The notes under the pieces were generated by a model. It worked only from the letters and a program-made list of their open reading frames with translations. It was not told the DNA's origin and ran no database searches. DNA of 64,000 nucleotides from Agromyces agglutinans (GTDB lineage Bacteria; Actinomycetota; Actinomycetes; Actinomycetales; Microbacteriaceae). The stretch's first letter is position 1. Each line of letters begins with the position of its first letter. The stretch is from positions 558,001-622,000 of the forward strand of contig NZ_WJIF01000002.1 in assembly GCF_009647605.1 (NCBI RefSeq), written 5' to 3'. A program made the position numbers and the translations under genes. Positions 1 through 64,000 of this stretch are shown in pieces.

Positions 1-1
1 C

Positions 2-2059
2 GTCCGAGGCGAGTGGTGGACCCCCGAGACCTCGGCCGAGGCATCCGCCGCCGAGGTGCACGACGCGTCGACCGGTGAACTCGTGGCGCGCGTGTCGACC
101 GAGGGCCTCGACCTGGGCGCCGCGCTGGAGTACGCGCGCACGGTCGGCCAGGGCTCACTCGGCGAGCTCACCTTCCACCAGCGGGCCGTGCTGCTGAAGC
201 AGATGGCCCTCGCGCTCACCGAGCGCAAGGACGAGCTCTACGCCGTCTCGAGCCGCACCGGTGCGACGAAGCAGGACTCGTGGGTCGACGTCGACGGCGG
301 CATCGGCGTGCTCTTCACGTACTCGGGCAAGGGTCGGCGCGAACTGCCGAACGCCAAGGTGTACGTCGACGGCGCGGTCGAGAACCTCTCGAAGGACGGC
401 TCATTCCTCGGCCGGCATATCTACACGCGCCTGCCGGGCGTCGCCGTGCAGATCAACGCCTTCAACTTCCCGGTCTGGGGCTCGCTCGAGAAGTTCGCAC
501 CCGCGTTCCTCGCCGGCGTGCCGACGCTCGTGAAGCCCGCGACCCCGACCGGATACCTCACCGAGGCGTATGTGCGCATCCTCGTCGAATCGGGCCTGCT
601 CCCCGACGGGTCGCTGCAGATCGTCTCGGGCAGCGTGCCCGACCTGTTCGACCACCTGCGCCTCGGCGACCTCGTGGCCTTCACCGGCTCGGCCTCCACC
701 GCCGAGCGTCTGCGCGCCCACCCCGCCGTGCAGACCGGCGGCGTGCGGTTCACGGTCGAGACCGACTCCATCAACGCCAGCGTCCTCGGCACCGATGCGG
801 TCGCCGGCACCCCCGAGTTCGACGCGTACGTCAAGCAGCTCGTCGTCGAGATGACCTCGAAGGCGGGGCAGAAGTGCACTGCGATCCGACGGGCGATCGT
901 GCCCGAGGCATCCGTCGACGCCGTCATCGACGCGGTGCGCGCGCGCATCGCCGAGCGCGTCGTCGTCGGCGACCCGCGCGCCGAAGGCGTGACGATGGGG
1001 CCACTCGCCTCGCTCACCCAGCGCGACGAGGTGCTCCGCCAGGTCGGCAAGCTCGAGCAGGCGGGCGGCGAGCTCGTGATCGGCTCGACGGATGCCCCGG
1101 CCGTGATGCGCACCGACGGCACCACCGGCGTGGCATCCGACGGCGCGTTCGTCTCGCCGATGCTGCTGCGATTCGCGGATGCCTCGAGCCCCGCCCTGCA
1201 CGAGGTGGAGGCCTTCGGGCCCGTCGCATCCGTCGTCGGGTATACGTCGCTCGCCGAGGCGGCCGCGCTGGTCGCCCGAGGCGGCGGTTCGCTCGTGACG
1301 AGCGTCGCGACGCACGACCCCGAGGTCGCCGTCGCGCTCGCGTCGGGCATCGCCGCGTACAACGGGCGCGTGCTGTTCCTCGACCGCGACGACGCGCGCA
1401 GCTCGACGGGCCACGGCTCGCCGCTGCCGAACCTCGTCCACGGCGGCCCCGGCCGCGCGGGTGGCGGCGAGGAGCTCGGCGGCATCCGCGCCGTGCTGCA
1501 CCACATGCAGCGGACGGCCGTGCAGGGCTCGCCCGAGATGCTGACCGCCCTCACCGGCGTCTGGCACGCGGGCGCGGCGGCCCGGCCCGAGGGCGAGCAC
1601 CCGTTCCGCAAGTCGCTCGCCGAACTCCGCATCGGCGACCAGGTCGTGAGCGGCTCGCGCACCGTGAGCCTCGAGGACATCGAGGCCTTCGCCGAGTTCA
1701 CCGGCGACACCTTCTACGCCCACATGGACGAGGAAGCCGCCGCCGCGAACCCGTTCTTCCCGGGCCGCGTGGCGCACGGGTACCTCCTCGTGTCGTGGGC
1801 GGCGGGCCTCTTCGTGGATGCCGCACCCGGCCCCGTGCTCGCGAATTACGGCCTCGAGAACCTGCGCTTCATCACGCCCGTCTCGCCCGGCGACTCGGTG
1901 CGCGTCGAACTGACCGCCAAGCAGATCTCGCCTCGCGAAACCGACGAGTACGGCGAGGTGCGCTGGGACGCGGTCTTGAAGAACCAGCGCGACGAGCTCG
2001 TCGCGACCTACGACGTGCTGACGCTGGTCGCGAAGACGCGGGAGGCGCAGCCGGCTTAG
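2..2059 (+). CDS. paaZ: PaaZ, bifunctional oxepin-CoA hydrolase / semialdehyde dehydrogenase (5' end outside window)
   Basis: In the phenylacetyl-CoA pathway PaaZ opens the oxepin-CoA ring with its hydratase domain and oxidises the resulting aldehyde with its dehydrogenase domain. The reading frame is open from base 2, and the residues before the first GTG (56) already resemble a PaaZ N-terminus, so the gene starts just upstream of the window. An aldehyde dehydrogenase domain spans about visible residues 1-520, with the general-base Glu near 252 (TVETDS) and the catalytic Cys near 292 (AGQKC). A MaoC-like hydratase follows from about 545, with the Asp and His of GDTFYAH and GRVAHGY. It reads toward the rest of the paa cluster but is separated from it by two unrelated genes. 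Confidence 0.95.
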   Translation, partial: VRGEWWTPETSAEASAAEVHDASTGELVARVSTEGLDLGAALEYARTVGQGSLGELTFHQRAVLLKQMALALTERKDELYAVSSRTGATKQDSWVDVDGGIGVLFTYSGKGRRELPNAKVYVDGAVENLSKDGSFLGRHIYTRLPGVAVQINAFNFPVWGSLEKFAPAFLAGVPTLVKPATPTGYLTEAYVRILVESGLLPDGSLQIVSGSVPDLFDHLRLGDLVAFTGSASTAERLRAHPAVQTGGVRFTVETDSINASVLGTDAVAGTPEFDAYVKQLVVEMTSKAGQKCTAIRRAIVPEASVDAVIDAVRARIAERVVVGDPRAEGVTMGPLASLTQRDEVLRQVGKLEQAGGELVIGSTDAPAVMRTDGTTGVASDGAFVSPMLLRFADASSPALHEVEAFGPVASVVGYTSLAEAAALVARGGGSLVTSVATHDPEVAVALASGIAAYNGRVLFLDRDDARSSTGHGSPLPNLVHGGPGRAGGGEELGGIRAVLHHMQRTAVQGSPEMLTALTGVWHAGAAARPEGEHPFRKSLAELRIGDQVVSGSRTVSLEDIEAFAEFTGDTFYAHMDEEAAAANPFFPGRVAHGYLLVSWAAGLFVDAAPGPVLANYGLENLRFITPVSPGDSVRVELTAKQISPRETDEYGEVRWDAVLKNQRDELVATYDVLTLVAKTREAQPA

Positions 2060-2191
2060 GCGAGGCGCGGCGGCTGCTTAGGGCCACAGCCGGTGCCGCC
2101 GTGCGGGCCGCCGGGGAATACGGCATCCGCCCGATGCCCGGCCGGCACCTCAGCGACGAGTCTGGGATGACCAAGCCGGATCGGAGTCGCC

Positions 2192-2392
2192 ATGTTCATC
2201 TCGGAGTACGCCTTCCCCCACCTCGTCGCCGACCACGACGCCCGACTGGAGCGGGAACTCGAGCACCGCCGGGTCGCCGCCGAACGCCGCGAGGAGCGCG
2301 CGGTCGCCGAGGTGCCCGAGGGCTCGCACGCTCGCCGGAGCCGTCGCGCGAGCCACCGGGCCGCGTCGATGCATCGGGCGCGACCCGCTTGA
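2192..2392 (+). CDS. Small hypothetical protein (66 aa)
   Basis: This is a short ORF with a GGAG Shine-Dalgarno-like sequence just before its ATG. The first 35 residues are a charged, probably helical segment (MFISEYAF, then many Glu and Arg). The C-terminal half is Arg/Ala/His-rich and looks like ordinary GC-rich out-of-frame composition, so the true protein may be shorter or absent. It resembles no family I can name. It sits between paaZ and the YdeI-like gene, in the same orientation as both. Confidence 0.45.
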   Translation: MFISEYAFPHLVADHDARLERELEHRRVAAERREERAVAEVPEGSHARRSRRASHRAASMHRARPA

Positions 2393-2435
2393 GTCGAGCC
2401 TGCCGCGTGTCGGCGGGCGCTGGCAGAATCGGGCC

Positions 2436-3155
2436 ATGAGTGCGCAGATCGGCACGCCCGGCGGTACGCCGGAACGGCCGGCCATCTTCTTCTCGGGGCC
2501 CGAAGAGTTCCGGGCCTGGCTCGAGGCGAACCACGACACGGCGACCGAGCTGTGGATGGGGCTGTACAAGCGGCACGTCGCCGATCGCCCCATCACGTGG
2601 GAGCAGGCGGTGCCCGAGGCGCTCTGCTTCGGCTGGATCGACTCGGTCGCCCAGCGCATCGACGACGACGCGGTGCGCCAACGCTGGTCTCCGCGCAAGC
2701 CCTCGAGCATCTGGTCGGCCGTCAACATCGCGCACATCGAGCGGCTCACGGCCGAGGGGCGGATGCATCCGGCCGGCATCGCCGCCTTCGAACGGCGGCG
2801 GGCCGACCGCACGGGCGTCTACTCGCACGAGAGCCCGGCGAAGGAGTGGACCGACGAGCAGGCGGCGCGCCTGGCCGCGAACCCGGCTGCCGCGGCGTTC
2901 TGGGCGGCCGCGACGCCGTCGTATCGACGGCAGGTCGCGCACTGGGTGCTCACCGCGAAGCAGGAGGCGACCCGCGAACGCCGGTTCCAGCAGGTCATCG
3001 ACCAGAGCGCGGCCGGCGAGCTGGTCTCGTTCCAGCGCTACGGCGAGACGCCGAAGTGGGCGGTCAAGGCGGCCGAGGCGGCCGCCGCGGCCCGAGATGC
3101 CGAAACGCGCGACTCCCAGGGCCGCCGGGCCCCTGCGGCCGACCCCGAAGCCTGA
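2436..3155 (+). CDS. YdeI/OmpD-associated family protein
   Basis: The 239-aa protein matches the YdeI/OmdA family, small cytoplasmic proteins of uncertain biochemical role; some have been described as bacteriocin-protection proteins. Family hallmarks are the N-terminal segment FFSGPEEFRAWLEANHD, the central block CFGWIDSVAQRID followed by RWSPRKPSSIWSAVN, and the C-terminal ARRERRF-like region with a terminal charged tail. The ATG is preceded by CAGAAT and a 6-nt gap, a possible leaderless promoter but with a weaker -10 than others here. It lies inside the phenylacetate region with no obvious link to it. Confidence 0.85.
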   Translation: MSAQIGTPGGTPERPAIFFSGPEEFRAWLEANHDTATELWMGLYKRHVADRPITWEQAVPEALCFGWIDSVAQRIDDDAVRQRWSPRKPSSIWSAVNIAHIERLTAEGRMHPAGIAAFERRRADRTGVYSHESPAKEWTDEQAARLAANPAAAAFWAAATPSYRRQVAHWVLTAKQEATRERRFQQVIDQSAAGELVSFQRYGETPKWAVKAAEAAAAARDAETRDSQGRRAPAADPEA

Positions 3156-3171
3156 CCGCCTGCTTCGCTCC

Positions 3172-3801
3172 TCAGCCGAGCAGCTGTTCGACGCGGTTCG
3201 AGGTCGGCATGCGCAGGCCGTCGAGCGCGATCGCGATGACGTCGTCGGCGAGGCGGTCGGCGTCCTCCTCGCCGCCAGGGCGGTACCACTCGACGATCGA
3301 GTTGATCATCCCGAACAGCAGCCGCTCGACGATGCGCACGTCGATGTCCGAGCGCAGGGTGCCCTCGGCCTGCGCCTCGGCGACGAGGGCGGTCACGCGC
3401 TTGTCGAACGCGCGCCGGCGCCCGAGCGCGCGACGCTCGACCTCGGTGTTGCCCCGCACGCGCAGGAGCAGCGTGACCGACGGGAGCTGGTCGACGAGCA
3501 CGTGCACGGCGCCGCGGAGCACGCGATCGAGCCGGTCGGCGGCGCGGGAGCCTGCGGCGTCCGTCTCGTCGACGACGCGCTCGAGCGCGCTCAGGGCGGT
3601 GTCGAGCGCGCGATCGAGGATCTCGTCCTTCGACGCGAAGTGGTGGTAGATCGCCGACTTCGAGAGGCCGAGCCGCTCGGCGAGCACGCCCATCGACGTC
3701 GCGTCGTAGCCGTACTCGTTGAAGGCCGCGATCGCGACGTCGAGGATCCCCTGCTGGTCGTAGCCGGGGCGCCCCCTGCGGAGGGATCCGTTCTCAGACA
3801 T
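3172..3801 (-). CDS. TetR-family regulator, probable phenylacetate repressor (PaaR-like)
   Basis: This 209-aa protein has an N-terminal TetR HTH (GILDVAIAAFNEYGYDATSM, then LGLSKSAIYHHFASKDE) and an all-helical ligand domain containing FGMINSIVEWYRPGG, typical of TetR regulators of acyl-CoA pathways. It lies 122 bp downstream of paaK in the same orientation and ends next to the YdeI gene. Position suggests that it senses phenylacetyl-CoA and binds the palindrome at 5828-5851; that is inferred. The ATG at 3801 is used; an alternative ATG three codons upstream (3810) cannot be excluded. The gap to paaK contains a 59-bp inverted repeat. Confidence 0.88.
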   Translation of the reverse strand: MSENGSLRRGRPGYDQQGILDVAIAAFNEYGYDATSMGVLAERLGLSKSAIYHHFASKDEILDRALDTALSALERVVDETDAAGSRAADRLDRVLRGAVHVLVDQLPSVTLLLRVRGNTEVERRALGRRRAFDKRVTALVAEAQAEGTLRSDIDVRIVERLLFGMINSIVEWYRPGGEEDADRLADDVIAIALDGLRMPTSNRVEQLLG

Positions 3802-3840
3802 CGCCCTCATCCTCGCATCTCGCCCGTCCGGAGGGCCGTT

Positions 3841-3899
3841 GCGCCACTTCCGGAGTCTCCGCGCCACCTGAACCGGCGCGACGAGTGCCGAAGTGGCGC
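3841..3899. repeat. 59-bp inverted repeat between paaK and the TetR gene
   Basis: The arms GCGCCACTTC (3841-3850) and GAAGTGGCGC (3890-3899) are perfect 10-bp complements around a 39-bp centre that again contains GCGCCAC. No T-tract follows either arm. It could be a hairpin that attenuates transcription from paaK into the regulator gene, or a dispersed element. Confidence 0.7.
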
Positions 3900-3923
3900 G
3901 GAGCGCAGAGGCCGCGGCGCGGC

Positions 3924-5261
3924 TCAGCGCAGGTCGTACACACGCCGGTACTTGCCCTCGCTGCGCGGCAGCGCGCCGGGCTCCTCGAGCTGCACCTCGA
4001 CGCTCGTGCCGATGTGCACCTTGATCTTCTGGGCGAGCACGACGGCGGCCGCTTCGCAGGTCTCCCGTGAGAGGTCGGGGTGGCGTTCGATGCGCACCTT
4101 CATGGCGTCCATACGGCCGGCCTTCGTCAGCTCGAGGATGAAGTGCGGCGTCAGCGTCTCGATGCCGAGCACGAGTTCCTCGATCTGCGTCGGGAAGAGG
4201 TTCACCCCGCGCAGGATGATCATGTCGTCGTTGCGGCCGGTGATCTTCTCCATGCGGCGCATGCCGGGGCGTGCCGTGCCCGGCAGAAGGCGGGTGAGGT
4301 CGCGCGTGCGGTAGCGGATGACCGGGAACGCCTCCTTGGTGAGCGACGTGAAGACGAGCTCGCCCATCTCGCCGTCGGGCAGCGGGGTGCCGGTGTCGCC
4401 GTCGATGATCTCGGGCAGGAAGTGGTCCTCCCAGAGGTGCGGGCCGTCCTTCGTCTCGACGCACTCGTTGCCGACGCCCGGGCCCATCACCTCGCTGAGT
4501 CCGTAGATGTCGAGCGCGTCGATGCCGAGGCGCTGCTCGAGCTCGTGGCGCATCTCGTTCGTCCACGGCTCGGCGCCGAGCACGCCGACCTTCAGCGATG
4601 TCGAGCGTGGGTCGATGCCCTGCTCGACCATGCAGTCGGCGATCGTCAGCAGGTAGCTCGGCGTGCACAGGATCGCGTCGGGCTCGAAGTCGCGGATGAG
4701 CTGCACCTGGCGCGCGGTCTGCCCGCCCGACATCGGGATCACGGTCGCGCCGAGCGCCTCGATGCCCGCGTGGGCGCCGAGCCCGCCCGTGAACAGCCCG
4801 TAGCCGTACGCATTGTGCACCTTCATGCCACGCCGGATGCCGCTCGCGCGCAGTGACCGCGCGACGAGCGAAGCCCAGCGCTCGAGGTCGCCCTTCGTGT
4901 AGCCCACGACGGTCGGGCGCCCGGTGGTGCCGCTCGACGCGTGGATGCGCGCCACCTGTTCCATCGGCACGGCGAACATGCCGAACGGGTAGGTCTCGCG
5001 CAGGTCGGCCTTGGTCGTGAACGGCAGCTTCGCGATGTCGTCGAGCGAACGGATGTCACTCGGGTGCACGCCCGCCTCGTCGAACTTGCGCGTGTACAGC
5101 GGGACGTTCGCGTAGGCGTGCCGCACGGTCTGCTGCAACCGCTCGAGTTGCAGCGCCTCGAGCTCGGTGCGGGACATCCGCTCCTCGGGGTCGAGGTCGG
5201 CGGGCGCCGGCGGCGCGATGCCGGAGACGCTGGTCGTGTGGGGGAGGGTCGTCGTCGACAC
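3924..5261 (-). CDS. paaK: Phenylacetate-CoA ligase PaaK
   Basis: PaaK activates phenylacetate with ATP and CoA to phenylacetyl-CoA, the first committed step of the pathway. The 445-aa protein has the adenylate-forming signature HASSGTTGRPTVVGY near residue 100, the YGLSEVMGPG block near 240, and the C-terminal hinge TGRNDDMIILRGVNLFP typical of short PaaK-type ligases. Length fits the family (about 430-450 aa). The start is GTG at 5261, preceded by CCAGGAG. It follows paaI by 43 bp on the same strand, so the two are probably co-transcribed from the divergent promoter at about 5830. Confidence 0.96.
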   Translation of the reverse strand: MSTTTLPHTTSVSGIAPPAPADLDPEERMSRTELEALQLERLQQTVRHAYANVPLYTRKFDEAGVHPSDIRSLDDIAKLPFTTKADLRETYPFGMFAVPMEQVARIHASSGTTGRPTVVGYTKGDLERWASLVARSLRASGIRRGMKVHNAYGYGLFTGGLGAHAGIEALGATVIPMSGGQTARQVQLIRDFEPDAILCTPSYLLTIADCMVEQGIDPRSTSLKVGVLGAEPWTNEMRHELEQRLGIDALDIYGLSEVMGPGVGNECVETKDGPHLWEDHFLPEIIDGDTGTPLPDGEMGELVFTSLTKEAFPVIRYRTRDLTRLLPGTARPGMRRMEKITGRNDDMIILRGVNLFPTQIEELVLGIETLTPHFILELTKAGRMDAMKVRIERHPDLSRETCEAAAVVLAQKIKVHIGTSVEVQLEEPGALPRSEGKYRRVYDLR

Positions 5262-5285
5262 GGGGGGCTCCTGGGTTGGATTCGT

Positions 5286-5331
5286 GGTCTCGATACGCTT
5301 CGCGCTACTCGACCGACGATCGGTTGGTCGA
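5286..5331 (-). repeat. GGTCTCGATACGC-type 3'-end repeat, copy 1
   Basis: On the plus strand it begins GGTCTCGATACGC and ends CGGTTGGTCGAG; CTCGACC and GGTCGAG arms (5309-5315, 5325-5331) can pair. It covers the last codons and the stop codon of paaI and the gap before paaK. A second copy lies at 13862-13900 in the 3' end of mrpC, in the same orientation relative to the gene. I recognise this as a repeat type common in Microbacteriaceae, from memory and not from a search. Confidence 0.75.
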
Positions 5332-5772
5332 GAGCGAGCGGCCGCGGAACTCCGCGACGGCGTCGCCGTGCTCGTCGACGATCGAGACGTCGTAGAGGCC
5401 GGTGCGGCCCGAGCGCGTGCGGCGTACCGCGGTGGCGGTGAGCGTCTGCCCGGCGACGGTCGACTTCAGGAATGTGATGTCGGCCCCGGCGGCGACGGTG
5501 ACCGCGTCGTCTTCATTGCACGCGATGGCGAACGCCGTGTCGGCGAGCGTGAACACGAGCCCGCCGTGGGTGATGCGGAACCCGTTCGTCATGTCCTCGC
5601 GCACGCGCATCGACACGACCGCGAGGCCGGGTTCGTCGCGTTCGACGACCATGCCGAGCGAGGCGGAGGCGAGGTCGCGCTGCATCATCGCGCGGGTCGG
5701 GCGCGGGGCATCCGTCGCCGGATCGCCGGCCTCGGTTGCTTCGGCGGTGGCTTGCGTTGCGGCATCCGTCAT
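5305..5772 (-). CDS. paaI: PaaI hotdog-fold acyl-CoA thioesterase
   Basis: PaaI hydrolyses phenylacetyl-CoA or hydroxyphenylacetyl-CoA and is thought to rescue CoA from dead-end intermediates. The 155-aa protein has the hotdog motif GFRITHGGLVFTLADTAFA near residue 75, with the conserved HGG and Asp. The first 35 residues are Ala/Thr/Asp-rich and probably disordered. The gene is divergent from paaA and upstream of paaK. Its last residues (about STNRSSVE) and TAG stop are supplied by the repeat at 5286-5331, so the native C-terminus may have been altered by that element. Confidence 0.93.
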   Translation of the reverse strand: MTDAATQATAEATEAGDPATDAPRPTRAMMQRDLASASLGMVVERDEPGLAVVSMRVREDMTNGFRITHGGLVFTLADTAFAIACNEDDAVTVAAGADITFLKSTVAGQTLTATAVRRTRSGRTGLYDVSIVDEHGDAVAEFRGRSLSTNRSSVE

Positions 5773-5827
5773 TGGCGACTCCTCATCGAGTTCGGCGCCC
5801 GTTGCAGCGGCGCTGGAATCGACTATA

Positions 5828-5851
5828 TACTAACTGAACGATCGGTTAGTA
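5828..5851. promoter_or_regulatory. Probable TetR/PaaR operator in the paaI-paaA divergent promoter
   Basis: The two 12-bp halves TACTAACTGAAC and GATCGGTTAGTA are complementary at 10 of 12 positions, a typical TetR-family operator. It lies in a locally AT-rich gap; TATACT (5826-5831) on the plus strand is a candidate -10 that overlaps the left arm. It could control both paaABCDE and paaI-paaK. The nearby TetR gene at 3172-3801 is the obvious candidate binder. Confidence 0.8.
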
Positions 5852-5896
5852 ATACCGGATGCCACGCGTTCGGTACCGAGCACACAGGAGTCGATG

Positions 5897-6877
5897 ATGA
5901 CCGCACCCGCAGACCTGAGCGTGGCCGGCGACCCGCAGGCCGCCGAGGCCGGCCGGGCCCGGTTCGACGAGCTCATCGCGGCAGACTCGCGCGTCGAGCC
6001 CCGCGACTGGATGCCCGAGGCGTACCGCAAGACCCTCATCCGCCAGATCAGCCAGCACGCGCACTCCGAGATCATCGGCATGCAGCCCGAGTCGAACTGG
6101 ATCACGCGCGCGCCGAGCCTGAAGCGCAAGGCGATCCTCATGGCCAAGGTGCAGGACGAGGCGGGCCACGGCCTCTACCTCTACTCGGCCGCGCAGACGC
6201 TCGGCATCTCGCGCGACGAGATGATGGCCCAGCTCATCGAGGGCCGCGCGCGCTACTCGTCGATCTTCAACTACCCGACGCCGACGTGGGCCGACATGGG
6301 TGCGATCGGATGGCTCGTCGACGGCGCCGCGATCTGCAACCAGGTGCCGCTGTGCCGGGCGTCGTACGGTCCGTACGGGCGCGCGATGGTGCGCATCTGC
6401 AAGGAGGAGTCGTTCCACCAGCGGCAGGGATTCGAGATCCTGCTCGAGCTCATGCAGGGCACCGAGGCGCAGCGACAGATGGCGCAGGACGCGGTGGACC
6501 GCTGGTACTGGCCGAGCCTCATGATGTTCGGCCCGCCCGACGAGCAGTCGCCGAACTCGGCGCAGTCGATGGCGTGGAACATCAAGCGGTTCTCGAACGA
6601 CGACCTGCGCCAGCGCTTCGTCGGCATGCTCGTGCCGCAGGCCGAGGTGCTCGGCGTCACCCTGCCCGACCCGAACCTCGCCTGGAACGAGGCCGAGCAG
6701 CGCTACGACATGAGCGAGATCGACTGGACCGAGTTCGAGGAGGTGCTCGCCGGCCGCGGTCCCGCGAACGCCGAGCGCCTGCGGCGTCGCCGCGAGGCCC
6801 ACGACGAGGGCGCGTGGGTGCGCGAAGCCGCCGCCGAGTACGCCCGCAAGCAGGCCGAGCAGAGCGCCGCGGCATGA
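5897..6877 (+). CDS. paaA: PaaA, catalytic subunit of the phenylacetyl-CoA epoxidase
   Basis: PaaA carries the diiron centre of the PaaABCE multicomponent monooxygenase that converts phenylacetyl-CoA to the ring 1,2-epoxide. Ferritin-like diiron ligands are visible in [12 protein letters not shown] (about residue 85) and [10 protein letters not shown] (about residue 172). Length (326 aa) is normal. Two consecutive ATGs occur at 5894 and 5897; the second is chosen because the AGGAG ends 6 nt before it. It is the first gene of a tightly packed paaABCDE operon. Confidence 0.97.
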
Positions 6878-6920
6878 CCGGCGGTCGAGTGCAGCGCATC
6901 GAGACCTCGAGGAGACCTTC

Positions 6921-7226
6921 ATGAGCACCCCCGGCGAGACGGGCACCGAGCCCTGGCCCCTCTGGGAGGTCTTCGTCCGCGCCAACCGCGGCCTCAGCCA
7001 CGTGCACGTCGGGTCGCTGCACGCGCCCGACGCCGACATGGCCGTGCGCAATGCGCGCGACCTCTACACGCGCCGCAACGAGGGCGTGTCGATCTGGGTC
7101 GTGCCCGCCGTCGCGATCACCACGAGCGACCCCGACGCGAAGGGCGCGTTCTTCGAGAGCCCGGCGGGCAAGAACTACCGGCACGCCGTGTACTACACGA
7201 AGTCCGAGGGGGTGAAGCACCTGTGA
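6921..7226 (+). CDS. paaB: PaaB, phenylacetyl-CoA epoxidase subunit
   Basis: PaaB is a small subunit needed for assembly of the PaaAC core with the reductase. The 101-aa sequence has the typical opening (PLWEVFVRANRGLSHVHVGS), the block DMAVRNARDLYTRRNEG, and the ending KNYRHAVYYT. A GGAGA sequence precedes the ATG at suitable spacing. Its stop codon overlaps the GTG start of paaC by four bases (GTGA), indicating translational coupling. Confidence 0.96.
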   Translation: MSTPGETGTEPWPLWEVFVRANRGLSHVHVGSLHAPDADMAVRNARDLYTRRNEGVSIWVVPAVAITTSDPDAKGAFFESPAGKNYRHAVYYTKSEGVKHL

Positions 7227-8071
7227 GCGAGCAGACCCACGGCGACGTCACCGTCGACCGGGTCGAGCTCGCCGAGGAGCTCGCCGGTGCCGGCCTCACC
7301 GGCACCGGTTCCACCGCGTCACCGGATGCCGCGGAGTACGCCCTCCGGCTCGGCGACGACGCCCTCGTGCTCGCGCAGCGGCTCGGCATGTGGATCACGC
7401 GCGCCCCCGAGCTCGAGGAGGACGTCGCCCTCGGCAACATCGGCCTCGACCTCATCGGTCACGCCCGCTCGCTGCTGCACTACGCGGGCACCGCCACGGG
7501 ACGCACCGAAGACGACCTCGCCTACTGGCGCGACGAACCCGAGTGGCGCAACGCCTGGCTGTTCGAGCAGCCCAACGGCGACTTCGCGCACACGATCGCG
7601 CGTCAGCTCGTGGCATCCGCCTACCTGTTCGAGCTCTACGGCGACCTCGCCGACTCGACCGACCCGACGCTCGCCGCGATCGCGGCGAAAGCGGTGAAGG
7701 AGGTCGACTACCACCGCGACCACGCCGTGCAGTGGACCCTGCGGCTCGCGGGCGGCACCGACGAGTCGCGCCGGCGCATGATCGTCGCGATCGCCGACAC
7801 CTGGCCGTACGTCGACGAGCTGTTCGAGGACGACGAGCTCGTCGAGCGCCTCGAAGCCTCCGGCGTCGCGGTGCGGCCGTCGTCGCTCCGCGAGCGGTTC
7901 GACGCCGCGATCGACGCGGTGTTCGACGAGGCGCGCCTCGAGCGGCCCACCGGTCGCACGGCGTTCATCGCCGCGGGCCGCGGTCGGCACGGCGGCCACA
8001 CCGAGCACCTCGGTCCGCTCCTCGCGGAGATGCAGGTGCTGGCGCGACAGCATCCGGGGGCGTCATGGTGA
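7223..8071 (+). CDS. paaC: PaaC, structural subunit of phenylacetyl-CoA epoxidase
   Basis: PaaC is a ferritin-like homologue of PaaA without a full diiron site and forms the stable heterodimer core with it. Characteristic blocks are LGMWITRAPELEEDVALGNI, IGHARSLLHYAG and AKAVKEVDYHRDHA. At 282 aa it is slightly longer than average because of a 40-residue N-terminal extension rich in Ala, Gly and Glu. The GTG start overlaps the paaB stop, and its own stop overlaps the paaD start by seven bases. Confidence 0.95.
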   Translation: MSEQTHGDVTVDRVELAEELAGAGLTGTGSTASPDAAEYALRLGDDALVLAQRLGMWITRAPELEEDVALGNIGLDLIGHARSLLHYAGTATGRTEDDLAYWRDEPEWRNAWLFEQPNGDFAHTIARQLVASAYLFELYGDLADSTDPTLAAIAAKAVKEVDYHRDHAVQWTLRLAGGTDESRRRMIVAIADTWPYVDELFEDDELVERLEASGVAVRPSSLRERFDAAIDAVFDEARLERPTGRTAFIAAGRGRHGGHTEHLGPLLAEMQVLARQHPGASW

Positions 8072-8577
8072 CGGGCGCGGTGGCTCGGCCCACGGCGGCC
8101 GACGTCTGGGCGGTCGCGGCGACGGTGACCGATCCCGAGATCCCGGTGCTCACCATCGAAGACCTGGGCGTGCTGCGCTCGGTCGAGGTCGGCGACGACG
8201 GCGCGGTGCGCGTCGCGCTGACGCCGACGTACAGCGGATGCCCCGCGCTCGACGCGATGCGCGACGACGTGCTGCTCGCGCTCACGCACGCGGGGTTCGA
8301 CGACGTCACCGTCGACCTCGTGCTCGCACCAGCGTGGACCACCGACTGGATGACCGAGGCCGGCAAGGAGAAGCTGCGCCGCTACGGCATCCAGGCGCCG
8401 ACGGGCAAGGCCGCCGCACGCGACGCCGGGCCCGTGCGCGTGCAGCTGGCCGTCAAGTGCCCCCGCTGCGACTCGCTGAACACGCGCGAGCTCGCCCGCT
8501 TCGGGTCGACGTCGTGCAAGGCGCTGTACGAGTGCCGCGACTGCCTCGAGCCCTTCGACTACTTCAAGGTGCTCTGA
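8065..8577 (+). CDS. paaD: PaaD, iron-sulfur assembly-type subunit of the epoxidase operon
   Basis: PaaD belongs to the MIP18/DUF59 family and is thought to help Fe-S or diiron maturation of the PaaABCE complex. The 170-aa protein has the DUF59 core (DPEIPVLTIEDLGVLRSV, then TPTYSGCPALDAM with the conserved Cys) and a C-terminal zinc-ribbon with CPRCDS and YECRDC. The ATG at 8065 lies inside the end of paaC and best fits the family N-terminus. The TGATG junction couples it to paaE. Confidence 0.94.
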   Translation: MVTGAVARPTAADVWAVAATVTDPEIPVLTIEDLGVLRSVEVGDDGAVRVALTPTYSGCPALDAMRDDVLLALTHAGFDDVTVDLVLAPAWTTDWMTEAGKEKLRRYGIQAPTGKAAARDAGPVRVQLAVKCPRCDSLNTRELARFGSTSCKALYECRDCLEPFDYFKVL

Positions 8578-9776
8578 TGGCGGCCGCGAACCTCGGCGCC
8601 ACCCGACCGGCGGTGGATGTCGCCGAGGCGTTCCTCGCCGCGACGGTCGGGGGCGAGGCATCCGCCCGCTCGACGCGCCGTCGCGCGCGCTTCCACACGC
8701 TCGAGGTCGCCGAGGTGCGCCCGCTCACCGCCGACTCGGTCGAGGTGACCTTCGCGGTGCCCGAAGACCTCGTCGACGAGTACGACTACCTGCCGGGCCA
8801 GTACGTCGCGCTCCGCAAGGAACTCGAAGGCCACGAGCGCCGGCGCAGCTACTCGATCTGCCGACCTCCAGAGCGCTCGGCGGGCGGCACCGGCAGCATC
8901 TCGGTCGCGATCAAGCGCGACCTCGGCGGGCTCTTCTCGACGTGGGCGAACGCCGAGCTGAAGGCCGGTGACACGCTCGACGTGATGAGCCCGCAGGGCA
9001 CGTTCACGTCGACCCTGGCCGATCTCGACGGCCGCCGCGTGGTCGGCATCGCCGCGGGAAGCGGCATCACCCCGCTCATGGCCCTGGCGCACACCGTGCT
9101 CGCGCGCTCCGACGACTCGACGTTCGAGCTCGTCTACACGAACCGGTCGACGCTCGACGTGATGTTCCTCGAGGAACTCGCCGACCTGAAGGACCGCTAC
9201 CCCGCCCGCCTCGCGGTGCACCACGTGCTCTCGCGCGAGCAGCGCACCGCGCCGCTGCTCTCCGGGCGCATCGACCAGCAGAAGCTCGAGACGATGCTCG
9301 ACCTGCTGATCCGCCCCGAGACGGTCGACGAGTGGTTCCTGTGCGGGCCGTTCGAGCTCGTGCAGCTCGCGCGCGACACGCTCGAGGCGCGCGGCGTCGA
9401 TGCGAGGCACATCCGCTACGAGCTGTTCACGACCGACGCCGACCGGGTCGAGCCGCGCCACGGGCGGCCGGTCGTGATCGAGCAGGGCGAGCAGACGTAT
9501 GCCGTCGAGTTCACGCTCGATGGGCAGTCCTCGACGGTCGAGTCGCCCGTGTCGGCGAACGAGTCGATCCTCAACGCCGCGCTGCGCGTTCGCCCCGACG
9601 TGCCGTTCGCGTGCGCGGGCGGCGTCTGCGGCACCTGCCGGGCGCGAGTCGTCGACGGCAGCGTGCGGATGACCGAGAACTACGCGCTCGAGCCCGACGA
9701 GCTCGACGCCGGATACGTGCTCACCTGCCAGTCGCACCCGACGAGCGACCGCGTGGTGGTCGACTATGACGTCTGA
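8577..9776 (+). CDS. paaE: PaaE, NADPH-dependent reductase of phenylacetyl-CoA epoxidase
   Basis: PaaE passes electrons from NADPH to the PaaA diiron centre. In the 399-aa protein a FAD-binding domain (RRRSYSICRPP near 100) is followed by a nucleotide-binding domain (GIAAGSGITPLMAL near 160). The C-terminal plant-type 2Fe-2S domain has CAGGVCGTCRARV with its fourth Cys in YVLTCQS. The N-terminus carries about 40 extra residues of low complexity. It closes the paaABCDE operon; a 73-bp inverted repeat lies between it and the next gene. Confidence 0.96.
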   Translation: MAAANLGATRPAVDVAEAFLAATVGGEASARSTRRRARFHTLEVAEVRPLTADSVEVTFAVPEDLVDEYDYLPGQYVALRKELEGHERRRSYSICRPPERSAGGTGSISVAIKRDLGGLFSTWANAELKAGDTLDVMSPQGTFTSTLADLDGRRVVGIAAGSGITPLMALAHTVLARSDDSTFELVYTNRSTLDVMFLEELADLKDRYPARLAVHHVLSREQRTAPLLSGRIDQQKLETMLDLLIRPETVDEWFLCGPFELVQLARDTLEARGVDARHIRYELFTTDADRVEPRHGRPVVIEQGEQTYAVEFTLDGQSSTVESPVSANESILNAALRVRPDVPFACAGGVCGTCRARVVDGSVRMTENYALEPDELDAGYVLTCQSHPTSDRVVVDYDV

Positions 9777-9827
9777 CGCCCCCGCGCCGGGCCTCGCGCG
9801 CCCGGCCCTTGCCCGCGGCATCCGATC

Positions 9828-9900
9828 GCCGACTGATGACGATCTGCCACCGGGCGGCCGCCATTTCGACCTCGCTCGCGACATCTCGTCATCACTCGGC
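9828..9900. repeat. 73-bp inverted repeat between paaE and the PaaG-like gene
   Basis: GCCGACTGATGACGA (9828-9842) and TCGTCATCACTCGGC (9886-9900) are complementary at 14 of 15 positions. The outer length is 73 bp, identical to three inverted repeats elsewhere in the window, but the arms are unrelated. It may be an intra-operon hairpin that lowers expression of the last gene. Confidence 0.7.
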
Positions 9901-9947
9901 GCGAGAGTGGGGCGGGAGAGACCGGAGAGGGAGCGAACGGAGTGGGG

Positions 9948-10739
9948 ATGATCGAGTTCAACGTCGACCGTGAGGCGCACGTCGCCGAGGTCGTGCTGAA
10001 CGCACCGGAGAAGCTGAACGCGCTCGACGAGGCCGCGCTGGGCGAGCTCGCCGACGCCTACCGCGAGGCCGAGCGGCTGGCCGATCGCGGGGACATCCGG
10101 GCGCTGGTGCTCCGCGGCGAGGGCCGCGCGTTCTGCGCCGGTCGCGACATCTCGGGCGTCGACCCGCGCGAGGACGACGTGCTCGGCTACCTCGGCGGCC
10201 GAGTCGAGCCGCTGCTGCAGCTGATGGCGGGCCTGCCCGTGCCGACCTTCGCGGTCGCGCACGGCGCGTGCCTCGGCGTCGGGCTCGGCCTCCTCATCGC
10301 GAGCGACATCGTGTACGTCGCCGACTCTGCGAAGATCGGGTCGCCGTTCGCCAACCTCGGCGCGACGCTCGACTCGGGTGGGCACGCCCTGTTCGTCGAA
10401 CGCCTGGGCGCCCATCGGACGATGGACCTCATCGTGACCGGGCGGCTGATGACGGGCGAGGAGGCGGTCGCCGCGGGCCTGTTCTCGCGTGCGTTCCCGG
10501 CCGACGAGGTGACGGATGCCACGCGCGCCGCGGCGCGCACCGCGGCGCAGGGCGCGACGCAGGCGTTCGTCGCGTCGAAGCGGCTCGTCGCCGCGCTCCG
10601 CGACGACCGCCTGGGCCTCTGGGCGTCGATGGCCGAGGAGAACCGCGCGCAGGCCGCGCTCTGCGACACCGCCGACTACCGCGAGGGCTTCGCGGCGTTC
10701 CAGGCGAAGCGCAGGCCGGAGTTCACCGGCCGGGGCTGA
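9948..10739 (+). CDS. paaG: Enoyl-CoA hydratase/isomerase, probable PaaG (ring epoxide to oxepin isomerase)
   Basis: This 263-aa crotonase-fold protein has the oxyanion-hole segments AGRDISG and HGACLGVGLGLL and the later block LGATLDSGGHA, where the Asp sits in the position used by PaaG isomerases. The ending DYREGFAAFQAKRRPEFTG is the usual PaaG/PaaF ending. Its place directly after paaABCDE favours PaaG; a PaaF-type dehydroadipyl-CoA hydratase is possible. The ATG at 9948 has GGAG five bases upstream; a GTG two codons earlier overlaps that SD. Confidence 0.75.
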   Translation: MIEFNVDREAHVAEVVLNAPEKLNALDEAALGELADAYREAERLADRGDIRALVLRGEGRAFCAGRDISGVDPREDDVLGYLGGRVEPLLQLMAGLPVPTFAVAHGACLGVGLGLLIASDIVYVADSAKIGSPFANLGATLDSGGHALFVERLGAHRTMDLIVTGRLMTGEEAVAAGLFSRAFPADEVTDATRAAARTAAQGATQAFVASKRLVAALRDDRLGLWASMAEENRAQAALCDTADYREGFAAFQAKRRPEFTGRG

Positions 10740-10810
10740 GGCCCCGGCCCAGTGCCCGCTCCGCCCCAGTGCCCTGTGGCCCCCAGTGCCCCGTGGCCCC
10801 GGTCCGCCCC

Positions 10811-10883
10811 ATTCAGGAACTTCCAGCGCGCAGCCCGCGTGCCGCCGGCGGTTCCACGGCGTGTCGCGCCGTTCTTCCTGAAT
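10811..10883. repeat. 73-bp inverted repeat, family copy A
   Basis: Termini are ATTCAGGAA (10811-10819) and TTCCTGAAT (10875-10883), a perfect 9-bp pair. It sits between the convergent 3' ends of the PaaG-like gene and mrpG. Its reverse complement aligns with copy C at 61021 through the first 27 bases, including an internal GACACGCCG. No T-run follows, so it is not a canonical intrinsic terminator. Confidence 0.75.
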
Positions 10884-10953
10884 GCGAATTCGGGTCGTCG
10901 AGCGGGCGAGGTCGGGCGGGGGAATGACGGCGGTGCCGAGCGCCGAGCGCCCG

Positions 10954-11301
10954 TCAGGACTGCGCGTGCTCCTCGATGTCGCGCTCGAGGTCGTCCTCGA
11001 TGAGCAGGTCGCGGCGCACGTGGTCGGTGCGGTAGGCGCTGCGTCCGAGCATGTGCGCGGTCATGGGCTGGGTCAGGAGCTGGAACGTCATGATCAGCAC
11101 GGCGGTGGTCACGACCCCCCAGGTCGGCACCCGCAGCACGATCGCGAGCAGCACGGCGGCGAGGCCGAACACCTGCGGCTTGGTCGCGGCGTGCAGGCGG
11201 GTCAGCACGTCGGGGAAGCGGAGGATGCCGATGCCGGCCGCCATCGAGAGGAACGCGCTCACGAGGATGAGCACGCCGACGACGATCTCGACCGCGTTCA
11301 C
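10954..11301 (-). CDS. mrpG: MrpG, subunit of Mrp-type Na+/H+ antiporter
   Basis: MrpG is a small membrane subunit of the multisubunit Mrp cation/proton antiporter. The 115-aa protein has three hydrophobic segments (VEIVVGVLILVSAFLSMAAG, FGLAAVLLAIVL and VVTTAVLIMTFQLL) and the family block GILRFPDVLTRLHAATKPQ. The C-terminus is charged. The GTG start overlaps the mrpF stop by four bases, and no better start exists downstream. It is the last gene of the operon. Confidence 0.95.
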   Translation of the reverse strand: MNAVEIVVGVLILVSAFLSMAAGIGILRFPDVLTRLHAATKPQVFGLAAVLLAIVLRVPTWGVVTTAVLIMTFQLLTQPMTAHMLGRSAYRTDHVRRDLLIEDDLERDIEEHAQS

Positions 11302-11570
11302 GAGGCATCCTGCTTCGCCATGAACCGCGCGATCGAGATGGAGCCGACGACGGCGAACATCGCGAGGACGAGCAGCACCACGAGCGTGTCGGTGTGCCGG
11401 TTGATCGCCATCTCGGCGCCGAGCCCGCACATCGCGATGGCGAGCAGCACGTCGGTCGCGAGCGCGCGGTCGAGGATGGACGGGCCGCGGATGATGCGGA
11501 TCACGGCCGCGATCGCGCCGATGCCGAACATGATGCCGGCCGCGATGCTGATCCAGTTCAGGAAGGTCAT
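11298..11570 (-). CDS. mrpF: MrpF, subunit of Mrp-type Na+/H+ antiporter
   Basis: This 90-aa membrane protein has three predicted helices and the MrpF block RIIRGPSILDRALATDVLLA. In other Mrp systems MrpF is required for complex assembly and has been linked to bile salt efflux in Bacillus. ATGA and GTGA overlaps couple it to mrpE and mrpG. Confidence 0.95.
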   Translation of the reverse strand: MTFLNWISIAAGIMFGIGAIAAVIRIIRGPSILDRALATDVLLAIAMCGLGAEMAINRHTDTLVVLLVLAMFAVVGSISIARFMAKQDAS

Positions 11571-12247
11571 CGGTGCTCCTCCGTTCGGGCGGCCCGCCGC
11601 TCGCGTCGCTCCTGCCGCACCGAGGCGGCCTGCTCGTGCGTGCCCATCGCGAGCACGATGCGCTCCTCGGTGCCGAGCACGTGCCGGCGGGTGCGGTGCA
11701 CGTCGGCGGCCGTGCGGGTGCCGAGCGCGTGCAGGTAGAGCAGCCCGCGCTCGCGGTCGATGTCGACGACCACCGTGCCCGGCACGACCGAGATCGCCTC
11801 GGCCGTCAGCGTGGTCACGAGGTCGCTGCGGGTGTGCAGCTGCACCGCGATGATCGAGTTCATCGGCTTCCACCACGGCCAGATGGCGAGCACGGCGACC
11901 TGCACCGACGCCGACACGACGTCGAACATCATGCGCAGGCCGAGCAGGAGCCCGCGCCACGGATTGAAGCGCCCGGAGAGCAGCACGGGCGGCAGGTAGA
12001 GCGCGCGGGTCACTCCGATCGCCAGCAGGACGCCGGTCACGACCGTGAGGACGTCGATGTGGTCCCACAGCATGATCCAGAGCAGCACGAGCGCGCCGAG
12101 CAGCGGCAGCTGCCGCCAGACCGAACGCCATCGCGAAGGCTCGTGGTCCTCCCGGCGTGGAGCGCTCGTCGCCGAACCCTCGTGGTGCGGCATGGGCTGG
12201 GCGGGAGGCATCCCGCCCGCCGACTCGCGACCCGGCCCGCCGCTCAT
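11567..12247 (-). CDS. mrpE: MrpE, subunit of Mrp-type Na+/H+ antiporter
   Basis: The 226-aa protein contains the MrpE membrane region (LLGALVLLWIMLWDHIDVLTV, with later hydrophobic segments around FDVVSASVQVAVLAIWPW) and the soluble block SVVPGTVVVDIDRERGLLYLHAL. A 45-residue hydrophilic N-terminus and an Arg/Glu-rich C-terminus extend it beyond the usual 160-170 aa. Four-base overlaps join it to mrpD and mrpF. Confidence 0.94.
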   Translation of the reverse strand: MSGGPGRESAGGMPPAQPMPHHEGSATSAPRREDHEPSRWRSVWRQLPLLGALVLLWIMLWDHIDVLTVVTGVLLAIGVTRALYLPPVLLSGRFNPWRGLLLGLRMMFDVVSASVQVAVLAIWPWWKPMNSIIAVQLHTRSDLVTTLTAEAISVVPGTVVVDIDRERGLLYLHALGTRTAADVHRTRRHVLGTEERIVLAMGTHEQAASVRQERRERRAARTEEHR

Positions 12248-13833
12248 CGGATGCCCCCGGGGAAGACGAGCGAGATGTACGTCTCGGGATCGGTGAGGTT
12301 CGCCGAGGCGCGGCCCGCGAGGTCGAAGAGCGGTCCGGCGAACACGGTCAGCAGCAGGGTGACGGCGACGAGGGCGGTCGTCGCGGTGACCATGAGCCAC
12401 GGCGTCGTGCGCGTGGCCGTGGTGGTGGGCGCGGCGCCCTCCCACTCCTGCACCGAGTTCAGCAGCACCGACTCGTACCCCTCGAGCTCGTCGCGGCCTC
12501 GCCAGAACGCCATGTTCCAGAACCGGGTCAGTGCGTACAGGGTGATGAGCGACGTCGCGGCGCCCGCGGCGATGACGGCCCAGGTGAGCCAGGCCGGTCC
12601 GCCGACGGCCTCGGGTGCGCCCTCGGCTCCGGCGACGAACAGGCCGACCTTGCCGATGAATCCCGAGAACGGCGGGATGCCGCCGAGGTTCAGCGCCGGG
12701 ATGAAGAACAGGATGGCCAGCAGCGGCGACGCCTTGAGCAGGCCCGCGAGCCCGTTGATCGACGTCGCCCCGCCGAAGCGCTCGATGAGCCCCGTCGTGA
12801 GGAACAGCGCCGTCTGCACCGTGATGTGGTGCACGACGTAGTAGATCGTCGCTGCGAGGCCGAGTTCCGTCGCCAGTCCGATGCCGAAGATCATGTAGCC
12901 GATGTGGCTGACCAGCGTGAACGACAGCAGTCGCTTGATGTCGGCCTGGGTGAGCGCGCCGAGGATGCCGACGACCATGGTGAGCCCGCCGACCACGAGC
13001 AGCAGCGTCGACAGGTCGTGCTCGCTGAAGATGACCGTCTCGGTGCGGATGATGGCGTACACGCCGACCTTGGTGAGCAGGCCTGCGAACACGGCGGTGA
13101 CCGGCGCGGGCGCCGTCGGGTACGAGTCGGGCAGCCAGAACGAGAGCGGGAACACCGCGGCCTTGATGCCGAACGCGAGCAGCAGCAGCAGGTGCAGGAT
13201 CAGCTGCACGCCCTCGGGCAGCTCGGCGAGGCGCACCGAGAGCTGGGCGATGTTCGCCGTGCCGGTCGCGCCGTAGATGAGCGCGATCGCCGACAGGAAG
13301 AACAGCGACGAGACGAGGCTCACGATGATGTACGTGACGCCCGCGCGGATGCGCTCGCCCGTGCCGCCGAGGGTCAGCAGCACGTAGCTCGCCGACAGCA
13401 GGATCTCGAAGCCGACGTAGAGGTTGAACAGGTCACCCGCGATGAAGGCGTTGAACACCCCCGCCGACAGGATCAGGTACGACGGGTGGAAGATCGACAC
13501 GGGCGTCTCACGGTGCTGGTCGGCGATGCCCTGGCCGACCGCGTAGACGAGGACGCCGAGCAGCACGAGCGCCGAGATCAGCAGCATGATCGCCGAGAGG
13601 CGGTCGACCACGAGCACGATGCCGTGCGGGGGAGCCCAGCCGCCGACCGCGACCACCACGCCCTCGCCGGTCGAGTCGATGATCGCGAGCAGCACCGCCG
13701 CGATCGCCGCGACCGCGATGAGCACGGTCGTCGACACGGCCATCTGCGCGCGCCGGTGCCGGCCGAGGATCAGGGCGAGCGCGGCGCCGATCAGCGGCAG
13801 CAGCACCACGAGGGGAACCAGGATGCCGGTCAT
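12244..13833 (-). CDS. mrpD: MrpD, proton-translocating antiporter subunit
   Basis: MrpD is homologous to the ND2/ND4/ND5 antiporter-like subunits of complex I and forms one ion channel of the Mrp complex. The 529-aa sequence is hydrophobic throughout, with about 14 helices, and has the family blocks AGDLFNLYVGFEILLSASYVL, AFGIKAAVFPLSFWLPDSYP (the buried Lys) and LTQADIKRLLSFTLVSHIGYM. It overlaps both neighbours by four bases. Confidence 0.96.
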   Translation of the reverse strand: MTGILVPLVVLLPLIGAALALILGRHRRAQMAVSTTVLIAVAAIAAVLLAIIDSTGEGVVVAVGGWAPPHGIVLVVDRLSAIMLLISALVLLGVLVYAVGQGIADQHRETPVSIFHPSYLILSAGVFNAFIAGDLFNLYVGFEILLSASYVLLTLGGTGERIRAGVTYIIVSLVSSLFFLSAIALIYGATGTANIAQLSVRLAELPEGVQLILHLLLLLAFGIKAAVFPLSFWLPDSYPTAPAPVTAVFAGLLTKVGVYAIIRTETVIFSEHDLSTLLLVVGGLTMVVGILGALTQADIKRLLSFTLVSHIGYMIFGIGLATELGLAATIYYVVHHITVQTALFLTTGLIERFGGATSINGLAGLLKASPLLAILFFIPALNLGGIPPFSGFIGKVGLFVAGAEGAPEAVGGPAWLTWAVIAAGAATSLITLYALTRFWNMAFWRGRDELEGYESVLLNSVQEWEGAAPTTTATRTTPWLMVTATTALVAVTLLLTVFAGPLFDLAGRASANLTDPETYISLVFPGGIR

Positions 13834-14354
13834 CGGTCGCCATCCCCTCGGTCGCGGCTCCGGTCTCGATACGCGCCTTCGCCACTGGTCGACCATCGGA
13901 CGCGGGACGACGGCTCCTCGTCGCTCGCGTCGATCATCTGCTGGATGGCGAGGTCGTCGGCCGCCGACGAGCGGAGGAGGTCTGCCGCCTCCTCGGCGTC
14001 TTCGGCGAGCTCGGCCTCGTCGTCGACGAGGTCGCCCTTCTCGCCCAGCTGCGCGAGCCACCACGAGCGGTAGATCAGGGCGAGCATGAACGCCGTGATG
14101 CCGAGGTTGATCACGATCGCGGTGAGCACGAACGCCTGCGGCAGCGGGTCGGAGATCTCCGATTCGTCGACGCCCTCGCCGAGGATCGGCGCGAGCCCGG
14201 GCGACCCGCTCATCAGGTAGATCAGGATGTTCACCGCGTTGCCGACGAGGAGGAACCCGATGAGCACGCGGGTGAGGCTGCGCTCGAGCATGATCGCGAT
14301 GCCCGCGCCGAACAGCACGGCCATGAGCACGATGAGCGTGAGCGATGCGGTCAT
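13830..14354 (-). CDS. mrpC: MrpC, NuoK-like antiporter subunit with repeat-derived C-terminus
   Basis: The first 110 residues are a NuoK-like three-helix domain (LTLIVLMAVLFGAGIAIMLE, FLLVGNAVNILIYLMSG, AFVLTAIVINLGITAFMLAL). A 65-residue acidic, cytoplasmic-type tail follows, longer than in typical MrpC (about 115-125 aa). The last 25 or so residues (rich in Arg, Asp and Ser) are encoded by a copy of the 3'-end repeat at 13862-13900, so the extension partly derives from that repeat. ATGA overlaps join it to mrpA and mrpD. Confidence 0.93.
   Translation of the reverse strand: MTASLTLIVLMAVLFGAGIAIMLERSLTRVLIGFLLVGNAVNILIYLMSGSPGLAPILGEGVDESEISDPLPQAFVLTAIVINLGITAFMLALIYRSWWLAQLGEKGDLVDDEAELAEDAEEAADLLRSSAADDLAIQQMIDASDEEPSSRVRWSTSGEGAYRDRSRDRGDGDR
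13862..13900 (-). repeat. GGTCTCGATACGC-type 3'-end repeat, copy 2 (inside mrpC)
   Basis: The plus strand starts GGTCTCGATACGC, as in the copy at 5286, and continues through CTTCGCCACTGGTCGACC. Relative to the gene it has the same orientation and phase as in paaI. There the phase gives a TAG; here the frame stays open and adds residues to MrpC. Confidence 0.75.
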
Positions 14355-17300
14355 GCGCCAGACCCCCCGCCCTGGGTCGCGGCGGCGACCTCCCCGGTCG
14401 CGGCGCCCTCGGCCTGGCCCTCGCCGTGCTCGACCCCGCCGAATCCAGGATGCTCGTCCTCGGCCTCCTCCTCTTGCCGGTCGATCTCGGCGCCGAGCGC
14501 GCGCAGGATGTCGAGCACGAGCCCGATCACCACCATGTAGACGCCGATGTCGAAGAGGGTCGAGGTGCCGATCGAGAGCGTGCCGAGCACGGGCACGTCG
14601 AGCTCGAACCAGCTCGACTCGAACACCGTGAGGCCGAGGAAGAGCGACGAGGCCGCGGTGCCGGCCGCGAGCAGCAGCCCGGCGCCGAGGAGGTGCCCGG
14701 CGTCGACCGGTGCGGCCTCGCCGAGTTCGTAGCGACCGCCCGCGAGGTAGCGCGCGACGAGCGCGAGGCCTGCGAGCAGGCCGCCCGCGAAGCCGCCGCC
14801 CGGTGCGTTGTGGCCGACGAACAGCAGGTACACCGACACGACGATCGCCGGGTGGAACAGCAACCGCACGAGCACCTCGATGAGGATCGAACGGCGCCGT
14901 GGCGAGAGCGTGCGCCCCGCGAGCAGCCAGGTCTGACGCGTCTCGGCGGCCTCGGCCGCGGCATCCGTCTCGCCGTCGACCTCGGCGAGGCTCGGCCGCG
15001 CCGCGCGGATGCTCGACGCCTTCTCGGGCACCGGCCGGAGCCGGTCTCGGCGGTTCGGCTGCACGTCGAGTCGCGGTGCCCCGCCCGTGCGGCCCGACAC
15101 GAAGATCAGGCTCGCGACGCCCGTGGCGACCGCGACGAGCACCGAGATCTCCCCGAGCGTGTCCCAGGCGCGCAGGTCGACCAGCATGACGTTCACGATG
15201 TTCTTGCCGTGCGCTTCGATCGCCAGCGCCGGCAGCCCCTCGGCGATGGTCGGCTCGATCCGCGCGCCGAGCGCGATGAATCCGACGAGGCCCATGACCG
15301 CGCCCGCGACGCCGCCGATGATGCCGCGCGCGAGCTTGTGCACGGGTGGATGCCGCTGCGCGATCTGCTTGGGCAGGCGCCGCAGCACGAGCACGAACAC
15401 GACGATCACGATGGTCTCGACGAGCGCCTGCGTGAGCGCGAGGTCGGGTGCGCCCGACATGCCGAACAGCAGCACGAGCCCGTAGCCCGTGACGCTCACG
15501 AGCAGCACGGCGGTCATGCGCTGGCGCACGACGGCCGCGGCGATCGCCGCGACGGCCATGACGAACGCGAGGAACGGCTGCGACGGGTAGTCCCACAGTC
15601 GCACGGTGCCGGGCCAGGCCGTGTTCGCGACGCCCGCGATGCCGAGTCCGCCGATGAACACCAGCACGATGAGCGCGACATAGCCGGGCAGGCCGCGCTG
15701 CTGGATGGCGGTGGTCACCGCGGCGGCGAACCGGTCGACGACCGACACGATGCCGAGGTAGCCGCGGCTGGAGTCGACGAGGGGCGGCAGCGAGGCCTGC
15801 ATGCGCGCGACGCGCGCGCGGCCCCACACGAGCAGCGCGCCGAGGGCGAACACCGCGAGCGAGAGCCAGAGCGCCGGTTCGAACCCGTGCCAGAGCGCGA
15901 GGTGGTAGTCATGCGAGCCGGGGAACTCGTCGGCGTAGGCGGCCAGCAGCGGCTCGATGCCGGCGATCGCGAACGCGCCCACGAGGCCCGCGACGGCCAG
16001 CAGTCCGGGTGCGAGCCCGCTCCACGGGCTCATCCGGTGCAGCGTCGCCGGCGCGGCATCCGCTCGCGTGAAGAATGCACCCCAGACGAACCGCACGCTG
16101 TACGCGACGGTGAGCACGGATCCGAGGAACGCCGCCGCCAGCGCGAGCCAGCCCCACGCCGCGAAGCCGGATGCCCCGTGCGCCGCCTCCTCGAGGAACG
16201 CGGTGAACACGCCCTCCTTGGCGACGAAGCCGAGCAGCGGCGGGACGCCCGCCATCGACGCGGCCGCGAGGAACGCGATCGTGGCGACCACGGGCATGCG
16301 GCGGCCGAGTCCCGAGAGCTTGCGCCAGTCGCGCGTGCCGGCGGTGTGGTCGACGATGCCGACCACGAGGAACAGCGCGGCCTTGAACAGCGCGTGCGCG
16401 AGCAGCAGCGCGACGCCCGCGAGCGCGGCGTCGCGCGTGCCGAAGCCGGTGACGAGCACGAGGAAGCCGAGCTGGCTGACCGTGCCGTACGCGAGCATGA
16501 GCTTCAGGTCGTACTGGCGCAGCGCCCGCCAGCCGCCGACGAGCATGGTGAGTCCGCCGAGCAGCACGATGATCGGATGCCACACCGCGAGGTCGGCGTA
16601 CCCGGGCGCGAGCCGGGCGACGAGGTAGACGCCGGCCTTCACCATGGCCGCGGCGTGCAGGTAGGCGCTGACGGGCGTCGGCGCGGCCATGGCCGCCGGC
16701 AGCCAGAAGTGGAACGGCACGAGCGCGCTCTTCGAGATCGCGCCGACGAGCACGAGGGCGATGCCCCACTCGCCGGCGACCCCGGTCACCGGCTCGGCGA
16801 TCAGGGCCGACAGCGACGTCGTGCCGCCCTCGACGGAGAGCAGCACCAGGCCGACGAGCATGGCGAGGCCGCCGAACGTGGTCACGGTGAGCGCCTGGAG
16901 GGCGGCTCCGCGGCTCTCCTTGCGGCCGGTGTAGTGGCCGATCAGGAGGTACGAGAGCACGCTCGTCGCCTCCCAGAACGTGAACAGCACGAAGACGTCG
17001 TCGGCGGTCACGAGGCCGAGCATCACCCCGGCGAACGCGAGGAGCAGCGCGGCGAAGCGGCCGAGCGCGGGCTCGTCGTCGTCGAAGTACCACGTGCAGT
17101 AGGCGAGCACGAGGGCGCCGATGCCCGTCACGATGAGCGCGAGCAGCATCGCGAGCGCGTCGAGGCGGAAGCTCAGCGCGATGTCGAGGGCGGGGATCCA
17201 CTCGACGGTCTCGGTCACGGGCGTGCCGGCCAGCACGCCGGGCAGCCAGGTCAGCAGCACCACGAAGACGGCGGCGGGCAGCAGGGCCAGGACGAGGAAG

Positions 17301-17377
17301 ACGCGCCGGCCCATGAACCTCGTCAGGAGGGGCGTCAGCAGGGCGAGGGCACCGAAGGCGGCGAGGCTGAAGATCAT
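14351..17377 (-). CDS. mrpA: MrpA, large antiporter subunit with fused MrpB domain
   Basis: The 1008-aa protein joins an ND5-like antiporter core (about 1-630; blocks FTFWEATSVLSYLLIGHYTG, ISKSALVPFHFWLPAAMAAP and YDLKLMLAYGTVSQLGFL) to MrpA C-terminal helices. A complete MnhB domain follows (about 830-960; LFHPAIVVSVYLLFVGHNAP). A Gly/Glu/Ala-rich tail ends it. MrpA-MrpB fusion explains why no separate mrpB is present and is common in actinobacteria. The ATG at 17377 follows GGAGGAGG at good spacing; another ATG four bases upstream is out of frame. It heads the mrpACDEFG operon, which exports Na+ in exchange for protons. Confidence 0.95.
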   Translation of the reverse strand: MIFSLAAFGALALLTPLLTRFMGRRVFLVLALLPAAVFVVLLTWLPGVLAGTPVTETVEWIPALDIALSFRLDALAMLLALIVTGIGALVLAYCTWYFDDDEPALGRFAALLLAFAGVMLGLVTADDVFVLFTFWEATSVLSYLLIGHYTGRKESRGAALQALTVTTFGGLAMLVGLVLLSVEGGTTSLSALIAEPVTGVAGEWGIALVLVGAISKSALVPFHFWLPAAMAAPTPVSAYLHAAAMVKAGVYLVARLAPGYADLAVWHPIIVLLGGLTMLVGGWRALRQYDLKLMLAYGTVSQLGFLVLVTGFGTRDAALAGVALLLAHALFKAALFLVVGIVDHTAGTRDWRKLSGLGRRMPVVATIAFLAAASMAGVPPLLGFVAKEGVFTAFLEEAAHGASGFAAWGWLALAAAFLGSVLTVAYSVRFVWGAFFTRADAAPATLHRMSPWSGLAPGLLAVAGLVGAFAIAGIEPLLAAYADEFPGSHDYHLALWHGFEPALWLSLAVFALGALLVWGRARVARMQASLPPLVDSSRGYLGIVSVVDRFAAAVTTAIQQRGLPGYVALIVLVFIGGLGIAGVANTAWPGTVRLWDYPSQPFLAFVMAVAAIAAAVVRQRMTAVLLVSVTGYGLVLLFGMSGAPDLALTQALVETIVIVVFVLVLRRLPKQIAQRHPPVHKLARGIIGGVAGAVMGLVGFIALGARIEPTIAEGLPALAIEAHGKNIVNVMLVDLRAWDTLGEISVLVAVATGVASLIFVSGRTGGAPRLDVQPNRRDRLRPVPEKASSIRAARPSLAEVDGETDAAAEAAETRQTWLLAGRTLSPRRRSILIEVLVRLLFHPAIVVSVYLLFVGHNAPGGGFAGGLLAGLALVARYLAGGRYELGEAAPVDAGHLLGAGLLLAAGTAASSLFLGLTVFESSWFELDVPVLGTLSIGTSTLFDIGVYMVVIGLVLDILRALGAEIDRQEEEAEDEHPGFGGVEHGEGQAEGAATGEVAAATQGGGSGA

Positions 17378-17456
17378 CCATCCTCCTCCACGCCGCACCC
17401 GAATCGAATCGCCAGTCTATCGAAGATTTCGGGGCTTTAGTTCGATTTATTCAATC

Positions 17457-17485
17457 TTCATAAAGTTGCCTAAACGTCGTAAACT
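17457..17485 (+). promoter_or_regulatory. Probable promoter of the AAA ATPase gene, in an AT-rich divergent gap
   Basis: TTCATA (17457-17462) and TAAACT (17480-17485) are separated by 17 bp, and the GTG start lies 7 nt after the -10, so the transcript is probably leaderless. The gap 17378-17492 is the most AT-rich stretch in the window and must also hold the mrp promoter; TAGACT on the minus strand near 17415 is a candidate -10. Confidence 0.6.
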
Positions 17486-17492
17486 CCGACAC

Positions 17493-18719
17493 GTGGACAG
17501 CATCAGCAATCCCTACACGCCGAATGCGGGCGCGACGCCCGAGGTCGTCGTCGGGCGCGACGACCAGCTCGAGGCGTTCGACGTGCTGCTGCGCCGGCTG
17601 GAGCGGGGGCGCACCGAGCAGTCGATGATCCTCACCGGCCTCCGCGGCGTCGGCAAGACGGTGCTGCTCGGCCGGTTCGGCGACCTCGCACGCACCGCCG
17701 GCTGGGAGGTGGTCGAGATCGAGGCGGTCAAGCACGACGACCGGCGATTCCGGCAGGCCATGTTCTCGCAGCTCAAGGCCGCACTGCTGCGGCTCTCGCC
17801 GCGTGCTCGCTGGACCGAACGGGGCCGGCGGGCCGCCGAGGTGCTGAGCGCGTTCGCCGTCTCGGTCGACCTCGACGGCACCTTCAGCGTCTCATGGGAC
17901 GTGCCGCCCGCCGAGGGTGCGGGTGACCACGGCGACCTCGCGATGGACCTCACCGACGTGTTCGTCGCGCTCGGCGAAGCGGCACAGGAGCAGGGAAGAG
18001 GCGTCGCGCTCCTCATCGACGAGGTGCAATTCCTCGGCCGAAGCCAGCTCGAAGCGCTCATCCAGGCGGTGCACAAGACCGTGCAGCGAAAGCTCCCGAT
18101 CACCTTCGTCGGCGCAGGTCTTCCGCAGATCGCCGAACTCGCAGGCGACGCGAAGTCCTATGCCGAGCGCCTCTTCACCTTTCCGCGCATCGGGTCGCTC
18201 GAGGGCGAAGCCGCGCGCCGCGCGCTGTCCGCGCCCGCGGCCGTCGAGGGCGTCGTGTTCGACGACGATGCCATCGACCTCGCCATGGAGATCACGCAGG
18301 GTTACCCGTATTTCATCCAGGAGCTCGGGTATCAGGTGTGGTCGATCGCGCAGGACGGCGTCGTTCACCGCGACGATGTCGAGATCGCCCGCGAGGCGTA
18401 CGACGCCAAGCTCGACAGCGCATTCTTCCGTGTGCGGCTCGACCGGGCGACACCGCTGCAGACCGCGTACCTGCGGGCCATGGCCGAGCTCGGTCCCGCC
18501 CCGCAGAAGGCCGCCGACGTCGCGCGGGTGATGGGGCGCGAGTCGACGCAGGTCGGTCCGACCCGTGCTGAGCTCGTCGACATGGGTCTGCTCTATACGC
18601 CCGAGCACGGCTACGCCGCGTTCACGGTGCCCGACTTCGACCGGTTCATCCTGCGAGCGGTGCCCGAGCTGCACGTGCCCGAGATCCAGAAGCGCCGCCG
18701 CCGCGACGACGAGGCGTGA
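17493..18719 (+). CDS. AAA-type ATP-binding protein of unknown role
   Basis: The 408-aa protein has Walker A GLRGVGKT near residue 52 and Walker B VALLIDEVQFL near 172, then a sensor-like stretch (PITFVGAGLPQIAEL). A helical/winged-helix-like C-terminal region resembles the archaeal-type ATPase and Orc1-like groups. No partner gene is obvious: mrpA is divergent, and the next gene is a sulfurtransferase 31 bp downstream. The GTG at 17493 is the only reasonable start. Such ATPases often travel with mobile or defence genes, but nothing of that kind flanks it. Confidence 0.8.
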   Translation: MDSISNPYTPNAGATPEVVVGRDDQLEAFDVLLRRLERGRTEQSMILTGLRGVGKTVLLGRFGDLARTAGWEVVEIEAVKHDDRRFRQAMFSQLKAALLRLSPRARWTERGRRAAEVLSAFAVSVDLDGTFSVSWDVPPAEGAGDHGDLAMDLTDVFVALGEAAQEQGRGVALLIDEVQFLGRSQLEALIQAVHKTVQRKLPITFVGAGLPQIAELAGDAKSYAERLFTFPRIGSLEGEAARRALSAPAAVEGVVFDDDAIDLAMEITQGYPYFIQELGYQVWSIAQDGVVHRDDVEIAREAYDAKLDSAFFRVRLDRATPLQTAYLRAMAELGPAPQKAADVARVMGRESTQVGPTRAELVDMGLLYTPEHGYAAFTVPDFDRFILRAVPELHVPEIQKRRRRDDEA

Positions 18720-18750
18720 ATCCTCGCCCGCGAACGGCGACGATGGGAGC

Positions 18751-19629
18751 ATGCAGATCCTCATCCAGCCCGACGAGCTCGCCGCGCGCCTGGCCGACAC
18801 CCTCGCCGGGAACGCGGTCGACGCCGACTCGGAGCCGGGCGGCCGGACGGTCGTGCTCGACGTCCGCTGGAGCCTCCAGCAGCCCGACGGCCGGCCCGCG
18901 TACCGATCGGGGCACGTGCCGGGGGCGGTCTACGTCGACCTCGAGTCCGAGCTCTCCGACCACGATCGCGAGGGCGAGGGGCGCCACCCGCTGCCGACGG
19001 AGGAGCGGTTCACCGCGGCGATGCGGCGCTGGGGCCTGCGCGACGGCGACCTCGCCGTGGTCATGGACGACCTCGGCGGCCAGTCCGCCGCCCGGGCCTG
19101 GTGGTTGCTGCGGCACGCCCGCTTCGACGTGCGGCTCCTCGACGGGGGCCTCTCGGGGTGGGTCGCCGCGGGGCATCCGCTCGAGCGCGGCGACGTCGTG
19201 CCCGAGCCCGGCGAAGCGACCGCCCGTTTCGGCGGCATGCCCGTGCTCGACATCGACGACGCGGCCGCACTCGCGGCGGGCGGCGTGCTGCTCGACGCGC
19301 GGGCAGCCGAGCGTTACCGCGGCGAGGTCGAGCCGGTCGACCCGGTCGCCGGCCACATCCCCGGCGCCCGCTCGGCTCCCTCCGCAGGCAACCTCGACGC
19401 CGACGGGCGATTCCTGCCGGTCGAAGCGCTCGCCGAGCGGTTCGCCGCCCTCGGCGCGACGCCCGGCGCCCCGGTCGCCGCGTACTGCGGCTCGGGCGTG
19501 ACCGCGGCGCACGCCGTCGCCGCGCTCGCGATCGCCGGCGTCGACGCGGCGCTGTTCCCCGGATCGTGGAGCCAGTGGTCGGGCGAGGGGCGCCCGGTCG
19601 CGACGGGGGATGCCCCGGCCGGGAGCTGA
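18751..19629 (+). CDS. Two-domain rhodanese-like sulfurtransferase
   Basis: The 292-aa protein has two rhodanese domains, as in thiosulfate and 3-mercaptopyruvate sulfurtransferases. The N-terminal domain (SGHVPGAVYVDLESEL) is inactive at the active-site position (MDDLGG, no Cys). The C-terminal domain has GHIPGARSAPSAGNL and the catalytic loop YCGSGVTAAH with the persulfide-forming Cys. CGSGVT is typical of the 3-mercaptopyruvate/thiosulfate group, but substrate cannot be fixed from sequence. GGGAG precedes the ATG. Confidence 0.9.
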   Translation: MQILIQPDELAARLADTLAGNAVDADSEPGGRTVVLDVRWSLQQPDGRPAYRSGHVPGAVYVDLESELSDHDREGEGRHPLPTEERFTAAMRRWGLRDGDLAVVMDDLGGQSAARAWWLLRHARFDVRLLDGGLSGWVAAGHPLERGDVVPEPGEATARFGGMPVLDIDDAAALAAGGVLLDARAAERYRGEVEPVDPVAGHIPGARSAPSAGNLDADGRFLPVEALAERFAALGATPGAPVAAYCGSGVTAAHAVAALAIAGVDAALFPGSWSQWSGEGRPVATGDAPAGS

Positions 19630-19709
19630 TGCGCCGAGCGCGCCCGCGCGGGCACCGGCGTGCATCCGCTGCACGTCATCTCGTCTTCGTCCCGAACGCC
19701 TCGCTCACG

Positions 19710-19782
19710 GTGCAGGAATTCCGCTGCACGGCTCGGCGCGGCGGGGCGTGACACGCCGCCGATCAGCGAGGAATTCCTGAAC
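19710..19782. repeat. 73-bp inverted repeat, family copy B
   Basis: The left end GTGCAGGAATTCC and right end GGAATTCCTGAAC share a perfect 10-bp pair (CAGGAATTCC with GGAATTCCTG). It lies between the convergent ends of the sulfurtransferase and methyltransferase genes. Outer length is exactly 73 bp, as in copies A and C. An internal TGACACGCCG resembles the GACACGCCG of those copies. Confidence 0.75.
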
Positions 19783-19810
19783 CGCGAACGTCGATGTCGC
19801 GGGCGTGCCG

Positions 19811-21061
19811 TCACCGCGGGTTGCGACCCTTCCTCCCCTTCGCGCGATCGGAGGGGTCGGCATCGGTGTCGGTGTCGGTGTCGGTGTCGCCCTCTTCCTC
19901 CGGCGCGGCGTCGGTCAGGGTCGAGTCGGCTGCCGGCTCGGCCTCGGATTCTCCATCCGCCTCGGCTCGGGCGTCGCTGTCGGGTTCGATGGATGCATCG
20001 GCATCGGCATCGGCATCGGCATCGCCCTCGCTCTCGCCGTCGGCATCCGCGACGGCCGGTTCGGCCGCTCCGATCGCCGAGTTCCAGCCGTCGTCGGCGT
20101 CCGCCGGTCGGTGGCCCACGCCGATGAGCGTGGTCAGGTCGACCCGCGCGATGCCGCGTTCGCGCAGCGAGGCCAGCAGCCGCGCGCGGACGCGCTCCCG
20201 GGCCTCGTCGTCGAGACCGGCCACGAGGTTGTTGCGGCTGGTGCCCAGCACGACCCGCCACGCGAGGTCGTCGTCGAGGTCGACGTGGCGCGGCACCTCC
20301 TCGCCCCGGGTGTCGACGAGACCCAGGGTGTGCAGCCAGTGCGCGAGCGCGCCGGCCGAGTCGGGCACCCGCCGCGCCGACATCCTGGCGCGGAACCGGT
20401 CGACCGCGGCGGCTCCGGCCTCCCCGCCCTCGGCGACGACCGCCTCGAGCAGCGCGTCCGTGAGATCCTCGAACGCGCTCGGCGCCCAGACGGTGATCAC
20501 GACCCGGCCCCCGGGCCGGGCGCGGGATGCGAGGTGGCGCACGCCCGCATCGACGTCGTCGAAGAAGAACACGCCGAGCACGCACTGCACGACGTCGTAG
20601 CCGACCTTCTCCCACGTCGCCGCGTCGCCGGTGTGGAACACGAGTTGCGGCACGAGGCCGCCCGACGCGTCGGAATCCGAGGGCGGTTCGTCGTCGACCT
20701 CGGCGTCGGCGTCGCCCTCGCCCGCCGCCTCGCGGGCCGCGGCCCGCTCGGCTTCGAGCGCGGCCGCGCGGGCCGACTCGAGCGAGGCGGCGCGCGCCCT
20801 CGCCAGATCGAGCATGGGCTCCGCGAGGTCCACGGCGTCGACGAGGCCCCCCGGCCCGACGAGCTCGGCGGCCGGCACGGCCGACGCCCCGGTTCCGCAG
20901 CACGCGTCGAGCACGAGCTCGCCGAACTGCGGCGACGACCGCAACACGGTCGCCAGCGAGATCGGCTCCCACACCTCGGCGTCGAGTGCCGCGAAATCCG
21001 AGGCATCCTCGATGAAATGCCTGATGGCGTCATCGACGCCTGTTGGTTCCCCCATGGGCAT
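19811..21061 (-). CDS. SAM-dependent methyltransferase with acidic low-complexity insert and tail
   Basis: The class I methyltransferase core shows motif I (LVLDACCGTGASAVPAAEL near 48), an acidic loop (AVDLAEPMLDLARARA), and the motif IV region VGYDVVQCVLGVFFFDDV. Between the acidic loop and motif IV lies a 50-residue Ala/Glu/Asp-rich insert. After about residue 325 comes a 90-residue tail of Asp, Ala, Glu and Thr repeats (runs of Asp-Ala and Asp-Thr), ending in the basic KGRKGRNPR. The core resembles ubiquinone/menaquinone-type methyltransferases; the substrate is unknown. ATG 21061 is used; a Met two codons in is possible. Confidence 0.82.
   Translation of the reverse strand: MPMGEPTGVDDAIRHFIEDASDFAALDAEVWEPISLATVLRSSPQFGELVLDACCGTGASAVPAAELVGPGGLVDAVDLAEPMLDLARARAASLESARAAALEAERAAAREAAGEGDADAEVDDEPPSDSDASGGLVPQLVFHTGDAATWEKVGYDVVQCVLGVFFFDDVDAGVRHLASRARPGGRVVITVWAPSAFEDLTDALLEAVVAEGGEAGAAAVDRFRARMSARRVPDSAGALAHWLHTLGLVDTRGEEVPRHVDLDDDLAWRVVLGTSRNNLVAGLDDEARERVRARLLASLRERGIARVDLTTLIGVGHRPADADDGWNSAIGAAEPAVADADGESEGDADADADADASIEPDSDARAEADGESEAEPAADSTLTDAAPEEEGDTDTDTDTDADPSDRAKGRKGRNPR
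19865..20023. repeat. Hexanucleotide tandem repeats inside the methyltransferase gene
   Basis: Four copies of GGTGTC (19865-19888) and five copies of GCATCG (19994-20023) encode the Asp-Thr and Asp-Ala runs of the acidic tail. Units of six keep the frame, so copy number could vary without breaking the gene. Confidence 0.85.
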
Positions 21062-21189
21062 ATCATGCCGTGCCGCAGGCGCCGGAGGCGACGGCTTGAC
21101 GGAATCGCCGCCGACCCCTACTCAGGCAATCGTGATGCGGACCGGGCAGACTGGTCGGGTCCTGACCTCCGATCGAAGTGAGATCCCCC

Positions 21190-22155
21190 ATGAATCGCGC
21201 CATGCGCCGCGCCGTGCCCGTCGCGCTCGCCGTCACCTCCGCCCTGCTGCTGGCCGGCTGCGCGGGCGGCGATCCGTCGCCGACCGACGACCCGTCGGCG
21301 TCGCCGGCCGCCGACGCGTGCCAGGAGATCTCGTCGGGCGACCTCTCCGACGGCGTCGAGGTCGAGGGCGAGTTCGGTGAGGCCGCCCCCACCGCGACCT
21401 TCACCACGCCGATCGAGACCGACGAGCTGCAGCGCACGCTGCTCATCGAGGGCGACGGTGAGACCACGGCCTCCGGCGACGTGGTGGACGTCGTGATCAG
21501 CATGTACTCGAGCTCGAGCGGCGAGCAGCTGGTGTCGCAGCCCGCGCAGCTCGGCGTCGGCGACGAGACCCTCCTCGTCGGGTTCACCGCGGCGATCGAC
21601 TGCGTGCCCATCGGCTCGCGCACCGTCACCGTCGCGCCCGCCGCCGACGTGTACGGCGAGCAGGGCAACGAGACCATCGGCGTCGCGCCCGGCGAGGCCG
21701 TCGTCATCGTCGCCGACGTCATCGGCGAGGTCGAGCCCCTGACCCCGGTCGAGTGGACCGAGAACGTGCCCGAGGTGACCTTCAACGGCGACGAGCCGCC
21801 GACCGTCGTGATCCCCGATGCGCCCGCCTCGACCGAGCTCGAGCTGAAGATCCTCGAAGAGGGCGACGGCGACACCGTCGGCGAGGGCGACACGGTCTCG
21901 GTGAAGTACCAGGGCCTGAACTGGGCGACGAAGGAGATCTTCGACCAGTCCTACCCCGGCGAGCCCGCCGAATTCCCCACCACGGGCGTGATCCAGGGCT
22001 TCGGCGCGGCGCTCGTCGGCCAGAAGGTCGGCACCAAGCTCATCGTGACGATCCCGCCGGAGTACGGCTACGGCGTCGAGGAGAGCGAGAATGGCCTCGG
22101 CGGCCAGACGCTCGTCTTCGTGGTCGAGATCGAGGGCACGACGCCGGCGCAGTAA
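21190..22155 (+). CDS. FKBP-type peptidyl-prolyl isomerase lipoprotein
   Basis: The 321-aa protein starts with a lipoprotein signal (MNRAMRRAVPVALAV, then lipobox LLLAGC with Cys near 22), so it should be anchored outside the membrane. Two FKBP-like domains follow. The first (about 50-185) is divergent. The second (about 220-318) is canonical: VSVKYQGLNWATKEIFDQS, GFGAALVGQKVGTK and IPPEYGYG. It probably helps fold secreted proteins. The ATG at 21190 gives the better signal peptide; an in-frame GTG at 21178 adds four residues. Confidence 0.92.
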   Translation: MNRAMRRAVPVALAVTSALLLAGCAGGDPSPTDDPSASPAADACQEISSGDLSDGVEVEGEFGEAAPTATFTTPIETDELQRTLLIEGDGETTASGDVVDVVISMYSSSSGEQLVSQPAQLGVGDETLLVGFTAAIDCVPIGSRTVTVAPAADVYGEQGNETIGVAPGEAVVIVADVIGEVEPLTPVEWTENVPEVTFNGDEPPTVVIPDAPASTELELKILEEGDGDTVGEGDTVSVKYQGLNWATKEIFDQSYPGEPAEFPTTGVIQGFGAALVGQKVGTKLIVTIPPEYGYGVEESENGLGGQTLVFVVEIEGTTPAQ

Positions 22156-22178
22156 CGCCGCCAGCCGCAAAGGGTTCA

Positions 22179-22214
22179 CGAAGGGGATCGGGGCACGTGC
22201 CCCGGTCCCCTTCG
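22179..22214. terminator. Long bidirectional hairpin between convergent genes
   Basis: CGAAGGGGATCGGGGCAC pairs with GTGCCCCGGTCCCCTTCG over 18 positions with one G-T wobble, centred on CACGTG. It lies between the ends of the FKBP gene (22155) and the ECF T-subunit gene (22218). No U-tract follows on either strand, as is common in high-GC actinobacteria. Confidence 0.85.
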
Positions 22215-22217
22215 TCG

Positions 22218-23120
22218 TCAGACCGCGAATCCGCCGTCGACACCGGCCGACAGCACCCACCAGTACAGCGCGCCGGCGGCGATCCAGAACGCCACCACGA
22301 AGACGGTGTCGCGCGCGCGCCAGCGGCTGACCGTGCGTTCGGTGCGGGTGCGATGGGCGCCGAAGGCGCGGGCATCCATCGCGAGGGCGACGCGCTCGGC
22401 GTGGCGGATCGCGCTCGCCAGCAGCGGGATCGCGAGCCCCACGGTGCGGCGCAGCCATGCGATCGGGCCGCGGCCGTGGTCGGTGCCGCGCACGCGGTGC
22501 GCCGCGCGGATCACCTCGAGCTCGTGCCCGAACCGCGGCACGAAGCGCAGCGCCGCGAGCGCCGTGTAGCCGATTCGGTACGGCACCCGCAGGTTCTGCA
22601 CCATGGCTCGCACCAGCTCGGGGCCGCCGGTCGTGAGCCCGGCGAGCAGCGACAGCAGCACGAGCGCCGCGATCCGCAGCGCGGTCGCGAGGCCGACGAG
22701 GTACGCCGCGAGCGTGAAGCGCCAGTCGCCGATCTCGAGCAGCACCACGGATGCCGCCGCGCTCGAGCCGTCGACGCGCGCCGGGTCGACCCAGATGCCG
22801 AAGCTGAGGCCGAGTACCGCGACCGCCAGCGGCGTGCCGACGAGGAGTCCGACCATCGTGCGAGCGCCCAGCTTCGCGCCGACGAACAGCAGCAGCATCG
22901 TCGCGACGATGAGCACGGTCGGGATGACGACGCCTCGCGTGAAGATCAGCGCGAACATGACCGGCATCGGCGCGGCCAGCTTCGCGAGCGGGTTGAGCGC
23001 GTACAGGAACCGCCCTCGCGGCGCCGCGCGCTCCGCGTACGGGTCGACGACGGGGGATGCCGCGGCCGGGGCATCCGTCGATGCGTCGCGCACGGTCACC
23101 GCGCCCGCCTCGGCGGTCAT
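22218..23120 (-). CDS. ECF transporter transmembrane (T) subunit
   Basis: The 300-aa protein has five or more hydrophobic segments and the EcfT hallmarks LYALNPLAKLAAP near residue 40 and the Ala-Arg-Ala cytoplasmic motif region (ALAMDARAFGAHRTR) near 255, which couples to the ATPases. It overlaps the double-ATPase gene by four bases. Energy-coupling-factor importers take up vitamins or metals with the help of an S subunit; none is encoded beside it, so the substrate is unknown. The CbiQ/YkoC-like layout and the iron box upstream are the only hints. Confidence 0.92.
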   Translation of the reverse strand: MTAEAGAVTVRDASTDAPAAASPVVDPYAERAAPRGRFLYALNPLAKLAAPMPVMFALIFTRGVVIPTVLIVATMLLLFVGAKLGARTMVGLLVGTPLAVAVLGLSFGIWVDPARVDGSSAAASVVLLEIGDWRFTLAAYLVGLATALRIAALVLLSLLAGLTTGGPELVRAMVQNLRVPYRIGYTALAALRFVPRFGHELEVIRAAHRVRGTDHGRGPIAWLRRTVGLAIPLLASAIRHAERVALAMDARAFGAHRTRTERTVSRWRARDTVFVVAFWIAAGALYWWVLSAGVDGGFAV

Positions 23121-24868
23121 GCGCCGACCCCGGCGGCGACGGGAAGCTGGGCCATGCGGGTCACGCCGTGCCAGCCGGGATGGTTCGCGAGACCGCGGGT
23201 CGCGCGAGCGAGCGGGGGATGCCGCAGCCCCGCCTGCTCGATGAGCGGGCCCGCGAGCACCTCGGCGGTCGGGCCGACGCCGAGCAGTCGTCCGTCGGCC
23301 ATCACGGCGGTGCGCGTCGCGGAGTCGGCGACGAGCTGCAGGTCGTGGGTCACGACGAGCACGGTGGTGCCCTCGTCGTTCAGGTCGCGCAGCATGCCGA
23401 GCAGTTCGGCGGCGCGTTCGCGGTCCTGGCCGAAGGTGGGCTCGTCGAGCGCGAGCACCGGGGCACCGGCGACGAGCGCGGTGCCGACCGAGAGCCGGCG
23501 CTTCTGCCCGCCCGAGAGCAGGAACGGGTGCTGGTCGCGCAGGTGCTCGAGCCCGAACCGCGCGAGCACGCGTTCGACGATCGGCGCGCGGTCCTCCTCG
23601 GGCACGCCCTGCACGCGCAGGCCGACCTCGAGCTCTTCCGCGACGGTCGACGCGATGAACTGGTGCTCGGGGTTCTGGAAGACGAAGCCGATGCGCCGGC
23701 TGCGCTCGCGGGCGTCGGCGCGGGTCGGGTCGAGCCCGAGCACGTCGATCGCGCCGGCCGTCGCCGGGATGACGCCCGCGATGGCCTGCAGCAGGCTCGT
23801 CTTGCCGGCGCCGTTCGTGCCGACGATCGCGAGGAAGTCGCCCGCGGCGACCTCGAGGTCGACGTCGTGCACGACGACCGGGCCGCGCTTTCCGCCGCGC
23901 CGGACCGACAGGTCGGTGACGCGGATGGCGGGACCCGCGCTCGCGCCGTGCGGCGGACTCGGGGGCCTCCCTGCGCCGGCCTCGCGCGGCGCCGGCAGCT
24001 CGGGCCTCGCGTCGAGCGCCGCGCCGAGCTCGGCCGGCGTCAACGGCAACGGGTCGAGCACGACGCCCGCGTCGGCCAGCCGCATGGCGGCGAGTGACGA
24101 CACGGGCAGCCAGACGCCCAGTTCGAGCAGCTCGTCGGCGCGCTCGCGCAGGATCTCGCGCACCGGGCCGTCCATCACGAGGCGGCCCGCGCGGTCGAGC
24201 ACCACGACCCGATCGACCACGTCGACGGCAGCGTCGAGGTTGTGCTCGACGAGCACGATGGCGTGGTCGCGCTCGCTCGCGAGCTCGCGCAGCACCGCGT
24301 ACACCTCGTCGATGCCGGCCGGATCGAGGTTCGCCGTCGGCTCGTCGAGCACGAGCACGGGCGAGGCCATCGCCAGCGCGCAGGCGATCGCGAGCCGTTG
24401 GCGCCCGCCGCCCGAGAGCCGGTCGGGGTTCTCGCGACGGCGTTCCCACAGCCCGACGAGCTTCAGCGCGCGTTCGGCGCGCTCGAGCACCTCGGCCGCC
24501 GGCACCAACTGGTTCTCGGGTCCGAACGCGACCTCGTCGAGCAACGTGCCGGTGACGACCTGGGCGTCGGGGTCCTGGAAGACCATCGCCACGTGGGCGC
24601 TGAGCACGCCGACCGGATGCTCCGCGCTGTCGAGTCCCGCGACGCGGATGCTGCCCGTGAGGTCGGCGGGGACCGCATGGGGGATCAGGCCGTCGAGCGC
24701 GAGCGTCAGCGTGGACTTGCCGCACCCCGATGGTCCGAGCACCAGCACGACCTCGCCGGCGTGCACGTCGAGCGTGACGCCGTCGGGGGTGGGAGCGGTC
24801 GCGCCGTCGTGCCGGATGCTCACGCGGTCGAGGGCGAGCAGGGGCGCTGCGGCGGATGCGGAGGTCAT
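23117..24868 (-). CDS. ECF transporter double ATPase (fused A subunits)
   Basis: The 583-aa protein carries two ABC ATPase domains in one chain. Domain 1 has Walker A GPSGCGKST near 45, Q-loop QDPDAQ, signature LSGGGRQR and Walker B VLVLDEPTANLDP. Domain 2 has GTNGAGKTS near 350, Q-loop QNPEHQF, signature LSGGQKRR and VLALDEPTFGQD. This fused layout is like YkoD/EcfA1A2. It is the first gene of the unit; an IdeR-like box lies 43-61 bp upstream of the start. Confidence 0.94.
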   Translation of the reverse strand: MTSASAAAPLLALDRVSIRHDGATAPTPDGVTLDVHAGEVVLVLGPSGCGKSTLTLALDGLIPHAVPADLTGSIRVAGLDSAEHPVGVLSAHVAMVFQDPDAQVVTGTLLDEVAFGPENQLVPAAEVLERAERALKLVGLWERRRENPDRLSGGGRQRLAIACALAMASPVLVLDEPTANLDPAGIDEVYAVLRELASERDHAIVLVEHNLDAAVDVVDRVVVLDRAGRLVMDGPVREILRERADELLELGVWLPVSSLAAMRLADAGVVLDPLPLTPAELGAALDARPELPAPREAGAGRPPSPPHGASAGPAIRVTDLSVRRGGKRGPVVVHDVDLEVAAGDFLAIVGTNGAGKTSLLQAIAGVIPATAGAIDVLGLDPTRADARERSRRIGFVFQNPEHQFIASTVAEELEVGLRVQGVPEEDRAPIVERVLARFGLEHLRDQHPFLLSGGQKRRLSVGTALVAGAPVLALDEPTFGQDRERAAELLGMLRDLNDEGTTVLVVTHDLQLVADSATRTAVMADGRLLGVGPTAEVLAGPLIEQAGLRHPPLARATRGLANHPGWHGVTRMAQLPVAAGVGA

Positions 24869-24910
24869 GGCGGTCCAGGATCGACGGGTCGATCATCGAG
24901 GCGGATCGAC

Positions 24911-24929
24911 ATAGGAGAGCCTAACCTCA
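24911..24929 (-). promoter_or_regulatory. DtxR/IdeR-like iron box upstream of the ECF operon
   Basis: Read on the minus strand the 19-mer is TGAGGTTAGGCTCTCCTAT. Compared with the DtxR/IdeR consensus TTAGGTTAGGCTAACCTAA it matches at 15 of 19 positions. The internal TAGGCT could also serve as the -10. It is the only gap before the ECF genes, so iron-responsive repression of this transporter is inferred. Confidence 0.72.
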
Positions 24930-25000
24930 CCCGCGTGCGGCCGCCGCATCCTTCCTTCCGCGTTCACGGCGAGCGGTTCACACCCCTCGCGAGCGCCCGC

Positions 25001-26314
25001 TCACCCGACCGGCGACTCCGCGCGGAGCGCGGCCGCGGCGATCTGGGCCTCGAGCTCCTCGGCCACGATGTCGTACACGTCGTAGTCGTCGATCGCGCGG
25101 GCCAGCGCGACGGCGCGATCGCGGTAGCCGCGATCGGCGAGGACCCTCGCCACCCCGTTCCCCACCTCGCGCGCCGAAGGCGTGCCGGTGCGCAGGTTCA
25201 CGCCCACTCCCGCCCACTCGGCACGGGCGGAGACCTCGGGCTTGTCCTCGGTGTCGCCGGCCGTGACGAGCGGAACCCCGTGGCTGAGCGCGTACTGCAC
25301 GCCGCCGAAGCCCGCATTCGTGACGAACACGTCGGTCTTCGGGAACAGCAGGTCGTACGGCAGGAACTCCGCGGCCCTGGCGTTGGGCGGCAGCTCGCCG
25401 AGCTCGGCGACCGGGCGGCCGCCCGTCGAGACGATCACCAGCACGTCGCGTCCGTCGAGCGCGTCGAGCGTGGGTCGCACGAGCCGGCCGAAGTCCTTGT
25501 TGTCGATCGTGCCCTGCGTGACGTGCACCACCGGGCGGGCCGAGTCGAGCTCGTCCCACCAGTCGGGCAACGGCGCGGCGAGCGGCGCGGGCGGCAGCAC
25601 GGTGCCGGCGAAGCGGACGTTGCGCGAGAGGTCGCGGCGCGGGTACTCGAATTCGGCGGGCGAGAGCTGGAGGAACCGATCGAACCGCGACGAGAAGTCG
25701 AGCACGAAGGCGTCGAGGCTCGGGCGGCCGAGCGAGTGCAGCACGTCGTCGGCCAACCGCTGCGTGCGACGGAAGAGGACGCGCTGCACGAGGGCGTTGA
25801 GCACGCGGTTGCGCAGTCGCCCGAGCCGGGTCGCGCTCGGCGCGAGCCCGAGGCCGTACGGCGCGACATCCGTGCTCGACTGGCTCAGCGGAACGACGCC
25901 CACTGCGACGATCGGCGGGCGACCGGCCGGGTCGTCGAGCAGCAGCGGGATGGCTCCCGCGAAGGCGGCCTCGACGAGGATCGCGTCGGGTCGCACCTGC
26001 GCGATGGCCTCCTCGACGGCCCGCGTCTGGTCGGGGATCGGCCGGACGAAGATCGTCTGGATGTCGTACTCGAGCTTGGCGATGCCGCGGTGGCGGTCGC
26101 GTTCGGGCAGGTGGTCCTGCATGACGCGGTCGTCGTAGTCGGCGATGCCGCCGAGCGGGCGGTGGGATGCCCCGGCCGCCTCCACCCTGGCGCGGAAGCG
26201 CGATCCGGTGAGCACGGTGACGTCATGGCCGCGGGCGACCAGGTCCCGGGCGATCGCGACGACGGGGGCGACGTGGCCCTCGATCGGGTTGGAGCAGAGC
26301 AGGTAGGTGGACAT
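25001..26314 (-). CDS. GT1-family glycosyltransferase (macrolide/UGT type)
   Basis: The 437-aa protein has the GT-B layout of family GT1. The N-terminal acceptor domain begins YLLCSNPIEGHVAPVVAIA, with HDVTVLTGSRF following. The C-terminal nucleotide-sugar domain has VHVTQGTIDNKDFG and the block FVTNAGFGGVQYALSHGVP with the conserved acidic pair in GDTEDKPEV. It probably glycosylates a small lipophilic molecule, but no biosynthetic cluster surrounds it. The ATG at 26314 matches the family N-terminus; an in-frame GTG at 26332 would add six residues. Confidence 0.88.
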   Translation of the reverse strand: MSTYLLCSNPIEGHVAPVVAIARDLVARGHDVTVLTGSRFRARVEAAGASHRPLGGIADYDDRVMQDHLPERDRHRGIAKLEYDIQTIFVRPIPDQTRAVEEAIAQVRPDAILVEAAFAGAIPLLLDDPAGRPPIVAVGVVPLSQSSTDVAPYGLGLAPSATRLGRLRNRVLNALVQRVLFRRTQRLADDVLHSLGRPSLDAFVLDFSSRFDRFLQLSPAEFEYPRRDLSRNVRFAGTVLPPAPLAAPLPDWWDELDSARPVVHVTQGTIDNKDFGRLVRPTLDALDGRDVLVIVSTGGRPVAELGELPPNARAAEFLPYDLLFPKTDVFVTNAGFGGVQYALSHGVPLVTAGDTEDKPEVSARAEWAGVGVNLRTGTPSAREVGNGVARVLADRGYRDRAVALARAIDDYDVYDIVAEELEAQIAAAALRAESPVG

Positions 26315-26487
26315 GACGAGCGACGGTGGCACGTCCCGGAGGGTGCGACAAGGGATTCGGGGCCCGTTCAGGGCCAGCCCGCGCAGATCTCGGTGCCAGC
26401 CCGGAGATCCCGGGAATGTCCCGGTCAGCTCGGATGTTGTATCGATGTCCGGGCGGAAACGTCTCCCGCCCGCGAAGGGAGGAGCAC

Positions 26488-26904
26488 GTGGGCATCCACT
26501 ACGTCGAGTTCGAGGACGACGCGGGCGTGCTGCGGCGCTACCGCAAGCACCCGAACGGGCGCGGCCTGGTCGCGACGACCGCCAAGGTCGACCCGTCGGC
26601 GTTCGTCGACCCGACCGCCTACGTCGACCCCGGCGCCGAGGTGCACCAGCACGCCAGCATCGGCCCGGGCGGCTGGGTCGATCGCGACGCGATCGTCGCC
26701 GAGCGGGCCTCGGTCGGGGTCAACGCGCACGTCGGCCGTCGCGCCGTCGTGGGCCGCAACGCCGTGCTCGGGCCGTATGTCGAGGTCGGGGAGGACGCAC
26801 GCATCCAGAACGGCGCGCGCGTGCCGCGCGAACAGGTCGTAGAGGCCGGCGCGGAGTACCACGCCAGCGGCGACGACCTGCGCCGGCTCGGCCTCGCGGC
26901 CTGA
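26488..26904 (+). CDS. Left-handed beta-helix (hexapeptide repeat) protein
   Basis: The 138-aa protein starts GIHYVEFEDDAGVLRRYRKHPNG and then runs through about 12 hexapeptide-type turns (for example AKVDPSAFVDPTAYVDPGAEV and VGRRAVVGRNAVLG), the fold of LpxA-like transferases and gamma-carbonic anhydrases. No catalytic His cluster typical of carbonic anhydrase is evident, and at this length it may be a truncated or non-catalytic member. GGGAGG lies 7 nt before the GTG. It is transcribed alone. Confidence 0.8.
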   Translation: MGIHYVEFEDDAGVLRRYRKHPNGRGLVATTAKVDPSAFVDPTAYVDPGAEVHQHASIGPGGWVDRDAIVAERASVGVNAHVGRRAVVGRNAVLGPYVEVGEDARIQNGARVPREQVVEAGAEYHASGDDLRRLGLAA

Positions 26905-26922
26905 GCCGGCGGCCGCCGGGCC

Positions 26923-27969
26923 TCAGCCCAGCTCGGCGGCCAGCAGCTCGAGGGTCTGCACGCGCCCGGGCGTGGCATCCGCCGGTTCGCTCGCATACGA
27001 GCCGCCGATCGGCACCACCATGATCTCGTCGACGCCGGCGCGCTCGGCGAGGCGCCGGATCTCGGCGGCCGCGCCCGGCGCGTCGCCGATGATCCAGCGC
27101 CGCCGCATGCCGGCGATCACCTCTTCGCCGGTCGAGTCGTGCGGGGCCGCGAGCGATTCCTCGATCGTCTCGAGGGCGCGCATGGGCCGGTTGGTGCGCA
27201 GCCGCGCCATCGACCGCAGCTGCGGCAGGGCGCGCTCGGACGCCTCCTCGGCGGTCGGCGCGACCGACGCGTTCACGGGCAGGAGCGTGCGCGGAGCCGG
27301 ATGCGCCTCGCTCGGCTGGTACTCGGTGCGGTACAGCTCGAGCGCTCGCTCGAGCCCGTCGCCGGCGAAGTGGTAGGCGAACACGTAGGGAAGGCCGAGT
27401 TGCGCGGCCAGCTTCGCCGAGTAGTCGCTCGAGCCGAGCAGCCACACGGTCGGCGTCGCGGCCGCGGCGGGCGTCGCGGTGATGGGGTACTCGCGGCCGC
27501 TTGTGAGGCGCAGCGTCGCGCCCTCGGGCGAGAGCAGGCTGAGGATGTCGGCGATGTGGTCGGGGAACCGGTCGACGTCGGCGGTCGGCCCCGAGATGCG
27601 CAGCAGTTGCGAGATGACGGGGTCGCTGCCGGGCGCCCGTCCGATGCCGAGGTCGATGCGGCCCGGCGCGAGCGCCTCGAGGGCGGCGAACTGCTCGGCG
27701 ACGACGAGCGGCGCGTGGTTGGGCAGCATCACGCCGCCCGAGCCGACGCGGATGCGCTCGGTCTTCGCCGCGATCGCCGCGATGAGCACGGGCGGCGTCG
27801 TGGACGCGACGGCGGGCATGTTGTGGTGCTCGGCGAACCAGTAGCGCTCGTAGCCGAGCCGGTCTGCGGCACGCGCGAGCGCCACCGAGGCGGCGACCGC
27901 GTCGGTCGAGGTCTGGCCGGTTCGCACCGGGACGAGGTCGAGCACGGACAGGCGAGGTGAGGCGGTCAT
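26923..27969 (-). CDS. LLM-class flavin-dependent oxidoreductase
   Basis: The 348-aa protein belongs to the luciferase-like monooxygenase superfamily of FMN-dependent enzymes with a TIM-barrel fold. Typical blocks are LGYERYWFAEHHNMPAVAST, RIRVGSGGVMLPNHAPLVVA and LGIGRAPGSD near the N-terminal third. WFAEHHN is typical of the group related to bacterial luciferase alpha chains. The substrate is unknown. It converges on the beta-helix gene with an 18-bp gap. Confidence 0.9.
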   Translation of the reverse strand: MTASPRLSVLDLVPVRTGQTSTDAVAASVALARAADRLGYERYWFAEHHNMPAVASTTPPVLIAAIAAKTERIRVGSGGVMLPNHAPLVVAEQFAALEALAPGRIDLGIGRAPGSDPVISQLLRISGPTADVDRFPDHIADILSLLSPEGATLRLTSGREYPITATPAAAATPTVWLLGSSDYSAKLAAQLGLPYVFAYHFAGDGLERALELYRTEYQPSEAHPAPRTLLPVNASVAPTAEEASERALPQLRSMARLRTNRPMRALETIEESLAAPHDSTGEEVIAGMRRRWIIGDAPGAAAEIRRLAERAGVDEIMVVPIGGSYASEPADATPGRVQTLELLAAELG

Positions 27970-28089
27970 CGTCAAGGCCAACGGATGCCCCGCCCCGCCT
28001 ATTCCGCACGCGAATCGGGGGTTCGCCCCAGTGACGCCGCCGGTCGCGCGGAGTAGCGTGACCAGCCGGAAAACGGATGGGGGGCCATC

Positions 28090-29442
28090 ATGAGCCGACT
28101 CGGCGACGACCTGGCGACACTCGGCGGCGCACGTCGCGAGATGCTCGAACTCGCACCGGGGCAACGGCAGCGATACGTCTCGATGGGCCTCGTGCTCATC
28201 GCGACCGCCGCGGTCTCGGCCGCGGCGGCGTCGTTCGCCCTCGCGATGGCGCTCACGGCGCCCGTGTGGGTGGCCGTCGTCGTCGGCGTGATGTGGGGCC
28301 TCGTCATCCTCGCGATCGACCGGATGCTCGTGGTGGGCATGCCGCGCCAGCCTCGGGCCTCGGCGAACCTCCTGTTCGCGCTGCCGCGCGTCGCGCTCGC
28401 CCTCGTGATCGGCATCGTGGTCGCGACCCCGCTGACCCTGCAGGTCTTCGAGCGCGAGATCGCCGCGGAGACCGAGGTCATGGCGCTCGAGGCGAAGCAG
28501 GCCTTCGAGGAGGAGCTCGCCGCCGACCCGCGGTACGACGACATCGAGGCGCTCACCGCGAGCGTCGCCGCCCAGCGTGCGCTCATCGCCGACGGCGGCC
28601 GCGACGCGCTCGCCGCCGATCCCGACTACGCCGCCGCGCAGCAGGCGACCGCGGCCGCCCAGGCCGCCTACGACGAGGCCAACCGCGTGTGGCTCGCCGA
28701 ACTCGACGGCACCGCGGGCACGGGCATCGTGGGCGACGGGCCGATCACGCAGTCGAAGAAGCTCGACCGGGACGGCAAGCTCGCCGCGCTCGAGGCCGCG
28801 AAGGCGGCAGAGGCCGAGGCGAAGGCGCAGGCCGAGGCGCGCATCGAGGCCGGTGCCGCCGAGTCGGTCGCGCAGGCCGAGGCGCAGCTCGCCGCCGACG
28901 CCGAGCGACTCGACCGGCTCGTCGCGGCGCGCGACCTGGAGACCGCCCGCTTCGAGGCCGCCGCCGACCAGTCCACCGGCATGCTCGCCAGGCTCGAGGC
29001 GCTCTGGCGTATCGGCGAGCGCAACGCGCTGCTCGGGTTCGCGCACATCATGATCGCCCTGCTCTTCGTGTGCATCGAGCTCATGCCGGTGCTGACGAAG
29101 ACCCTGCAGAACCTCATGGTGCCGACCGCGTACGACGACGTCACGCGCATCACCGATGAGACCATCGTCGCGGCCGAGCGCGAGCGCGCGTCCGAACGGC
29201 TTCGCGCCCTGCGCGACGAATCGGCGCCGGCGGCCGACGTCGCACGGTACCGGGCGGAGCTGCGTCGCGAGTCGGGCCGCCGTGTCGCCGACGCGTTCGT
29301 GGCGCGCCAGGAGGCGGCCGAACTGGCCGCCGTCGACGAGTGGGCCGATCAGCGCGCGCCGTTCATCGCCGCGCGTGCCGTGCGCGAGTGGGAGCGCGAC
29401 GCCGACGGCGCGCCCGTCGACGCGTCGCCGGCCAAGGCCTGA
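28090..29442 (+). CDS. DUF4407 membrane protein
   Basis: The 450-aa protein has four predicted membrane helices: two near 30-80 (with WGLVILAIDRMLVVG), one near 98-118, and one near 318-338 (FAHIMIALLFVCIELMPVL). These flank a long Ala/Glu-rich coiled coil (about 125-300), the layout of DUF4407 proteins. A second charged helical region ends the protein. The function of the family is unknown. TAGCGT (28054-28059) is a candidate -10 with a short 5' leader before the ATG. Confidence 0.85.
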   Translation: MSRLGDDLATLGGARREMLELAPGQRQRYVSMGLVLIATAAVSAAAASFALAMALTAPVWVAVVVGVMWGLVILAIDRMLVVGMPRQPRASANLLFALPRVALALVIGIVVATPLTLQVFEREIAAETEVMALEAKQAFEEELAADPRYDDIEALTASVAAQRALIADGGRDALAADPDYAAAQQATAAAQAAYDEANRVWLAELDGTAGTGIVGDGPITQSKKLDRDGKLAALEAAKAAEAEAKAQAEARIEAGAAESVAQAEAQLAADAERLDRLVAARDLETARFEAAADQSTGMLARLEALWRIGERNALLGFAHIMIALLFVCIELMPVLTKTLQNLMVPTAYDDVTRITDETIVAAERERASERLRALRDESAPAADVARYRAELRRESGRRVADAFVARQEAAELAAVDEWADQRAPFIAARAVREWERDADGAPVDASPAKA

Positions 29443-29549
29443 CGCGGATGCCCCGGCCCGGCGAAGAGGGAGAACCCTGAGCCGGTCGGCGGGATCGCCC
29501 TGACGCGGCGCCCGCGCGCGGCCGCTCGGATGGGGGTTGCGTCGTGCGA

Positions 29550-29570
29550 GCCGCGGGGAATCCCCGCGGC
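29550..29570. terminator. GC-rich hairpin between the DUF4407 and FAD oxidoreductase genes
   Basis: GCCGCGGGGA and TCCCCGCGGC are perfect complements around one base, giving at least a 9-bp stem with a 3-nt loop. It lies 107 bp after the DUF4407 stop and 53 bp before the next start. It may terminate the upstream transcript or shape the downstream leader. Confidence 0.6.
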
Positions 29571-29623
29571 CGTCGAGCAGCCCGAGTGCGCCGGCCCGCG
29601 ACGAGACCCCGAAAGGAATCCCT

Positions 29624-31084
29624 GTGAACACCCCTGTGCCCATTGCCATCGCCGACGTCCGAGCGCAGCGAACGGATGTCGCGGCGCTCAGCCTGCGCGA
29701 AGCCCTCGCCCAGCTCGCCTTCCGGCTCGACGGCCGGCTGCTGATCCCGGGCGAGCCCGACTTCGACGCGTCCCGCGCGGCGTGGAACCTCGCCGTCGAG
29801 CAGCATCCCGCCGCCGTCGTGATCGCCCGATCGACCGCCGACGTCGTGCGCACGGTCGAGACCGCGCGCGACTACGGCCTCGCGGTCGCCCCGCAGGCGA
29901 CCGGCCACAACGCGGCGCCGCTCGCGGCCGACCACGGGCTCGCCGACGCGATCCTCCTGCGCACGCACGAACTGCGCGAGGTCGAGGTCGACGCAGAAGC
30001 GCGCATCGCGCGCGTCGAACCCGGCGCCCAGTGGGGCGACGTGGTCGCCGCGGTCGCGCCGTACGGTCTCACCGCGCTCGCCGGGTCGTCGCACGACGTC
30101 GGCGTCGTCGGGTACACCCTCGGCGGCGGCGTCTCCTGGCTGGCCCGCTCGCACGGCCTCGCCGCGAACCACGTCGTCGCGATCGAGGTCGTGACCGCCG
30201 ACGGCGCACTGCGCCGCGTCGACGCCGAGCACGAGCCCGAGCTGTTCTGGGCGCTGCGCGGCGGGGGTGGCGACTTCGCGGTGGTGACGGCGCTCGAGTT
30301 CCGGCTGCACGACGTCGCCGACGTCGTCGCGGGCATGCTGCTGTTCCCCGCCGAGCGCGCCGAAGAGGTGCTGCAGGCCTGGCGCGCGTGGACCGAGGAC
30401 GTGCCCGACTCCGTCATGAGCGTGGGCAGGGTGCTGCACCTGCCGCCCCTGCCCGACCTGCCGCCCTTCCTCTCGGGGCGCTCGGTCGTGGTCGTCGAGG
30501 CCGTGATCCAGGAGGCGCCCGAGCGGGCCGACGAACTGCTCGCGCCGCTGCGCGCGCTGGGCGCAGAGCTCGACACCGTGCACCCCCAGCCGACCGCCGA
30601 GCTGCTCGCGCTGCACATGGACCCGCCCGAGCCGTCGCCCGCCTTCGGCGACGGGATGACCCTGCGCGAACTGACGCCCGAGGCCGTGCGCGCCTTCGTC
30701 GGAGCCGTCGGCGCCGACTCGGGAACCGCGCTCATGACGATCGAGTTGCGCCACCTCGGGGGCCGCTTGCGGCCCGAGGCGGCTCGCGACGCCGCGGCAT
30801 CCTTCGACCTGCCCGAACCCGGAGCGACCGCCGGATTCGACGCCGCGTACCTGGTGTTCGCAGGCGGCATGGCGATTCCGGGCACCGGGGACGCGCTCGC
30901 CAGCTCGCTCGGGCGCCTCTTCGCGGTGATCGAGCCCTGGCGCGCCGAGGTCGAGTACCTCAACTTCGCCGAGCACCGCCGCGACCCGGCCCGCCTGTTC
31001 GGCGACCGCCTCGACCGGCTCCGCGCGGTCAAGCGGGCCGTCGACCCGACGGGAGTCATCCGCTCGAACCACCCGGTGCGCTGA
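29624..31084 (+). CDS. FAD-binding oxidoreductase (PCMH/BBE type)
   Basis: The 486-aa protein resembles berberine-bridge-type flavin oxidases. A PCMH-type FAD domain occupies about 50-220, with QATGHNAAPLA, the HDVGVVGYTLGGGVSWLAR loop, and FWALRGGGGDFAVVT. The C-terminal BBE-like tail ends with LNFAEHRRDPARLFGDRLDRL. The usual His for 8-alpha flavin attachment would lie in the GHN region. The GTG start is chosen because AAAGGA lies 7 nt upstream. The substrate is unknown. Confidence 0.88.
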   Translation: MNTPVPIAIADVRAQRTDVAALSLREALAQLAFRLDGRLLIPGEPDFDASRAAWNLAVEQHPAAVVIARSTADVVRTVETARDYGLAVAPQATGHNAAPLAADHGLADAILLRTHELREVEVDAEARIARVEPGAQWGDVVAAVAPYGLTALAGSSHDVGVVGYTLGGGVSWLARSHGLAANHVVAIEVVTADGALRRVDAEHEPELFWALRGGGGDFAVVTALEFRLHDVADVVAGMLLFPAERAEEVLQAWRAWTEDVPDSVMSVGRVLHLPPLPDLPPFLSGRSVVVVEAVIQEAPERADELLAPLRALGAELDTVHPQPTAELLALHMDPPEPSPAFGDGMTLRELTPEAVRAFVGAVGADSGTALMTIELRHLGGRLRPEAARDAAASFDLPEPGATAGFDAAYLVFAGGMAIPGTGDALASSLGRLFAVIEPWRAEVEYLNFAEHRRDPARLFGDRLDRLRAVKRAVDPTGVIRSNHPVR

Positions 31085-31138
31085 TCCGGCTCGGACGATT
31101 CCGCCCGACGCGAACCTGAACGACCGGTGTCATTGGGG

Positions 31139-31185
31139 GGTGTCGCTCGCGCTCCGGCCTTCATAGGCTGGGGGCGAGCGACACC
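31139..31185 (+). promoter_or_regulatory. Promoter flanked by a perfect 12-bp inverted repeat (baeRF11-like gene)
   Basis: GGTGTCGCTCGC (31139-31150) and GCGAGCGACACC (31174-31185) are perfect complements 23 bp apart. The spacer contains TAGGCT (31164-31169), a strong -10 by local standards, so a bound regulator or a hairpin would sit across the transcription start. The downstream ATG (31224) has GGGGGAGG in its leader. Confidence 0.65.
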
Positions 31186-31223
31186 GCTGTCGCGGGTCGC
31201 GAGTATCCCCGGGGGAGGAACGA

Positions 31224-32441
31224 ATGACCGTTCACTACGCGTTGCCCACGACGGCCGACTTCACCGCGTTGGCGGGGCCGCACCACCCCGCGATCACGCT
31301 CTACGCGTCGACCTCGCCGGTCGTGGCCGAGCGCGAACGCGCCGAGGTCGCCGTGAAGAGCGGGTTCGACGAGGCGATCGAGCAGGTCCGCGCCGGCGGC
31401 GCGACCGCTGCGGAGGTCGACGACCTGCGCGGTCGACGCGACGCGATCCTCGCCGACCAGCAGCTGTGGGGCAACCTCGCGCGGTCGATCGCGATCTTCG
31501 TCGCGCCCGGCTTCGAGGAGGTGTTCGTGCTCCCGAACCGGCTCGACGACGCCGTGCACGTCGGCTCGCACTTCACCCTCGGCCAGCTGCTGCGCGCCCC
31601 GAGCCAGGACCAGGAGGCCTTCGCGCTCACCCTGTCGCAGCACGAGTGGACGCTGTGGCACGCGACGCCGACCGACCGCGCGGCGAAGCTCGACGTCGAC
31701 TCGGCCGGGGTCGCGAACCTCGACCAGGCCACCAACCGCGAGCCGGGCGAGGAACGCCCGCGCGGCGCGGCGAGCGGCGTCGGCGCCGGCGGCGGTGCCA
31801 GCCGCCTCACGGGCGACGAGGGCCACAAGAAGCTGCTCGACCTCTACGCGAAGCGCGTCGGCGACGTCGTGCGGCACGCGCTGCACGAGCTCGACCCCGA
31901 CGAGCGCGTGCCGCTGTTCGTGTTCGCCGCCGAGCCGCTGCTGAGCCTCTTCATCGACCGTGCGCGCAATTCGCGGCGCATCGTGCCCGGTGCCGGGGGC
32001 GCGGGCGGCGGAGGCGGCGCCGATCGCCTCAATGCGGCCGATATCGACGAGGCGCTCCGCCAGCAGCTCGCGACGCTGAACATCCGCGAGGCCGCCACGC
32101 GGCTGCACGAGCTGGCCGAGGGCAGTGCCGGCCGCGTCGAGCACGACCTCTCGGCGATCGCGCGGCAGGCGGCCGACGGTGCGGTCGAGACCCTGTGGTT
32201 CGACTTCACGACCTCGGTGAACGGCGTGCTCGACCGCGAGTCCGGTGCGATCAGCTTCGCGAGCGGCAACGGGTCGGGCGACGCGCTCGCCGACGGCAGC
32301 CACGCCGGCGACCTGCTGCCGCAGCTCGCGCTGCTGGTGCTCGCGAAAGGCGGCAAGGTCGTCACGGTGCGCGGCGAAGACCTCGACGCGCGCGTGTGGC
32401 AGGGCCCGGCGATCGCCGAGCTGCGGTTCGCGCTGGCCTGA
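31224..32441 (+). CDS. Release-factor-like protein of the baeRF family (baeRF11-like)
   Basis: The 405-aa protein resembles the bacterial archaeo-eukaryotic release-factor-like families, which share the RNase-H/eRF1 domain 2-3 fold and are proposed to act on ribosomes or in stress. Blocks seen are HHPAITLYASTSP, FVAPGFEEVFVLPNRLDD near 95, LYAKRVGDVVRHAL near 215, FVFAAEPLLSLFIDRARNSR, and a C-terminal LLPQLALLVLAKGGKVVTV. A Gly-rich linker sits near 180-195. A catalytic GGQ motif is not visible. Assignment to subfamily 11 is from memory. Confidence 0.78.
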   Translation: MTVHYALPTTADFTALAGPHHPAITLYASTSPVVAERERAEVAVKSGFDEAIEQVRAGGATAAEVDDLRGRRDAILADQQLWGNLARSIAIFVAPGFEEVFVLPNRLDDAVHVGSHFTLGQLLRAPSQDQEAFALTLSQHEWTLWHATPTDRAAKLDVDSAGVANLDQATNREPGEERPRGAASGVGAGGGASRLTGDEGHKKLLDLYAKRVGDVVRHALHELDPDERVPLFVFAAEPLLSLFIDRARNSRRIVPGAGGAGGGGGADRLNAADIDEALRQQLATLNIREAATRLHELAEGSAGRVEHDLSAIARQAADGAVETLWFDFTTSVNGVLDRESGAISFASGNGSGDALADGSHAGDLLPQLALLVLAKGGKVVTVRGEDLDARVWQGPAIAELRFALA

Positions 32442-32473
32442 GGGTGCCGGCGCGACCGGCGCGGGCGGGCCGG

Positions 32474-32890
32474 TCAGCGTGCTCCGACGCGATCGCGTCG
32501 GGCGGAAGCCGTGGCATCCATCGCCGCCCCGGCGGGGGATGCCTCGATCACGTCGAGGCGGATCGGGTTGCGCCATCCGAACCTGATGACGATCTCGGTC
32601 GCCTCGGTGTCCTCGATGATCGCCTCGACGAGCGTGACGGTGCGCACGCGCGCCGTCGCATCGCGCGGCGTGCGCTCGCGCAGCTGGAGCCAGAGGCTCG
32701 AAGGATGCGGCACGACGCCCGGGTTCGCCATCGCGAACTCGAGCTCCCATCCGGCGCTCGGGCACAGTCCCTCGCCCGAGACGCGGATGAGCCGGCTCCC
32801 GCCGGAACGGAAGGCCGTCGCGCGGAAGTCGGCGGCGTCGAAGTCGCAGTGGAGCGCGGGCGTGGCAGAGGCAGTGGTCTGAGCAGGCAT
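32474..32890 (-). CDS. Conserved-looking hypothetical protein (138 aa)
   Basis: No family is recognised. The protein reads as a compact globular domain with beta-strand-like stretches (RLIRVSGEGLCPSAGWELEF, VRTVTLVEAIIEDTEATEIV, RFGWRNPIRLDVIE) and two Cys (near 14 and 42). It converges on the baeRF-like gene with a 32-bp gap. AACCTA on the plus strand (TAGGTT on the minus, 32898-32903) lies 7 nt before the ATG, indicating a leaderless promoter and supporting the start. Confidence 0.75.
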   Translation of the reverse strand: MPAQTTASATPALHCDFDAADFRATAFRSGGSRLIRVSGEGLCPSAGWELEFAMANPGVVPHPSSLWLQLRERTPRDATARVRTVTLVEAIIEDTEATEIVIRFGWRNPIRLDVIEASPAGAAMDATASARRDRVGAR

Positions 32891-32897
32891 GACCGCG

Positions 32898-32903
32898 AAC
32901 CTA
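32898..32903 (-). promoter_or_regulatory. -10 box of leaderless promoter for the gene starting at 32890
   Basis: TAGGTT on the minus strand ends 7 nt before the ATG. Confidence 0.6.
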
Positions 32904-32958
32904 CGAGTCGCCGGTGCGACCGGCATCAGTGCTGACGCTGAGATCGGCGGCCCCGTCC

Positions 32959-32964
32959 TAGGCT
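32959..32964 (+). promoter_or_regulatory. -10 box of leaderless promoter for the gene starting at 32972
   Basis: TAGGCT ends 7 nt before the ATG at 32972 and argues for that start over the GTG at 32966. Confidence 0.65.
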
Positions 32965-32971
32965 GGTGCGC

Positions 32972-33970
32972 ATGCGTTTCGGGATGTTCGTACCTCAAGG
33001 CTGGCGGCACGACCTGGTCGGTTTCGACCCGGGTGAGGAGTGGGCGGTGATGCGGTCGATCGCCCAGCGCGCCGATCGCGCCGACTCGCCGTGGGAGTCG
33101 ATCTGGGTCTACGACCACTTCCACACCGTGCCGGTGCCGTCCGACACGGAGTCGACGCACGAGGCGTGGGCGCTCATGGCGGCGTTCGCGGCGTCGACCG
33201 AGCGCGTGCGCCTCGGCCAGATGTGCACGTGCATGGCCTACCGCAACCCGGCCTACCTCGCGAAGGCGGCGACGACGGTCGACCACGTGTCGGGCGGGCG
33301 GCTCGAGATGGGCATCGGCGCCGGATGGTACGAGCACGAGTGGCGGGCCTTCGGCTACGGCTTCCCCGACGCCCCCGAGCGGCTGCGGATGCTCCGCGAG
33401 GGCGTCGAGATCCTGCACCAGGCGTGGGCCACCGGGACGGCCACCTTCCACGGCGAGCACTACGACGTCGACGGTGCGATCTTCCGCCCGCTGCCGATCC
33501 AGGAGGGCGGCATCCCGATGTGGGTCGCCGGCGGCGGCGAGAAGGTGACGCTGCGGATCGCGGCGAAGTACGCGTCGTACACGAACTTCTTCGGCAGCCT
33601 CGACGAGTTCAGCCACAAGTCCGAGGTGCTGCGCGGGCACTGCGAGCGCGTCGACCGCGACTTCGCGTCGATCACGAGGTCGTCGAACTTCAACACGGTC
33701 ATCGGCACGGATGCCGCGGACGTCGAGCGGCGTCTCGCCGCCATCGAGGCGCGCCTGGCCCCGTACCTCGGCCCCGACGCGACGGCGCGCTACATGGCCG
33801 ATCTCCACTCGCCGGCGGTGCTCGTCGGCACGGTCGGCGAGGTGACGGCGAAGCTCGCCGACGCGAAGGAGCGCGGGCTCGGCTACGCGATCTCGTACTT
33901 CCCGGAGGCCGCGTACGACCTGTCGGGCATCGAGCTCTACGAGCGCGAGGTCATCCCGGCCCTCGCCTGA
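32972..33970 (+). CDS. LLM-class oxidoreductase, probably F420-dependent
   Basis: The 332-aa luciferase-like protein shows MRFGMFVPQGW at the start, SIWVYDHFHTVPVP, RVRLGQMCTCMAYRNPAYLA near 80 and GRLEMGIGAGWYEHEW near 110. This pattern is typical of actinobacterial F420-dependent LLM enzymes. The C-terminal part has VGTVGEVTAKLADAKERGLGY. The cofactor assignment is by resemblance only. It is divergent from the hypothetical gene at 32474, and the two appear to have leaderless promoters back to back. Confidence 0.88.
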   Translation: MRFGMFVPQGWRHDLVGFDPGEEWAVMRSIAQRADRADSPWESIWVYDHFHTVPVPSDTESTHEAWALMAAFAASTERVRLGQMCTCMAYRNPAYLAKAATTVDHVSGGRLEMGIGAGWYEHEWRAFGYGFPDAPERLRMLREGVEILHQAWATGTATFHGEHYDVDGAIFRPLPIQEGGIPMWVAGGGEKVTLRIAAKYASYTNFFGSLDEFSHKSEVLRGHCERVDRDFASITRSSNFNTVIGTDAADVERRLAAIEARLAPYLGPDATARYMADLHSPAVLVGTVGEVTAKLADAKERGLGYAISYFPEAAYDLSGIELYEREVIPALA

Positions 33971-34105
33971 GCGGGCCCGCGTCCGCCCTGCGGGCGGGGG
34001 TTCGCGCGCCTCGAGAACGCCCGATCGCGGGACCGGCGTCATGAGGCGGGGCCCGAGGCGTCCCTTCAGCGAACGCCCGAACGGGCGACGCAGGAGGGAG
34101 TGCTC

Positions 34106-34153
34106 ATGCGGCGGCATTGGAACGAATCGTCGGCTCGGGTGGGTGCGCGATGA
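34106..34153 (+). CDS. 15-codon leader ORF coupled to the HTH gene
   Basis: AGGAGGGAG (34092-34100) precedes an ATG at 34106 that opens a 15-residue frame (MRRHWNESSARVGAR). Its TGA overlaps the ATG of the next gene as ATGA (34150-34153). The SD here is far stronger than any in front of the downstream start, so the HTH protein is probably translated by re-initiation after this peptide. Confidence 0.6.
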   Translation: MRRHWNESSARVGAR

Positions 34154-34662
34154 CGCAGCAGGATGCTGCGGCAGAAGGGCGCGCGGGCCGATCGCTCGCG
34201 CTCGCCGCGCGGGACCTGGTGGAGGAGGCGATCCGCGAGGAGTTCTTCCAGAAGTTGCCGCCGATGCTGAGCGTCGCGGAGCTCGCCGAGCTGACGCGCA
34301 CGACGACGCACTCGATCCGCGGGCTCGTGCAGAGCGGCAGCCTGCAGGCGGAGTTCTCGGCCGGTCGCTACCTGATCCCGCTCGCGGACAACTGGGACGT
34401 CGTCCGGCGCCTCAGGCCGAGGCTCGTCGGCGGTCCCCGGATCGGTGCGCCTGAGGCCGTCGTGCCCGAGGAGGGGCGTGCGCCCGCCAGTCGCGTCGCA
34501 TTGTGGGTCGATGCCGACCTCGCCCGCACGGTGCAGCGGCACCTCCTGCGCACGGGCGAGGACCTCACGACGGTGCTGCGCCGGGGCATCGGCGCCGAGG
34601 GCGCGGGCTGGCGCGACGCGAGCCGCGGCCAGCTGCCCGAGGCGGTCGACCGAGCCGGCTGA
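34150..34662 (+). CDS. Excisionase/MerR-like helix-turn-helix protein
   Basis: The 170-aa protein has an N-terminal amphipathic stretch (SLALAARDLVEEAIREEFF) and a short HTH near 50-90 (MLSVAELAELTRTTTHSIRG, then LVQSGSLQAEFSAGRYLIPL), like the excisionase/BldC group. A C-terminal block (SRVALWVDADLARTVQRHLL) could dimerise. The target is unknown. The ATG is fixed by the ATGA overlap with the leader ORF; an in-frame TTG at 34117 is less likely. No phage genes are nearby, so a regulatory role is more likely than excision. Confidence 0.78.
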   Translation: MTQQDAAAEGRAGRSLALAARDLVEEAIREEFFQKLPPMLSVAELAELTRTTTHSIRGLVQSGSLQAEFSAGRYLIPLADNWDVVRRLRPRLVGGPRIGAPEAVVPEEGRAPASRVALWVDADLARTVQRHLLRTGEDLTTVLRRGIGAEGAGWRDASRGQLPEAVDRAG

Positions 34663-34685
34663 GCGGCTCGGCCGAGACGGTGCGC

Positions 34686-34964
34686 CTATGCGGCGTCGGC
34701 CGCGACCTCATCGAGCTTCGCGCCGAGCTCGGCGTCGGTCGGCTCGGTGAAGTGGGTGCCGTCGGGGAAGACGACCACGGGGATGTTCGTGCGACCGGAG
34801 ATGGCCTTGGCGCGCTCGGCGCCCTCGACGACGACCTCGAGGTCGACGTAGTCGTAATCGACGCCGCGACGATCGAGCAGCGCCTTCGAGCGACGGCAGT
34901 CACCGCACCATGCGGCGCCGTACATCGTGATCCGGACAGGGTTGAGATCGGTGGGGGAAGTCAT
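34686..34964 (-). CDS. Glutaredoxin / mycoredoxin-like protein
   Basis: This 92-aa thioredoxin-fold protein has the redox motif CGDC in YGAAWCGDCRRSKALLD and the cis-Pro segment NIPVVVFPDG. The size and the WCxDC motif match actinobacterial mycoredoxins and NrdH-like glutaredoxins, which reduce mixed disulfides with mycothiol. Its first 65 bases overlap the 3' end of the nuclease/helicase gene in another frame. TAGGGT ends 6 nt before the ATG, so it should have its own leaderless transcript from a promoter inside that gene. Confidence 0.9.
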   Translation of the reverse strand: MTSPTDLNPVRITMYGAAWCGDCRRSKALLDRRGVDYDYVDLEVVVEGAERAKAISGRTNIPVVVFPDGTHFTEPTDAELGAKLDEVAADAA

Positions 34965-37900
34965 GTGAATACCCTACGTAGGAACCCTGTGGGGTATTCC
35001 CAGCCGGGAGCTCGCCGTGGGCCGGCGCCGCGCGGTCGGCGCCGACGAGCCGGATGAAGGCGCTCAGCTGGGCGACGCCCTCGGGGCGGTACGGCAGTGC
35101 GTCGAGCAGGCCGGGTGAATAGAGCAGGTACGCCGCCCACTGCGCGCGCGAGATCGCGACGTTCAGTCGGTTCTTCAGCAGCAGGAACTCGAGGCCGCGC
35201 GGCGCCGAGCCGGCCGATGATGCCGCGAGCGACACGATCGCGACCACCGCCTCCTGGCCCTGGAACTTGTCGACCGTGCCGACGGGCACCGCCGTGAACC
35301 CTGCGGCATCGAGCGCCTCGCGCACCGTCGTGAGCTGCGCGTTGTACGGCGTCACGACGATGAGGTCGGCCTGCGTCAACGGACGCGCAGCGCCGCCGGC
35401 ATCCGGCCCGCCGACCGGTGCACCGCCGCCCGGCGCGCCGCCGGCCTCCGCCGCTCGGTCGCCGTCGTGGCCCTCGCGCCAGGCGCGCCCGATCAGCGAA
35501 CGTACGAGCTGCACGACGACCTCGGCCTCTTCGGGCGAATACGTCGTGTTGTCGTGATGTTGGACCGAGATCGCCTGCAGCCCGGGTTCGATGCCGTCGA
35601 GGTGCCGCGTGAGGGTCAGCGGGTGCGAACGGAGCTCGCCCTCGTACGCGAGGCGCGAGACCGGCGCGGCCACGGCCGGATGCATCCGGCGGCTCTCCTC
35701 GAGGAAGTAGCCGAACTCCTCGGGCAGCACCTCGTGGCCGTCGGCGACCCACCCGAGCGCCGACGTGTCGACCGGCTCGGGATGGATCGCCTGGCTCACC
35801 TGCGGCAGCTGCTGCGGGTCGCCCAGCAGCAGCAGGTTGCGTGCGGCCAGCGAGACCGCGATGGTCGAGGCCAGCGAGAACTGGCCCGCCTCGTCGATGA
35901 CGAGCAGGTCGAGCGAGCCGCGCGGCACGCGCTTGACGTTGCAGAAGTCCCACGCGGTGCCGCCGATGACGTAGCCGCCCGGCAGGTCGGCCGTGAAGGC
36001 GGCGAGGTCGTCTTTCCGCGCGAGCGCCGTGAAGGTGCGCATGCCCGCCTCGCCCTGGTCTTTCGCGGCCTTGCCGACCAGTCGGGAGTCGAGACCGGCG
36101 CCGACGACCGCTTCGAGCACGTGCTCGACGACCGCGTGCGACTGGGCGACGACGCCCACCTTCCAACCGTGGTCGGCGACCAGACGCGCGATGACGTGCG
36201 AGGCGACGTAGGTCTTTCCCGTGCCGGGCGGCCCCTGCACCGCGAGGTACGAGTGCTCGAGCCGCCGCACCGAGCTCACGACCGCGTCGACGTAGTCGTG
36301 CTCGTCGGTGCGCGCCGCGAGTCCGCCCGCCACGCGCGGAGGAAGGCGGCGCAGGACGTCCATAGCGGGATTCAGCGGCAGTGCGGGCCAGATGCCCGGC
36401 ACCTCAGCTGCCCACTCGGCGATCGCCAGCCGCAGCGCGTCGTTCGACGGCGGCCGGCCCGGCCCGACCGCGACGGGCAGCGCGTGCCAGACCGCGTCGG
36501 GCGGCGCGCTCTCTTCGACCACGACACCGGTGTCGGTGACCGCGATGATCGTCGCGTCGATGGTGCGCCGCTGGCCGGGGCGACGGGTCCACGACGCGAC
36601 GCCGGCCTCGGCGTCGTAGAACAGGAAGACCCCCGAGCCGACCGAGAACTTCGAGCCGGGCGCGATGCGCCCCGACAGGCGCAGCTCACGGCGAGCCTTC
36701 TGCCACCGCGGCTCTTCGTGCCACGGCGATTCGACGGCCGAGGCGGCCGGGTCGACGACGAGCACGTCGCGGTCGTTCTCCCACGAGTCGACGGGCTGGT
36801 CGGCGCGCAGGAAGTGCGCCCACCAGAAGCTCTTCGCCTCGCGCTCGTGGTAGTCGATCGCGGCCGAGGCGAGCGCGAGGGCCGTGTGGTCGGGGTCGCG
36901 CCCGTCGCCGGGCAGCGCCGGCCCGGCGAGTTCGCGGAGCCTCGTCGCCAGCGGGGAGGCCTGGTAGAGCTTGCCGGCGGAGGCCCGCTCGACGAGTTCT
37001 TCGGGCGGAACGGGCACGACGCCCTCGCGCCGGGCGATGCCGATCAGCCAGTCGCGAAGCCGCCTGGTCGACACGCAGTCGTACCGGTTGTAGTCGGCGA
37101 GGTCGTCGAGCACGGCCTGGCCCTCGGCCCGCTCGACGGGGTCGGGGGAGTCGGCGAGGGCCCTGGCACGTACGTACTCGGTGATCGAATCGCCGCCCGA
37201 CTTCACGTCGGCCTCGCGCAGCTCGGTGCCCATGTACAGCGGCTCGAGCTTCTTGATCGAGTACGAGCGGCTGCCGACCCGCACCGAGCGCTTCACGATC
37301 GGGTAGAGGTCGACGAGCACGCCGTCGGCGAGCAGTTGGTCGACGTCGGCCTCGCCGACGCCGTGCCGCGCCGCGATCGCCGTGAGGTGGGTGCGCTCGT
37401 AGGCGGCGTAGTGGTAGATGTGCAGGTCGGGGTGCACCTGGCGCCGCAGCTTCACGAGCTCGAGGAAGCGCAGCAGCGCCTCGCGCTCTTCCGCGAAGGA
37501 GTGCGCCCAGAACGCCGTGTACACCTCGCGGTCGTCGACCATGCCCCACAGGTAGTCGAGGTTCCAGCTCGTGGCGTCGCCCTCGGTGTACAGCGGGTCG
37601 CCCTCGAAGTCGAAGAACAGATCGCCCGCCGACGGCCGGGGGATGGCCGCGATCGCGCTCGCGTCGCGCACCTCGACGGGCGGCGGCAGCGGCGGGTCGC
37701 CGGGGGTCCACGAACCGGTTGCCTCGGCCTCGAGCGCCTGCGCCTCGGCCGCGAGTTGCAGGCGGGCCTGCGCGCGCAGCGCGTCGATCGTGGAGTCGAT
37801 GACGTGCGGGACGGGCCCGGTCGAGGCGGCCAGCTCGTCGATCGTCGTGATGCCCGCGGCGGCGAGGTGCTCGCGCTGGGTCACCCGGAGGCCGCCGACC

Positions 37901-38610
37901 ATGAGCACGTCGCGGTGCGCCTGCACCTCGAGCTCGCAGGTCGGGCAGCGCCCGTCGTGCAGGTAGCGCGGGTCGCCCCACGCGACGGGCTCGGAATCGG
38001 CGAGGCGCTCGTCGACGAGCCGCCGCAGCCGCGCGACGCGCATCGCGTAGACGGGGCTGATGTCGTCGCGGCGGTGCTCGCTGGACGAGCCATCGCCGAG
38101 CAGGAGTTCGACCGTGTCGTCGCAGGGGATGCCGAGGCGGTCGAGCTGGGCGGCATAGGCCGCGAGCTGCAGCAGCGCCGTGACGCGCGCGTGCCGCGCG
38201 AGCTTCGAGTCCTGCACGCGGTAACGGCCGTCGGCGCGCCGCACGATGAAGTCCGCGAACCCGATGAACCCGTCGTCGACGAAGGTCGCCTGGTAGACGA
38301 CGGGCGCGCCCGCCTCCAGCGCCGCGATCGTCTGCGCCACGGCTGCCTCGACCGCGTCGCGGTCGCGGACGTTCGGCTGCTCGATCTCGACGACGCCGTC
38401 GCCGAACCGGGCCCGGTAGTCGGCGAGCACGCGCAGCTCGTGCTCGGTGCCGAGGGCGCCAGCACGCTCGAGCATCGCGTCGGTGTTCGGCTCGAATCGG
38501 GTGTCGCGGCCGAGCTTGACGTCGAGCTCGCGCAGGAACGCGAACTCGCAGTCGGACGCCTTCTTCAGGTCGCTCGCGCTCGTGACGACGGAGCCGTCGA
38601 GGATGAACAT
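34900..38610 (-). CDS. TM0106-family RecB-like nuclease fused to a Dna2-like SF1 helicase
   Basis: The 1236-aa protein has an N-terminal RecB-like region (about 1-280), with VYQATFVDDGFIGFADFIVR and QDSKLARHARVTALLQLAAYA and a later CPTCELEV. A RNase-H-like/YqgF-type stretch follows (LFFDFEGDPLYTEGDATSWN near 345). From about 800 an SF1B helicase shows GPPGTGKT, LLVIDEAGQFSLAS, LGDPQQLPQVSQ and the C-terminal TVDKFQGQEAVVAIVSL and NVAISRAQ. It likely processes DNA ends or flaps. The last residues, which overlap the glutaredoxin gene, look unlike conserved sequence. Confidence 0.9.
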   Translation of the reverse strand: MFILDGSVVTSASDLKKASDCEFAFLRELDVKLGRDTRFEPNTDAMLERAGALGTEHELRVLADYRARFGDGVVEIEQPNVRDRDAVEAAVAQTIAALEAGAPVVYQATFVDDGFIGFADFIVRRADGRYRVQDSKLARHARVTALLQLAAYAAQLDRLGIPCDDTVELLLGDGSSSEHRRDDISPVYAMRVARLRRLVDERLADSEPVAWGDPRYLHDGRCPTCELEVQAHRDVLMVGGLRVTQREHLAAAGITTIDELAASTGPVPHVIDSTIDALRAQARLQLAAEAQALEAEATGSWTPGDPPLPPPVEVRDASAIAAIPRPSAGDLFFDFEGDPLYTEGDATSWNLDYLWGMVDDREVYTAFWAHSFAEEREALLRFLELVKLRRQVHPDLHIYHYAAYERTHLTAIAARHGVGEADVDQLLADGVLVDLYPIVKRSVRVGSRSYSIKKLEPLYMGTELREADVKSGGDSITEYVRARALADSPDPVERAEGQAVLDDLADYNRYDCVSTRRLRDWLIGIARREGVVPVPPEELVERASAGKLYQASPLATRLRELAGPALPGDGRDPDHTALALASAAIDYHEREAKSFWWAHFLRADQPVDSWENDRDVLVVDPAASAVESPWHEEPRWQKARRELRLSGRIAPGSKFSVGSGVFLFYDAEAGVASWTRRPGQRRTIDATIIAVTDTGVVVEESAPPDAVWHALPVAVGPGRPPSNDALRLAIAEWAAEVPGIWPALPLNPAMDVLRRLPPRVAGGLAARTDEHDYVDAVVSSVRRLEHSYLAVQGPPGTGKTYVASHVIARLVADHGWKVGVVAQSHAVVEHVLEAVVGAGLDSRLVGKAAKDQGEAGMRTFTALARKDDLAAFTADLPGGYVIGGTAWDFCNVKRVPRGSLDLLVIDEAGQFSLASTIAVSLAARNLLLLGDPQQLPQVSQAIHPEPVDTSALGWVADGHEVLPEEFGYFLEESRRMHPAVAAPVSRLAYEGELRSHPLTLTRHLDGIEPGLQAISVQHHDNTTYSPEEAEVVVQLVRSLIGRAWREGHDGDRAAEAGGAPGGGAPVGGPDAGGAARPLTQADLIVVTPYNAQLTTVREALDAAGFTAVPVGTVDKFQGQEAVVAIVSLAASSAGSAPRGLEFLLLKNRLNVAISRAQWAAYLLYSPGLLDALPYRPEGVAQLSAFIRLVGADRAAPAHGELPAGNTPQGSYVGYSHDFPHRSQPCPDHDVRRRMVR
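34967..34999 (-). promoter_or_regulatory. Promoter and operator-like palindrome for the glutaredoxin gene
   Basis: GAATACCC (34967-34974) and GGGTATTC (34992-34999) are perfect complements 17 bp apart. The minus strand carries TAGGGT (34971-34976) 6 nt before the ATG at 34964. Within it, AATACCCCACAGGGTT resembles ATACCC-n4-GGGTAT sites of CsoR/CstR-type sensors. The regulator is unknown. Confidence 0.55.
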
Positions 38611-38752
38611 GCGGCTCCTTCTCGCGGGTGCCGGCGGGTTCCGGCGTGCCTCCACGCTAACCCGCACCGCCGACACGGAGGCCCGACGCGAAGCGTCGCC
38701 GCGCCGGTGCGCGGGAGCGGCATCCGCCCTCGACGCGGCATCCGCTCGCGCG

Positions 38753-38758
38753 TAGGGT
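38753..38758 (+). promoter_or_regulatory. -10 box of leaderless promoter for the gene starting at 38766
   Basis: TAGGGT ends 7 nt before the ATG. Confidence 0.6.
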
Positions 38759-38765
38759 GACCGCC

Positions 38766-39155
38766 ATGGATTGGGAGGGCGTGCGCGAGCTCGCGCTGTC
38801 GTTCCCCGACACGACCGAGCACGTGAGCTGGGGCTCCGCGCACTGGCGCGTGCACAACCGCGGCTTCGTGTGGGAGCGGCCGCTGCGCCGCGCGGACCTC
38901 GAGTACCTGCGCATCGCCGAGCAGCCGGGGCCCGTGCTCGGCGCGCGCGTCGAGGACGAGGCGGTGAAGTTCGCGCTCGCGCGCGAGGACCCGTCGGTGT
39001 TCTTCACGACGCCGCACTTCGACGGGTTCCCGGCGATCCTCGTGCACCTCGACCGCATCCCCGACCGCCGGCTCGAGGAGCTCGCCGCGGAGGCGTGGCT
39101 CGCCGTCGCGCCCGCGAAGCTCGCCCGGGCGTGGCTCACGGAGCATCCCGACTGA
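38766..39155 (+). CDS. MmcQ/YjbR family protein
   Basis: This 129-aa protein of the MmcQ/YjbR (CyaY-like fold) family has the opening VRELALSFPDTTEHVSWGS, HWRVHNRGFVWERPLRR, and the ending WLAVAPAKLARAWLTEHPD. These proteins bind DNA in structural work on relatives, but their role is unclear. The ATG at 38766 is supported by TAGGGT 7 nt upstream; an in-frame start at 38757 would overlap that box. It converges on the TetR gene with a 5-bp gap. Confidence 0.88.
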   Translation: MDWEGVRELALSFPDTTEHVSWGSAHWRVHNRGFVWERPLRRADLEYLRIAEQPGPVLGARVEDEAVKFALAREDPSVFFTTPHFDGFPAILVHLDRIPDRRLEELAAEAWLAVAPAKLARAWLTEHPD

Positions 39156-39160
39156 GGCGC

Positions 39161-39805
39161 CTACTCGACCGCCGGGGTCGCGAGCGCGCCGCGGGGCAGG
39201 GCGAGCATGCCCTCGAGGGCGCTCATGATGAGCGATCCGCGGTCGCCGGCATCGCCCCAGCGCACGAGCGCCTGGGCGTTCAGCCCGTCGATCATGCCCA
39301 GGACCTGCCAGGCGACGGATGCCGCGTCGTCGGTGTCGAACGCCCCCTCGGCGACCCCGTCGTCGACGATCTCGCGGATCACGGCCTGCCACGCGTCCAT
39401 CTGCTCGCGCACGCGCGCGGCGAGCGTCTCGTTGCGGCGGCCGAGCGCCCACGCCTCGACCCAGACGAGCGTGACGTCGTCGCGCTCGCCGTCGAGCAGC
39501 GTCGCGACGAGCGTGCCGAGGCGGGCCGTCGGCGTCGGGCGCGATGCCACGAGCGCGGCGACCTCGTCGACCTCGGCCGAGACGATCGCGGCGAAGGTGT
39601 CGGCGACGAGGGCGTCCATCGCGGGCCGGTAGTGCGCGACGAGCGCGGGGGTGACGCCCGCGCGCGTGGCGACGGCTCTCAGGGTCACCGCCGCGAGCCC
39701 GTCCTCGAGTGCGAGCGCGTGCGCCGCGGCCGTGATCTCGGCGGCGCGCTCGGCGGGGGCCTTGCGTGCTCGTCGGGTTCGGGGCATCCGCTCGTCGCTT
39801 GACAT
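39161..39805 (-). CDS. TetR-family regulator of the agmatine deiminase operon
   Basis: The 214-aa protein has an N-terminal HTH (AAEITAAAHALALEDGLAAV, then TRAGVTPALVAHYRPAMDAL) and a BetI-like C-terminal domain (LGMIDGLNAQALVRWGD). It is divergent from the agmatine deiminase and amidase genes, with a perfect 8-bp palindrome in the gap, so it probably represses that operon and itself. The effector could be agmatine or a related amine; that is inference. TAGACT lies 8 nt before its start, so its mRNA may be nearly leaderless. Confidence 0.88.
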   Translation of the reverse strand: MSSDERMPRTRRARKAPAERAAEITAAAHALALEDGLAAVTLRAVATRAGVTPALVAHYRPAMDALVADTFAAIVSAEVDEVAALVASRPTPTARLGTLVATLLDGERDDVTLVWVEAWALGRRNETLAARVREQMDAWQAVIREIVDDGVAEGAFDTDDAASVAWQVLGMIDGLNAQALVRWGDAGDRGSLIMSALEGMLALPRGALATPAVE

Positions 39806-39836
39806 CGCCGCCCAGTCTAGGTAACTTCGCCGGTGT

Positions 39837-39856
39837 TATTGATCATGCGATCAATA
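39837..39856. promoter_or_regulatory. Palindromic TetR operator in the divergent gap
   Basis: TATTGATC (39837-39844) and GATCAATA (39849-39856) are perfect complements around ATGC. The site lies 32 bp upstream of the TetR start and 46 bp upstream of the agmatine deiminase start, in a locally AT-rich stretch. The layout is typical of autoregulated divergent TetR systems. Confidence 0.8.
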
Positions 39857-39901
39857 TATCGGGTGCGGCCGATCGGGCGCACCCCCGAGGAGGAGTTCCG
39901 C

Positions 39902-40936
39902 ATGGCCTGGCGCATGCCCGCTGAGACCGCCCCGCACGAGCGCACCTGGATGGCGTTCCCGCGCGAGGGGATCACCCTCGGCGAGTCGGCCGCCGAACGC
40001 GAGGAGGGCTACGCCGCGTGGACCGCGGTCGCCCACGCCGTCGCCGAGTTCGAGCCGGTCGCCATGGTCGTCGATCCGAGCGAGCGCGAGCGCGCGGCAC
40101 GGATGCTCGGCACCGGCATCCAGCAGGTCGAGGCTCCCGTCGACGAGTTCTGGATGCGCGACCACGGGCCGACGTTCGTCGTCGACGACGAGCGGCCCGG
40201 CGTGCTCGGCGCGGTCGACTGGGTGTTCAACGGCTGGGGTGCGCCCGAGTGGTCGGAGTGGCGCAAGTCGGCCGAGCACGCGCGGCTCATCGCGGAACTC
40301 GTCGGCGCCGAGCTCGTGTCGAGCCTGCTGGTGAACGAGGGCGGCGGCATCCACGTCGACGGCGAGGGCACCGTGCTCGTCACCGAGACCGTGCAGCTCG
40401 ACCCGCGCCGCAACCCCTACGCCGACCGCGCGCGCGTCGAGGCCGAGCTCGCGCGCACGATCGGTGCGACGACCGCGATCTGGCTGCCTCGCGGACTCAC
40501 GCGCGACTACGACGAGTTCGGCACGAACGGGCACGTCGACATCGTCGCGACGATTTCCTCGCCCGGCCGCCTGCTGCTGCACGCGCAGCCCGATCCGGGG
40601 CATCCCGATCACGAGGTCATGCGCGGTATCCGCGCCGAGATCGAGACGCAGACGGATGCCTCGGGCCGGCGCCTCGAGATCGTCGACCTGCCCGCGCCGT
40701 CGACGCTGCGCGACGACGAGGGCTTCGTCGACTGGAGCTACGTCAACCACCTGGTCGTCAACGGCGGCGTGATCGCGTGCGGCTTCGGCGACGAGCGGGC
40801 GGATGCCGCGGCGCGCGAGATCCTCGAGGCGGCCTACCCCGGGCGCCGCGCCGTGACGGTCGATGCCCGGCCGCTGTTCGCGCGCGGCGGGGGGATCCAC
40901 TGCATCACCCAGCAGCAGCCGGCGGTGGCGCGATGA
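39902..40936 (+). CDS. Agmatine deiminase family protein
   Basis: The 344-aa protein belongs to the guanidine-modifying (pentein) superfamily and should convert agmatine to N-carbamoylputrescine and ammonia. Visible are MPAETAPHERTWMAFP, the substrate-binding DEFWMRDHGPTFVVDD near 83, the NEGGGIHVDGEGTVL block with catalytic His near 160, and the catalytic Cys in GGGIHCITQQQP near 335. GAGGAGG precedes the ATG at 39902; an in-frame upstream start is not needed. ATGA overlap couples it to the amidase. Confidence 0.92.
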   Translation: MAWRMPAETAPHERTWMAFPREGITLGESAAEREEGYAAWTAVAHAVAEFEPVAMVVDPSERERAARMLGTGIQQVEAPVDEFWMRDHGPTFVVDDERPGVLGAVDWVFNGWGAPEWSEWRKSAEHARLIAELVGAELVSSLLVNEGGGIHVDGEGTVLVTETVQLDPRRNPYADRARVEAELARTIGATTAIWLPRGLTRDYDEFGTNGHVDIVATISSPGRLLLHAQPDPGHPDHEVMRGIRAEIETQTDASGRRLEIVDLPAPSTLRDDEGFVDWSYVNHLVVNGGVIACGFGDERADAAAREILEAAYPGRRAVTVDARPLFARGGGIHCITQQQPAVAR

Positions 40937-42681
40937 GCGGGGTTCGGCCGACGGGTGGGTTCGAGGTCGTCGAGGCGTCGATCGCGGAGCTCCGGGGCGC
41001 GCTCGAGCGCGGGGCCGCGACGAGCGTCGGACTCGTGCAGGCCTACCTCGACCGCATCGAGGCATACGACGTGCCCGGCACCGCGACCGCGCTGAACGCC
41101 GTCGTCGTGCGCAATCCCGACGCGCTCGCCGAGGCCGAGGCATCCGATGCCCGTCGAGCGCGCGGCGAGACGCTCGGACCGCTCGACGGCATCCCGTACA
41201 CCGCGAAGGACAGCTATCTCGTGCGCGGCCTCACCGCGGCCGCCGGCAGTCCCGCGTTCGAGCACCTCGTCGCGCAGCGCGACGCGTTCACGATTGAGCG
41301 GTTGCGCGGTGCGGGCGCCATCTGCCTCGGCCTCACGAACATGCCGCCGATGGCCAACGGCGGCATGCAGCGCGGGGTCTACGGCCGCGCCGAGTCGCCC
41401 TACAACGCCGAGTACCTGACCGCGGCGTTCGGCTCGGGCTCGTCCAACGGGTCGGGCACCGCGACCGCGGCGTCGTTCGCGGCGTTCGGGCTCGCCGAGG
41501 AGAGCTGGTCGTCGGGCCGGGCGCCCGCGTCGAACAATGCGCTGTGCGCCTACACGCCCTCGCGCGGCGTGATCTCGATCCGCGGCAACTGGCCGCTCGT
41601 GCCCACCATGGATGTCGTCGTGCCGCACACGCGCACCATGGCCGACCTCCTCGAGGTGCTCGACGTCATCGTCGCCGACGACGCAGAGACCCGCGGCGAC
41701 TTCTGGCGGATGCAGCCGTGGGTGCCGCTTCCGGCGGCCTCGGAGGTGCGGCCTCCGTCGTACCCGGCGCTCGCGCCGGCGGATGTCCCGGAGGCGCGCG
41801 CCGCGCTCGCCGGTCGCCGGTTCGGCGTGCCGCGCATGTACGTGAACGCCGACCCGCTCGCGGGCACCGCGGAGCCCGGCACCGCGGGCATCGGCGGGCA
41901 GACGGGGCAGCGCATCGAGACGCGCGCCTCGGTCATCGACCTGTGGGAGGCCGCCCGCCGCGACCTCGAGGCCGCCGGTGCCGAGGTCGTGCTCGTCGAC
42001 TTCCCCGTCGTCTCGAACTACGAGGGCGACCGGCCGGGCGCGCCGACGATCGCGACGCGCGGGCTCGTGTCGACGGCGTACCTGCGCCGCGAGATCGTCG
42101 ACCTGTCGGCGTGGGCGTGGGAGGACTTCCTGCGCGCCAACGGCGACCCGGCGCTCTCGACGCTCGCCGACGTCGACGGGTCGACGATCTTCCCGCACCC
42201 CGAAGGCGCCCTGCCCGACCGGTACGCGGGCTTCGAGGATGACGTCGTGACCTACCCCGACTGGGTGCGCGCGCATCCGCATGCCACCCTCGAGGCGATA
42301 CCCGAGATCGAGGGCGGACTCCGCGGGCTCGAGCAGACCCGCCGCATCGACCTCGAGCAATGGATGGACGGCCTCGGCCTCGACGCCGTGGTCTTCCCGG
42401 CCGTCGCCGACGTGGGGCACGCCGACATGGACGTGCACGAGGCATCCGCCGACCTCGGCTGGCGCAACGGCGTCTGGGTCGCGAACGGCAACCTCGTGCC
42501 GCGCCACCTCGGCATCCCGACCGTCACCGTTCCGATGGGCACCATGGCCGACACCCGTATGCCCGTCGGCCTGACGTTCGCCGGACGCGCCTACGACGAC
42601 ACGGCGCTGCTCGCGCTCGCCGCCGCCTTCGAGGCGACCGGGTCGCGTCGCACCGAGCCGCCGCGCACGCCCCGGCTCTGA
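40933..42681 (+). CDS. Amidase-signature family hydrolase
   Basis: The 582-aa protein is an amidase-signature Ser-cisSer-Lys hydrolase. The Lys lies in GIPYTAKDSYLVRG near 93, the cis-Ser in FGSGSSNGSG near 172, and the nucleophile Ser in EESWSSGRAPAS near 198. The C-terminal part has FPAVADVGHADMD and a final SRRTEPPRTPRL tail. Translational coupling to agmatine deiminase suggests that it hydrolyses N-carbamoylputrescine, a reaction normally done by nitrilase-type AguB; this is inferred from position. Length fits the longer (about 570 aa) branch of the family. Confidence 0.9.
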   Translation: MSGVRPTGGFEVVEASIAELRGALERGAATSVGLVQAYLDRIEAYDVPGTATALNAVVVRNPDALAEAEASDARRARGETLGPLDGIPYTAKDSYLVRGLTAAAGSPAFEHLVAQRDAFTIERLRGAGAICLGLTNMPPMANGGMQRGVYGRAESPYNAEYLTAAFGSGSSNGSGTATAASFAAFGLAEESWSSGRAPASNNALCAYTPSRGVISIRGNWPLVPTMDVVVPHTRTMADLLEVLDVIVADDAETRGDFWRMQPWVPLPAASEVRPPSYPALAPADVPEARAALAGRRFGVPRMYVNADPLAGTAEPGTAGIGGQTGQRIETRASVIDLWEAARRDLEAAGAEVVLVDFPVVSNYEGDRPGAPTIATRGLVSTAYLRREIVDLSAWAWEDFLRANGDPALSTLADVDGSTIFPHPEGALPDRYAGFEDDVVTYPDWVRAHPHATLEAIPEIEGGLRGLEQTRRIDLEQWMDGLGLDAVVFPAVADVGHADMDVHEASADLGWRNGVWVANGNLVPRHLGIPTVTVPMGTMADTRMPVGLTFAGRAYDDTALLALAAAFEATGSRRTEPPRTPRL

Positions 42682-42724
42682 CGCGGCGTCCCGTCAACCC
42701 CGTGCCCTCGCGGCGCCGCGTTCG

Positions 42725-42730
42725 TAGGCT
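42725..42730 (+). promoter_or_regulatory. -10 box upstream of the SDR gene
   Basis: TAGGCT, the same hexamer as at other promoters here, lies 64 bp before the ATG at 42795, so this transcript has a leader carrying GGGGAGGGG as SD. Confidence 0.5.
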
Positions 42731-42794
42731 GGACGGGGACGGGCCGACCGCGAAGGGTTCCCGGCTGCGTGCTCGCCAGGGGAGGGGATCCACC

Positions 42795-43550
42795 ATGGCC
42801 ACCTACGATGTGGGCGGACGTTCGGCGATCGTGACGGGTGCGGGAAGCGGCATCGGCCGCTCGATCGCGCTGCTGCTCGCCGCGAATGGAGCATCGGTGC
42901 TGGTGAACGATCTCGATGCGGGCCATGCCGGCGGTGTCGTCGAGGAGATCCGTGCCGCGGGCGGAACGGCGGAGGCATCCGTCGGCGACGTCACGGACCC
43001 GTCGTGGATCTCCGGCTCCATCGAACAGGCGAACGCACTGGCGCCGCTGAAGCTGGCGGTCAACAACGCCGGCATCGGCGGGGCCGCGGCGCTCATCGGC
43101 GACTACCCCGACGACAGCTGGGAGAAGGTGATCGCCGTCAACCTCAGCTCGATCTTCCGCAACCTGAAGGCGCAGCTTCCGGCGATCGCGGCCAACGGGG
43201 GCGGTGCGGTCGTCAACATCGCCTCGATCCTCGGCAGCGTCGGTTTCGCGAGTTCGTCCGCGTACGTCAGCGCCAAGCACGGGGTGGTGGGGCTCACGAA
43301 GAACGCAGCCGTCGAGTACGCCGACCGGGGAGTACGCGTGACATCGGTCGGCCCGGGATTCATCAAGACCCCGCTCATCGACGCGAACCTCGACGCCGAC
43401 GCGCAGCAGTTCCTCGTGTCGAAGCATCCGATCGGGCGCCTCGGCGATCCCGACGAGGTGGCGACGCTCGTCGCGTTCCTCGGCAGCGACGCGGCGAGCT
43501 TCATCACCGGCAGCTACCACCTCGTCGACGGCGGCTACACGGCGGTCTGA
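42795..43550 (+). CDS. Short-chain dehydrogenase/reductase
   Basis: The 251-aa classical SDR has the NAD(P) motif TGAGSGIGRS near 15, NNAGIGG near 89, a Ser-Tyr-Lys triad in ILGSVGFASSSAYVSAKHG (Tyr near 154, Lys near 158), and the ending FITGSYHLVDGGYTAV. Asp in VLVNDLDAGH near 38 after the Gly motif favours NAD. The substrate is unknown. It is transcribed alone from a TAGGCT promoter. Confidence 0.93.
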   Translation: MATYDVGGRSAIVTGAGSGIGRSIALLLAANGASVLVNDLDAGHAGGVVEEIRAAGGTAEASVGDVTDPSWISGSIEQANALAPLKLAVNNAGIGGAAALIGDYPDDSWEKVIAVNLSSIFRNLKAQLPAIAANGGGAVVNIASILGSVGFASSSAYVSAKHGVVGLTKNAAVEYADRGVRVTSVGPGFIKTPLIDANLDADAQQFLVSKHPIGRLGDPDEVATLVAFLGSDAASFITGSYHLVDGGYTAV

Positions 43551-43608
43551 GCTCTCCTGGGTGGGGAGGAACAGTCGTGCGGCATGCCGATCGAGGAGCC
43601 GCCGGGCC

Positions 43609-43614
43609 TAGGGT
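43609..43614 (+). promoter_or_regulatory. -10 box of leaderless promoter for the HNH gene
   Basis: TAGGGT ends 6 nt before the ATG at 43621. Confidence 0.6.
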
Positions 43615-43620
43615 GGCGGC

Positions 43621-44031
43621 ATGGCGGCGGTGAGCAGGACCCGGTCGGCGGTGTACGCGCGCCGACGGAAGCGCCGCATGGCGCGCGTGGCGCACGACCT
43701 CACCGATGCGCAGTGGACCGCCCTCGTCGCCGCGTGGGGCGGGTGCGCCTACTGCGCCGAGACGCGGAAGGCGCTGCAGCGCGACTGCGTGCTTCCGATC
43801 TCGAGGGGCGGCCGGTACACGCTCGAGAATGTCGTGCCCGCGTGCGGGTCGTGCAACGCGAGCAAGTGCAACGACGAGGTGACGTCGTGGCTGCGGCGCA
43901 AGCGGCTCGACGAGCGCGCGTTCCTGCTCCGGCAGCGCGAGATCGCCCTCGACCTCGTCGACCGGTTCGCCGACGCCCCTGCCGACGCCGGCCCTGAGCC
44001 CGACCCCGACCCCGACCGCGGCGCCTCGTAG
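43621..44031 (+). CDS. HNH endonuclease domain protein
   Basis: The 136-aa protein has a basic N-terminus (RRRKRRMARVAHDL), then an HNH domain with structural zinc Cys pairs CAYC and CGSC. The core PISRGGRYTLENVVPACGSC lies between and around them, with Asn in ASKCNDE. The catalytic His that usually precedes the core is replaced by Pro-Ile-Ser, so activity is uncertain. A second Cys-rich stretch is absent. It lies next to no restriction or phage genes; a housekeeping DNA-repair or solitary nuclease role is possible. Confidence 0.85.
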   Translation: MAAVSRTRSAVYARRRKRRMARVAHDLTDAQWTALVAAWGGCAYCAETRKALQRDCVLPISRGGRYTLENVVPACGSCNASKCNDEVTSWLRRKRLDERAFLLRQREIALDLVDRFADAPADAGPEPDPDPDRGAS

Positions 44032-44034
44032 GCT
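44029..44034 (+). promoter_or_regulatory. -10 box of leaderless promoter for the DUF2207 gene
   Basis: TAGGCT ends 6 nt before the GTG at 44041 and overlaps the 3' end of the HNH gene. Confidence 0.6.
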
Positions 44035-44040
44035 GAGGGC

Positions 44041-45918
44041 GTGATCGTCCGAGCCGCAGCCCTCGTCCTGACCCTCGGCCTCGCGCTGGCCGGCGCGAGC
44101 GCTGCGGCACTGCCTGCCGCGGCTCTGCCTGCCGCCGCCCTGCCGGCTGCCGCACGGCCGGCGGCGCTGCCGGCCGGCGTCGACGACTTCACCTTCGACT
44201 CGTTCACCGGCGACTACGCGCTCGACCGCGACGACGACGGGCGCTCGACGCTCGAGGTCACCGAGACGCTCGTCGCGCGGTTCCCCGAGACGGACCAGAA
44301 CCGAGGCATCCGTCGCAACCTGGTCGACACCTACGACGGGCACCCGACCGGGCTCGAGGTCGTCTCGGTGACCGACGAGACCGGTGCGCCGCGCGAATAC
44401 GACGAGGAGAGCGACGACGGCTTCGTCACGCTCACCATCGCGGGCGACGACTACGTGCACGGCGAGCAGACGTACGTCATCACCTACACCCAGCGCGACG
44501 TGACGAGGTACTACGCCGACACCGACGCCGACGAGTTCTACTGGGACGTCAACGGCACCGACTGGGCGCAGCCGTTCGGCACCGTGACCGCGAACGTGCA
44601 CCTCGGCGCCGGCCTGCTCGAGGCGACGACGGGCGGCGTCGATGCCGCGCGCGGCGAGGCGGGCGAAGACGCGTCGGCGACGATCACGCCGACCGACGAT
44701 GGCTGGACGTTCACGGCGAAGGACCTCGCACCGCGAGAGACGCTCACGTTCGCGATCGGATTCGAGCCCGGCACGTTCACGCCGCGCGACGGCGGGTTCT
44801 TCGCGGCGCCGTGGCCCCTGATCTCCGCGATCGGCGCCGGCATCGCGGTGCTCGCGGTCGTCTGGGCCGGATTCATCCGCACCCGCCGCCTCCGCGACGC
44901 GCCGGGCCGGCCCGTCATCGTGCCCGAGTACCTGCCGCCCGAGGGTGTCGGCGTGCTGCTCGCGTCCGTGCTCGCCAAGGGCACGACGCACGCGATCCCC
45001 GCGCAGATCCTGCAGCTCGCGATCCTCGGGCGGCTCCGGGTCGTCGAGACGCCGGCCAAGGGATGGCTCGCCTCGAAGCCGACGTACGACCTGCAGTACC
45101 ACGAGCCCGGCGCGGCCGACGAGGTGCAGGCCCGGCAGCGGCGTCTCCGGTCGATCGAGCCGACCGACGACGACGTGCAGGCGCTGCACGCGCTGTTCGG
45201 CGCGACGCTCGAGCCCGGCGAGCGCCGCTCGCTCGCCAAGAGCGACACGAAGATCACCAAACGGCTCACCGAACTCCAGCACGCCGTCACGAAGCGCGCG
45301 ACGACCGACGGATACCGGCGGCGGCTGCCGGCCGGACCCATGGTCGGGGCGAGCATCCTCGCCGTCATCGGCGGCCTCATCGCCTTCGCCTTCGCGGTCG
45401 TGTCGTTCGACCAGGCGTACGGCGGCGTGTGGCCGCTGGTCGCATTGATCGTCGGCGCGCTCGCGGTCATCGCGACCGTCGTGCTGATCGCGAAGCATCC
45501 GCTCGACTCGCGCGGCGCGGAGGTGCGCGACCACCTGCGCGGCCTCGAGTCGTACATCGAACTCGCCGAAGCCGACCGGATCGCCTACCTCCAGTCCCCG
45601 CAGGGCGCGCTGCGCACGCCCGTCGCTGCCGACGACCCCGAGCAGGTGCTCCAGCTGAACGAGCGCCTGCTGCCGTGGGCCGTGCTCCTCGGCCAGGAGA
45701 AGGCGTGGACCGCCGAACTCGGCCGCGCCTACGAGCGACTGGGCCGCGAGCCCGAGTGGTACGCGGGCTCCAGCGCCTTCAACGCCGCGGTGTTCTCTTC
45801 GGCGATCGGCGGCATGAGCTCGAGCGTCACCTCGAGCTTCTCGGCGTCCAGCGGCGGATCGGGCGGCGGGGCGTCGGCCGGCGGCGGCGGCGGAGGCGGC
45901 GGCGGAGGCGGGGTCTGA
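44041..45918 (+). CDS. DUF2207 domain membrane protein
   Basis: The 625-aa protein has an export signal whose hydrophobic core is a repeated Ala-Leu-Pro segment. An extracytoplasmic DUF2207 domain follows (about 50-245; RGIRRNLVDTYDGHPTGLEV, FYWDVNGTDWAQPF). Then come a membrane helix near 260-280, a cytoplasmic helical region, and further helices near 435-485. It ends with a Ser/Gly-rich tail finishing in about ten Gly, the usual end of this family. The function is unknown. GTG 44041 is fixed by the -10 box 6 nt upstream. Confidence 0.9.
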   Translation: MIVRAAALVLTLGLALAGASAAALPAAALPAAALPAAARPAALPAGVDDFTFDSFTGDYALDRDDDGRSTLEVTETLVARFPETDQNRGIRRNLVDTYDGHPTGLEVVSVTDETGAPREYDEESDDGFVTLTIAGDDYVHGEQTYVITYTQRDVTRYYADTDADEFYWDVNGTDWAQPFGTVTANVHLGAGLLEATTGGVDAARGEAGEDASATITPTDDGWTFTAKDLAPRETLTFAIGFEPGTFTPRDGGFFAAPWPLISAIGAGIAVLAVVWAGFIRTRRLRDAPGRPVIVPEYLPPEGVGVLLASVLAKGTTHAIPAQILQLAILGRLRVVETPAKGWLASKPTYDLQYHEPGAADEVQARQRRLRSIEPTDDDVQALHALFGATLEPGERRSLAKSDTKITKRLTELQHAVTKRATTDGYRRRLPAGPMVGASILAVIGGLIAFAFAVVSFDQAYGGVWPLVALIVGALAVIATVVLIAKHPLDSRGAEVRDHLRGLESYIELAEADRIAYLQSPQGALRTPVAADDPEQVLQLNERLLPWAVLLGQEKAWTAELGRAYERLGREPEWYAGSSAFNAAVFSSAIGGMSSSVTSSFSASSGGSGGGASAGGGGGGGGGGGV

Positions 45919-45953
45919 CCGCGCGCGACGCGCGCACGGCGCCACCGCGACAC

Positions 45954-45969
45954 GGGCGCGGCCGCGCCC
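45954..45969. terminator. GC palindrome between convergent DUF2207 and molybdoenzyme genes
   Basis: GGGCGCGGCCGCGCCC is a perfect 16-bp palindrome in a 73-bp gap between converging stops. It is a possible bidirectional terminator; the sequence is simple enough in GC-rich DNA that chance is possible. Confidence 0.45.
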
Positions 45970-45991
45970 GCGCCCGCGCGGCAGCGCCCCC

Positions 45992-47611
45992 TCACCCCAC
46001 GTCGACCGTGACCGTGTGCAGCCCCGTCGCGCCGTCGGGCACGACGCCCTGCTCCCGCGCGGTCTGCACCTCGCCGTCGGCGCCGATCGCCCGCACCCGC
46101 AGCGTGTGGCCTCCGGCCGCGGCATCCGCCCATTCGTAGCGCCACTGCACCCACGTGTCGGCCGAGATCGCCGTCGCGAGTTCGGCCTCCCGCCACGGCC
46201 CGTCGTCGACCTGCACCTCGACGGCCTCGATGCCGACGTGCTGGTGCCACGCGACGCCCGCGACGACGACGGTGCCCGCCGCCGGGCGCTGCCCGGGCCG
46301 CGGCACGTCGATGCGGCTCGAGATCTTGATCGGCCCGCGCTCGCTCCACCCGCGATCGGTCCAGTAGGCGGATGCCTCGTCGAAGCGCGTGACCTCGAGC
46401 TCGGTGACCCACTTCGTCGCCGAGACGTAGCCGTACAGGCCGGGCACGACCATCCGTACCGGGAAGCCGTGCTCGAGCGGCAACGGTTCGCCGTTCATGC
46501 CGATGGCGAGCACGGCGTCGCGGTCGTCCTGCAGCACCGCGAGCGGCGTCGATGCGGTGAACCCGTCGACCGAGCGCGAGAGCACCATGTCGGCGTCGGA
46601 GTCGGGTTCGGCTCGCGCGAGCAGGTCGCGGATCGGATGCCCGAGCCACACCGCGTTGCCGATGAGTCCGCCGCCGACCTCGTTCGACACGCACGCGAGC
46701 GTCGTGACGCTCTCGGCCATCGGCAGCGCGAGCAGGTCGCTCCAGGTGAGCACGACCTCGCGAGCGACCCTGCCGTGGATGCGCAGGCTCCACTCCGCCG
46801 GGTCGATCTCGGGCACGCGCAGGGCGGTGTCGATCCGGTAGAAGTCGGCGTTCGGCGTGACGAGCGGGGTGATGCCGTCGACGTGGAGCTCGGCGCTCGC
46901 GGGAATCGTCGCGCTCGCCGTCGCGCGCGGCAGGGTCACGGCGTCGCGCACGGCCTGGGTCATCCGCCGCCCGGCCTGCAGCGCGTTGCCCGCGAGCGCC
47001 GCCAGTACGCCGACCGCGGCCGCACCGCCGGCCCAGGCGAGGAAGCTGCGGCGGTCGGGCGCCGACGCGGCCGGTGAGACGGATGCCTCGGGCGCCGCGG
47101 ATGCGCCGGATGCCCCGGCCGCCCCGAGGGTACGGGATGCCTCGGGCGCCGCGGGTGCCTCGCCGCCCGGCACCCGCCGAACGAGGTGCATCACGGCGAC
47201 GGCGCCCGCGATGCCGGCCGCCGCCGACGGCAGGATCGCGAGCGTGCCCGACCCGGCGCGCGTCGCGGCGGCGATCGCGCCGAGCACGCCGAGCATGAGG
47301 AAGACCCCGGCCCCGAGCCGCGATCGCCGCGACTCGAGCACGCCCGCGCCGCCGGCCACGGCGGCCAGCACGAGCACGATGCCGACGATCAGGGCGAGCT
47401 TGTCAGCCGTGCCGAAGAGCGCGATCGCGGCATCCTTCGCCCATGGCGGCGCGAGGTCGATGACGGCCGCGCCCACGACGACGAAGGGCCCCGACTCGGG
47501 CGCCGCGATCGCCGCCACCAGCTCGCCGACGCCCGCGGCCACGGCGGCGGCGGCCAGGCCGGCGAGGGCCGGCAGCCGCCACCCGGGCGTCCGTGCGTCC
47601 GTCGCGCGCAT
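45992..47611 (-). CDS. Membrane-anchored sulfite-oxidase-like molybdopterin oxidoreductase
   Basis: The 539-aa protein starts with about four membrane helices (to residue 150), then an Ala/Pro linker. A twin-arginine-like RRSFLAWAGG with a hydrophobic segment lies near 187. A sulfite oxidase/YedY-type molybdopterin domain follows, with the Mo-ligand Cys in ESVTTLACVSNEVGG, GFPVRMVVPGLYGY and ISSRIDVPRPG. A dimerisation domain ends it. The substrate is unknown. AGCGTA on the plus strand gives TACGCT 6 nt before the ATG. It is divergent from the quinone oxidoreductase. Confidence 0.9.
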   Translation of the reverse strand: MRATDARTPGWRLPALAGLAAAAVAAGVGELVAAIAAPESGPFVVVGAAVIDLAPPWAKDAAIALFGTADKLALIVGIVLVLAAVAGGAGVLESRRSRLGAGVFLMLGVLGAIAAATRAGSGTLAILPSAAAGIAGAVAVMHLVRRVPGGEAPAAPEASRTLGAAGASGASAAPEASVSPAASAPDRRSFLAWAGGAAAVGVLAALAGNALQAGRRMTQAVRDAVTLPRATASATIPASAELHVDGITPLVTPNADFYRIDTALRVPEIDPAEWSLRIHGRVAREVVLTWSDLLALPMAESVTTLACVSNEVGGGLIGNAVWLGHPIRDLLARAEPDSDADMVLSRSVDGFTASTPLAVLQDDRDAVLAIGMNGEPLPLEHGFPVRMVVPGLYGYVSATKWVTELEVTRFDEASAYWTDRGWSERGPIKISSRIDVPRPGQRPAAGTVVVAGVAWHQHVGIEAVEVQVDDGPWREAELATAISADTWVQWRYEWADAAAGGHTLRVRAIGADGEVQTAREQGVVPDGATGLHTVTVDVG

Positions 47612-47617
47612 GCGCCC

Positions 47618-47657
47618 AGCGTACGGCGTGCCGCTGCGGGGCATCCGTCCGTAGGCT
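47618..47657. promoter_or_regulatory. Divergent promoters for the molybdoenzyme and quinone oxidoreductase
   Basis: TACGCT on the minus strand (47618-47623) lies 6 nt before the start at 47611. TAGGCT on the plus strand (47652-47657) lies 43 bp before the ATG at 47701, whose SD is GAGAGGACG. Confidence 0.6.
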
Positions 47658-47700
47658 GGCGGGTGGGGCCGCGCGCGCCCCGCACGACGAGAGGACGAGC

Positions 47701-48645
47701 ATGCCATTCGCGATCCAGTACGACCGACTCGGCGGCCCCGAGGTGCTCGAGCTGCGCGAGATCGCGTACGCGACGCCCGGCCCGGGCCAGGCGGTCGTCG
47801 AGGTGCGGGCGATCGGCGTGAACCCGATCGACTGGAAGATCCGGTCGGGGCTGCGCCGCAGCGCACCGCTCGAGGGCTGGCGAACGGTCGGCGGCGACGC
47901 GGCGGGCGTGGTCACCGCTGTGGCATCCGACGTCGAGGGGTTTAGCGTCGGCGACGAGGTGATCGTCGCCGAGGCCGACGGCAGCTACGCCACCGAGATC
48001 GCCGTCGACGTGGCGAAGCTCTCGGCGAAGCCCGCGGCGCTGCCGTGGGAGCAGGCCGCGGCGATCCCCGTGCCCGGGGGCACGGCGCACCAGGTGCTCG
48101 TCTCGCTCGGCGTCGGCGAGGGCGACACGCTGCTCTGGCACGGCGGGTCGGGTGCGGTCGGCCAGATCGGCATCCAGCTGGCGCGGCGCGCCGGAGCCAC
48201 CGTCGTCGCGACCGCGAGCGAGCGCAACCAGGCGCACCTGCGCGAGCTCGGCGCGATCCCGGTCGTCTACGGCGACGGCATCCTCGAGCGCGTGCACGAG
48301 GTCGCGCCCGACGGCGTCACGGTCGCGGTCGACGCGGCCGGCACGCGCGAGGCGATCGAGGTGTCGAAGGCCCTCGTCGCCGACCCCGGCCGCATCGGCA
48401 CGATCGTCCTCGGAGCCGAGGCGGCCGACCTCGGCATCCGCGCCTGGCGGGGCGGCAGCCCCGCGCCCCTCACGGCCGAGGAGGAGGCCGCGCGCGCCGA
48501 GGCCGTGCCGCTGATCGCCGGCCTCGCGGCCGAGGGTGCCCTCCAGATCGAGATCGCGCACCGGTACCCGCTCGCCGACGCCGCTGAGGCGCACCGGCAG
48601 AGCGAGACCGGCCACGTGCGCGGCAAGATCGTACTGCTGCCGTAG
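47701..48645 (+). CDS. Zinc-independent quinone oxidoreductase (NADPH type)
   Basis: The 314-aa MDR-superfamily protein shows MPFAIQYDRLGGPEVLELRE, the block IGVNPIDWKIRSGL, GGDAAGVVTAV, and the nucleotide-binding GGSGAVGQIGIQLAR near 150. No structural zinc Cys cluster is present, as in quinone oxidoreductases of the zeta-crystallin type. The C-terminal QSETGHVRGKIVLLP is characteristic. Position relative to the molybdoenzyme does not identify the substrate. Confidence 0.92.
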   Translation: MPFAIQYDRLGGPEVLELREIAYATPGPGQAVVEVRAIGVNPIDWKIRSGLRRSAPLEGWRTVGGDAAGVVTAVASDVEGFSVGDEVIVAEADGSYATEIAVDVAKLSAKPAALPWEQAAAIPVPGGTAHQVLVSLGVGEGDTLLWHGGSGAVGQIGIQLARRAGATVVATASERNQAHLRELGAIPVVYGDGILERVHEVAPDGVTVAVDAAGTREAIEVSKALVADPGRIGTIVLGAEAADLGIRAWRGGSPAPLTAEEEAARAEAVPLIAGLAAEGALQIEIAHRYPLADAAEAHRQSETGHVRGKIVLLP

Positions 48646-48681
48646 GCGGCGACATCGTCGCCCGGCCGGTCGTGCCGTCGG

Positions 48682-49347
48682 TCACCGCCCGACCGCACCG
48701 CACTCGTAGGCGAGCACGACGGCCTGCACGCGGTCGCGCAGGCCGAGCTTCGCGAGGATCCGCGTGATGTGGGTCTTCACCGTGGACTCGCCCATGAACA
48801 GCTCGGCCCCGATCTCGGCGTTCGACAGCCCCCTCGCGATCGCCCCGAACACCTCGAGCTCGCGCTCCGTCAGCGCGCCGAGCCGGTCGGGAGTCCCCTC
48901 GCGGGGAGGCGGTCGACGCACGTAGGACTCCACGAGGCGCCGGGTCACGCTCGGCGCGAAGAGCAGGTCGCCGCCGTGCGCCGCGCGGATGGCCGCCGCG
49001 AGCTCGGCGGGGGTCGCCGACTTGATGAGGAACCCGCTCGCGCCCGCGCGCAGCGCCCCGAGGACGTACTCGTCGAGATCGAACATCGTCAGCATGACGA
49101 CCCGGGCCTGCGGCCGCGCGTCGTGCACGAGCCCGACCCCCTCGATGCCGCCGACGCCCGGCATCTCGATGTCCATGAGCACGACGTCGGCCGATTCCGC
49201 AGCGGCCGCGCGGGCCGCCGCTGCGCCGTCGGATGCCTCGGCCACCACCCGGAGGCCCGGTTCCGCGTCGATGATCGCGCGGAGTCCGCGACGGATGAGG
49301 TGCTGGTCGTCCGCGATGACGACCCTGAGCGGCCGAGGATCGCTCAT
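48682..49347 (-). CDS. NarL/LuxR-type response regulator
   Basis: The 221-aa regulator has a receiver domain with the acidic pair in VVIADDQH, the phospho-accepting Asp in DVVLMDIEMPG near 56, and the Lys in GFLIKSATPAE. A LuxR-type HTH follows (LTEREVEV-like region with GLSNAEIGAELFMGESTVKT near 190). It overlaps the end of the kinase gene by four bases, so the two form one unit. It should be phosphorylated by the adjacent kinase, which carries a frameshift in this sequence. Confidence 0.95.
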   Translation of the reverse strand: MSDPRPLRVVIADDQHLIRRGLRAIIDAEPGLRVVAEASDGAAAARAAAAESADVVLMDIEMPGVGGIEGVGLVHDARPQARVVMLTMFDLDEYVLGALRAGASGFLIKSATPAELAAAIRAAHGGDLLFAPSVTRRLVESYVRRPPPREGTPDRLGALTERELEVFGAIARGLSNAEIGAELFMGESTVKTHITRILAKLGLRDRVQAVVLAYECGAVGR

Positions 49348-51181
49348 GTCGGCACCGCAGAGCCGAGCGGGAGCGTGGCGCCGACCGCGAATCCGCTCCC
49401 GGTCCTCCCGGCCCGGAAGGTGCCGCCGAGCGCGTGCACCCGCTCGGCCATGCCCGCGAGGCCGTAACCGGCGCTGGGCGCCGGGCCATCCACGACGTCG
49501 GGCTCCCGTCCCGGCCGCCCGTCGTCCACGACGTCCACCGACACGCAGCGGCCCTCGACGCGCACCGCGATCCGCACGTGGGTCGCGTCGGAGTGGCGGA
49601 CGATGTTCGTGAGGCTCTCCTGCACGACGCGGTAGACGATGCCGTCGAGCTCCGGCGGCACGGGCCGAGTTCGACGGCGATGTCGAGCCCGGCGACCCGA
49701 AGGCGGTCGATCATCGCCGGCAGCGGGTCGGGCGGGTGCCCCGCGAGCCCCGGTCCTCCGATCGCTCCGAGGTCGAGCAGGTCGAACAGCATCGCGAGTT
49801 CCGTGAGCGCCTGCGCCGCGGTCGTGTCGATCGTCGCGAGGGCCCGGCGCGCGCCCGCCGGATCGCCGTCGCGCAGCGCACTGACGGCCGACGCCTGCAG
49901 CAACATGACGCCGACGGCGTGGCTCGCGACGTCGTGGAGGTCGCGCGCGATGCGCAGGCGCTCCTCACGTCGCGCCTCGTCGACGCGGACCTCGAGCTCG
50001 GCCCGCAAGCGGTCGGCTCGCAGGACGGCGTCGCGATCCGCGCGGTCGTGCGCGGACCACTCGTGACCCGCGAAGGCGGAGAGTCCGATGAGCGCGAGGC
50101 TCATCCACACGTTCTCCGGCACGTCGACGGCGACCCAGGCGAGCGTGACGAGGGAGAGCGCGAGCACGCAGGACCACGGAATCGGGCCGCCCGCCACGCC
50201 GGCCGACCACGCGAGCAGGACGACGCAGACCAGGCTCCCGAGGAGGAGCGGCGCACCGCCGATCGCGGCGAACCCCACGACGAGCGCGGCGCAGCCGGTC
50301 GCGGCCGCCGGGGACCGCCCGCGCGCCACGGTGCAGACCGGGAGCCCGACCGCGACGATCCAGGCCGCCGGGGTCGAAGCGGCCGCCGCCGAAGCGATCA
50401 CCTCGATGATGCCGGCGGCGAGCAGCGCCGCCGCGACGAGCAGGTCGAGAAGCCACCGGACGGCCGAGGCGCGAGGCCCCGACGAGGCCGCGTGCGCCGG
50501 TTCCGACCGCAGGAGCCCGAGCAGCCACCGCAGTTCGGTGACGGCCTGCCGGCCGCGCGCCGCGATCGATGCGATGCGGTCGGGGTCGAGGTCGACCTCG
50601 GCGGCCGCGGCATCCGCGCGCATGCCCTCGACCGCATCGCGCAGCAGCGCGAGCACCTGTCCGCCGAGCCGAGCCCGCTCGTCGGCGACCACACGCGCCG
50701 CGACCGAGGCGGCGTCGGTCGCCTGGAGCCGTGAGGCGGTCGCCCTGGACCGGTCCGCCGCGTGCGCGCGGAGGCGGACCACCCGGCCGTACGCGAACAC
50801 CGTCGCGGTGAGCGCGATCGCGAACGCGAGGGTCGCCGGATCCCGCGGCGGTACGGCGAGCACGCTCAGTGGGAAGGCGAGGGCGACGGCGCCTCCCTGC
50901 CAGAGACCGGAGTGCCGGCCGAGCGAGGAGATGCCGACCACGAACGGCGCGAGCAGGGCGGGTGTGTCAGCCGACAGCCCGGCGAGTGCGAGCCACCACT
51001 GGAGGGCGGCCAGGCCGGCGCCGGCGAGCAGGGGGTGGCGCGCGAGCCCGAGGGTGAGCACCGCGGTCGCGATCCCGGCGGGGATCGCCCACGGCGTCTC
51101 GGGGAGCAGGAACAGCGTCGTCCAGAGGCCGCACGCGACGGCGACGACGGATTGCGCGATCGAGAACGGACGCGTCCTCAT
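49344..51181 (-). pseudogene. NarL-type sensor histidine kinase, frameshifted
   Basis: The membrane and phosphorelay part reads in one frame from the ATG at 51181. It has about ten hydrophobic segments, then the HisKA_3 motif LRIARDLHDVASHAVG with the phospho-acceptor His. After DIAVELGP the frame runs on into nonsense. The rest of the kinase, starting VPPELDGIVYRVVQESLTNIV with the N-box and GYGLAGMAERV, continues in another frame. The change lies within 49662-49668, a GGG run. The span of 1838 bases is one short of 613 codons, so a single missing base explains it. Assembly error and true disruption cannot be separated here. TACCCT 6 nt before the ATG is a leaderless promoter. Confidence 0.85.
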
Positions 51182-51187
51182 GGCCAG

Positions 51188-51193
51188 AGGGTA
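51188..51193 (-). promoter_or_regulatory. -10 box of leaderless promoter for the sensor kinase
   Basis: TACCCT on the minus strand ends 6 nt before the ATG at 51181. Confidence 0.6.
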
Positions 51194-51374
51194 CTGCCGG
51201 CCCGATCGCTCCGCATCAGACCTGGGTCGGACCCGGGGTCCGACCCGAGGCCGGTCGGCTCGAGCCCCGCGGCGGCACCCGGCGACCAGCGACCGATTCC
51301 GCCGGGATGCGGACCGGACGAGGATCGGCGCGATCGGCGTCACCAGCTCGCCGACGAGCCGAGAGGGGAACATC

Positions 51375-52049
51375 ATGAGACCGCTTCCGATCGCGGCGCT
51401 CGCCGCCGCCGCCGCGCTCTCGACGGTCATGGCCGCCGACATCGTGTGGAACGCCAACAACCCCGACCAGGTCGGGCCGTGGCTGGATGCCGAAGCCCAT
51501 CCGTACCTGGTTCGGGCGTCGTCGCTGGCCCATGCGGGCACCTACCTGCTGATCGGCGCGGCCCTCGTGCGAAGTGGCGCGGCGATCGACCGGTCGCGCC
51601 GCCTGGTGCGGGTCCTGCGCTGGATACTCGTCGCCGGCTACTCGGTCTTCGCCGCGATGTACGCCTGGATGGGGTTCGTCGACCCGTCGCTCGAGCTCGC
51701 GGAGTCGCTGCAGGCCGTGGTCAACGTCGCCTTCCTCACGAGCCTGGTGGTGCCGATCGTGCTCGGGTTCGCCCTCGTGCGCCGGCGCGAGCTGCGAGTC
51801 CCGGTCGTCCTGCTGATCGCCCCGCTCGTGTTGCTGCCGCTGACGCTGCTGCTCGGGCCGACCGGCTGGGCGCATCCGGGCTACACCGAGACGGCCGTGA
51901 ACCTCGGCCTCGCGCTCCTCGCACTCCTGGCCACCGACGAGACTCCCCGTCAGCCGGAGCGCGCCCGGACGAACGCCGCGACGAGCGGTGCGAGCCCTGC
52001 GGCGATCTCGTCGGCCGGGCGCTTGCGCCCCTTCACCTCGAACGAGTGA
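51375..52049 (+). CDS. Multi-pass membrane protein of unknown function (224 aa)
   Basis: About five hydrophobic segments are visible, starting with PIAALAAAAALSTVMAADIVW and including LIGAALVRSGA and VPVVLLIAPLVLLPLTLLLG. The layout resembles DUF998-like or general integral-membrane proteins but no family is recognised. GAGAGGGGA lies upstream of the ATG. The last 33 codons overlap the 3' end of the convergent hydrolase gene by 100 bases and read as hydrophilic, poorly structured sequence, so the C-terminus may be recent. Confidence 0.75.
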   Translation: MRPLPIAALAAAAALSTVMAADIVWNANNPDQVGPWLDAEAHPYLVRASSLAHAGTYLLIGAALVRSGAAIDRSRRLVRVLRWILVAGYSVFAAMYAWMGFVDPSLELAESLQAVVNVAFLTSLVVPIVLGFALVRRRELRVPVVLLIAPLVLLPLTLLLGPTGWAHPGYTETAVNLGLALLALLATDETPRQPERARTNAATSGASPAAISSAGRLRPFTSNE

Positions 52050-52627
52050 CCGGCGCCCTCGAGCCATTCGAGCACGGCGTTCGGGCCGATCCGCGCCACC
52101 ACCTCGTCGAGCTGGGCGTTCGGGGTCGCGAACGGGTCGTTGGTGCCCTGCACGAAGAGCATCGGCAGGGTGAGGCCGTACAGGTGCTCGTCGCGCGGCC
52201 GTTCCGGCCGGCCGGGGGCGTGCAGCGGGTACGCGAGGAACAGGAGGCCCGAGGCATCCATGCCCTCGGCGACGGCCATCGACGCCATGCGGCCGCCGTA
52301 GGAGCGGCCCGCCGCCCAGATCGGCTCACCGGATGCCCCCGCAGCGGCGGCCAGCTCGGCGGCCCGGGTCATGACCGCGCGCCAGGCGGCGACGGCCGAC
52401 GCCGGCCGGCCCGGCATCCGCCGCCCCTGCTCGCGATACGGGAAGTTGAAGCGCATCGTCGCGAACCCGAGCGCGTGCATCGCGCGCGTGAACCCGGCGA
52501 CCGACGGATGCTCCAGGCCCGAGCCCGCTCCGTGCGCGACGACGATCGTGGCGAGCGCGTCGTCGGGTCTCGTCGCGATCGCGGAGATCGGCACGCCCTC
52601 GACCTCGATCGCGAGCGCGGACTCCAT
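51950..52627 (-). CDS. Alpha/beta hydrolase (Tex30/KANL3-like)
   Basis: The 225-aa protein has the strand-turn VVAHGAGSGLEHPSVAGF near 30, RFNFPYREQGRRMPGRP, the nucleophile elbow GRSYGGRMAS near 109 (Ser in GRSYGG), an acidic loop GTNDPFATP near 163 and the catalytic His in GAGHSFEVKGRKR near 194. This pattern belongs to the small Tex30-like hydrolases. Specificity is unknown. It follows the TspO-like gene by 8 bp and may be in the same transcript. Confidence 0.88.
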   Translation of the reverse strand: MESALAIEVEGVPISAIATRPDDALATIVVAHGAGSGLEHPSVAGFTRAMHALGFATMRFNFPYREQGRRMPGRPASAVAAWRAVMTRAAELAAAAGASGEPIWAAGRSYGGRMASMAVAEGMDASGLLFLAYPLHAPGRPERPRDEHLYGLTLPMLFVQGTNDPFATPNAQLDEVVARIGPNAVLEWLEGAGHSFEVKGRKRPADEIAAGLAPLVAAFVRARSG

Positions 52628-52635
52628 CTGCTCGT

Positions 52636-53475
52636 TCAGGGCTCGCCGCCGAGGCGCCGGTTGCGCGCGGTCGCGAAGCGGGCGATCAGTGTCGCCGTGA
52701 CGATGACGACGATGCCCGCGATCGCGGCCACGCCGACGGTCGTCGAGGCGGGCTCGCCGGTCAGGCGCCCGACCGCGATCCAGGCGAGCCCCCACGATGC
52801 CGACAGCATCGGCGCGAGCCCGCCGCGACTCCACAGTCCGAGCGCCGCGATCGCGGCGACGGCGACCGTGATGACCGCGACGGCCCACGCCTCCGGAGGG
52901 ATGCCACCGCCGTCGAAGCCGCTCGCCGTGAGGGCCGCCGCCACGTTCGCGGCGGTCGCGATCGAGACCCAGCCGAGGTAGAGGCCGATCGTGCCGTCGG
53001 TGATGAGGGCGTCGAGCAGCTTGCGCGGCGGTCGCAGCACGCACGCGCGGTAGGCGATGCAGAGCACCGCGAGCAGCACGACGATGACGAGCACGCTCAG
53101 CCACAGCCAGCCGGCCTGCACGACGCCGATCCAGAGGGCGTTGAGCAGCATCGACGCCGCCACCAGGTAGCCCACGGACCGCTGGCGATCGGACGTGCGC
53201 TGCGAGGGCAGCGCCTGCCAGACCGCGTAGGCCGCGAGGCCGAGGTAGATGAGCGACCAGATCGAGAATGCGGGGCCGGCCGGGGCGAGCAGCGTCGAGT
53301 CGTCGTCGAGGGCGCCGCCCGCGGCATCCTGCACCCGGGTGCCGCCGAACACGCCGGAGCCGACCAGCGCTCCCGCGATCGCGAGCACGGCGCTCACCGC
53401 GACGACCCACTGCCGCACCACGTCGCCGCGGCCGGCGGAATGCGCCACGGCCGCGCCGCGCTCCGCCGTGCTCAT
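52636..53475 (-). CDS. TspO/MBR-related tryptophan-rich membrane protein
   Basis: The 279-aa protein has about seven membrane helices and motifs like TspO: FSIWSLIYLGLAAYAVWQAL near 80 and ALWIGVVQAGWLWLSV near 113. It is longer than classical TspO (about 160 aa) and matches the tryptophan-rich sensory protein variants annotated in actinobacteria. TspO binds porphyrins in some bacteria; that role is not shown here. ATGA overlap couples it to the YbdK-type ligase gene. Confidence 0.85.
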   Translation of the reverse strand: MSTAERGAAVAHSAGRGDVVRQWVVAVSAVLAIAGALVGSGVFGGTRVQDAAGGALDDDSTLLAPAGPAFSIWSLIYLGLAAYAVWQALPSQRTSDRQRSVGYLVAASMLLNALWIGVVQAGWLWLSVLVIVVLLAVLCIAYRACVLRPPRKLLDALITDGTIGLYLGWVSIATAANVAAALTASGFDGGGIPPEAWAVAVITVAVAAIAALGLWSRGGLAPMLSASWGLAWIAVGRLTGEPASTTVGVAAIAGIVVIVTATLIARFATARNRRLGGEP

Positions 53476-54584
53476 GCGGCCGATTCCGTCGGACGGCCCG
53501 CGATCGAGTGCTCGAAGAGGTCCGCGAGCGCGGCGATGCCGCCACGCACGAACGCCCGCCGCTGCCGCGCTGCGCCGGTGCCCAGTTGCGTGAGCCGCGC
53601 GACGAGCTCGGCGACGACGTCGAGGTCGTCCTCGGCCTCGAGCTGCGGGGCGATGGTGGCCACGAGCCGGTCGAGCACCGATCGCGCGTCGGCGAGCTCG
53701 CCGAGCACCGGGTCGTACACCTGCGCCCGCATGCCGGCGTGCGCCGAGTGCATGACGGCCGCCGAGAGCAGCTCGGCCGGGACATCCGTCGACTCGAGAT
53801 CGCGGCCCTCGGTCTCGAGCGCGTGGGTGACGAGCCCGCGGCAGAGGGCGGCCAGCAGCAGCGTGTCATCGGCGGTCAGCTGGGCATCGGCCATGCGGAA
53901 CTCGATCGTGGGCAGGTGCTCCGAGAGTCGCACGCTCCACGCGATGAGCGCGAGGTCGGACATCCCGCCGATGCCGAGGAGGCGCCGGATGCGCCGGTCG
54001 TAGTCCTTCGCGTCCGCGAATCGCGGCGGGGAGCCGGCGGTGGGCCACCGCCGCAGCTGCACCGTGCGCCAGCTCTCGTATCCCGTGTCGTAGCCGCGCC
54101 AGAACGGCGAGTTGCCCGAGATCGCGGTGAGCAGCGGCAGCCAGGGCCGGGCCACGTTCAGTGCGAGGATGCCGGCCTCCCGGTCGGGCACGCCGACGTG
54201 CACGTGCAGCCCGCTCATCTGGTGATCCGCGATGAGCCCGGCCATGTCGCGCACGATGCGCTGATATCGATCGTCGTGCGTGATCGAGGGGAACGCCAGG
54301 GTGTCGGGCGGCGTGCCGATGCTCGCGGCGAGCGTGCCCGTGCGCTCCGCCTCGTCGGCGACCATCCGGCGGAACCCGACCAGCACCGGCCGCGCGCCCG
54401 CCAGGGAGTCGAAGACCGGCGAGGCGTGCTCGACCTGCGAGGCGAGGAACTCCTTGTGCGTGGTCGCCGACCACTCGGGGTCGGCCTGCATCCGGGTCGT
54501 GAACCCCTCCGCGACATCGGCCGGGCGGAGGCTCTCGCGATCGAGGAAGATGAACTCCTCCTCGACGCCGAACGTGGCATGCAT
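53472..54584 (-). CDS. YbdK-type carboxylate-amine ligase (GCS2 family)
   Basis: The 370-aa protein belongs to the glutamate-cysteine ligase 2 family (weak gamma-glutamylcysteine synthetase activity in E. coli YbdK). It has the ATP-grasp-like opening FGVEEEFIFLDRESL, the central ADHQMSGLHVHVGVPDRE near 140 and TIEFRMADAQLTADD near 240. ATG 54584 is preceded by GGGGGAG. Actinobacteria make mycothiol rather than glutathione, so the product in this organism is uncertain. It heads the unit with the TspO-like gene. Confidence 0.9.
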   Translation of the reverse strand: MHATFGVEEEFIFLDRESLRPADVAEGFTTRMQADPEWSATTHKEFLASQVEHASPVFDSLAGARPVLVGFRRMVADEAERTGTLAASIGTPPDTLAFPSITHDDRYQRIVRDMAGLIADHQMSGLHVHVGVPDREAGILALNVARPWLPLLTAISGNSPFWRGYDTGYESWRTVQLRRWPTAGSPPRFADAKDYDRRIRRLLGIGGMSDLALIAWSVRLSEHLPTIEFRMADAQLTADDTLLLAALCRGLVTHALETEGRDLESTDVPAELLSAAVMHSAHAGMRAQVYDPVLGELADARSVLDRLVATIAPQLEAEDDLDVVAELVARLTQLGTGAARQRRAFVRGGIAALADLFEHSIAGRPTESAA

Positions 54585-54735
54585 GGCTCCCCCTTCGCCG
54601 GTGCTTCGAGCCTGAGCGGCGCCCGCCGGGGTGTCAAGCCCCTGTCCGGGCCCGGAGATCGATGCCATCGCGGGGCGCGACCGATGCCGTCGCGGGGCGC
54701 GCGGGCGCATTCCGGGCGATGTCGGCAGGGGCGCG

Positions 54736-54741
54736 TACCGT
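54736..54741 (+). promoter_or_regulatory. -10 box of leaderless promoter for the gene starting at 54749
   Basis: TACCGT ends 7 nt before the ATG. Confidence 0.6.
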
Positions 54742-54748
54742 GACTGCC

Positions 54749-54985
54749 ATGACCGATCGGATGCAGCTGAACGTCGAGCACGCCGTGCTCCACGACCCGT
54801 GCCCCCGCTGCGGATCCCTCACGGTCCGCGCGATCGTCTACGGCCCGCTCGACTTCGCCGTCGAGGCCGAGTCCGTCGACGCCCAGACCCCCGACTTCGC
54901 CGACTTCACCGACGAGGCGCCCATCTTCGACTGCCGCGAGTGCGGCTTCGAATGGGGCCTCGCGGTGCGCGACCTGCTGGCCTGA
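54749..54985 (+). CDS. Small zinc-ribbon-like protein (78 aa)
   Basis: The protein has two CxxC pairs, CPRCGS near 18 and CRECGF near 63, spaced as in a zinc ribbon, with an acidic middle (DAQTPDFADFTDEAP). No family is recognised. The ATG is supported by TACCGT 7 nt upstream. It converges with the FUSC gene, with a hairpin between. Confidence 0.78.
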   Translation: MTDRMQLNVEHAVLHDPCPRCGSLTVRAIVYGPLDFAVEAESVDAQTPDFADFTDEAPIFDCRECGFEWGLAVRDLLA

Positions 54986-54990
54986 GGCCA

Positions 54991-55027
54991 CCGGCCGCCG
55001 CGGCCGGCGGGATTCCCCGGCGGCCGG
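54991..55027. terminator. Hairpin between convergent zinc-ribbon and FUSC genes
   Basis: CCGGCCGCCG (54991-55000) and CGGCGGCCGG (55018-55027) pair perfectly around a 17-base loop in a 43-bp gap between converging stops. Confidence 0.65.
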
Positions 55028-55028
55028 G

Positions 55029-56072
55029 CTAGTCGTCCCGGCCGGTCTCCCCGACCAGCTCCTCGTGGATGCGCCGAAGGTCCTCCACGAGCGAGCCGAT
55101 CAGGATCCAGTTGCCCGACTTCGGCGTCGAGACGACCAGCGGCGAGGTGAGCGCCGGGATCACGGAGGTCGGCGGCTCGGGATCGACGTCGGCGAGGTGC
55201 ACCGCGAGTCGCACGTCGTGGGCGGCGCGGCGCAACTGCTCGGCGATCGCGCGCACCGTCGGCTCGTCGGCGAGCGACGGGTCGTAGTGGTCGACCACGG
55301 CGCGGGTCATGCCGATCACCTGGGTGACGATGGGCCCGAGTCGCTCGAGCAGGGCGCGGTCCTCGGCGAGCTCGCCACGATGCGCCGAGCGGCGGGGGTT
55401 CAGGGTGAGGGATTCCTCGGCGTCCGTGATCGAGGCGTCGGCGGCGTCGCGCATCGGGCGCAGCAGCCTCGCCTCGATCATCGCCTCCTGCACGGCCGAG
55501 TACGTCTGCGGCGTCTCGAGCACGGTCGCGAGGCGCTGCAGCGACGCGGCCAGCTCGCCGCCGAGCAGGCCCAGCTCGCGCCGCGCCGGCGCGAGGGCGA
55601 CCGGCGGCACGATCAGCGCGTTGACCACGATGCCGATCACGGCCCCGATGAGCGTCTCGAGCACGCGGTCGAGCGCGTACTGCGGGGAGGTGCCGCCGAG
55701 CGCGAGGACGAGCATCGCGCTGATCGCCACCTGGTTCGACGTGCCGGGCGTCATCTTGAGCGCCCACGCGATGACCATCGCCACGACGATCGCGACCAGC
55801 ACCACCCACGACGCCGACCCCAGCACGAGCGCGATCCCGGTCGCGACGAGCACGCCGAGGACGACCCCGATGCTGCGCTCGATCGCCTTGCCGAACGACT
55901 GGTTGACGCTCGGCTGCACCACGAGCAGGGCCGCGATCGCCGCGAACACCGGCAGTGGCCCCGGGATCAGCCAGCCCGCGACGAGCCACGCCGCGATCGT
56001 CGCCACGGCGGCCTTGGCGACCTGCAGCAGCGGCACCCGTCGCGATGCCCGGAAGGTCGACGCGATCCCCAT
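55029..56072 (-). CDS. FUSC-family / aromatic acid exporter-like membrane protein
   Basis: The 347-aa protein has an N-terminal membrane domain (about six helices to residue 165; LLQVAKAAVATIAAWLVAGW, FAAIAALLVVQPSVNQSF and WVVLVAIVVAMVIAWAL). A soluble helical C-terminal half follows, with ending ILIGSLVEDLRRIHEELVG. This is the layout of the FUSC/ArAE family, half-size compared with E. coli AaeB. It may export aromatic or organic acids; the phenylacetate genes lie far away, so no link is claimed. TAGCGT ends 6 nt before the ATG. Confidence 0.88.
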   Translation of the reverse strand: MGIASTFRASRRVPLLQVAKAAVATIAAWLVAGWLIPGPLPVFAAIAALLVVQPSVNQSFGKAIERSIGVVLGVLVATGIALVLGSASWVVLVAIVVAMVIAWALKMTPGTSNQVAISAMLVLALGGTSPQYALDRVLETLIGAVIGIVVNALIVPPVALAPARRELGLLGGELAASLQRLATVLETPQTYSAVQEAMIEARLLRPMRDAADASITDAEESLTLNPRRSAHRGELAEDRALLERLGPIVTQVIGMTRAVVDHYDPSLADEPTVRAIAEQLRRAAHDVRLAVHLADVDPEPPTSVIPALTSPLVVSTPKSGNWILIGSLVEDLRRIHEELVGETGRDD

Positions 56073-56078
56073 GGGCCA

Positions 56079-56084
56079 ACGCTA
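56079..56084 (-). promoter_or_regulatory. -10 box of leaderless promoter for the FUSC gene
   Basis: TAGCGT on the minus strand ends 6 nt before the ATG at 56072. Confidence 0.6.
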
Positions 56085-56148
56085 GCCCGCGCGCAGGGTT
56101 CACGCGGCGAGCCGGTCGAGTCCGCGGAATCACGGCTGGCGACGCGGT

Positions 56149-56191
56149 GTTGCGGAATGCAACGGTACGGCGTAGCGTTGCACTATACAAC
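56149..56191 (+). promoter_or_regulatory. Two palindromic MarR-type boxes upstream of the MarR gene
   Basis: Box 1 is GTTGC-GGAAT-GCAAC (56149-56163). Box 2 is GTTG-CACTATA-CAAC (56177-56191). Both share GTTG...CAAC ends over 15 bp, with centres 28 bp apart. TAGCGT (56173-56178) lies between them, overlapping box 2 by two bases, so binding would block the promoter. AGGAGG follows box 2. Autorepression by the adjacent MarR protein is inferred. Confidence 0.75.
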
Positions 56192-56203
56192 AGGAGGTGA
56201 CTG

Positions 56204-56644
56204 ATGGGATCACGAGCGACGAATGCCTCCGGCATCCTGCGCGAACTCATCCTGATCTCGCGCCGCGGCGTCGCCGACGCGCGCACCGCGGCCGTGAGCC
56301 TCAGCCTCACCGACCAGTCGATCCTCGGGTACATCGTCGACCACCCCGGCGCCCGATCCGTCGACATCGCGACCGCGTTCCGGCTGAACCGCTCGACGGT
56401 CTCCAGGCAACTGGCGAACCTCGTGCGGCTCGGCGTCGTGCGCGAACGCGCCGTCGAGGCATCCGGTCGCGGTCGCCCGCTCGAACTGACCGACGCCGGC
56501 TGGGCCGCCTACCACGAGGCCCTCGGCATCCTGCGTTCCGTCGTCGACCACCGACTCGGCGACTGGACCGACGCGGAGGTCGCGCGCTTCGCGCACGACC
56601 TGCGCCGCTTCAACACCCACGAGGAAGAAGGAACCAACCCATGA
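56204..56644 (+). CDS. MarR-family regulator
   Basis: The 146-aa winged-helix protein has the MarR HTH SVDIATAFRLNRSTVSRQLANLV near 48 and a wing (AVEASGRGRPLELTDAGWAAY), with flanking dimerisation helices. It overlaps the 3-hydroxyacyl-CoA dehydrogenase start by ATGA, so it is probably co-transcribed and regulates that enzyme through the palindromes upstream. The inducer is unknown, perhaps an acyl-CoA or aromatic acid. Confidence 0.92.
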   Translation: MGSRATNASGILRELILISRRGVADARTAAVSLSLTDQSILGYIVDHPGARSVDIATAFRLNRSTVSRQLANLVRLGVVRERAVEASGRGRPLELTDAGWAAYHEALGILRSVVDHRLGDWTDAEVARFAHDLRRFNTHEEEGTNP

Positions 56645-57525
56645 CCGCTCAGAGCGTCAGGACCCAGAGCGAGACCGCCCTCCAGAACGTCACCGTGCTC
56701 GGCACGGGCGTGCTCGGCTCGCAGATCGCCTTCCAGACGGCGTTCCACGGCCACCCCGTCGTCGCCTACGACATCAGCGACGATGCACTCGCCGCAGCGA
56801 AGGACCGCTTCGCGAAGCTCGCCGACACCTATCGCGCCGAGGTCGACGGCGGAGCCTCCGGCGGGGCGGATGCCGCGCTCGCGCGCATCCGGCTCTCGAG
56901 CGACCTCGCCGACGCCGTGAAGGACGCCGACCTCGTGATCGAAGCCGTCCCCGAGAACCCGGCGATCAAGGCCGACACCTACGCGAAGCTCGCCGCCGTC
57001 GCGCCCGAGCACACCGTCTTCGGCACGAACTCGTCGACCCTGCTGCCCTCGACGCTCGCACCGTCGACCGGCCGCCCCGCGAAGTTCCTCGCGCTGCACT
57101 ACGCGAACCGCGTCTGGCAGCACAACACCGCGGAGGTCATGGGCACCGAGTGGACCGACCCCGAGGTCTACCGCCGGGTCGTCGAGTTCGCCGAGTCGAC
57201 CGGCATGGTGCCGATCGAGATCAAGAAGGAGAAGGCCGGGTACCTGCTGAACTCGCTGCTCGTGCCGTTCCTGCAGGCCGCGGGCGAGTTGCTCGTCGAC
57301 GGCATCGCCGAGCCCGAGGCCATCGACCAGACCTGGCGCATCGGAACCGGTGCGCCGATGGGCCCGTTCCAGATCTACGACGTCGTCGGCCTCACGACGG
57401 CCTACAACATCTCGATGATGGGCGACGCGAAGCAGCAGGCGTTCGCGAAGCTCATCAAGGAGCGCTACATCGACCAGGGCAAGCTCGGCGTCGCGACCGG
57501 CGAGGGGTTCTACCAGTACGGCTGA
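56641..57525 (+). CDS. 3-hydroxyacyl-CoA dehydrogenase
   Basis: The 294-aa protein has the NAD-binding GTGVLGSQIA near 22, acidic VVAYDIS after beta-2, the active-site region VIEAVPENPAIK and NSSTLLPS, the catalytic His in ALHYANRVW near 148, and a C-terminal domain with YLLNSLLVPFLQAAG. It belongs to the short 3-hydroxybutyryl-CoA dehydrogenase (FadB2/PaaH-like) group. PaaH is missing from the paa cluster, so this gene could supply that step, but there is no positional evidence. GAAGGAA precedes the ATG. Confidence 0.92.
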   Translation: MTAQSVRTQSETALQNVTVLGTGVLGSQIAFQTAFHGHPVVAYDISDDALAAAKDRFAKLADTYRAEVDGGASGGADAALARIRLSSDLADAVKDADLVIEAVPENPAIKADTYAKLAAVAPEHTVFGTNSSTLLPSTLAPSTGRPAKFLALHYANRVWQHNTAEVMGTEWTDPEVYRRVVEFAESTGMVPIEIKKEKAGYLLNSLLVPFLQAAGELLVDGIAEPEAIDQTWRIGTGAPMGPFQIYDVVGLTTAYNISMMGDAKQQAFAKLIKERYIDQGKLGVATGEGFYQYG

Positions 57526-57550
57526 CGGTCGTGCGTGGGAGGATCGGCAC

Positions 57551-58471
57551 GTGGCCGACCGACTGATGCTCCTCGACACCGCCTCGCTGTACTTCCGCGC
57601 CTTCTACGGCGTGCCCGACTCGCTCAAGCGCGAAGACGGCACGCCGGTCAACGCCGTGCGCGGGCTGCTCGACATCATCGCGAAGCTCGTCACCGACTTC
57701 GAGCCGACGCAGCTCGTCGCCTGCTGGGACGACGACTGGCGCCCCGCGTGGCGGGTCGAGCTGATCCCGAGCTACAAGGCGCACCGCGTCGAGCGCGAGG
57801 TCGACGGCGGCCCCGACGTCGAGGTCGTGCCGCCCGGCCTCGTCGCGCAGGTGCCGCTCATCCGCGAGGTGCTCTCGTTGCTCGGCATAGCCGTCGTCGG
57901 CGCGCCCGAGCACGAGGCCGACGACGTGATCGGCACGCTCGCGACCGGGGCATCCGTACCGGTCGACGTCGTGACCGGCGATCGCGACCTGTTCCAGCTG
58001 GTCGATGACGACGCCGACGTCCGCGTGGTCTACACGGCGCGCGGCATGAGCAAGCTCGAGGTGCTCACCGAGCGGGTCGTCGTCGAGAAGTACGGCGTGC
58101 TGCCGCAGCAGTACGCCGACTTCGCGGCGCTGCGCGGCGACACGTCTGACGGGCTGCCGGGGGTCGCCGGCGTGGGGGAGAAGACGGCCGCCGGACTGCT
58201 GCAGGCCTTCGTCGACCTCGACGGCATCCGCGAGGCGGCCGCGACCGGCGCGGCCGGCATGTCGGCCGGCGTGCGCGCGAAGCTCACCGCCGCGGCGGCG
58301 TACCTCGACGTCGCGCCGCGGGTGGTCGAGGTGGTCCGCGACCTCGACCTCGGCGAGTTCGACCCGGTGCTCCGGCCGGTCGACGCGTCGCACCGCGACC
58401 GGCTCGAGCACCTCGCCGTCGACTGGAACCTCGGCGGCTCGGTCACGCGCGTCCTCGCCGCGCTGGGCTGA
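57551..58471 (+). CDS. 5'-3' exonuclease (PolA N-terminal domain type)
   Basis: The 306-aa protein is a stand-alone flap-type 5'-3' exonuclease. It shows LMLLDTASLYFRAFYGVPD, the metal-binding acidic set (CWDDDWRP, PEHEADDVIGTLA, VTGDRDLFQLVDDD) and the helix-hairpin-helix-like PGVAGVGEKTAAGLLQ. It could remove RNA primers or flaps independently of DNA polymerase I. Actinobacteria commonly carry such a copy. GGGAGGATCGGCAC precedes the GTG start. Confidence 0.92.
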   Translation: MADRLMLLDTASLYFRAFYGVPDSLKREDGTPVNAVRGLLDIIAKLVTDFEPTQLVACWDDDWRPAWRVELIPSYKAHRVEREVDGGPDVEVVPPGLVAQVPLIREVLSLLGIAVVGAPEHEADDVIGTLATGASVPVDVVTGDRDLFQLVDDDADVRVVYTARGMSKLEVLTERVVVEKYGVLPQQYADFAALRGDTSDGLPGVAGVGEKTAAGLLQAFVDLDGIREAAATGAAGMSAGVRAKLTAAAAYLDVAPRVVEVVRDLDLGEFDPVLRPVDASHRDRLEHLAVDWNLGGSVTRVLAALG

Positions 58472-58480
58472 CGACGCGAC

Positions 58481-58505
58481 CGGATGCCTCGGCGTGAGGC
58501 ATCCG
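58481..58505. terminator. Perfect hairpin terminator between convergent exonuclease and BCCT genes
   Basis: CGGATGCCTC and GAGGCATCCG pair over 10 bp with a GGCGT loop. The arms are made of the common GGATGCC/GGCATCC heptamer. No T-tract. Confidence 0.75.
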
Positions 58506-58525
58506 TCGCCGCGTCATCGTTCGCG

Positions 58526-60415
58526 TCAGCGCGGCCCGGCCGTCGGACCGTCCTCGCCGTGCTCGGGGATCTCGGGGTCGTCGTGCCCCGACAGCGGATC
58601 GGTGTCGACCACGCGTTCGATGTCGTCGATCGCGACCTCGTCGTCGGCGCGCGCCTCGGCGGCGAGGGCCGCCGGGCTCGCCGACCTCGGTCGGTCGATG
58701 CCCTCGTGCGTGGTCGCGCCGGGTCCGGTGCGGAACCGCCGTTGCAGGCCCCGCATCCACCGAGGCCCGCGCCCGAGTGCGCCGAGTTCGGACTGCTGCT
58801 CGACCTCGAGGCCGTAGTACTCGCCGATCGTGTCGAGGAACTTCGCCCGCTCGGCCTTCGCGTACGCGCGCCGCTCGCGGGCGAACGCGACCCAGGTCGA
58901 CCAGCAGATGAGCAGCATCACGATGCTGAACGGCAGGGCGAAGATGATCGCCGCGGTCTGCAGGGCGGTGAGGCCGCCCGCCACGAGCAGCGCGATCGCG
59001 AGGATCGCGGTGACCGCGACGAAGAACGCGCGCACCCACCGCCTCGGGTCGAGCCGCCCGCCGGTCGCGATCATGCCCATCACCAGGGCGCCGGAGTCGG
59101 CAGAGGTGATGAAGAAGACGGCGATCAGCAGGATGACCCCGATCGTGAGGACCGGGGTGCCGGGGATGAACTGCAGCAGCTGGAACAGCGCGCCCTGCAG
59201 GTCGACCCCGCCGTCGGCGGTTGTCATCGAGCCGGGATCGCGCAGCTCGACGGCGAGCGCCGATCCGCCGAGCACCGCGAACCACAGGATGCCGATCAGC
59301 GTCGGCACGATGATGACGCCCGCGACGAACTCGCGCACGGTCCGGCCGCGCGAGATGCGCGCGATGAAGATGCCCACGAACGGGGCCCACGAGATCCACC
59401 AGCCCCAGTAGAACGACGTCCAGGCGGCCTGCCACGCTTCGCCGGCCGCGCCCTGGAACGCGCTGACGTTGAAGGAGAGCCCGACGAAGCCCTGCACGTA
59501 CGCGCCGATCGACTGCACGAACTCGCGCAGGAGGAACTCGGTCTCGCCGAACACCAGCACGTAGACGACGAGCAGCCCGGCGAGCACCAGGTTCGTGGTC
59601 GACAGCCACTTCATGCCCTTCGTCACGCCGGAGAGCACCGAGCCGAGCACCGCGAGCGAGATGACCAGGATGATGACGATCTGCACGGTCTCGGTCGGCT
59701 CGACGAGTCCGGCCGAATGCAGGCCCGCGCTGATCTGCAGCACGCCGAGCCCGAGCGAGGTCGCGACGCCGAAGAGCGTGCCGACCAGCGCGATCACGTC
59801 GATCGCGTGGCCCCAGCCGCCCTCGACGCGCTTGCCGAGCAGCGGCTCGAGGGTCCACCGGATCGAGATGGGCCGCCGGCGCCGATGGATGGCGTAGGCG
59901 AGCGCGAGGCCCACCACGACGTAGATCGACCAGGCGTGCACGCCCCAGTGCAGGTACGTCTGGCTGAGCGCGGCCTGCGCGAGCTGCTCGGGCGTGCCCT
60001 CGAGGCCCGGCCGGGGCGACACGAAGTGGCTGAGCGGTTCGCTCACGCCGTAGAACACGAGCCCGATGCCCATGCCGGCGGCGAACAGCAGCGAGAACCA
60101 TGAGAACCGGCTGAACTCGGGTTCGTCGTCCTCGCGACCGAGTCGGATGTCGCCGAACCGGCTGAACCCGGTGAACAGCGCGAACGCGACGAAGAACGCC
60201 GCGATGAGGACGTAGTACCAGTTGAACGCGTTCACGATGCCCGCCTGCACGGCGCCGAAGAACGTCTCGGCGAGATCGGGCGCCAGCATCGTGAACCCCG
60301 CGAACGCGATGACCACGATCGCGGCGGGCCAGAAGACCCAGCGCTGCACCGGTGGCAGGCGCTTGGGTTCAGGAGGTGCGGTGGTTCCGGTCGAGTCTGC
60401 GGCGGGCTCGCTCAT
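58526..60415 (-). CDS. BCCT-family betaine/choline/carnitine transporter
   Basis: The 629-aa protein has 12 predicted helices and BCCT hallmarks: GIGLVFYGVSEPLSHFVSP near 112, LHWGVHAWSIYVVVGLALAY near 157, FYWGWWISWAPFVGIFIARIS near 340, with the Trp-rich glycine-betaine-binding region, and FFITSADSGALVMG near 440. A long hydrophilic C-terminus (about 530-629, acidic) could sense osmotic stress, as in BetP. It should import compatible solutes. TACCGT ends 7 nt before the ATG at 60415; the GTG three codons upstream would overlap this box. Confidence 0.94.
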   Translation of the reverse strand: MSEPAADSTGTTAPPEPKRLPPVQRWVFWPAAIVVIAFAGFTMLAPDLAETFFGAVQAGIVNAFNWYYVLIAAFFVAFALFTGFSRFGDIRLGREDDEPEFSRFSWFSLLFAAGMGIGLVFYGVSEPLSHFVSPRPGLEGTPEQLAQAALSQTYLHWGVHAWSIYVVVGLALAYAIHRRRRPISIRWTLEPLLGKRVEGGWGHAIDVIALVGTLFGVATSLGLGVLQISAGLHSAGLVEPTETVQIVIILVISLAVLGSVLSGVTKGMKWLSTTNLVLAGLLVVYVLVFGETEFLLREFVQSIGAYVQGFVGLSFNVSAFQGAAGEAWQAAWTSFYWGWWISWAPFVGIFIARISRGRTVREFVAGVIIVPTLIGILWFAVLGGSALAVELRDPGSMTTADGGVDLQGALFQLLQFIPGTPVLTIGVILLIAVFFITSADSGALVMGMIATGGRLDPRRWVRAFFVAVTAILAIALLVAGGLTALQTAAIIFALPFSIVMLLICWSTWVAFARERRAYAKAERAKFLDTIGEYYGLEVEQQSELGALGRGPRWMRGLQRRFRTGPGATTHEGIDRPRSASPAALAAEARADDEVAIDDIERVVDTDPLSGHDDPEIPEHGEDGPTAGPR

Positions 60416-60422
60416 GCCGCCC

Positions 60423-60428
60423 ACGGTA
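60423..60428 (-). promoter_or_regulatory. -10 box of leaderless promoter for the BCCT gene
   Basis: TACCGT on the minus strand ends 7 nt before the ATG at 60415. Confidence 0.6.
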
Positions 60429-60439
60429 CTCCGCGGCGG

Positions 60440-60925
60440 TCAGACGGTGACGTCGCCGGGCGACGGCGGTGCGTCGCCGGGCACGCCGTCGGGATGCCAC
60501 GCCGGCAGCATGGGCCATTCGGCGCCGGCGCCGGCCGCGATGAAGGCGGCCCAGGCGTAGGCCATCAGCAGGATGGTCGCGGCCCCGAGCACGGCGCCGA
60601 GGAGCCCGGCGCCGGCGCCCAGCGGCGAGGGCGGATCGTCGCCGGTGCGATCTGCGTCGCCGGTCGCGACGTCGTCGGCACCGGCTTCGGATGCCTCGTG
60701 CGGCCGCCCGCGGCGCAGCCGGAGCCATCCGATCGCGCCGAACCAGATCGCGAGCGCGCCGAAGCCGGCGATCCAGGCGATGCCTGCGGGGCGGGTCCAG
60801 AGGGGTGCCGCGACCGCGAACACGAACGCGCCGACACCGAGCACCAGGCCGGTCCAGGCCATGAGGGTCGACCAGCCGGGGCCGTCGGCGGCTCCGCCGC
60901 CCCAGACCGGCGGTTCGCCGCTCAT
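60440..60925 (-). CDS. Small membrane protein of unknown function (161 aa)
   Basis: The protein has three or four hydrophobic segments (LMAWTGLVLGVGAFVFAVAA, GIAWIAGFGALAIWFGAIGW, LLGAVLGAATILLMAYAWAA) separated by an Asp-rich linker near 82-100. No family is recognised, though the layout is like DUF4190-type proteins. It lies upstream of the BCCT gene in the same direction. TAGCGT (60956-60961, minus) is a candidate -10 giving a leader of about 25 nt. Confidence 0.7.
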   Translation of the reverse strand: MSGEPPVWGGGAADGPGWSTLMAWTGLVLGVGAFVFAVAAPLWTRPAGIAWIAGFGALAIWFGAIGWLRLRRGRPHEASEAGADDVATGDADRTGDDPPSPLGAGAGLLGAVLGAATILLMAYAWAAFIAAGAGAEWPMLPAWHPDGVPGDAPPSPGDVTV

Positions 60926-61020
60926 CGGGCGCAGACTCGGGTCGTCATGCTCTCGACGCTACCGGTGTCCCGGCTCTGCTCGCGCGGTCCCTCCCCGCTT
61001 GCCCCGCCGCCCTGGCGACG

Positions 61021-61093
61021 ATTCAGGAAGATCTCGATGACACGCCGGGTGACGCGCGATCGTCCGCGGCGCGTCGACCGATTCTTCCTGAAC
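61021..61093. repeat. 73-bp inverted repeat, family copy C
   Basis: The left end ATTCAGGAAGA and the right end TTCTTCCTGAAC share a perfect 10-bp pair (TTCAGGAAGA with TCTTCCTGAA). GACACGCCG follows the left arm after eight bases and resembles the inner part of copy A (reverse complement). It lies in the 284-bp gap downstream of the LacI gene and is immediately followed by a tandem repeat. Confidence 0.75.
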
Positions 61094-61094
61094 T

Positions 61095-61205
61095 GCGGGG
61101 CGCGGTGAAGGCGAGCGGGGCGGGGTGAGGGCGGGCGGGGCGCGGTGAGGCGAGCGGGGTGCGGTGAAGGCGAGCGGGGCGCGGTGGAGGCGGGCGGGGC
61201 GCTGA
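61095..61205. repeat. Tandem array of about 20-bp units downstream of the LacI gene
   Basis: Five full units (61095, 61115, 61135, 61154, 61174) and a partial sixth match the pattern GCGGGG-GCGGTGAAGGCG with small changes; the third is 19 bp. The array abuts the inverted repeat at 61021-61093 and ends 5 bp before the LacI stop codon. GGTGA runs give it a strong purine bias on the plus strand. Confidence 0.85.
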
Positions 61206-61209
61206 CGGC

Positions 61210-62244
61210 TCAGCGCCGCGCGACGGTCGAGCCGCGGATCACGAGCCGCACGGGCAGGTGGTGCACGCCCGCACCGGGCTCGGCGCCGTCGGTGCGCTCG
61301 ATCGCCTCGAAGATGCGCATCGCGGCCGTGCGGCCCAGCTGCTGCAGGTTCGCGTCGATGCTCGTGAGCTCGGGGCGGGAGTTCGTGGCCAGCACCTCCC
61401 AGTTGTCGTAGCCGATGACGGCGACGTCTTCGGGCACGCGCTTGCCGAGGTCGCGCAGCGTGTCGAGCACACCGCGCGCGATCTGGTCGCTGCCGCAGAC
61501 GATGCCGTCGACGTCGGGGTGCTGCGCGAGCAGCATCGCCGAGGCGTCGCGGCCCCAGTGCTCCGACCAGGTCGAGAAGCGCACGTCGCCGACCAGCTCG
61601 AGGCCGGCGTCGGCGAGCGCGGCGCGCACGCCGATCGCACGGTCTTGTGCGGCGGCGTACTCGGGATCGCCCGTGATGTGGGCGATGCGCGTGCGCCCGC
61701 AGGCCAGCAGGTGCTCGACGGCGAGCCGCCCGCCCGCCACGTTGTCGGGTGTGACCGAGACATCCGTCGGGTCGTCGGACGGCGCGTACGCGTAGACGAC
61801 CGGCACCGGCAGGTCGTGCCCGAGCGATGGCCGTGGGTCGGTCTGGCGGCCCACGACGATGATGCCGTCGACACGACGGTTGAGCAGCGCCTTCAGGTGG
61901 TGCTGCTCGCGGATGGCGTCGCCGCGCGCGTCGCAGAGGAAGACGTTGACCTGGCCGGCGCCGAACGCGTCTTCGGCGCCCATGAGGATCGGGATGACGA
62001 ACCGGCCCTCGAGGTCGCTCGTGAGCAGGCCGACGGTGCCGGTGCGCCCGGCGATGAGGCTGCGCGCGAGCTGGTTCGGGGTGAACGAGAGTTCCTCGGC
62101 GGCGCGCATGACGCGTTCGCGAGTGGCCGGGGCGACCTGGTCGCGCCCGTTGATCGCCTTCGACGCGGTCGCGAGCGAGACCCCGGCGGCGCGGGCGACG
62201 TCGCTCAGCGTGGCCGCTCGCGCGGCCCCGTCGGCTCGAGCCAT
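61210..62244 (-). CDS. LacI-family transcriptional regulator of the adjacent sugar transporter
   Basis: The 344-aa protein has the LacI HTH (LSDVARAAGVSLATASKAIN near 14) and a hinge with LSFTPNQLARSL. The periplasmic-binding-protein-like sensor domain has VGLLTSDLEGRFVIPILMG, DGIIVVGRQTD, FSTWSEHWGRDAS and VIGYDNWEVLATNSRPELTS. It is divergent from a sugar ABC transporter, with a perfect 16-bp palindrome at that promoter, so it is very likely its repressor. The ATG at 62244 is preceded by GGGGAGG; an ATG at 62265 is less likely. Confidence 0.93.
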   Translation of the reverse strand: MARADGAARAATLSDVARAAGVSLATASKAINGRDQVAPATRERVMRAAEELSFTPNQLARSLIAGRTGTVGLLTSDLEGRFVIPILMGAEDAFGAGQVNVFLCDARGDAIREQHHLKALLNRRVDGIIVVGRQTDPRPSLGHDLPVPVVYAYAPSDDPTDVSVTPDNVAGGRLAVEHLLACGRTRIAHITGDPEYAAAQDRAIGVRAALADAGLELVGDVRFSTWSEHWGRDASAMLLAQHPDVDGIVCGSDQIARGVLDTLRDLGKRVPEDVAVIGYDNWEVLATNSRPELTSIDANLQQLGRTAAMRIFEAIERTDGAEPGAGVHHLPVRLVIRGSTVARR

Positions 62245-62296
62245 GTCGTCCTCCCCGGTCGGCATCCTGCATCTGAAACGCTATCGGAATCCGTCC

Positions 62297-62326
62297 TTGA
62301 CGGTCGAAGCATCCACAGAGTAGCGT
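62297..62326 (+). promoter_or_regulatory. Promoter of the sugar ABC transporter
   Basis: TTGACG (62297-62302) and TAGCGT (62321-62326) are separated by 18 bp and are the best -35/-10 pair in the window. Transcription would start near 62333, inside the palindrome. Confidence 0.75.
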
Positions 62327-62327
62327 G

Positions 62328-62343
62328 CCGAAAGGCCTTTCGG
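62328..62343. promoter_or_regulatory. LacI-type operator, perfect 16-bp palindrome
   Basis: CCGAAAGGCCTTTCGG is perfectly symmetrical and covers the expected start site of the promoter at 62297-62326. A related half-site (AAGGTTTCGG) follows directly. A weaker LacI-like sequence, GAAACGCTATCGGA, lies near 62275, close to the LacI gene. Confidence 0.8.
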
Positions 62344-62453
62344 AAGGTTTCGGATCGCAGCGCCTCCTCGCGATCGCGACCAGTGCACCCGAGCGGCCGT
62401 GCAATCGCAGACCCGGGCCCACGGCCCGCTCAACGACGAGCAAGGAGACACAG

Positions 62454-63749
62454 ATGACCCGCACCATCCGCCGGGGTACGCGAGCGCTCGCGCTGCTCGC
62501 TGCCGGCGCGCTCACCATCGGCCTCGCCGCCTGCGCCTCCGGCGACGGCGAAGAGGCATCCAGCCTCGCCGACGCCGGTGCCGAGGGCGTCGACGACGGC
62601 TCGACGCTCACCCTCTGGACCCGGGCCCCGCTCGAGAAGCAGGCCAACCTGCTCGTCGACGCGTACAACGAGTCGCACGAGAACCAAGTCGAGCTCACGG
62701 TCGTGCCCAACGACGACTACGTCGCGAAGGTCGGCGCGGCCGCCGGCTCGAACGGCCTGCCCGACCTGTTCGCCGCCGACATCGTGTACGTGCCCAACTG
62801 GGTGCAGCAGGGCCTCTTCCAGGACCTGACCGCCAACATCGACGGCCTCGACTTCAAAGACGAGATCAACCAGGGCCACCTCTCGGCCGGCACCTACGAG
62901 GGCGACGAGTACGTGCTGCCGTTCGTGCTCGACCTCTCGATGCTGTTCTGGAACAAGGAACTCGCGACCGAGGCCGGCCTCGACGCCGAGGCCGGCCCCG
63001 CCGACCTCGCCGAGTTCGCCGAGTGGGCCAAGGCCATCCAGGGGCTGAACAAGCCCGACACCTACGGCACCGCGACGGGCCTCAACTGCGGCGGATGCCT
63101 CGTCTTCACCTGGTTCCCGAGCGTCTGGGCCGACGGCGAGGAGGTGCTCAGCGACGACGGCACCGAGTCGCTGCTCGCGAGCGACACCGCGAAGGAGGTG
63201 TACGCCACGTGGAAGGACCTCTGGGACTCGGGTGCCGTGCTGCCCGCGTCGCAGGACGAAGCGGGCCCGACCTGGACCGCCGCGTTCACCGAGGGCAAGG
63301 TCGGCCTCATGCCGTACCCGGCGACCCTGCTCTCGTCGACGCCGTTCGACGTCGGCGTCGCCGGCATCCCCGGCCCGAACGGCGGCGGCTCGACGTTCGT
63401 CGGCGGTGACGGCATCGGCGTCTCGAAGGACTCGAAGAAGGCCGCGCAGGCGTGGAACTTCCTCAACTGGATGATGTCGGAGGATGCGCAGGTCGGCGTC
63501 CTCGCCAAGAACAACGACGTCGTCTCGCGCGCCGACCTCGCGACGAACGAGTACTCCGAGCAGGACCCGCGCCTGATCACGATCAACGAGGTCGCCGCGA
63601 ACGGCGACACCCCGGTCGCGATCAACTTCCAGCAGGCGTTCAACGCGCCGTCGAGCCCGTGGCTGACGCTCGTGCGCAACGCGGTGCTGGGCGACGGCGA
63701 GACCGTCGACGCCGACAACGACGAGATCACGGCGGTGCTCCAGCAGTGA
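62454..63749 (+). CDS. Sugar ABC transporter substrate-binding lipoprotein
   Basis: The 431-aa protein has a lipoprotein signal (RGTRALALLAAGALTIGL, lipobox LAAC with Cys near 27) and a family 1 (maltose-type) binding-protein fold: TLTLWTRAPLEKQANLLVDA, PNDDYVAKVGAAAGSNGLPDL, YVLPFVLDLSMLFWNKEL and AWNFLNWMMSEDAQ. It should capture an oligo- or monosaccharide and deliver it to the permeases that follow. AAGGAG precedes the ATG. The GTGA overlap with the permease gene is typical. Sugar identity is unknown. Confidence 0.94.
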   Translation: MTRTIRRGTRALALLAAGALTIGLAACASGDGEEASSLADAGAEGVDDGSTLTLWTRAPLEKQANLLVDAYNESHENQVELTVVPNDDYVAKVGAAAGSNGLPDLFAADIVYVPNWVQQGLFQDLTANIDGLDFKDEINQGHLSAGTYEGDEYVLPFVLDLSMLFWNKELATEAGLDAEAGPADLAEFAEWAKAIQGLNKPDTYGTATGLNCGGCLVFTWFPSVWADGEEVLSDDGTESLLASDTAKEVYATWKDLWDSGAVLPASQDEAGPTWTAAFTEGKVGLMPYPATLLSSTPFDVGVAGIPGPNGGGSTFVGGDGIGVSKDSKKAAQAWNFLNWMMSEDAQVGVLAKNNDVVSRADLATNEYSEQDPRLITINEVAANGDTPVAINFQQAFNAPSSPWLTLVRNAVLGDGETVDADNDEITAVLQQ

Positions 63750-64000
63750 GCACCGTCGCCCGCGGCGCCGGGCGGGTCACCCCCGCCCGGCGCCGCAGCG
63801 CCCTCACCGGCTGGCTCTTCGCCCTGCCGACGGCGCTGTTCGTGCTGCTGCTGTTCGTGCTGCCGCTGGCGCTCGTGCTGCAGATGTCGGCCAGCGACTG
63901 GCCGCTGCTGGCCGGCAACCAGGGCTGGAACCTGCCGGAGAACTACGAGGACGCGGTCTCGAACCGGTTCTTCCTGGATTCGGTCTGGTTCACCCTGAAG
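63746..64000 (+). CDS. Sugar ABC transporter permease (3' end outside window)
   Basis: A GTG at 63746 overlaps the binding-protein stop by four bases and opens 85 codons to the window edge. They start VSTVARGAGRVTPARRRSAL, with a first membrane helix (LFALPTALFVLLLFVLPLAL) and a periplasmic stretch (QMSASDWPLLAGN) typical of MalF/UgpA-type permeases. The frame is open at the right edge, so the gene is incomplete here. Confidence 0.9.
   Translation, partial: MSTVARGAGRVTPARRRSALTGWLFALPTALFVLLLFVLPLALVLQMSASDWPLLAGNQGWNLPENYEDAVSNRFFLDSVWFTLK

Follow-up and report, generated by a model that had tools for sequence, protein, structure and literature searches.

The window, i.e. the whole stretch of 64,000 nucleotides that was analysed here (contig C12, positions 558001-622000, of the Agromyces agglutinans genome designated G000), contains three copies of a short mirrored element (Table 1). 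Copy A is located between the convergent genes for an enoyl-CoA hydratase and MnhG, and copy B between convergent genes for a rhodanese and a methyltransferase-like protein. A preliminary description of this DNA had reported the three copies at these places, where all of them are present, and had assigned them to gene 3′ ends with two between convergent genes. This is correct for the convergent settings of A and B; copy C lies between two minus-strand open reading frames, one encoding a LacI-type regulator and the other without a Pfam match. Of the exact 73 bp given there the constant length can be retained; the frame that recurs is 71 bp, and the extra base on each side is not always paired (A versus C in copy C). 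The compensatory end change that had also been proposed was not found in clean form because the ends of copy B carry one mismatch (TGCAGGAA versus TTCAGGAA). A tandem repeat with a G-rich unit of about 20 bp (positions 61095-61202 of the window) adjoins copy C. In a generic repeat search of the window the element was absent among the 20 repeat families listed.

Table 1. Positions of the three mirrored elements and of their parts in the window.
Feature	Position	Strand	Basis
Copy A (element of 71 bp; IO, i.e. mixed orientation of the inner motifs)	10812..10882	.	end and inner-motif searches
Outer arm TTCAGGAA of copy A	10812..10819	+	sequence
Left inner motif CCGCGTGCC of copy A, 7/9 of CGGCGTGTC, offset 24-32	10835..10843	+	
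Right inner motif CGGCGTGTC of copy A, 9/9, offset 46-54	10857..10865	+	
Second outer arm of copy A, TTCAGGAA on the minus strand	10875..10882	-	sequence
Copy B (element of 71 bp; OO inner motifs; TGCAGGAA as one arm)	19711..19781	.	
Left inner motif CGGCGCGGC of copy B, 7/9	19734..19742	+	
Right inner motif of copy B, GACACGCCG on the plus strand, 9/9	19750..19758	-	
Copy C (element of 71 bp; II inner motifs)	61022..61092	.	
Left inner motif of copy C, GACACGCCG on the plus strand, 9/9	61039..61047	-	
Right inner motif of copy C, CGGCGCGTC, 8/9	61067..61075	+	

The entire genome of A. agglutinans (3.9 Mb) comprises about 16 copies of this family, with the outer inverted repeat TTCAGGAA…TTCCTGAA. 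This number is derived from searches with the pair of ends. Exact pairs with a free gap of 30-60 occur 13 times (twelve with a span of 71 bp and one with 70 bp; none in the reversed control), and a fixed gap of 55 with at most one mismatch gives 15 (control 0), a 16th match with two mismatches and without inner motif being excluded from this count. Among 100 related genomes the pattern was detected in nine, all of which belong to the 60 genomes of the same genus, and the reversed control of this search gave one match each in three of the 40 non-genus genomes and none within the genus. The suggestion of a defined family with a constant length and conserved ends is supported by further copies in the same and in related genomes. 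The rule followed by the inner motifs, the genome-specific ends and the partner nuclease gene described below go beyond the initial observations.

The anatomy of the element was derived from 39 copies selected by their ends. Except in neighbouring pairs their interiors are mostly unlike, apart from one conserved motif of 9-10 bp per half; a few bases beside the arms are also partly conserved. The motif CGGCGTGTC occupies positions 24-32 counted from its end, or positions 18-26 when it is inverted, and at least 7/9 of it are matched in 97% of the 78 halves as compared to 3% of shuffled interiors. The inner sequence GACACGCCG that had been noticed as common to the copies is therefore real. Orientations were counted with a permitted shift of one base in 38 elements, one from G002 being dropped (one half 5/9): 16 were OO, 16 IO and 6 II, and a random combination would give 15.2, 17.7 and 5.2. 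The mix differs by genome (G000: six II, five OO, four IO; G047: nine IO, five OO), and the window holds all three classes. In IO copies the mirror pairing of the inner region is low (0.35), and as the orientations are independent, the inner motifs of 16 of the 38 copies are unable to pair mutually. A search with the inner pair only gave matches in 15 of the 60 Agromyces genomes, and on reading outwards the 71-bp frame is evident at 13 of the 15 loci found in this way. Of the other two, L033 has the inner pair without ends in this frame and L037 has a different frame. In L037 (G046 C1:300400-300424) the inner pair is enclosed by GTACGCAATTCAGGTTC, an outer palindrome of greater length, with an offset unlike that of the 71-bp frame; perhaps it is a related element of another length.

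The fixed offsets and freely oriented inner motifs make the element look like a recognition site in DNA, and binding by a protein would explain why the offsets are fixed while the orientation is free. A structured RNA element had originally been proposed as one possibility, and bidirectional terminators or RNA structures at gene 3′ ends are a rival explanation. The outer arms are complementary and change in step between genomes, many copies are located at gene ends, and all six copies that were folded as RNA outdid most or all of their shuffled versions (three beat 200 of 200, the others 188 to 197 of 200). This good folding is due to pairing of the outer arms, to which consistent pairing is limited; none is kept through the element. 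An RNA hairpin does not explain inner motifs whose orientations combine at random. Moreover, Rfam has no match in the window, copy A (the only copy scanned) shows no terminator-like site in its surroundings, and symmetric ends are equally well explained by one protein that reads both of them. Structured RNA as main constraint was rejected on the basis of the orientation-free motifs, the empty Rfam result and the scan of copy A, and we regard the terminator or RNA reading as very improbable.

In other species the same element has other ends, which are often extended outward by more complementary bases; their arm types include TGCAGGAA and GGGAGGAA. The two arms of a copy usually match: among 83 distinct copies the agreement is 8/8 in 56, 7/8 in 24 and 6/8 in 3, in a set for which a minimum of 6/8 and the 71-bp frame were imposed, so that it alone is no proof of the length. 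Most genomes have one dominant outer arm, namely TTCAG in G000 (28 of 30 arms), G047 (8 of 8) and G011 (13 of 16), CTCAG in G039 (47 of 52), GGGAG in G035 (16 of 16), TGCAG in G048 (11 of 14) and ATCAG in G004 (7 of 8). Some copies of G048 and G039 have unlike arms. A joint change of both arms between genomes would follow if both ends are read by a single protein. Regarding their position, 79 copies were assigned to gene contexts by a home-made, rough gene caller (some were flagged as overlapping an open reading frame), and 31 of them lie between convergent, 38 between tandem and 10 between divergent genes, four more being unclassified. In four species an element is found in frame within the coding part of a gene for a LysE-type translocator, between conserved segments (L010, L022, L020 and L042 in G000, G047, G046 and G038, respectively; PF01810 with E 1.2e-41 for L022). 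These copies are reminiscent of the Rickettsia palindromic elements, which occur inside genes.

Comparison of all flanks against each other revealed one gene that lies beside an element in seven genomes. In A. agglutinans it is located outside the window on contig C2 (47225-48154) between two elements, and the homologs of this genome are distributed over contigs C2, C7 and C20. Orthologs with 43-100% identity are present in 16 of the 60 Agromyces genomes. In 14 of the 16 the distance from the homology match to a strict 71-bp element is at most 350 bp, and 11 have such elements on both sides; the 5′ side carries it in all 14 orthologs that have any and the 3′ side in 11 of the 16, and the remaining orthologs (L089, L100) have looser palindromes only. 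In G000, G047, G039, G035, G048 and G004 the gene is bordered by the dominant arm type of the respective genome.

The encoded protein is likely an AbiEi-like domain fused to a nuclease of the Vsr/DUF559 type. Its N-terminal domain resembles AbiEi weakly: the Pfam match is below the cut-off in two clade A proteins, missing in a third and above the cut-off in the paralog L101, and PADLOC gave AbiEi matches in four of four. The C-terminal domain resembles MTES_1575/DUF559, with weak Pfam matches in clade A and DUF559 above the cut-off in L101 and L108. Residues E205, D232, D244, H249 and D258 are invariant in 29 homologs and E242 is nearly so; these six we take to be the catalytic residues of a Vsr/DUF559-type nuclease. 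A search of the PDB with the protein profile gave 3hrl with E 3.6e-6 and 3r3p (I-Bth0305I) with a non-significant E of 0.21. The predicted structure is poor (mean pLDDT 59) and a fold search with this model gave weak matches, none reaching E 0.001, so that the likeness to the nuclease fold rests on the profile search. NCBIfam provided no usable name for the five proteins tried.

Within the genus, gene and elements occur together. Counts were made with a generalised half-element pattern on both strands (reversed controls gave 2 hits in all), which means that one OO element can score twice, and they range from 0 to 78 hits per genome. At least three hits were found in 15 of the 16 genomes with the gene as compared to 5 of the 44 without it (Fisher p about 4e-9), and any hit in 15 of 16 and 9 of 44, respectively. 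The exception among the former, G007, has the gene and a variant core, ATGAGGCA, which the half-pattern cannot match. The five genomes with at least three hits in which the gene was undetected are G014, G029, G046, G019 and G009; absence from G014 is uncertain because its assembly consists of 840 contigs and the usual locus was not found there either. By its coordinates the gene lies at one and the same locus in many species, which indicates mostly vertical inheritance. Carriage by phages was rejected, as none of the 27 pattern stretches in the one viral-contig scan encodes a relative.

Several observations bear on spreading of the elements. In 9 of 14 neighbouring pairs the elements are 142-257 bp apart, directly oriented and 82-97% identical, and the flanks mostly fall to background similarity within 10-30 bp (the similarity is longer in L049 and patchy in L023). 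Three other neighbouring pairs are 68-80% alike. In L053 (G039, 799-1331) three elements at exact intervals of 231 bp with nearly identical spacers form a small array, apparently a 231-bp unit duplicated in tandem. As the interiors of most copies differ, most copies are old. One orthologous intergenic site is occupied by element, gene and element in G035 and by a solo element in G011, where the nuclease gene lies nearby, past the next gene; the same site, read by eye, is without element and gene in G054, G057, G030, G009, G049, G037 and G040, with flanks too diverged for a target-site duplication to be read. Given one ancestral gene locus, empty and solo states may be losses, and losses may account for part of the occupied, solo and empty pattern. 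For the idea of a mobile element this support is indirect: it consists of similar neighbouring copies in unlike flanks and of the three states of one site.

Short, dispersed palindromes with sharp ends in neighbouring pairs could also belong to an insertion sequence, as ordinary MITEs, or to a RAYT transposase, as REPs. The Y1/HUH transposase domain (PF01797) was found in none of the 60 Agromyces genomes, whereas 5 of 14 control genomes were positive, and the RAYT/REP candidate was rejected for this reason. In addition, a GTAG-type tetranucleotide is absent among the conserved positions, which are the outer arm and CGGCGTGTC over a span of 71 bp, most copies apart from neighbouring pairs are unlike in their interior, and the gene between the elements is that of a nuclease. 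We consider an origin of this kind extremely improbable.

Related genes often have palindromes of their own. At E 1e-20 homologs of the nuclease are present in 105 of 150 sampled Microbacteriaceae genomes and in 63 of 85 genera, and a search of the phylum gave at least 7 of 296, with at most seven candidates scored per genome. Among 14 paralogs at 30-36% identity, 10 have loci that are positive in a general palindrome test, with palindromes that differ in sequence and span (CTTTTCAGGAG, 127-128 bp; CAGGATGAGC, 60-66 bp). In the protein tree, in which some forks are unsupported and deep branches are long, the type with 127-128 bp corresponds to a supported clade, and TGCAGGAACTTCC together with its variants to a second one. 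An inverted repeat of at least 13 was detected near 32 of 57 gene loci, compared to 6 of 200 random positions of the window and 1 of 31 other window genes, and a word of at least 15 common to both flanks at 25 of 57, 3 of 200 and 2 of 31, respectively. Either test was passed by 37 of the 57 gene loci (8 of 16 orthologs, 10 of 14 paralogs and 19 of 27 family loci), by 8 of the 200 random positions, which are mostly coding, and by 3 of the 31 window genes, which are the better albeit smaller control. The remaining 20 loci, e.g. L106, L126, L128 and L130, fail both tests. From 58 loci L153 was dropped (contig end), and L124-L125 (repeats of G000 and G004) as well as L115-L123 were excluded.

The same palindrome flanks the gene on both sides in L139, L142, L144, L147 and L149. 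In a second genus one pattern was positive in two of four genomes with 6 and 9 matches, i.e. six distinct places each after merging of nested matches, of which one and two, respectively, border the nuclease gene. A. agglutinans itself has two further homologous genes beside their own 72-bp palindromes, L196 (C20:138895-139731) with TCGAGTTCGCAGGATGAG and L202 (C7:61607-62173) with GCGAGGTGAAGGAGATTCCGGG, inside of which CGGCGTGTC occurs. A distant homolog from another family of the class (L191 in G526) lies between 73-bp palindromes (994-1066 and 2114-2186) with a quite different arm, GATCGTACTGACCCGTAT, and this suggests that the pairing of gene and palindrome reaches beyond Microbacteriaceae.

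On the basis of these comparisons we consider it rather probable that the nuclease recognises and spreads, or once spread, its palindromes. The 71-bp elements would then be the recognition sites, as double-stranded DNA or as cruciform, of a cognate AbiEi-like and Vsr/DUF559-type nuclease. Each half-site would consist of the outer arm and one inner motif, and since two half-sites are mirrored, one element is probably bound by a protein complex that is itself symmetric. We infer that the N-terminal domain reads the motifs and that the nuclease cuts at or near the element ends; cutting followed by repair could have copied elements to new sites, mostly at gene ends. The life cycle would resemble that of a REPtron in having a stable nuclease gene and non-autonomous palindromes in dispersed positions, but the enzyme behind it would be an unrelated one.

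The main rival is an autoregulatory AbiEi-like DNA-binding protein with the palindromes as operators and the dispersed copies as regulon or decoys, its nuclease domain being otherwise employed, e.g. in defence. The AbiEi matches at the N-terminus are in line with this, as is the 5′ position of an element in all 14 orthologs with a strict one. Fixed spacing with free orientation also suits protein binding, and 23-bp inverted repeats, arranged in pairs in their own promoter, are bound by known AbiEi proteins (PMC7319586). However, 11 of 16 orthologs also have a strict element 3′ of the gene, only 10 of the 79 copies classified by the rough gene caller lie between divergent genes (31 convergent, 38 tandem), and one copy is situated within a coding region in four species. 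Like copies side by side in unlike flanks and the conserved nuclease residues also speak against operators, and we consider this explanation unlikely, though still ahead of a third one. This holds that the elements are chromosomal sites useful to the host (in nucleoid organisation, repair or strand processing) on which the nuclease acts as a domesticated host enzyme. It is in agreement with a gene kept at one locus in many species and with constrained motifs in free interiors, but the gene occurs in just 16 of the 60 genomes of the genus, is cleanly absent from the same locus in some species, and half-pattern hits (both strands counted) vary from 0 to 78 per genome, which makes a host function of this kind quite doubtful.

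Returning to recognition and spreading by the nuclease, the data suggest an unrecognised pair of repeat and nuclease that may be self-spreading. Whether it represents a widespread and unrecognised class of elements in Actinobacteria, in which AbiEi-like and Vsr-type nucleases own, read and propagate private palindrome families as an independent counterpart of REP/RAYT, with nuclease and palindrome co-diversifying, we regard as evenly balanced. If the homologs of this protein are palindrome-specific nucleases, a testable function could be assigned to numerous genes that are poorly named at present, the dispersed repeats of these high-GC Gram-positives would have an owner, and REP-like systems would have originated with an enzyme that has no relation to HUH transposases. 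Many natural pairs of protein and site would be available as well, in which changes of specificity can be read. In the open-access literature nothing was retrieved for DUF559 with inverted repeats, and for DUF559 with palindromic only seemingly unrelated work, judged by title and beginning of the abstract; a prior description may exist.

Among known systems, the parts of the protein are found in two. The AbiE type IV toxin-antitoxin systems share, by a weak match, a similar N-terminal domain in their antitoxin AbiEi, which binds paired 23-bp inverted repeats and bends DNA (PMC7319586); binding of a mirrored element by the AbiEi-like domain is therefore plausible, and the same fact is the basis of the regulator hypothesis. 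The Agromyces protein differs from AbiEi by the added C-terminal nuclease-like domain, and its repeats are dispersed and located on both sides of the gene. MTES_1575 is described (PMC3710099) as a novel Vsr restriction endonuclease and, with DUF559, as a family of Vsr-fold nucleases. The MTES_1575/DUF559 enzymes and the EDxHD homing endonuclease I-Bth0305I resemble the Agromyces protein in their conserved residues and match it weakly by profile or fold, but the Agromyces gene lies between palindromes that are also found on their own.

The closest analogy of the whole arrangement is that with the REPtron (REP/BIME with the RAYT transposase TnpAREP) and the TIRtron/TIRYT. Three articles (PMC3733652, PMC6006769, PMC8266576) depict the gene of a REPtron as stable and bordered by palindromes of its own, with one palindrome family per gene, and REP copies as dispersed mostly between convergent or tandem genes, paired and clustered, with some inside genes. 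The Agromyces gene and its elements follow the same plan with dispersed copies mostly at gene ends, and flanking by own dispersed palindromes applies to 14 of 16 orthologs, in 11 of 16 on both sides. In contrast, the enzyme of REPtrons is an HUH tyrosine transposase and that of Agromyces combines an AbiEi-like domain with a Vsr/DUF559-type nuclease. A GTAG-type tetranucleotide at the foot of a palindrome of 20-40 bp is opposed to a mirrored element of 71 bp that has no GTAG and two orientation-free inner motifs. Judged by its plan the system would be a variant of the REPtron; its parts are unrelated to those of REPtrons.
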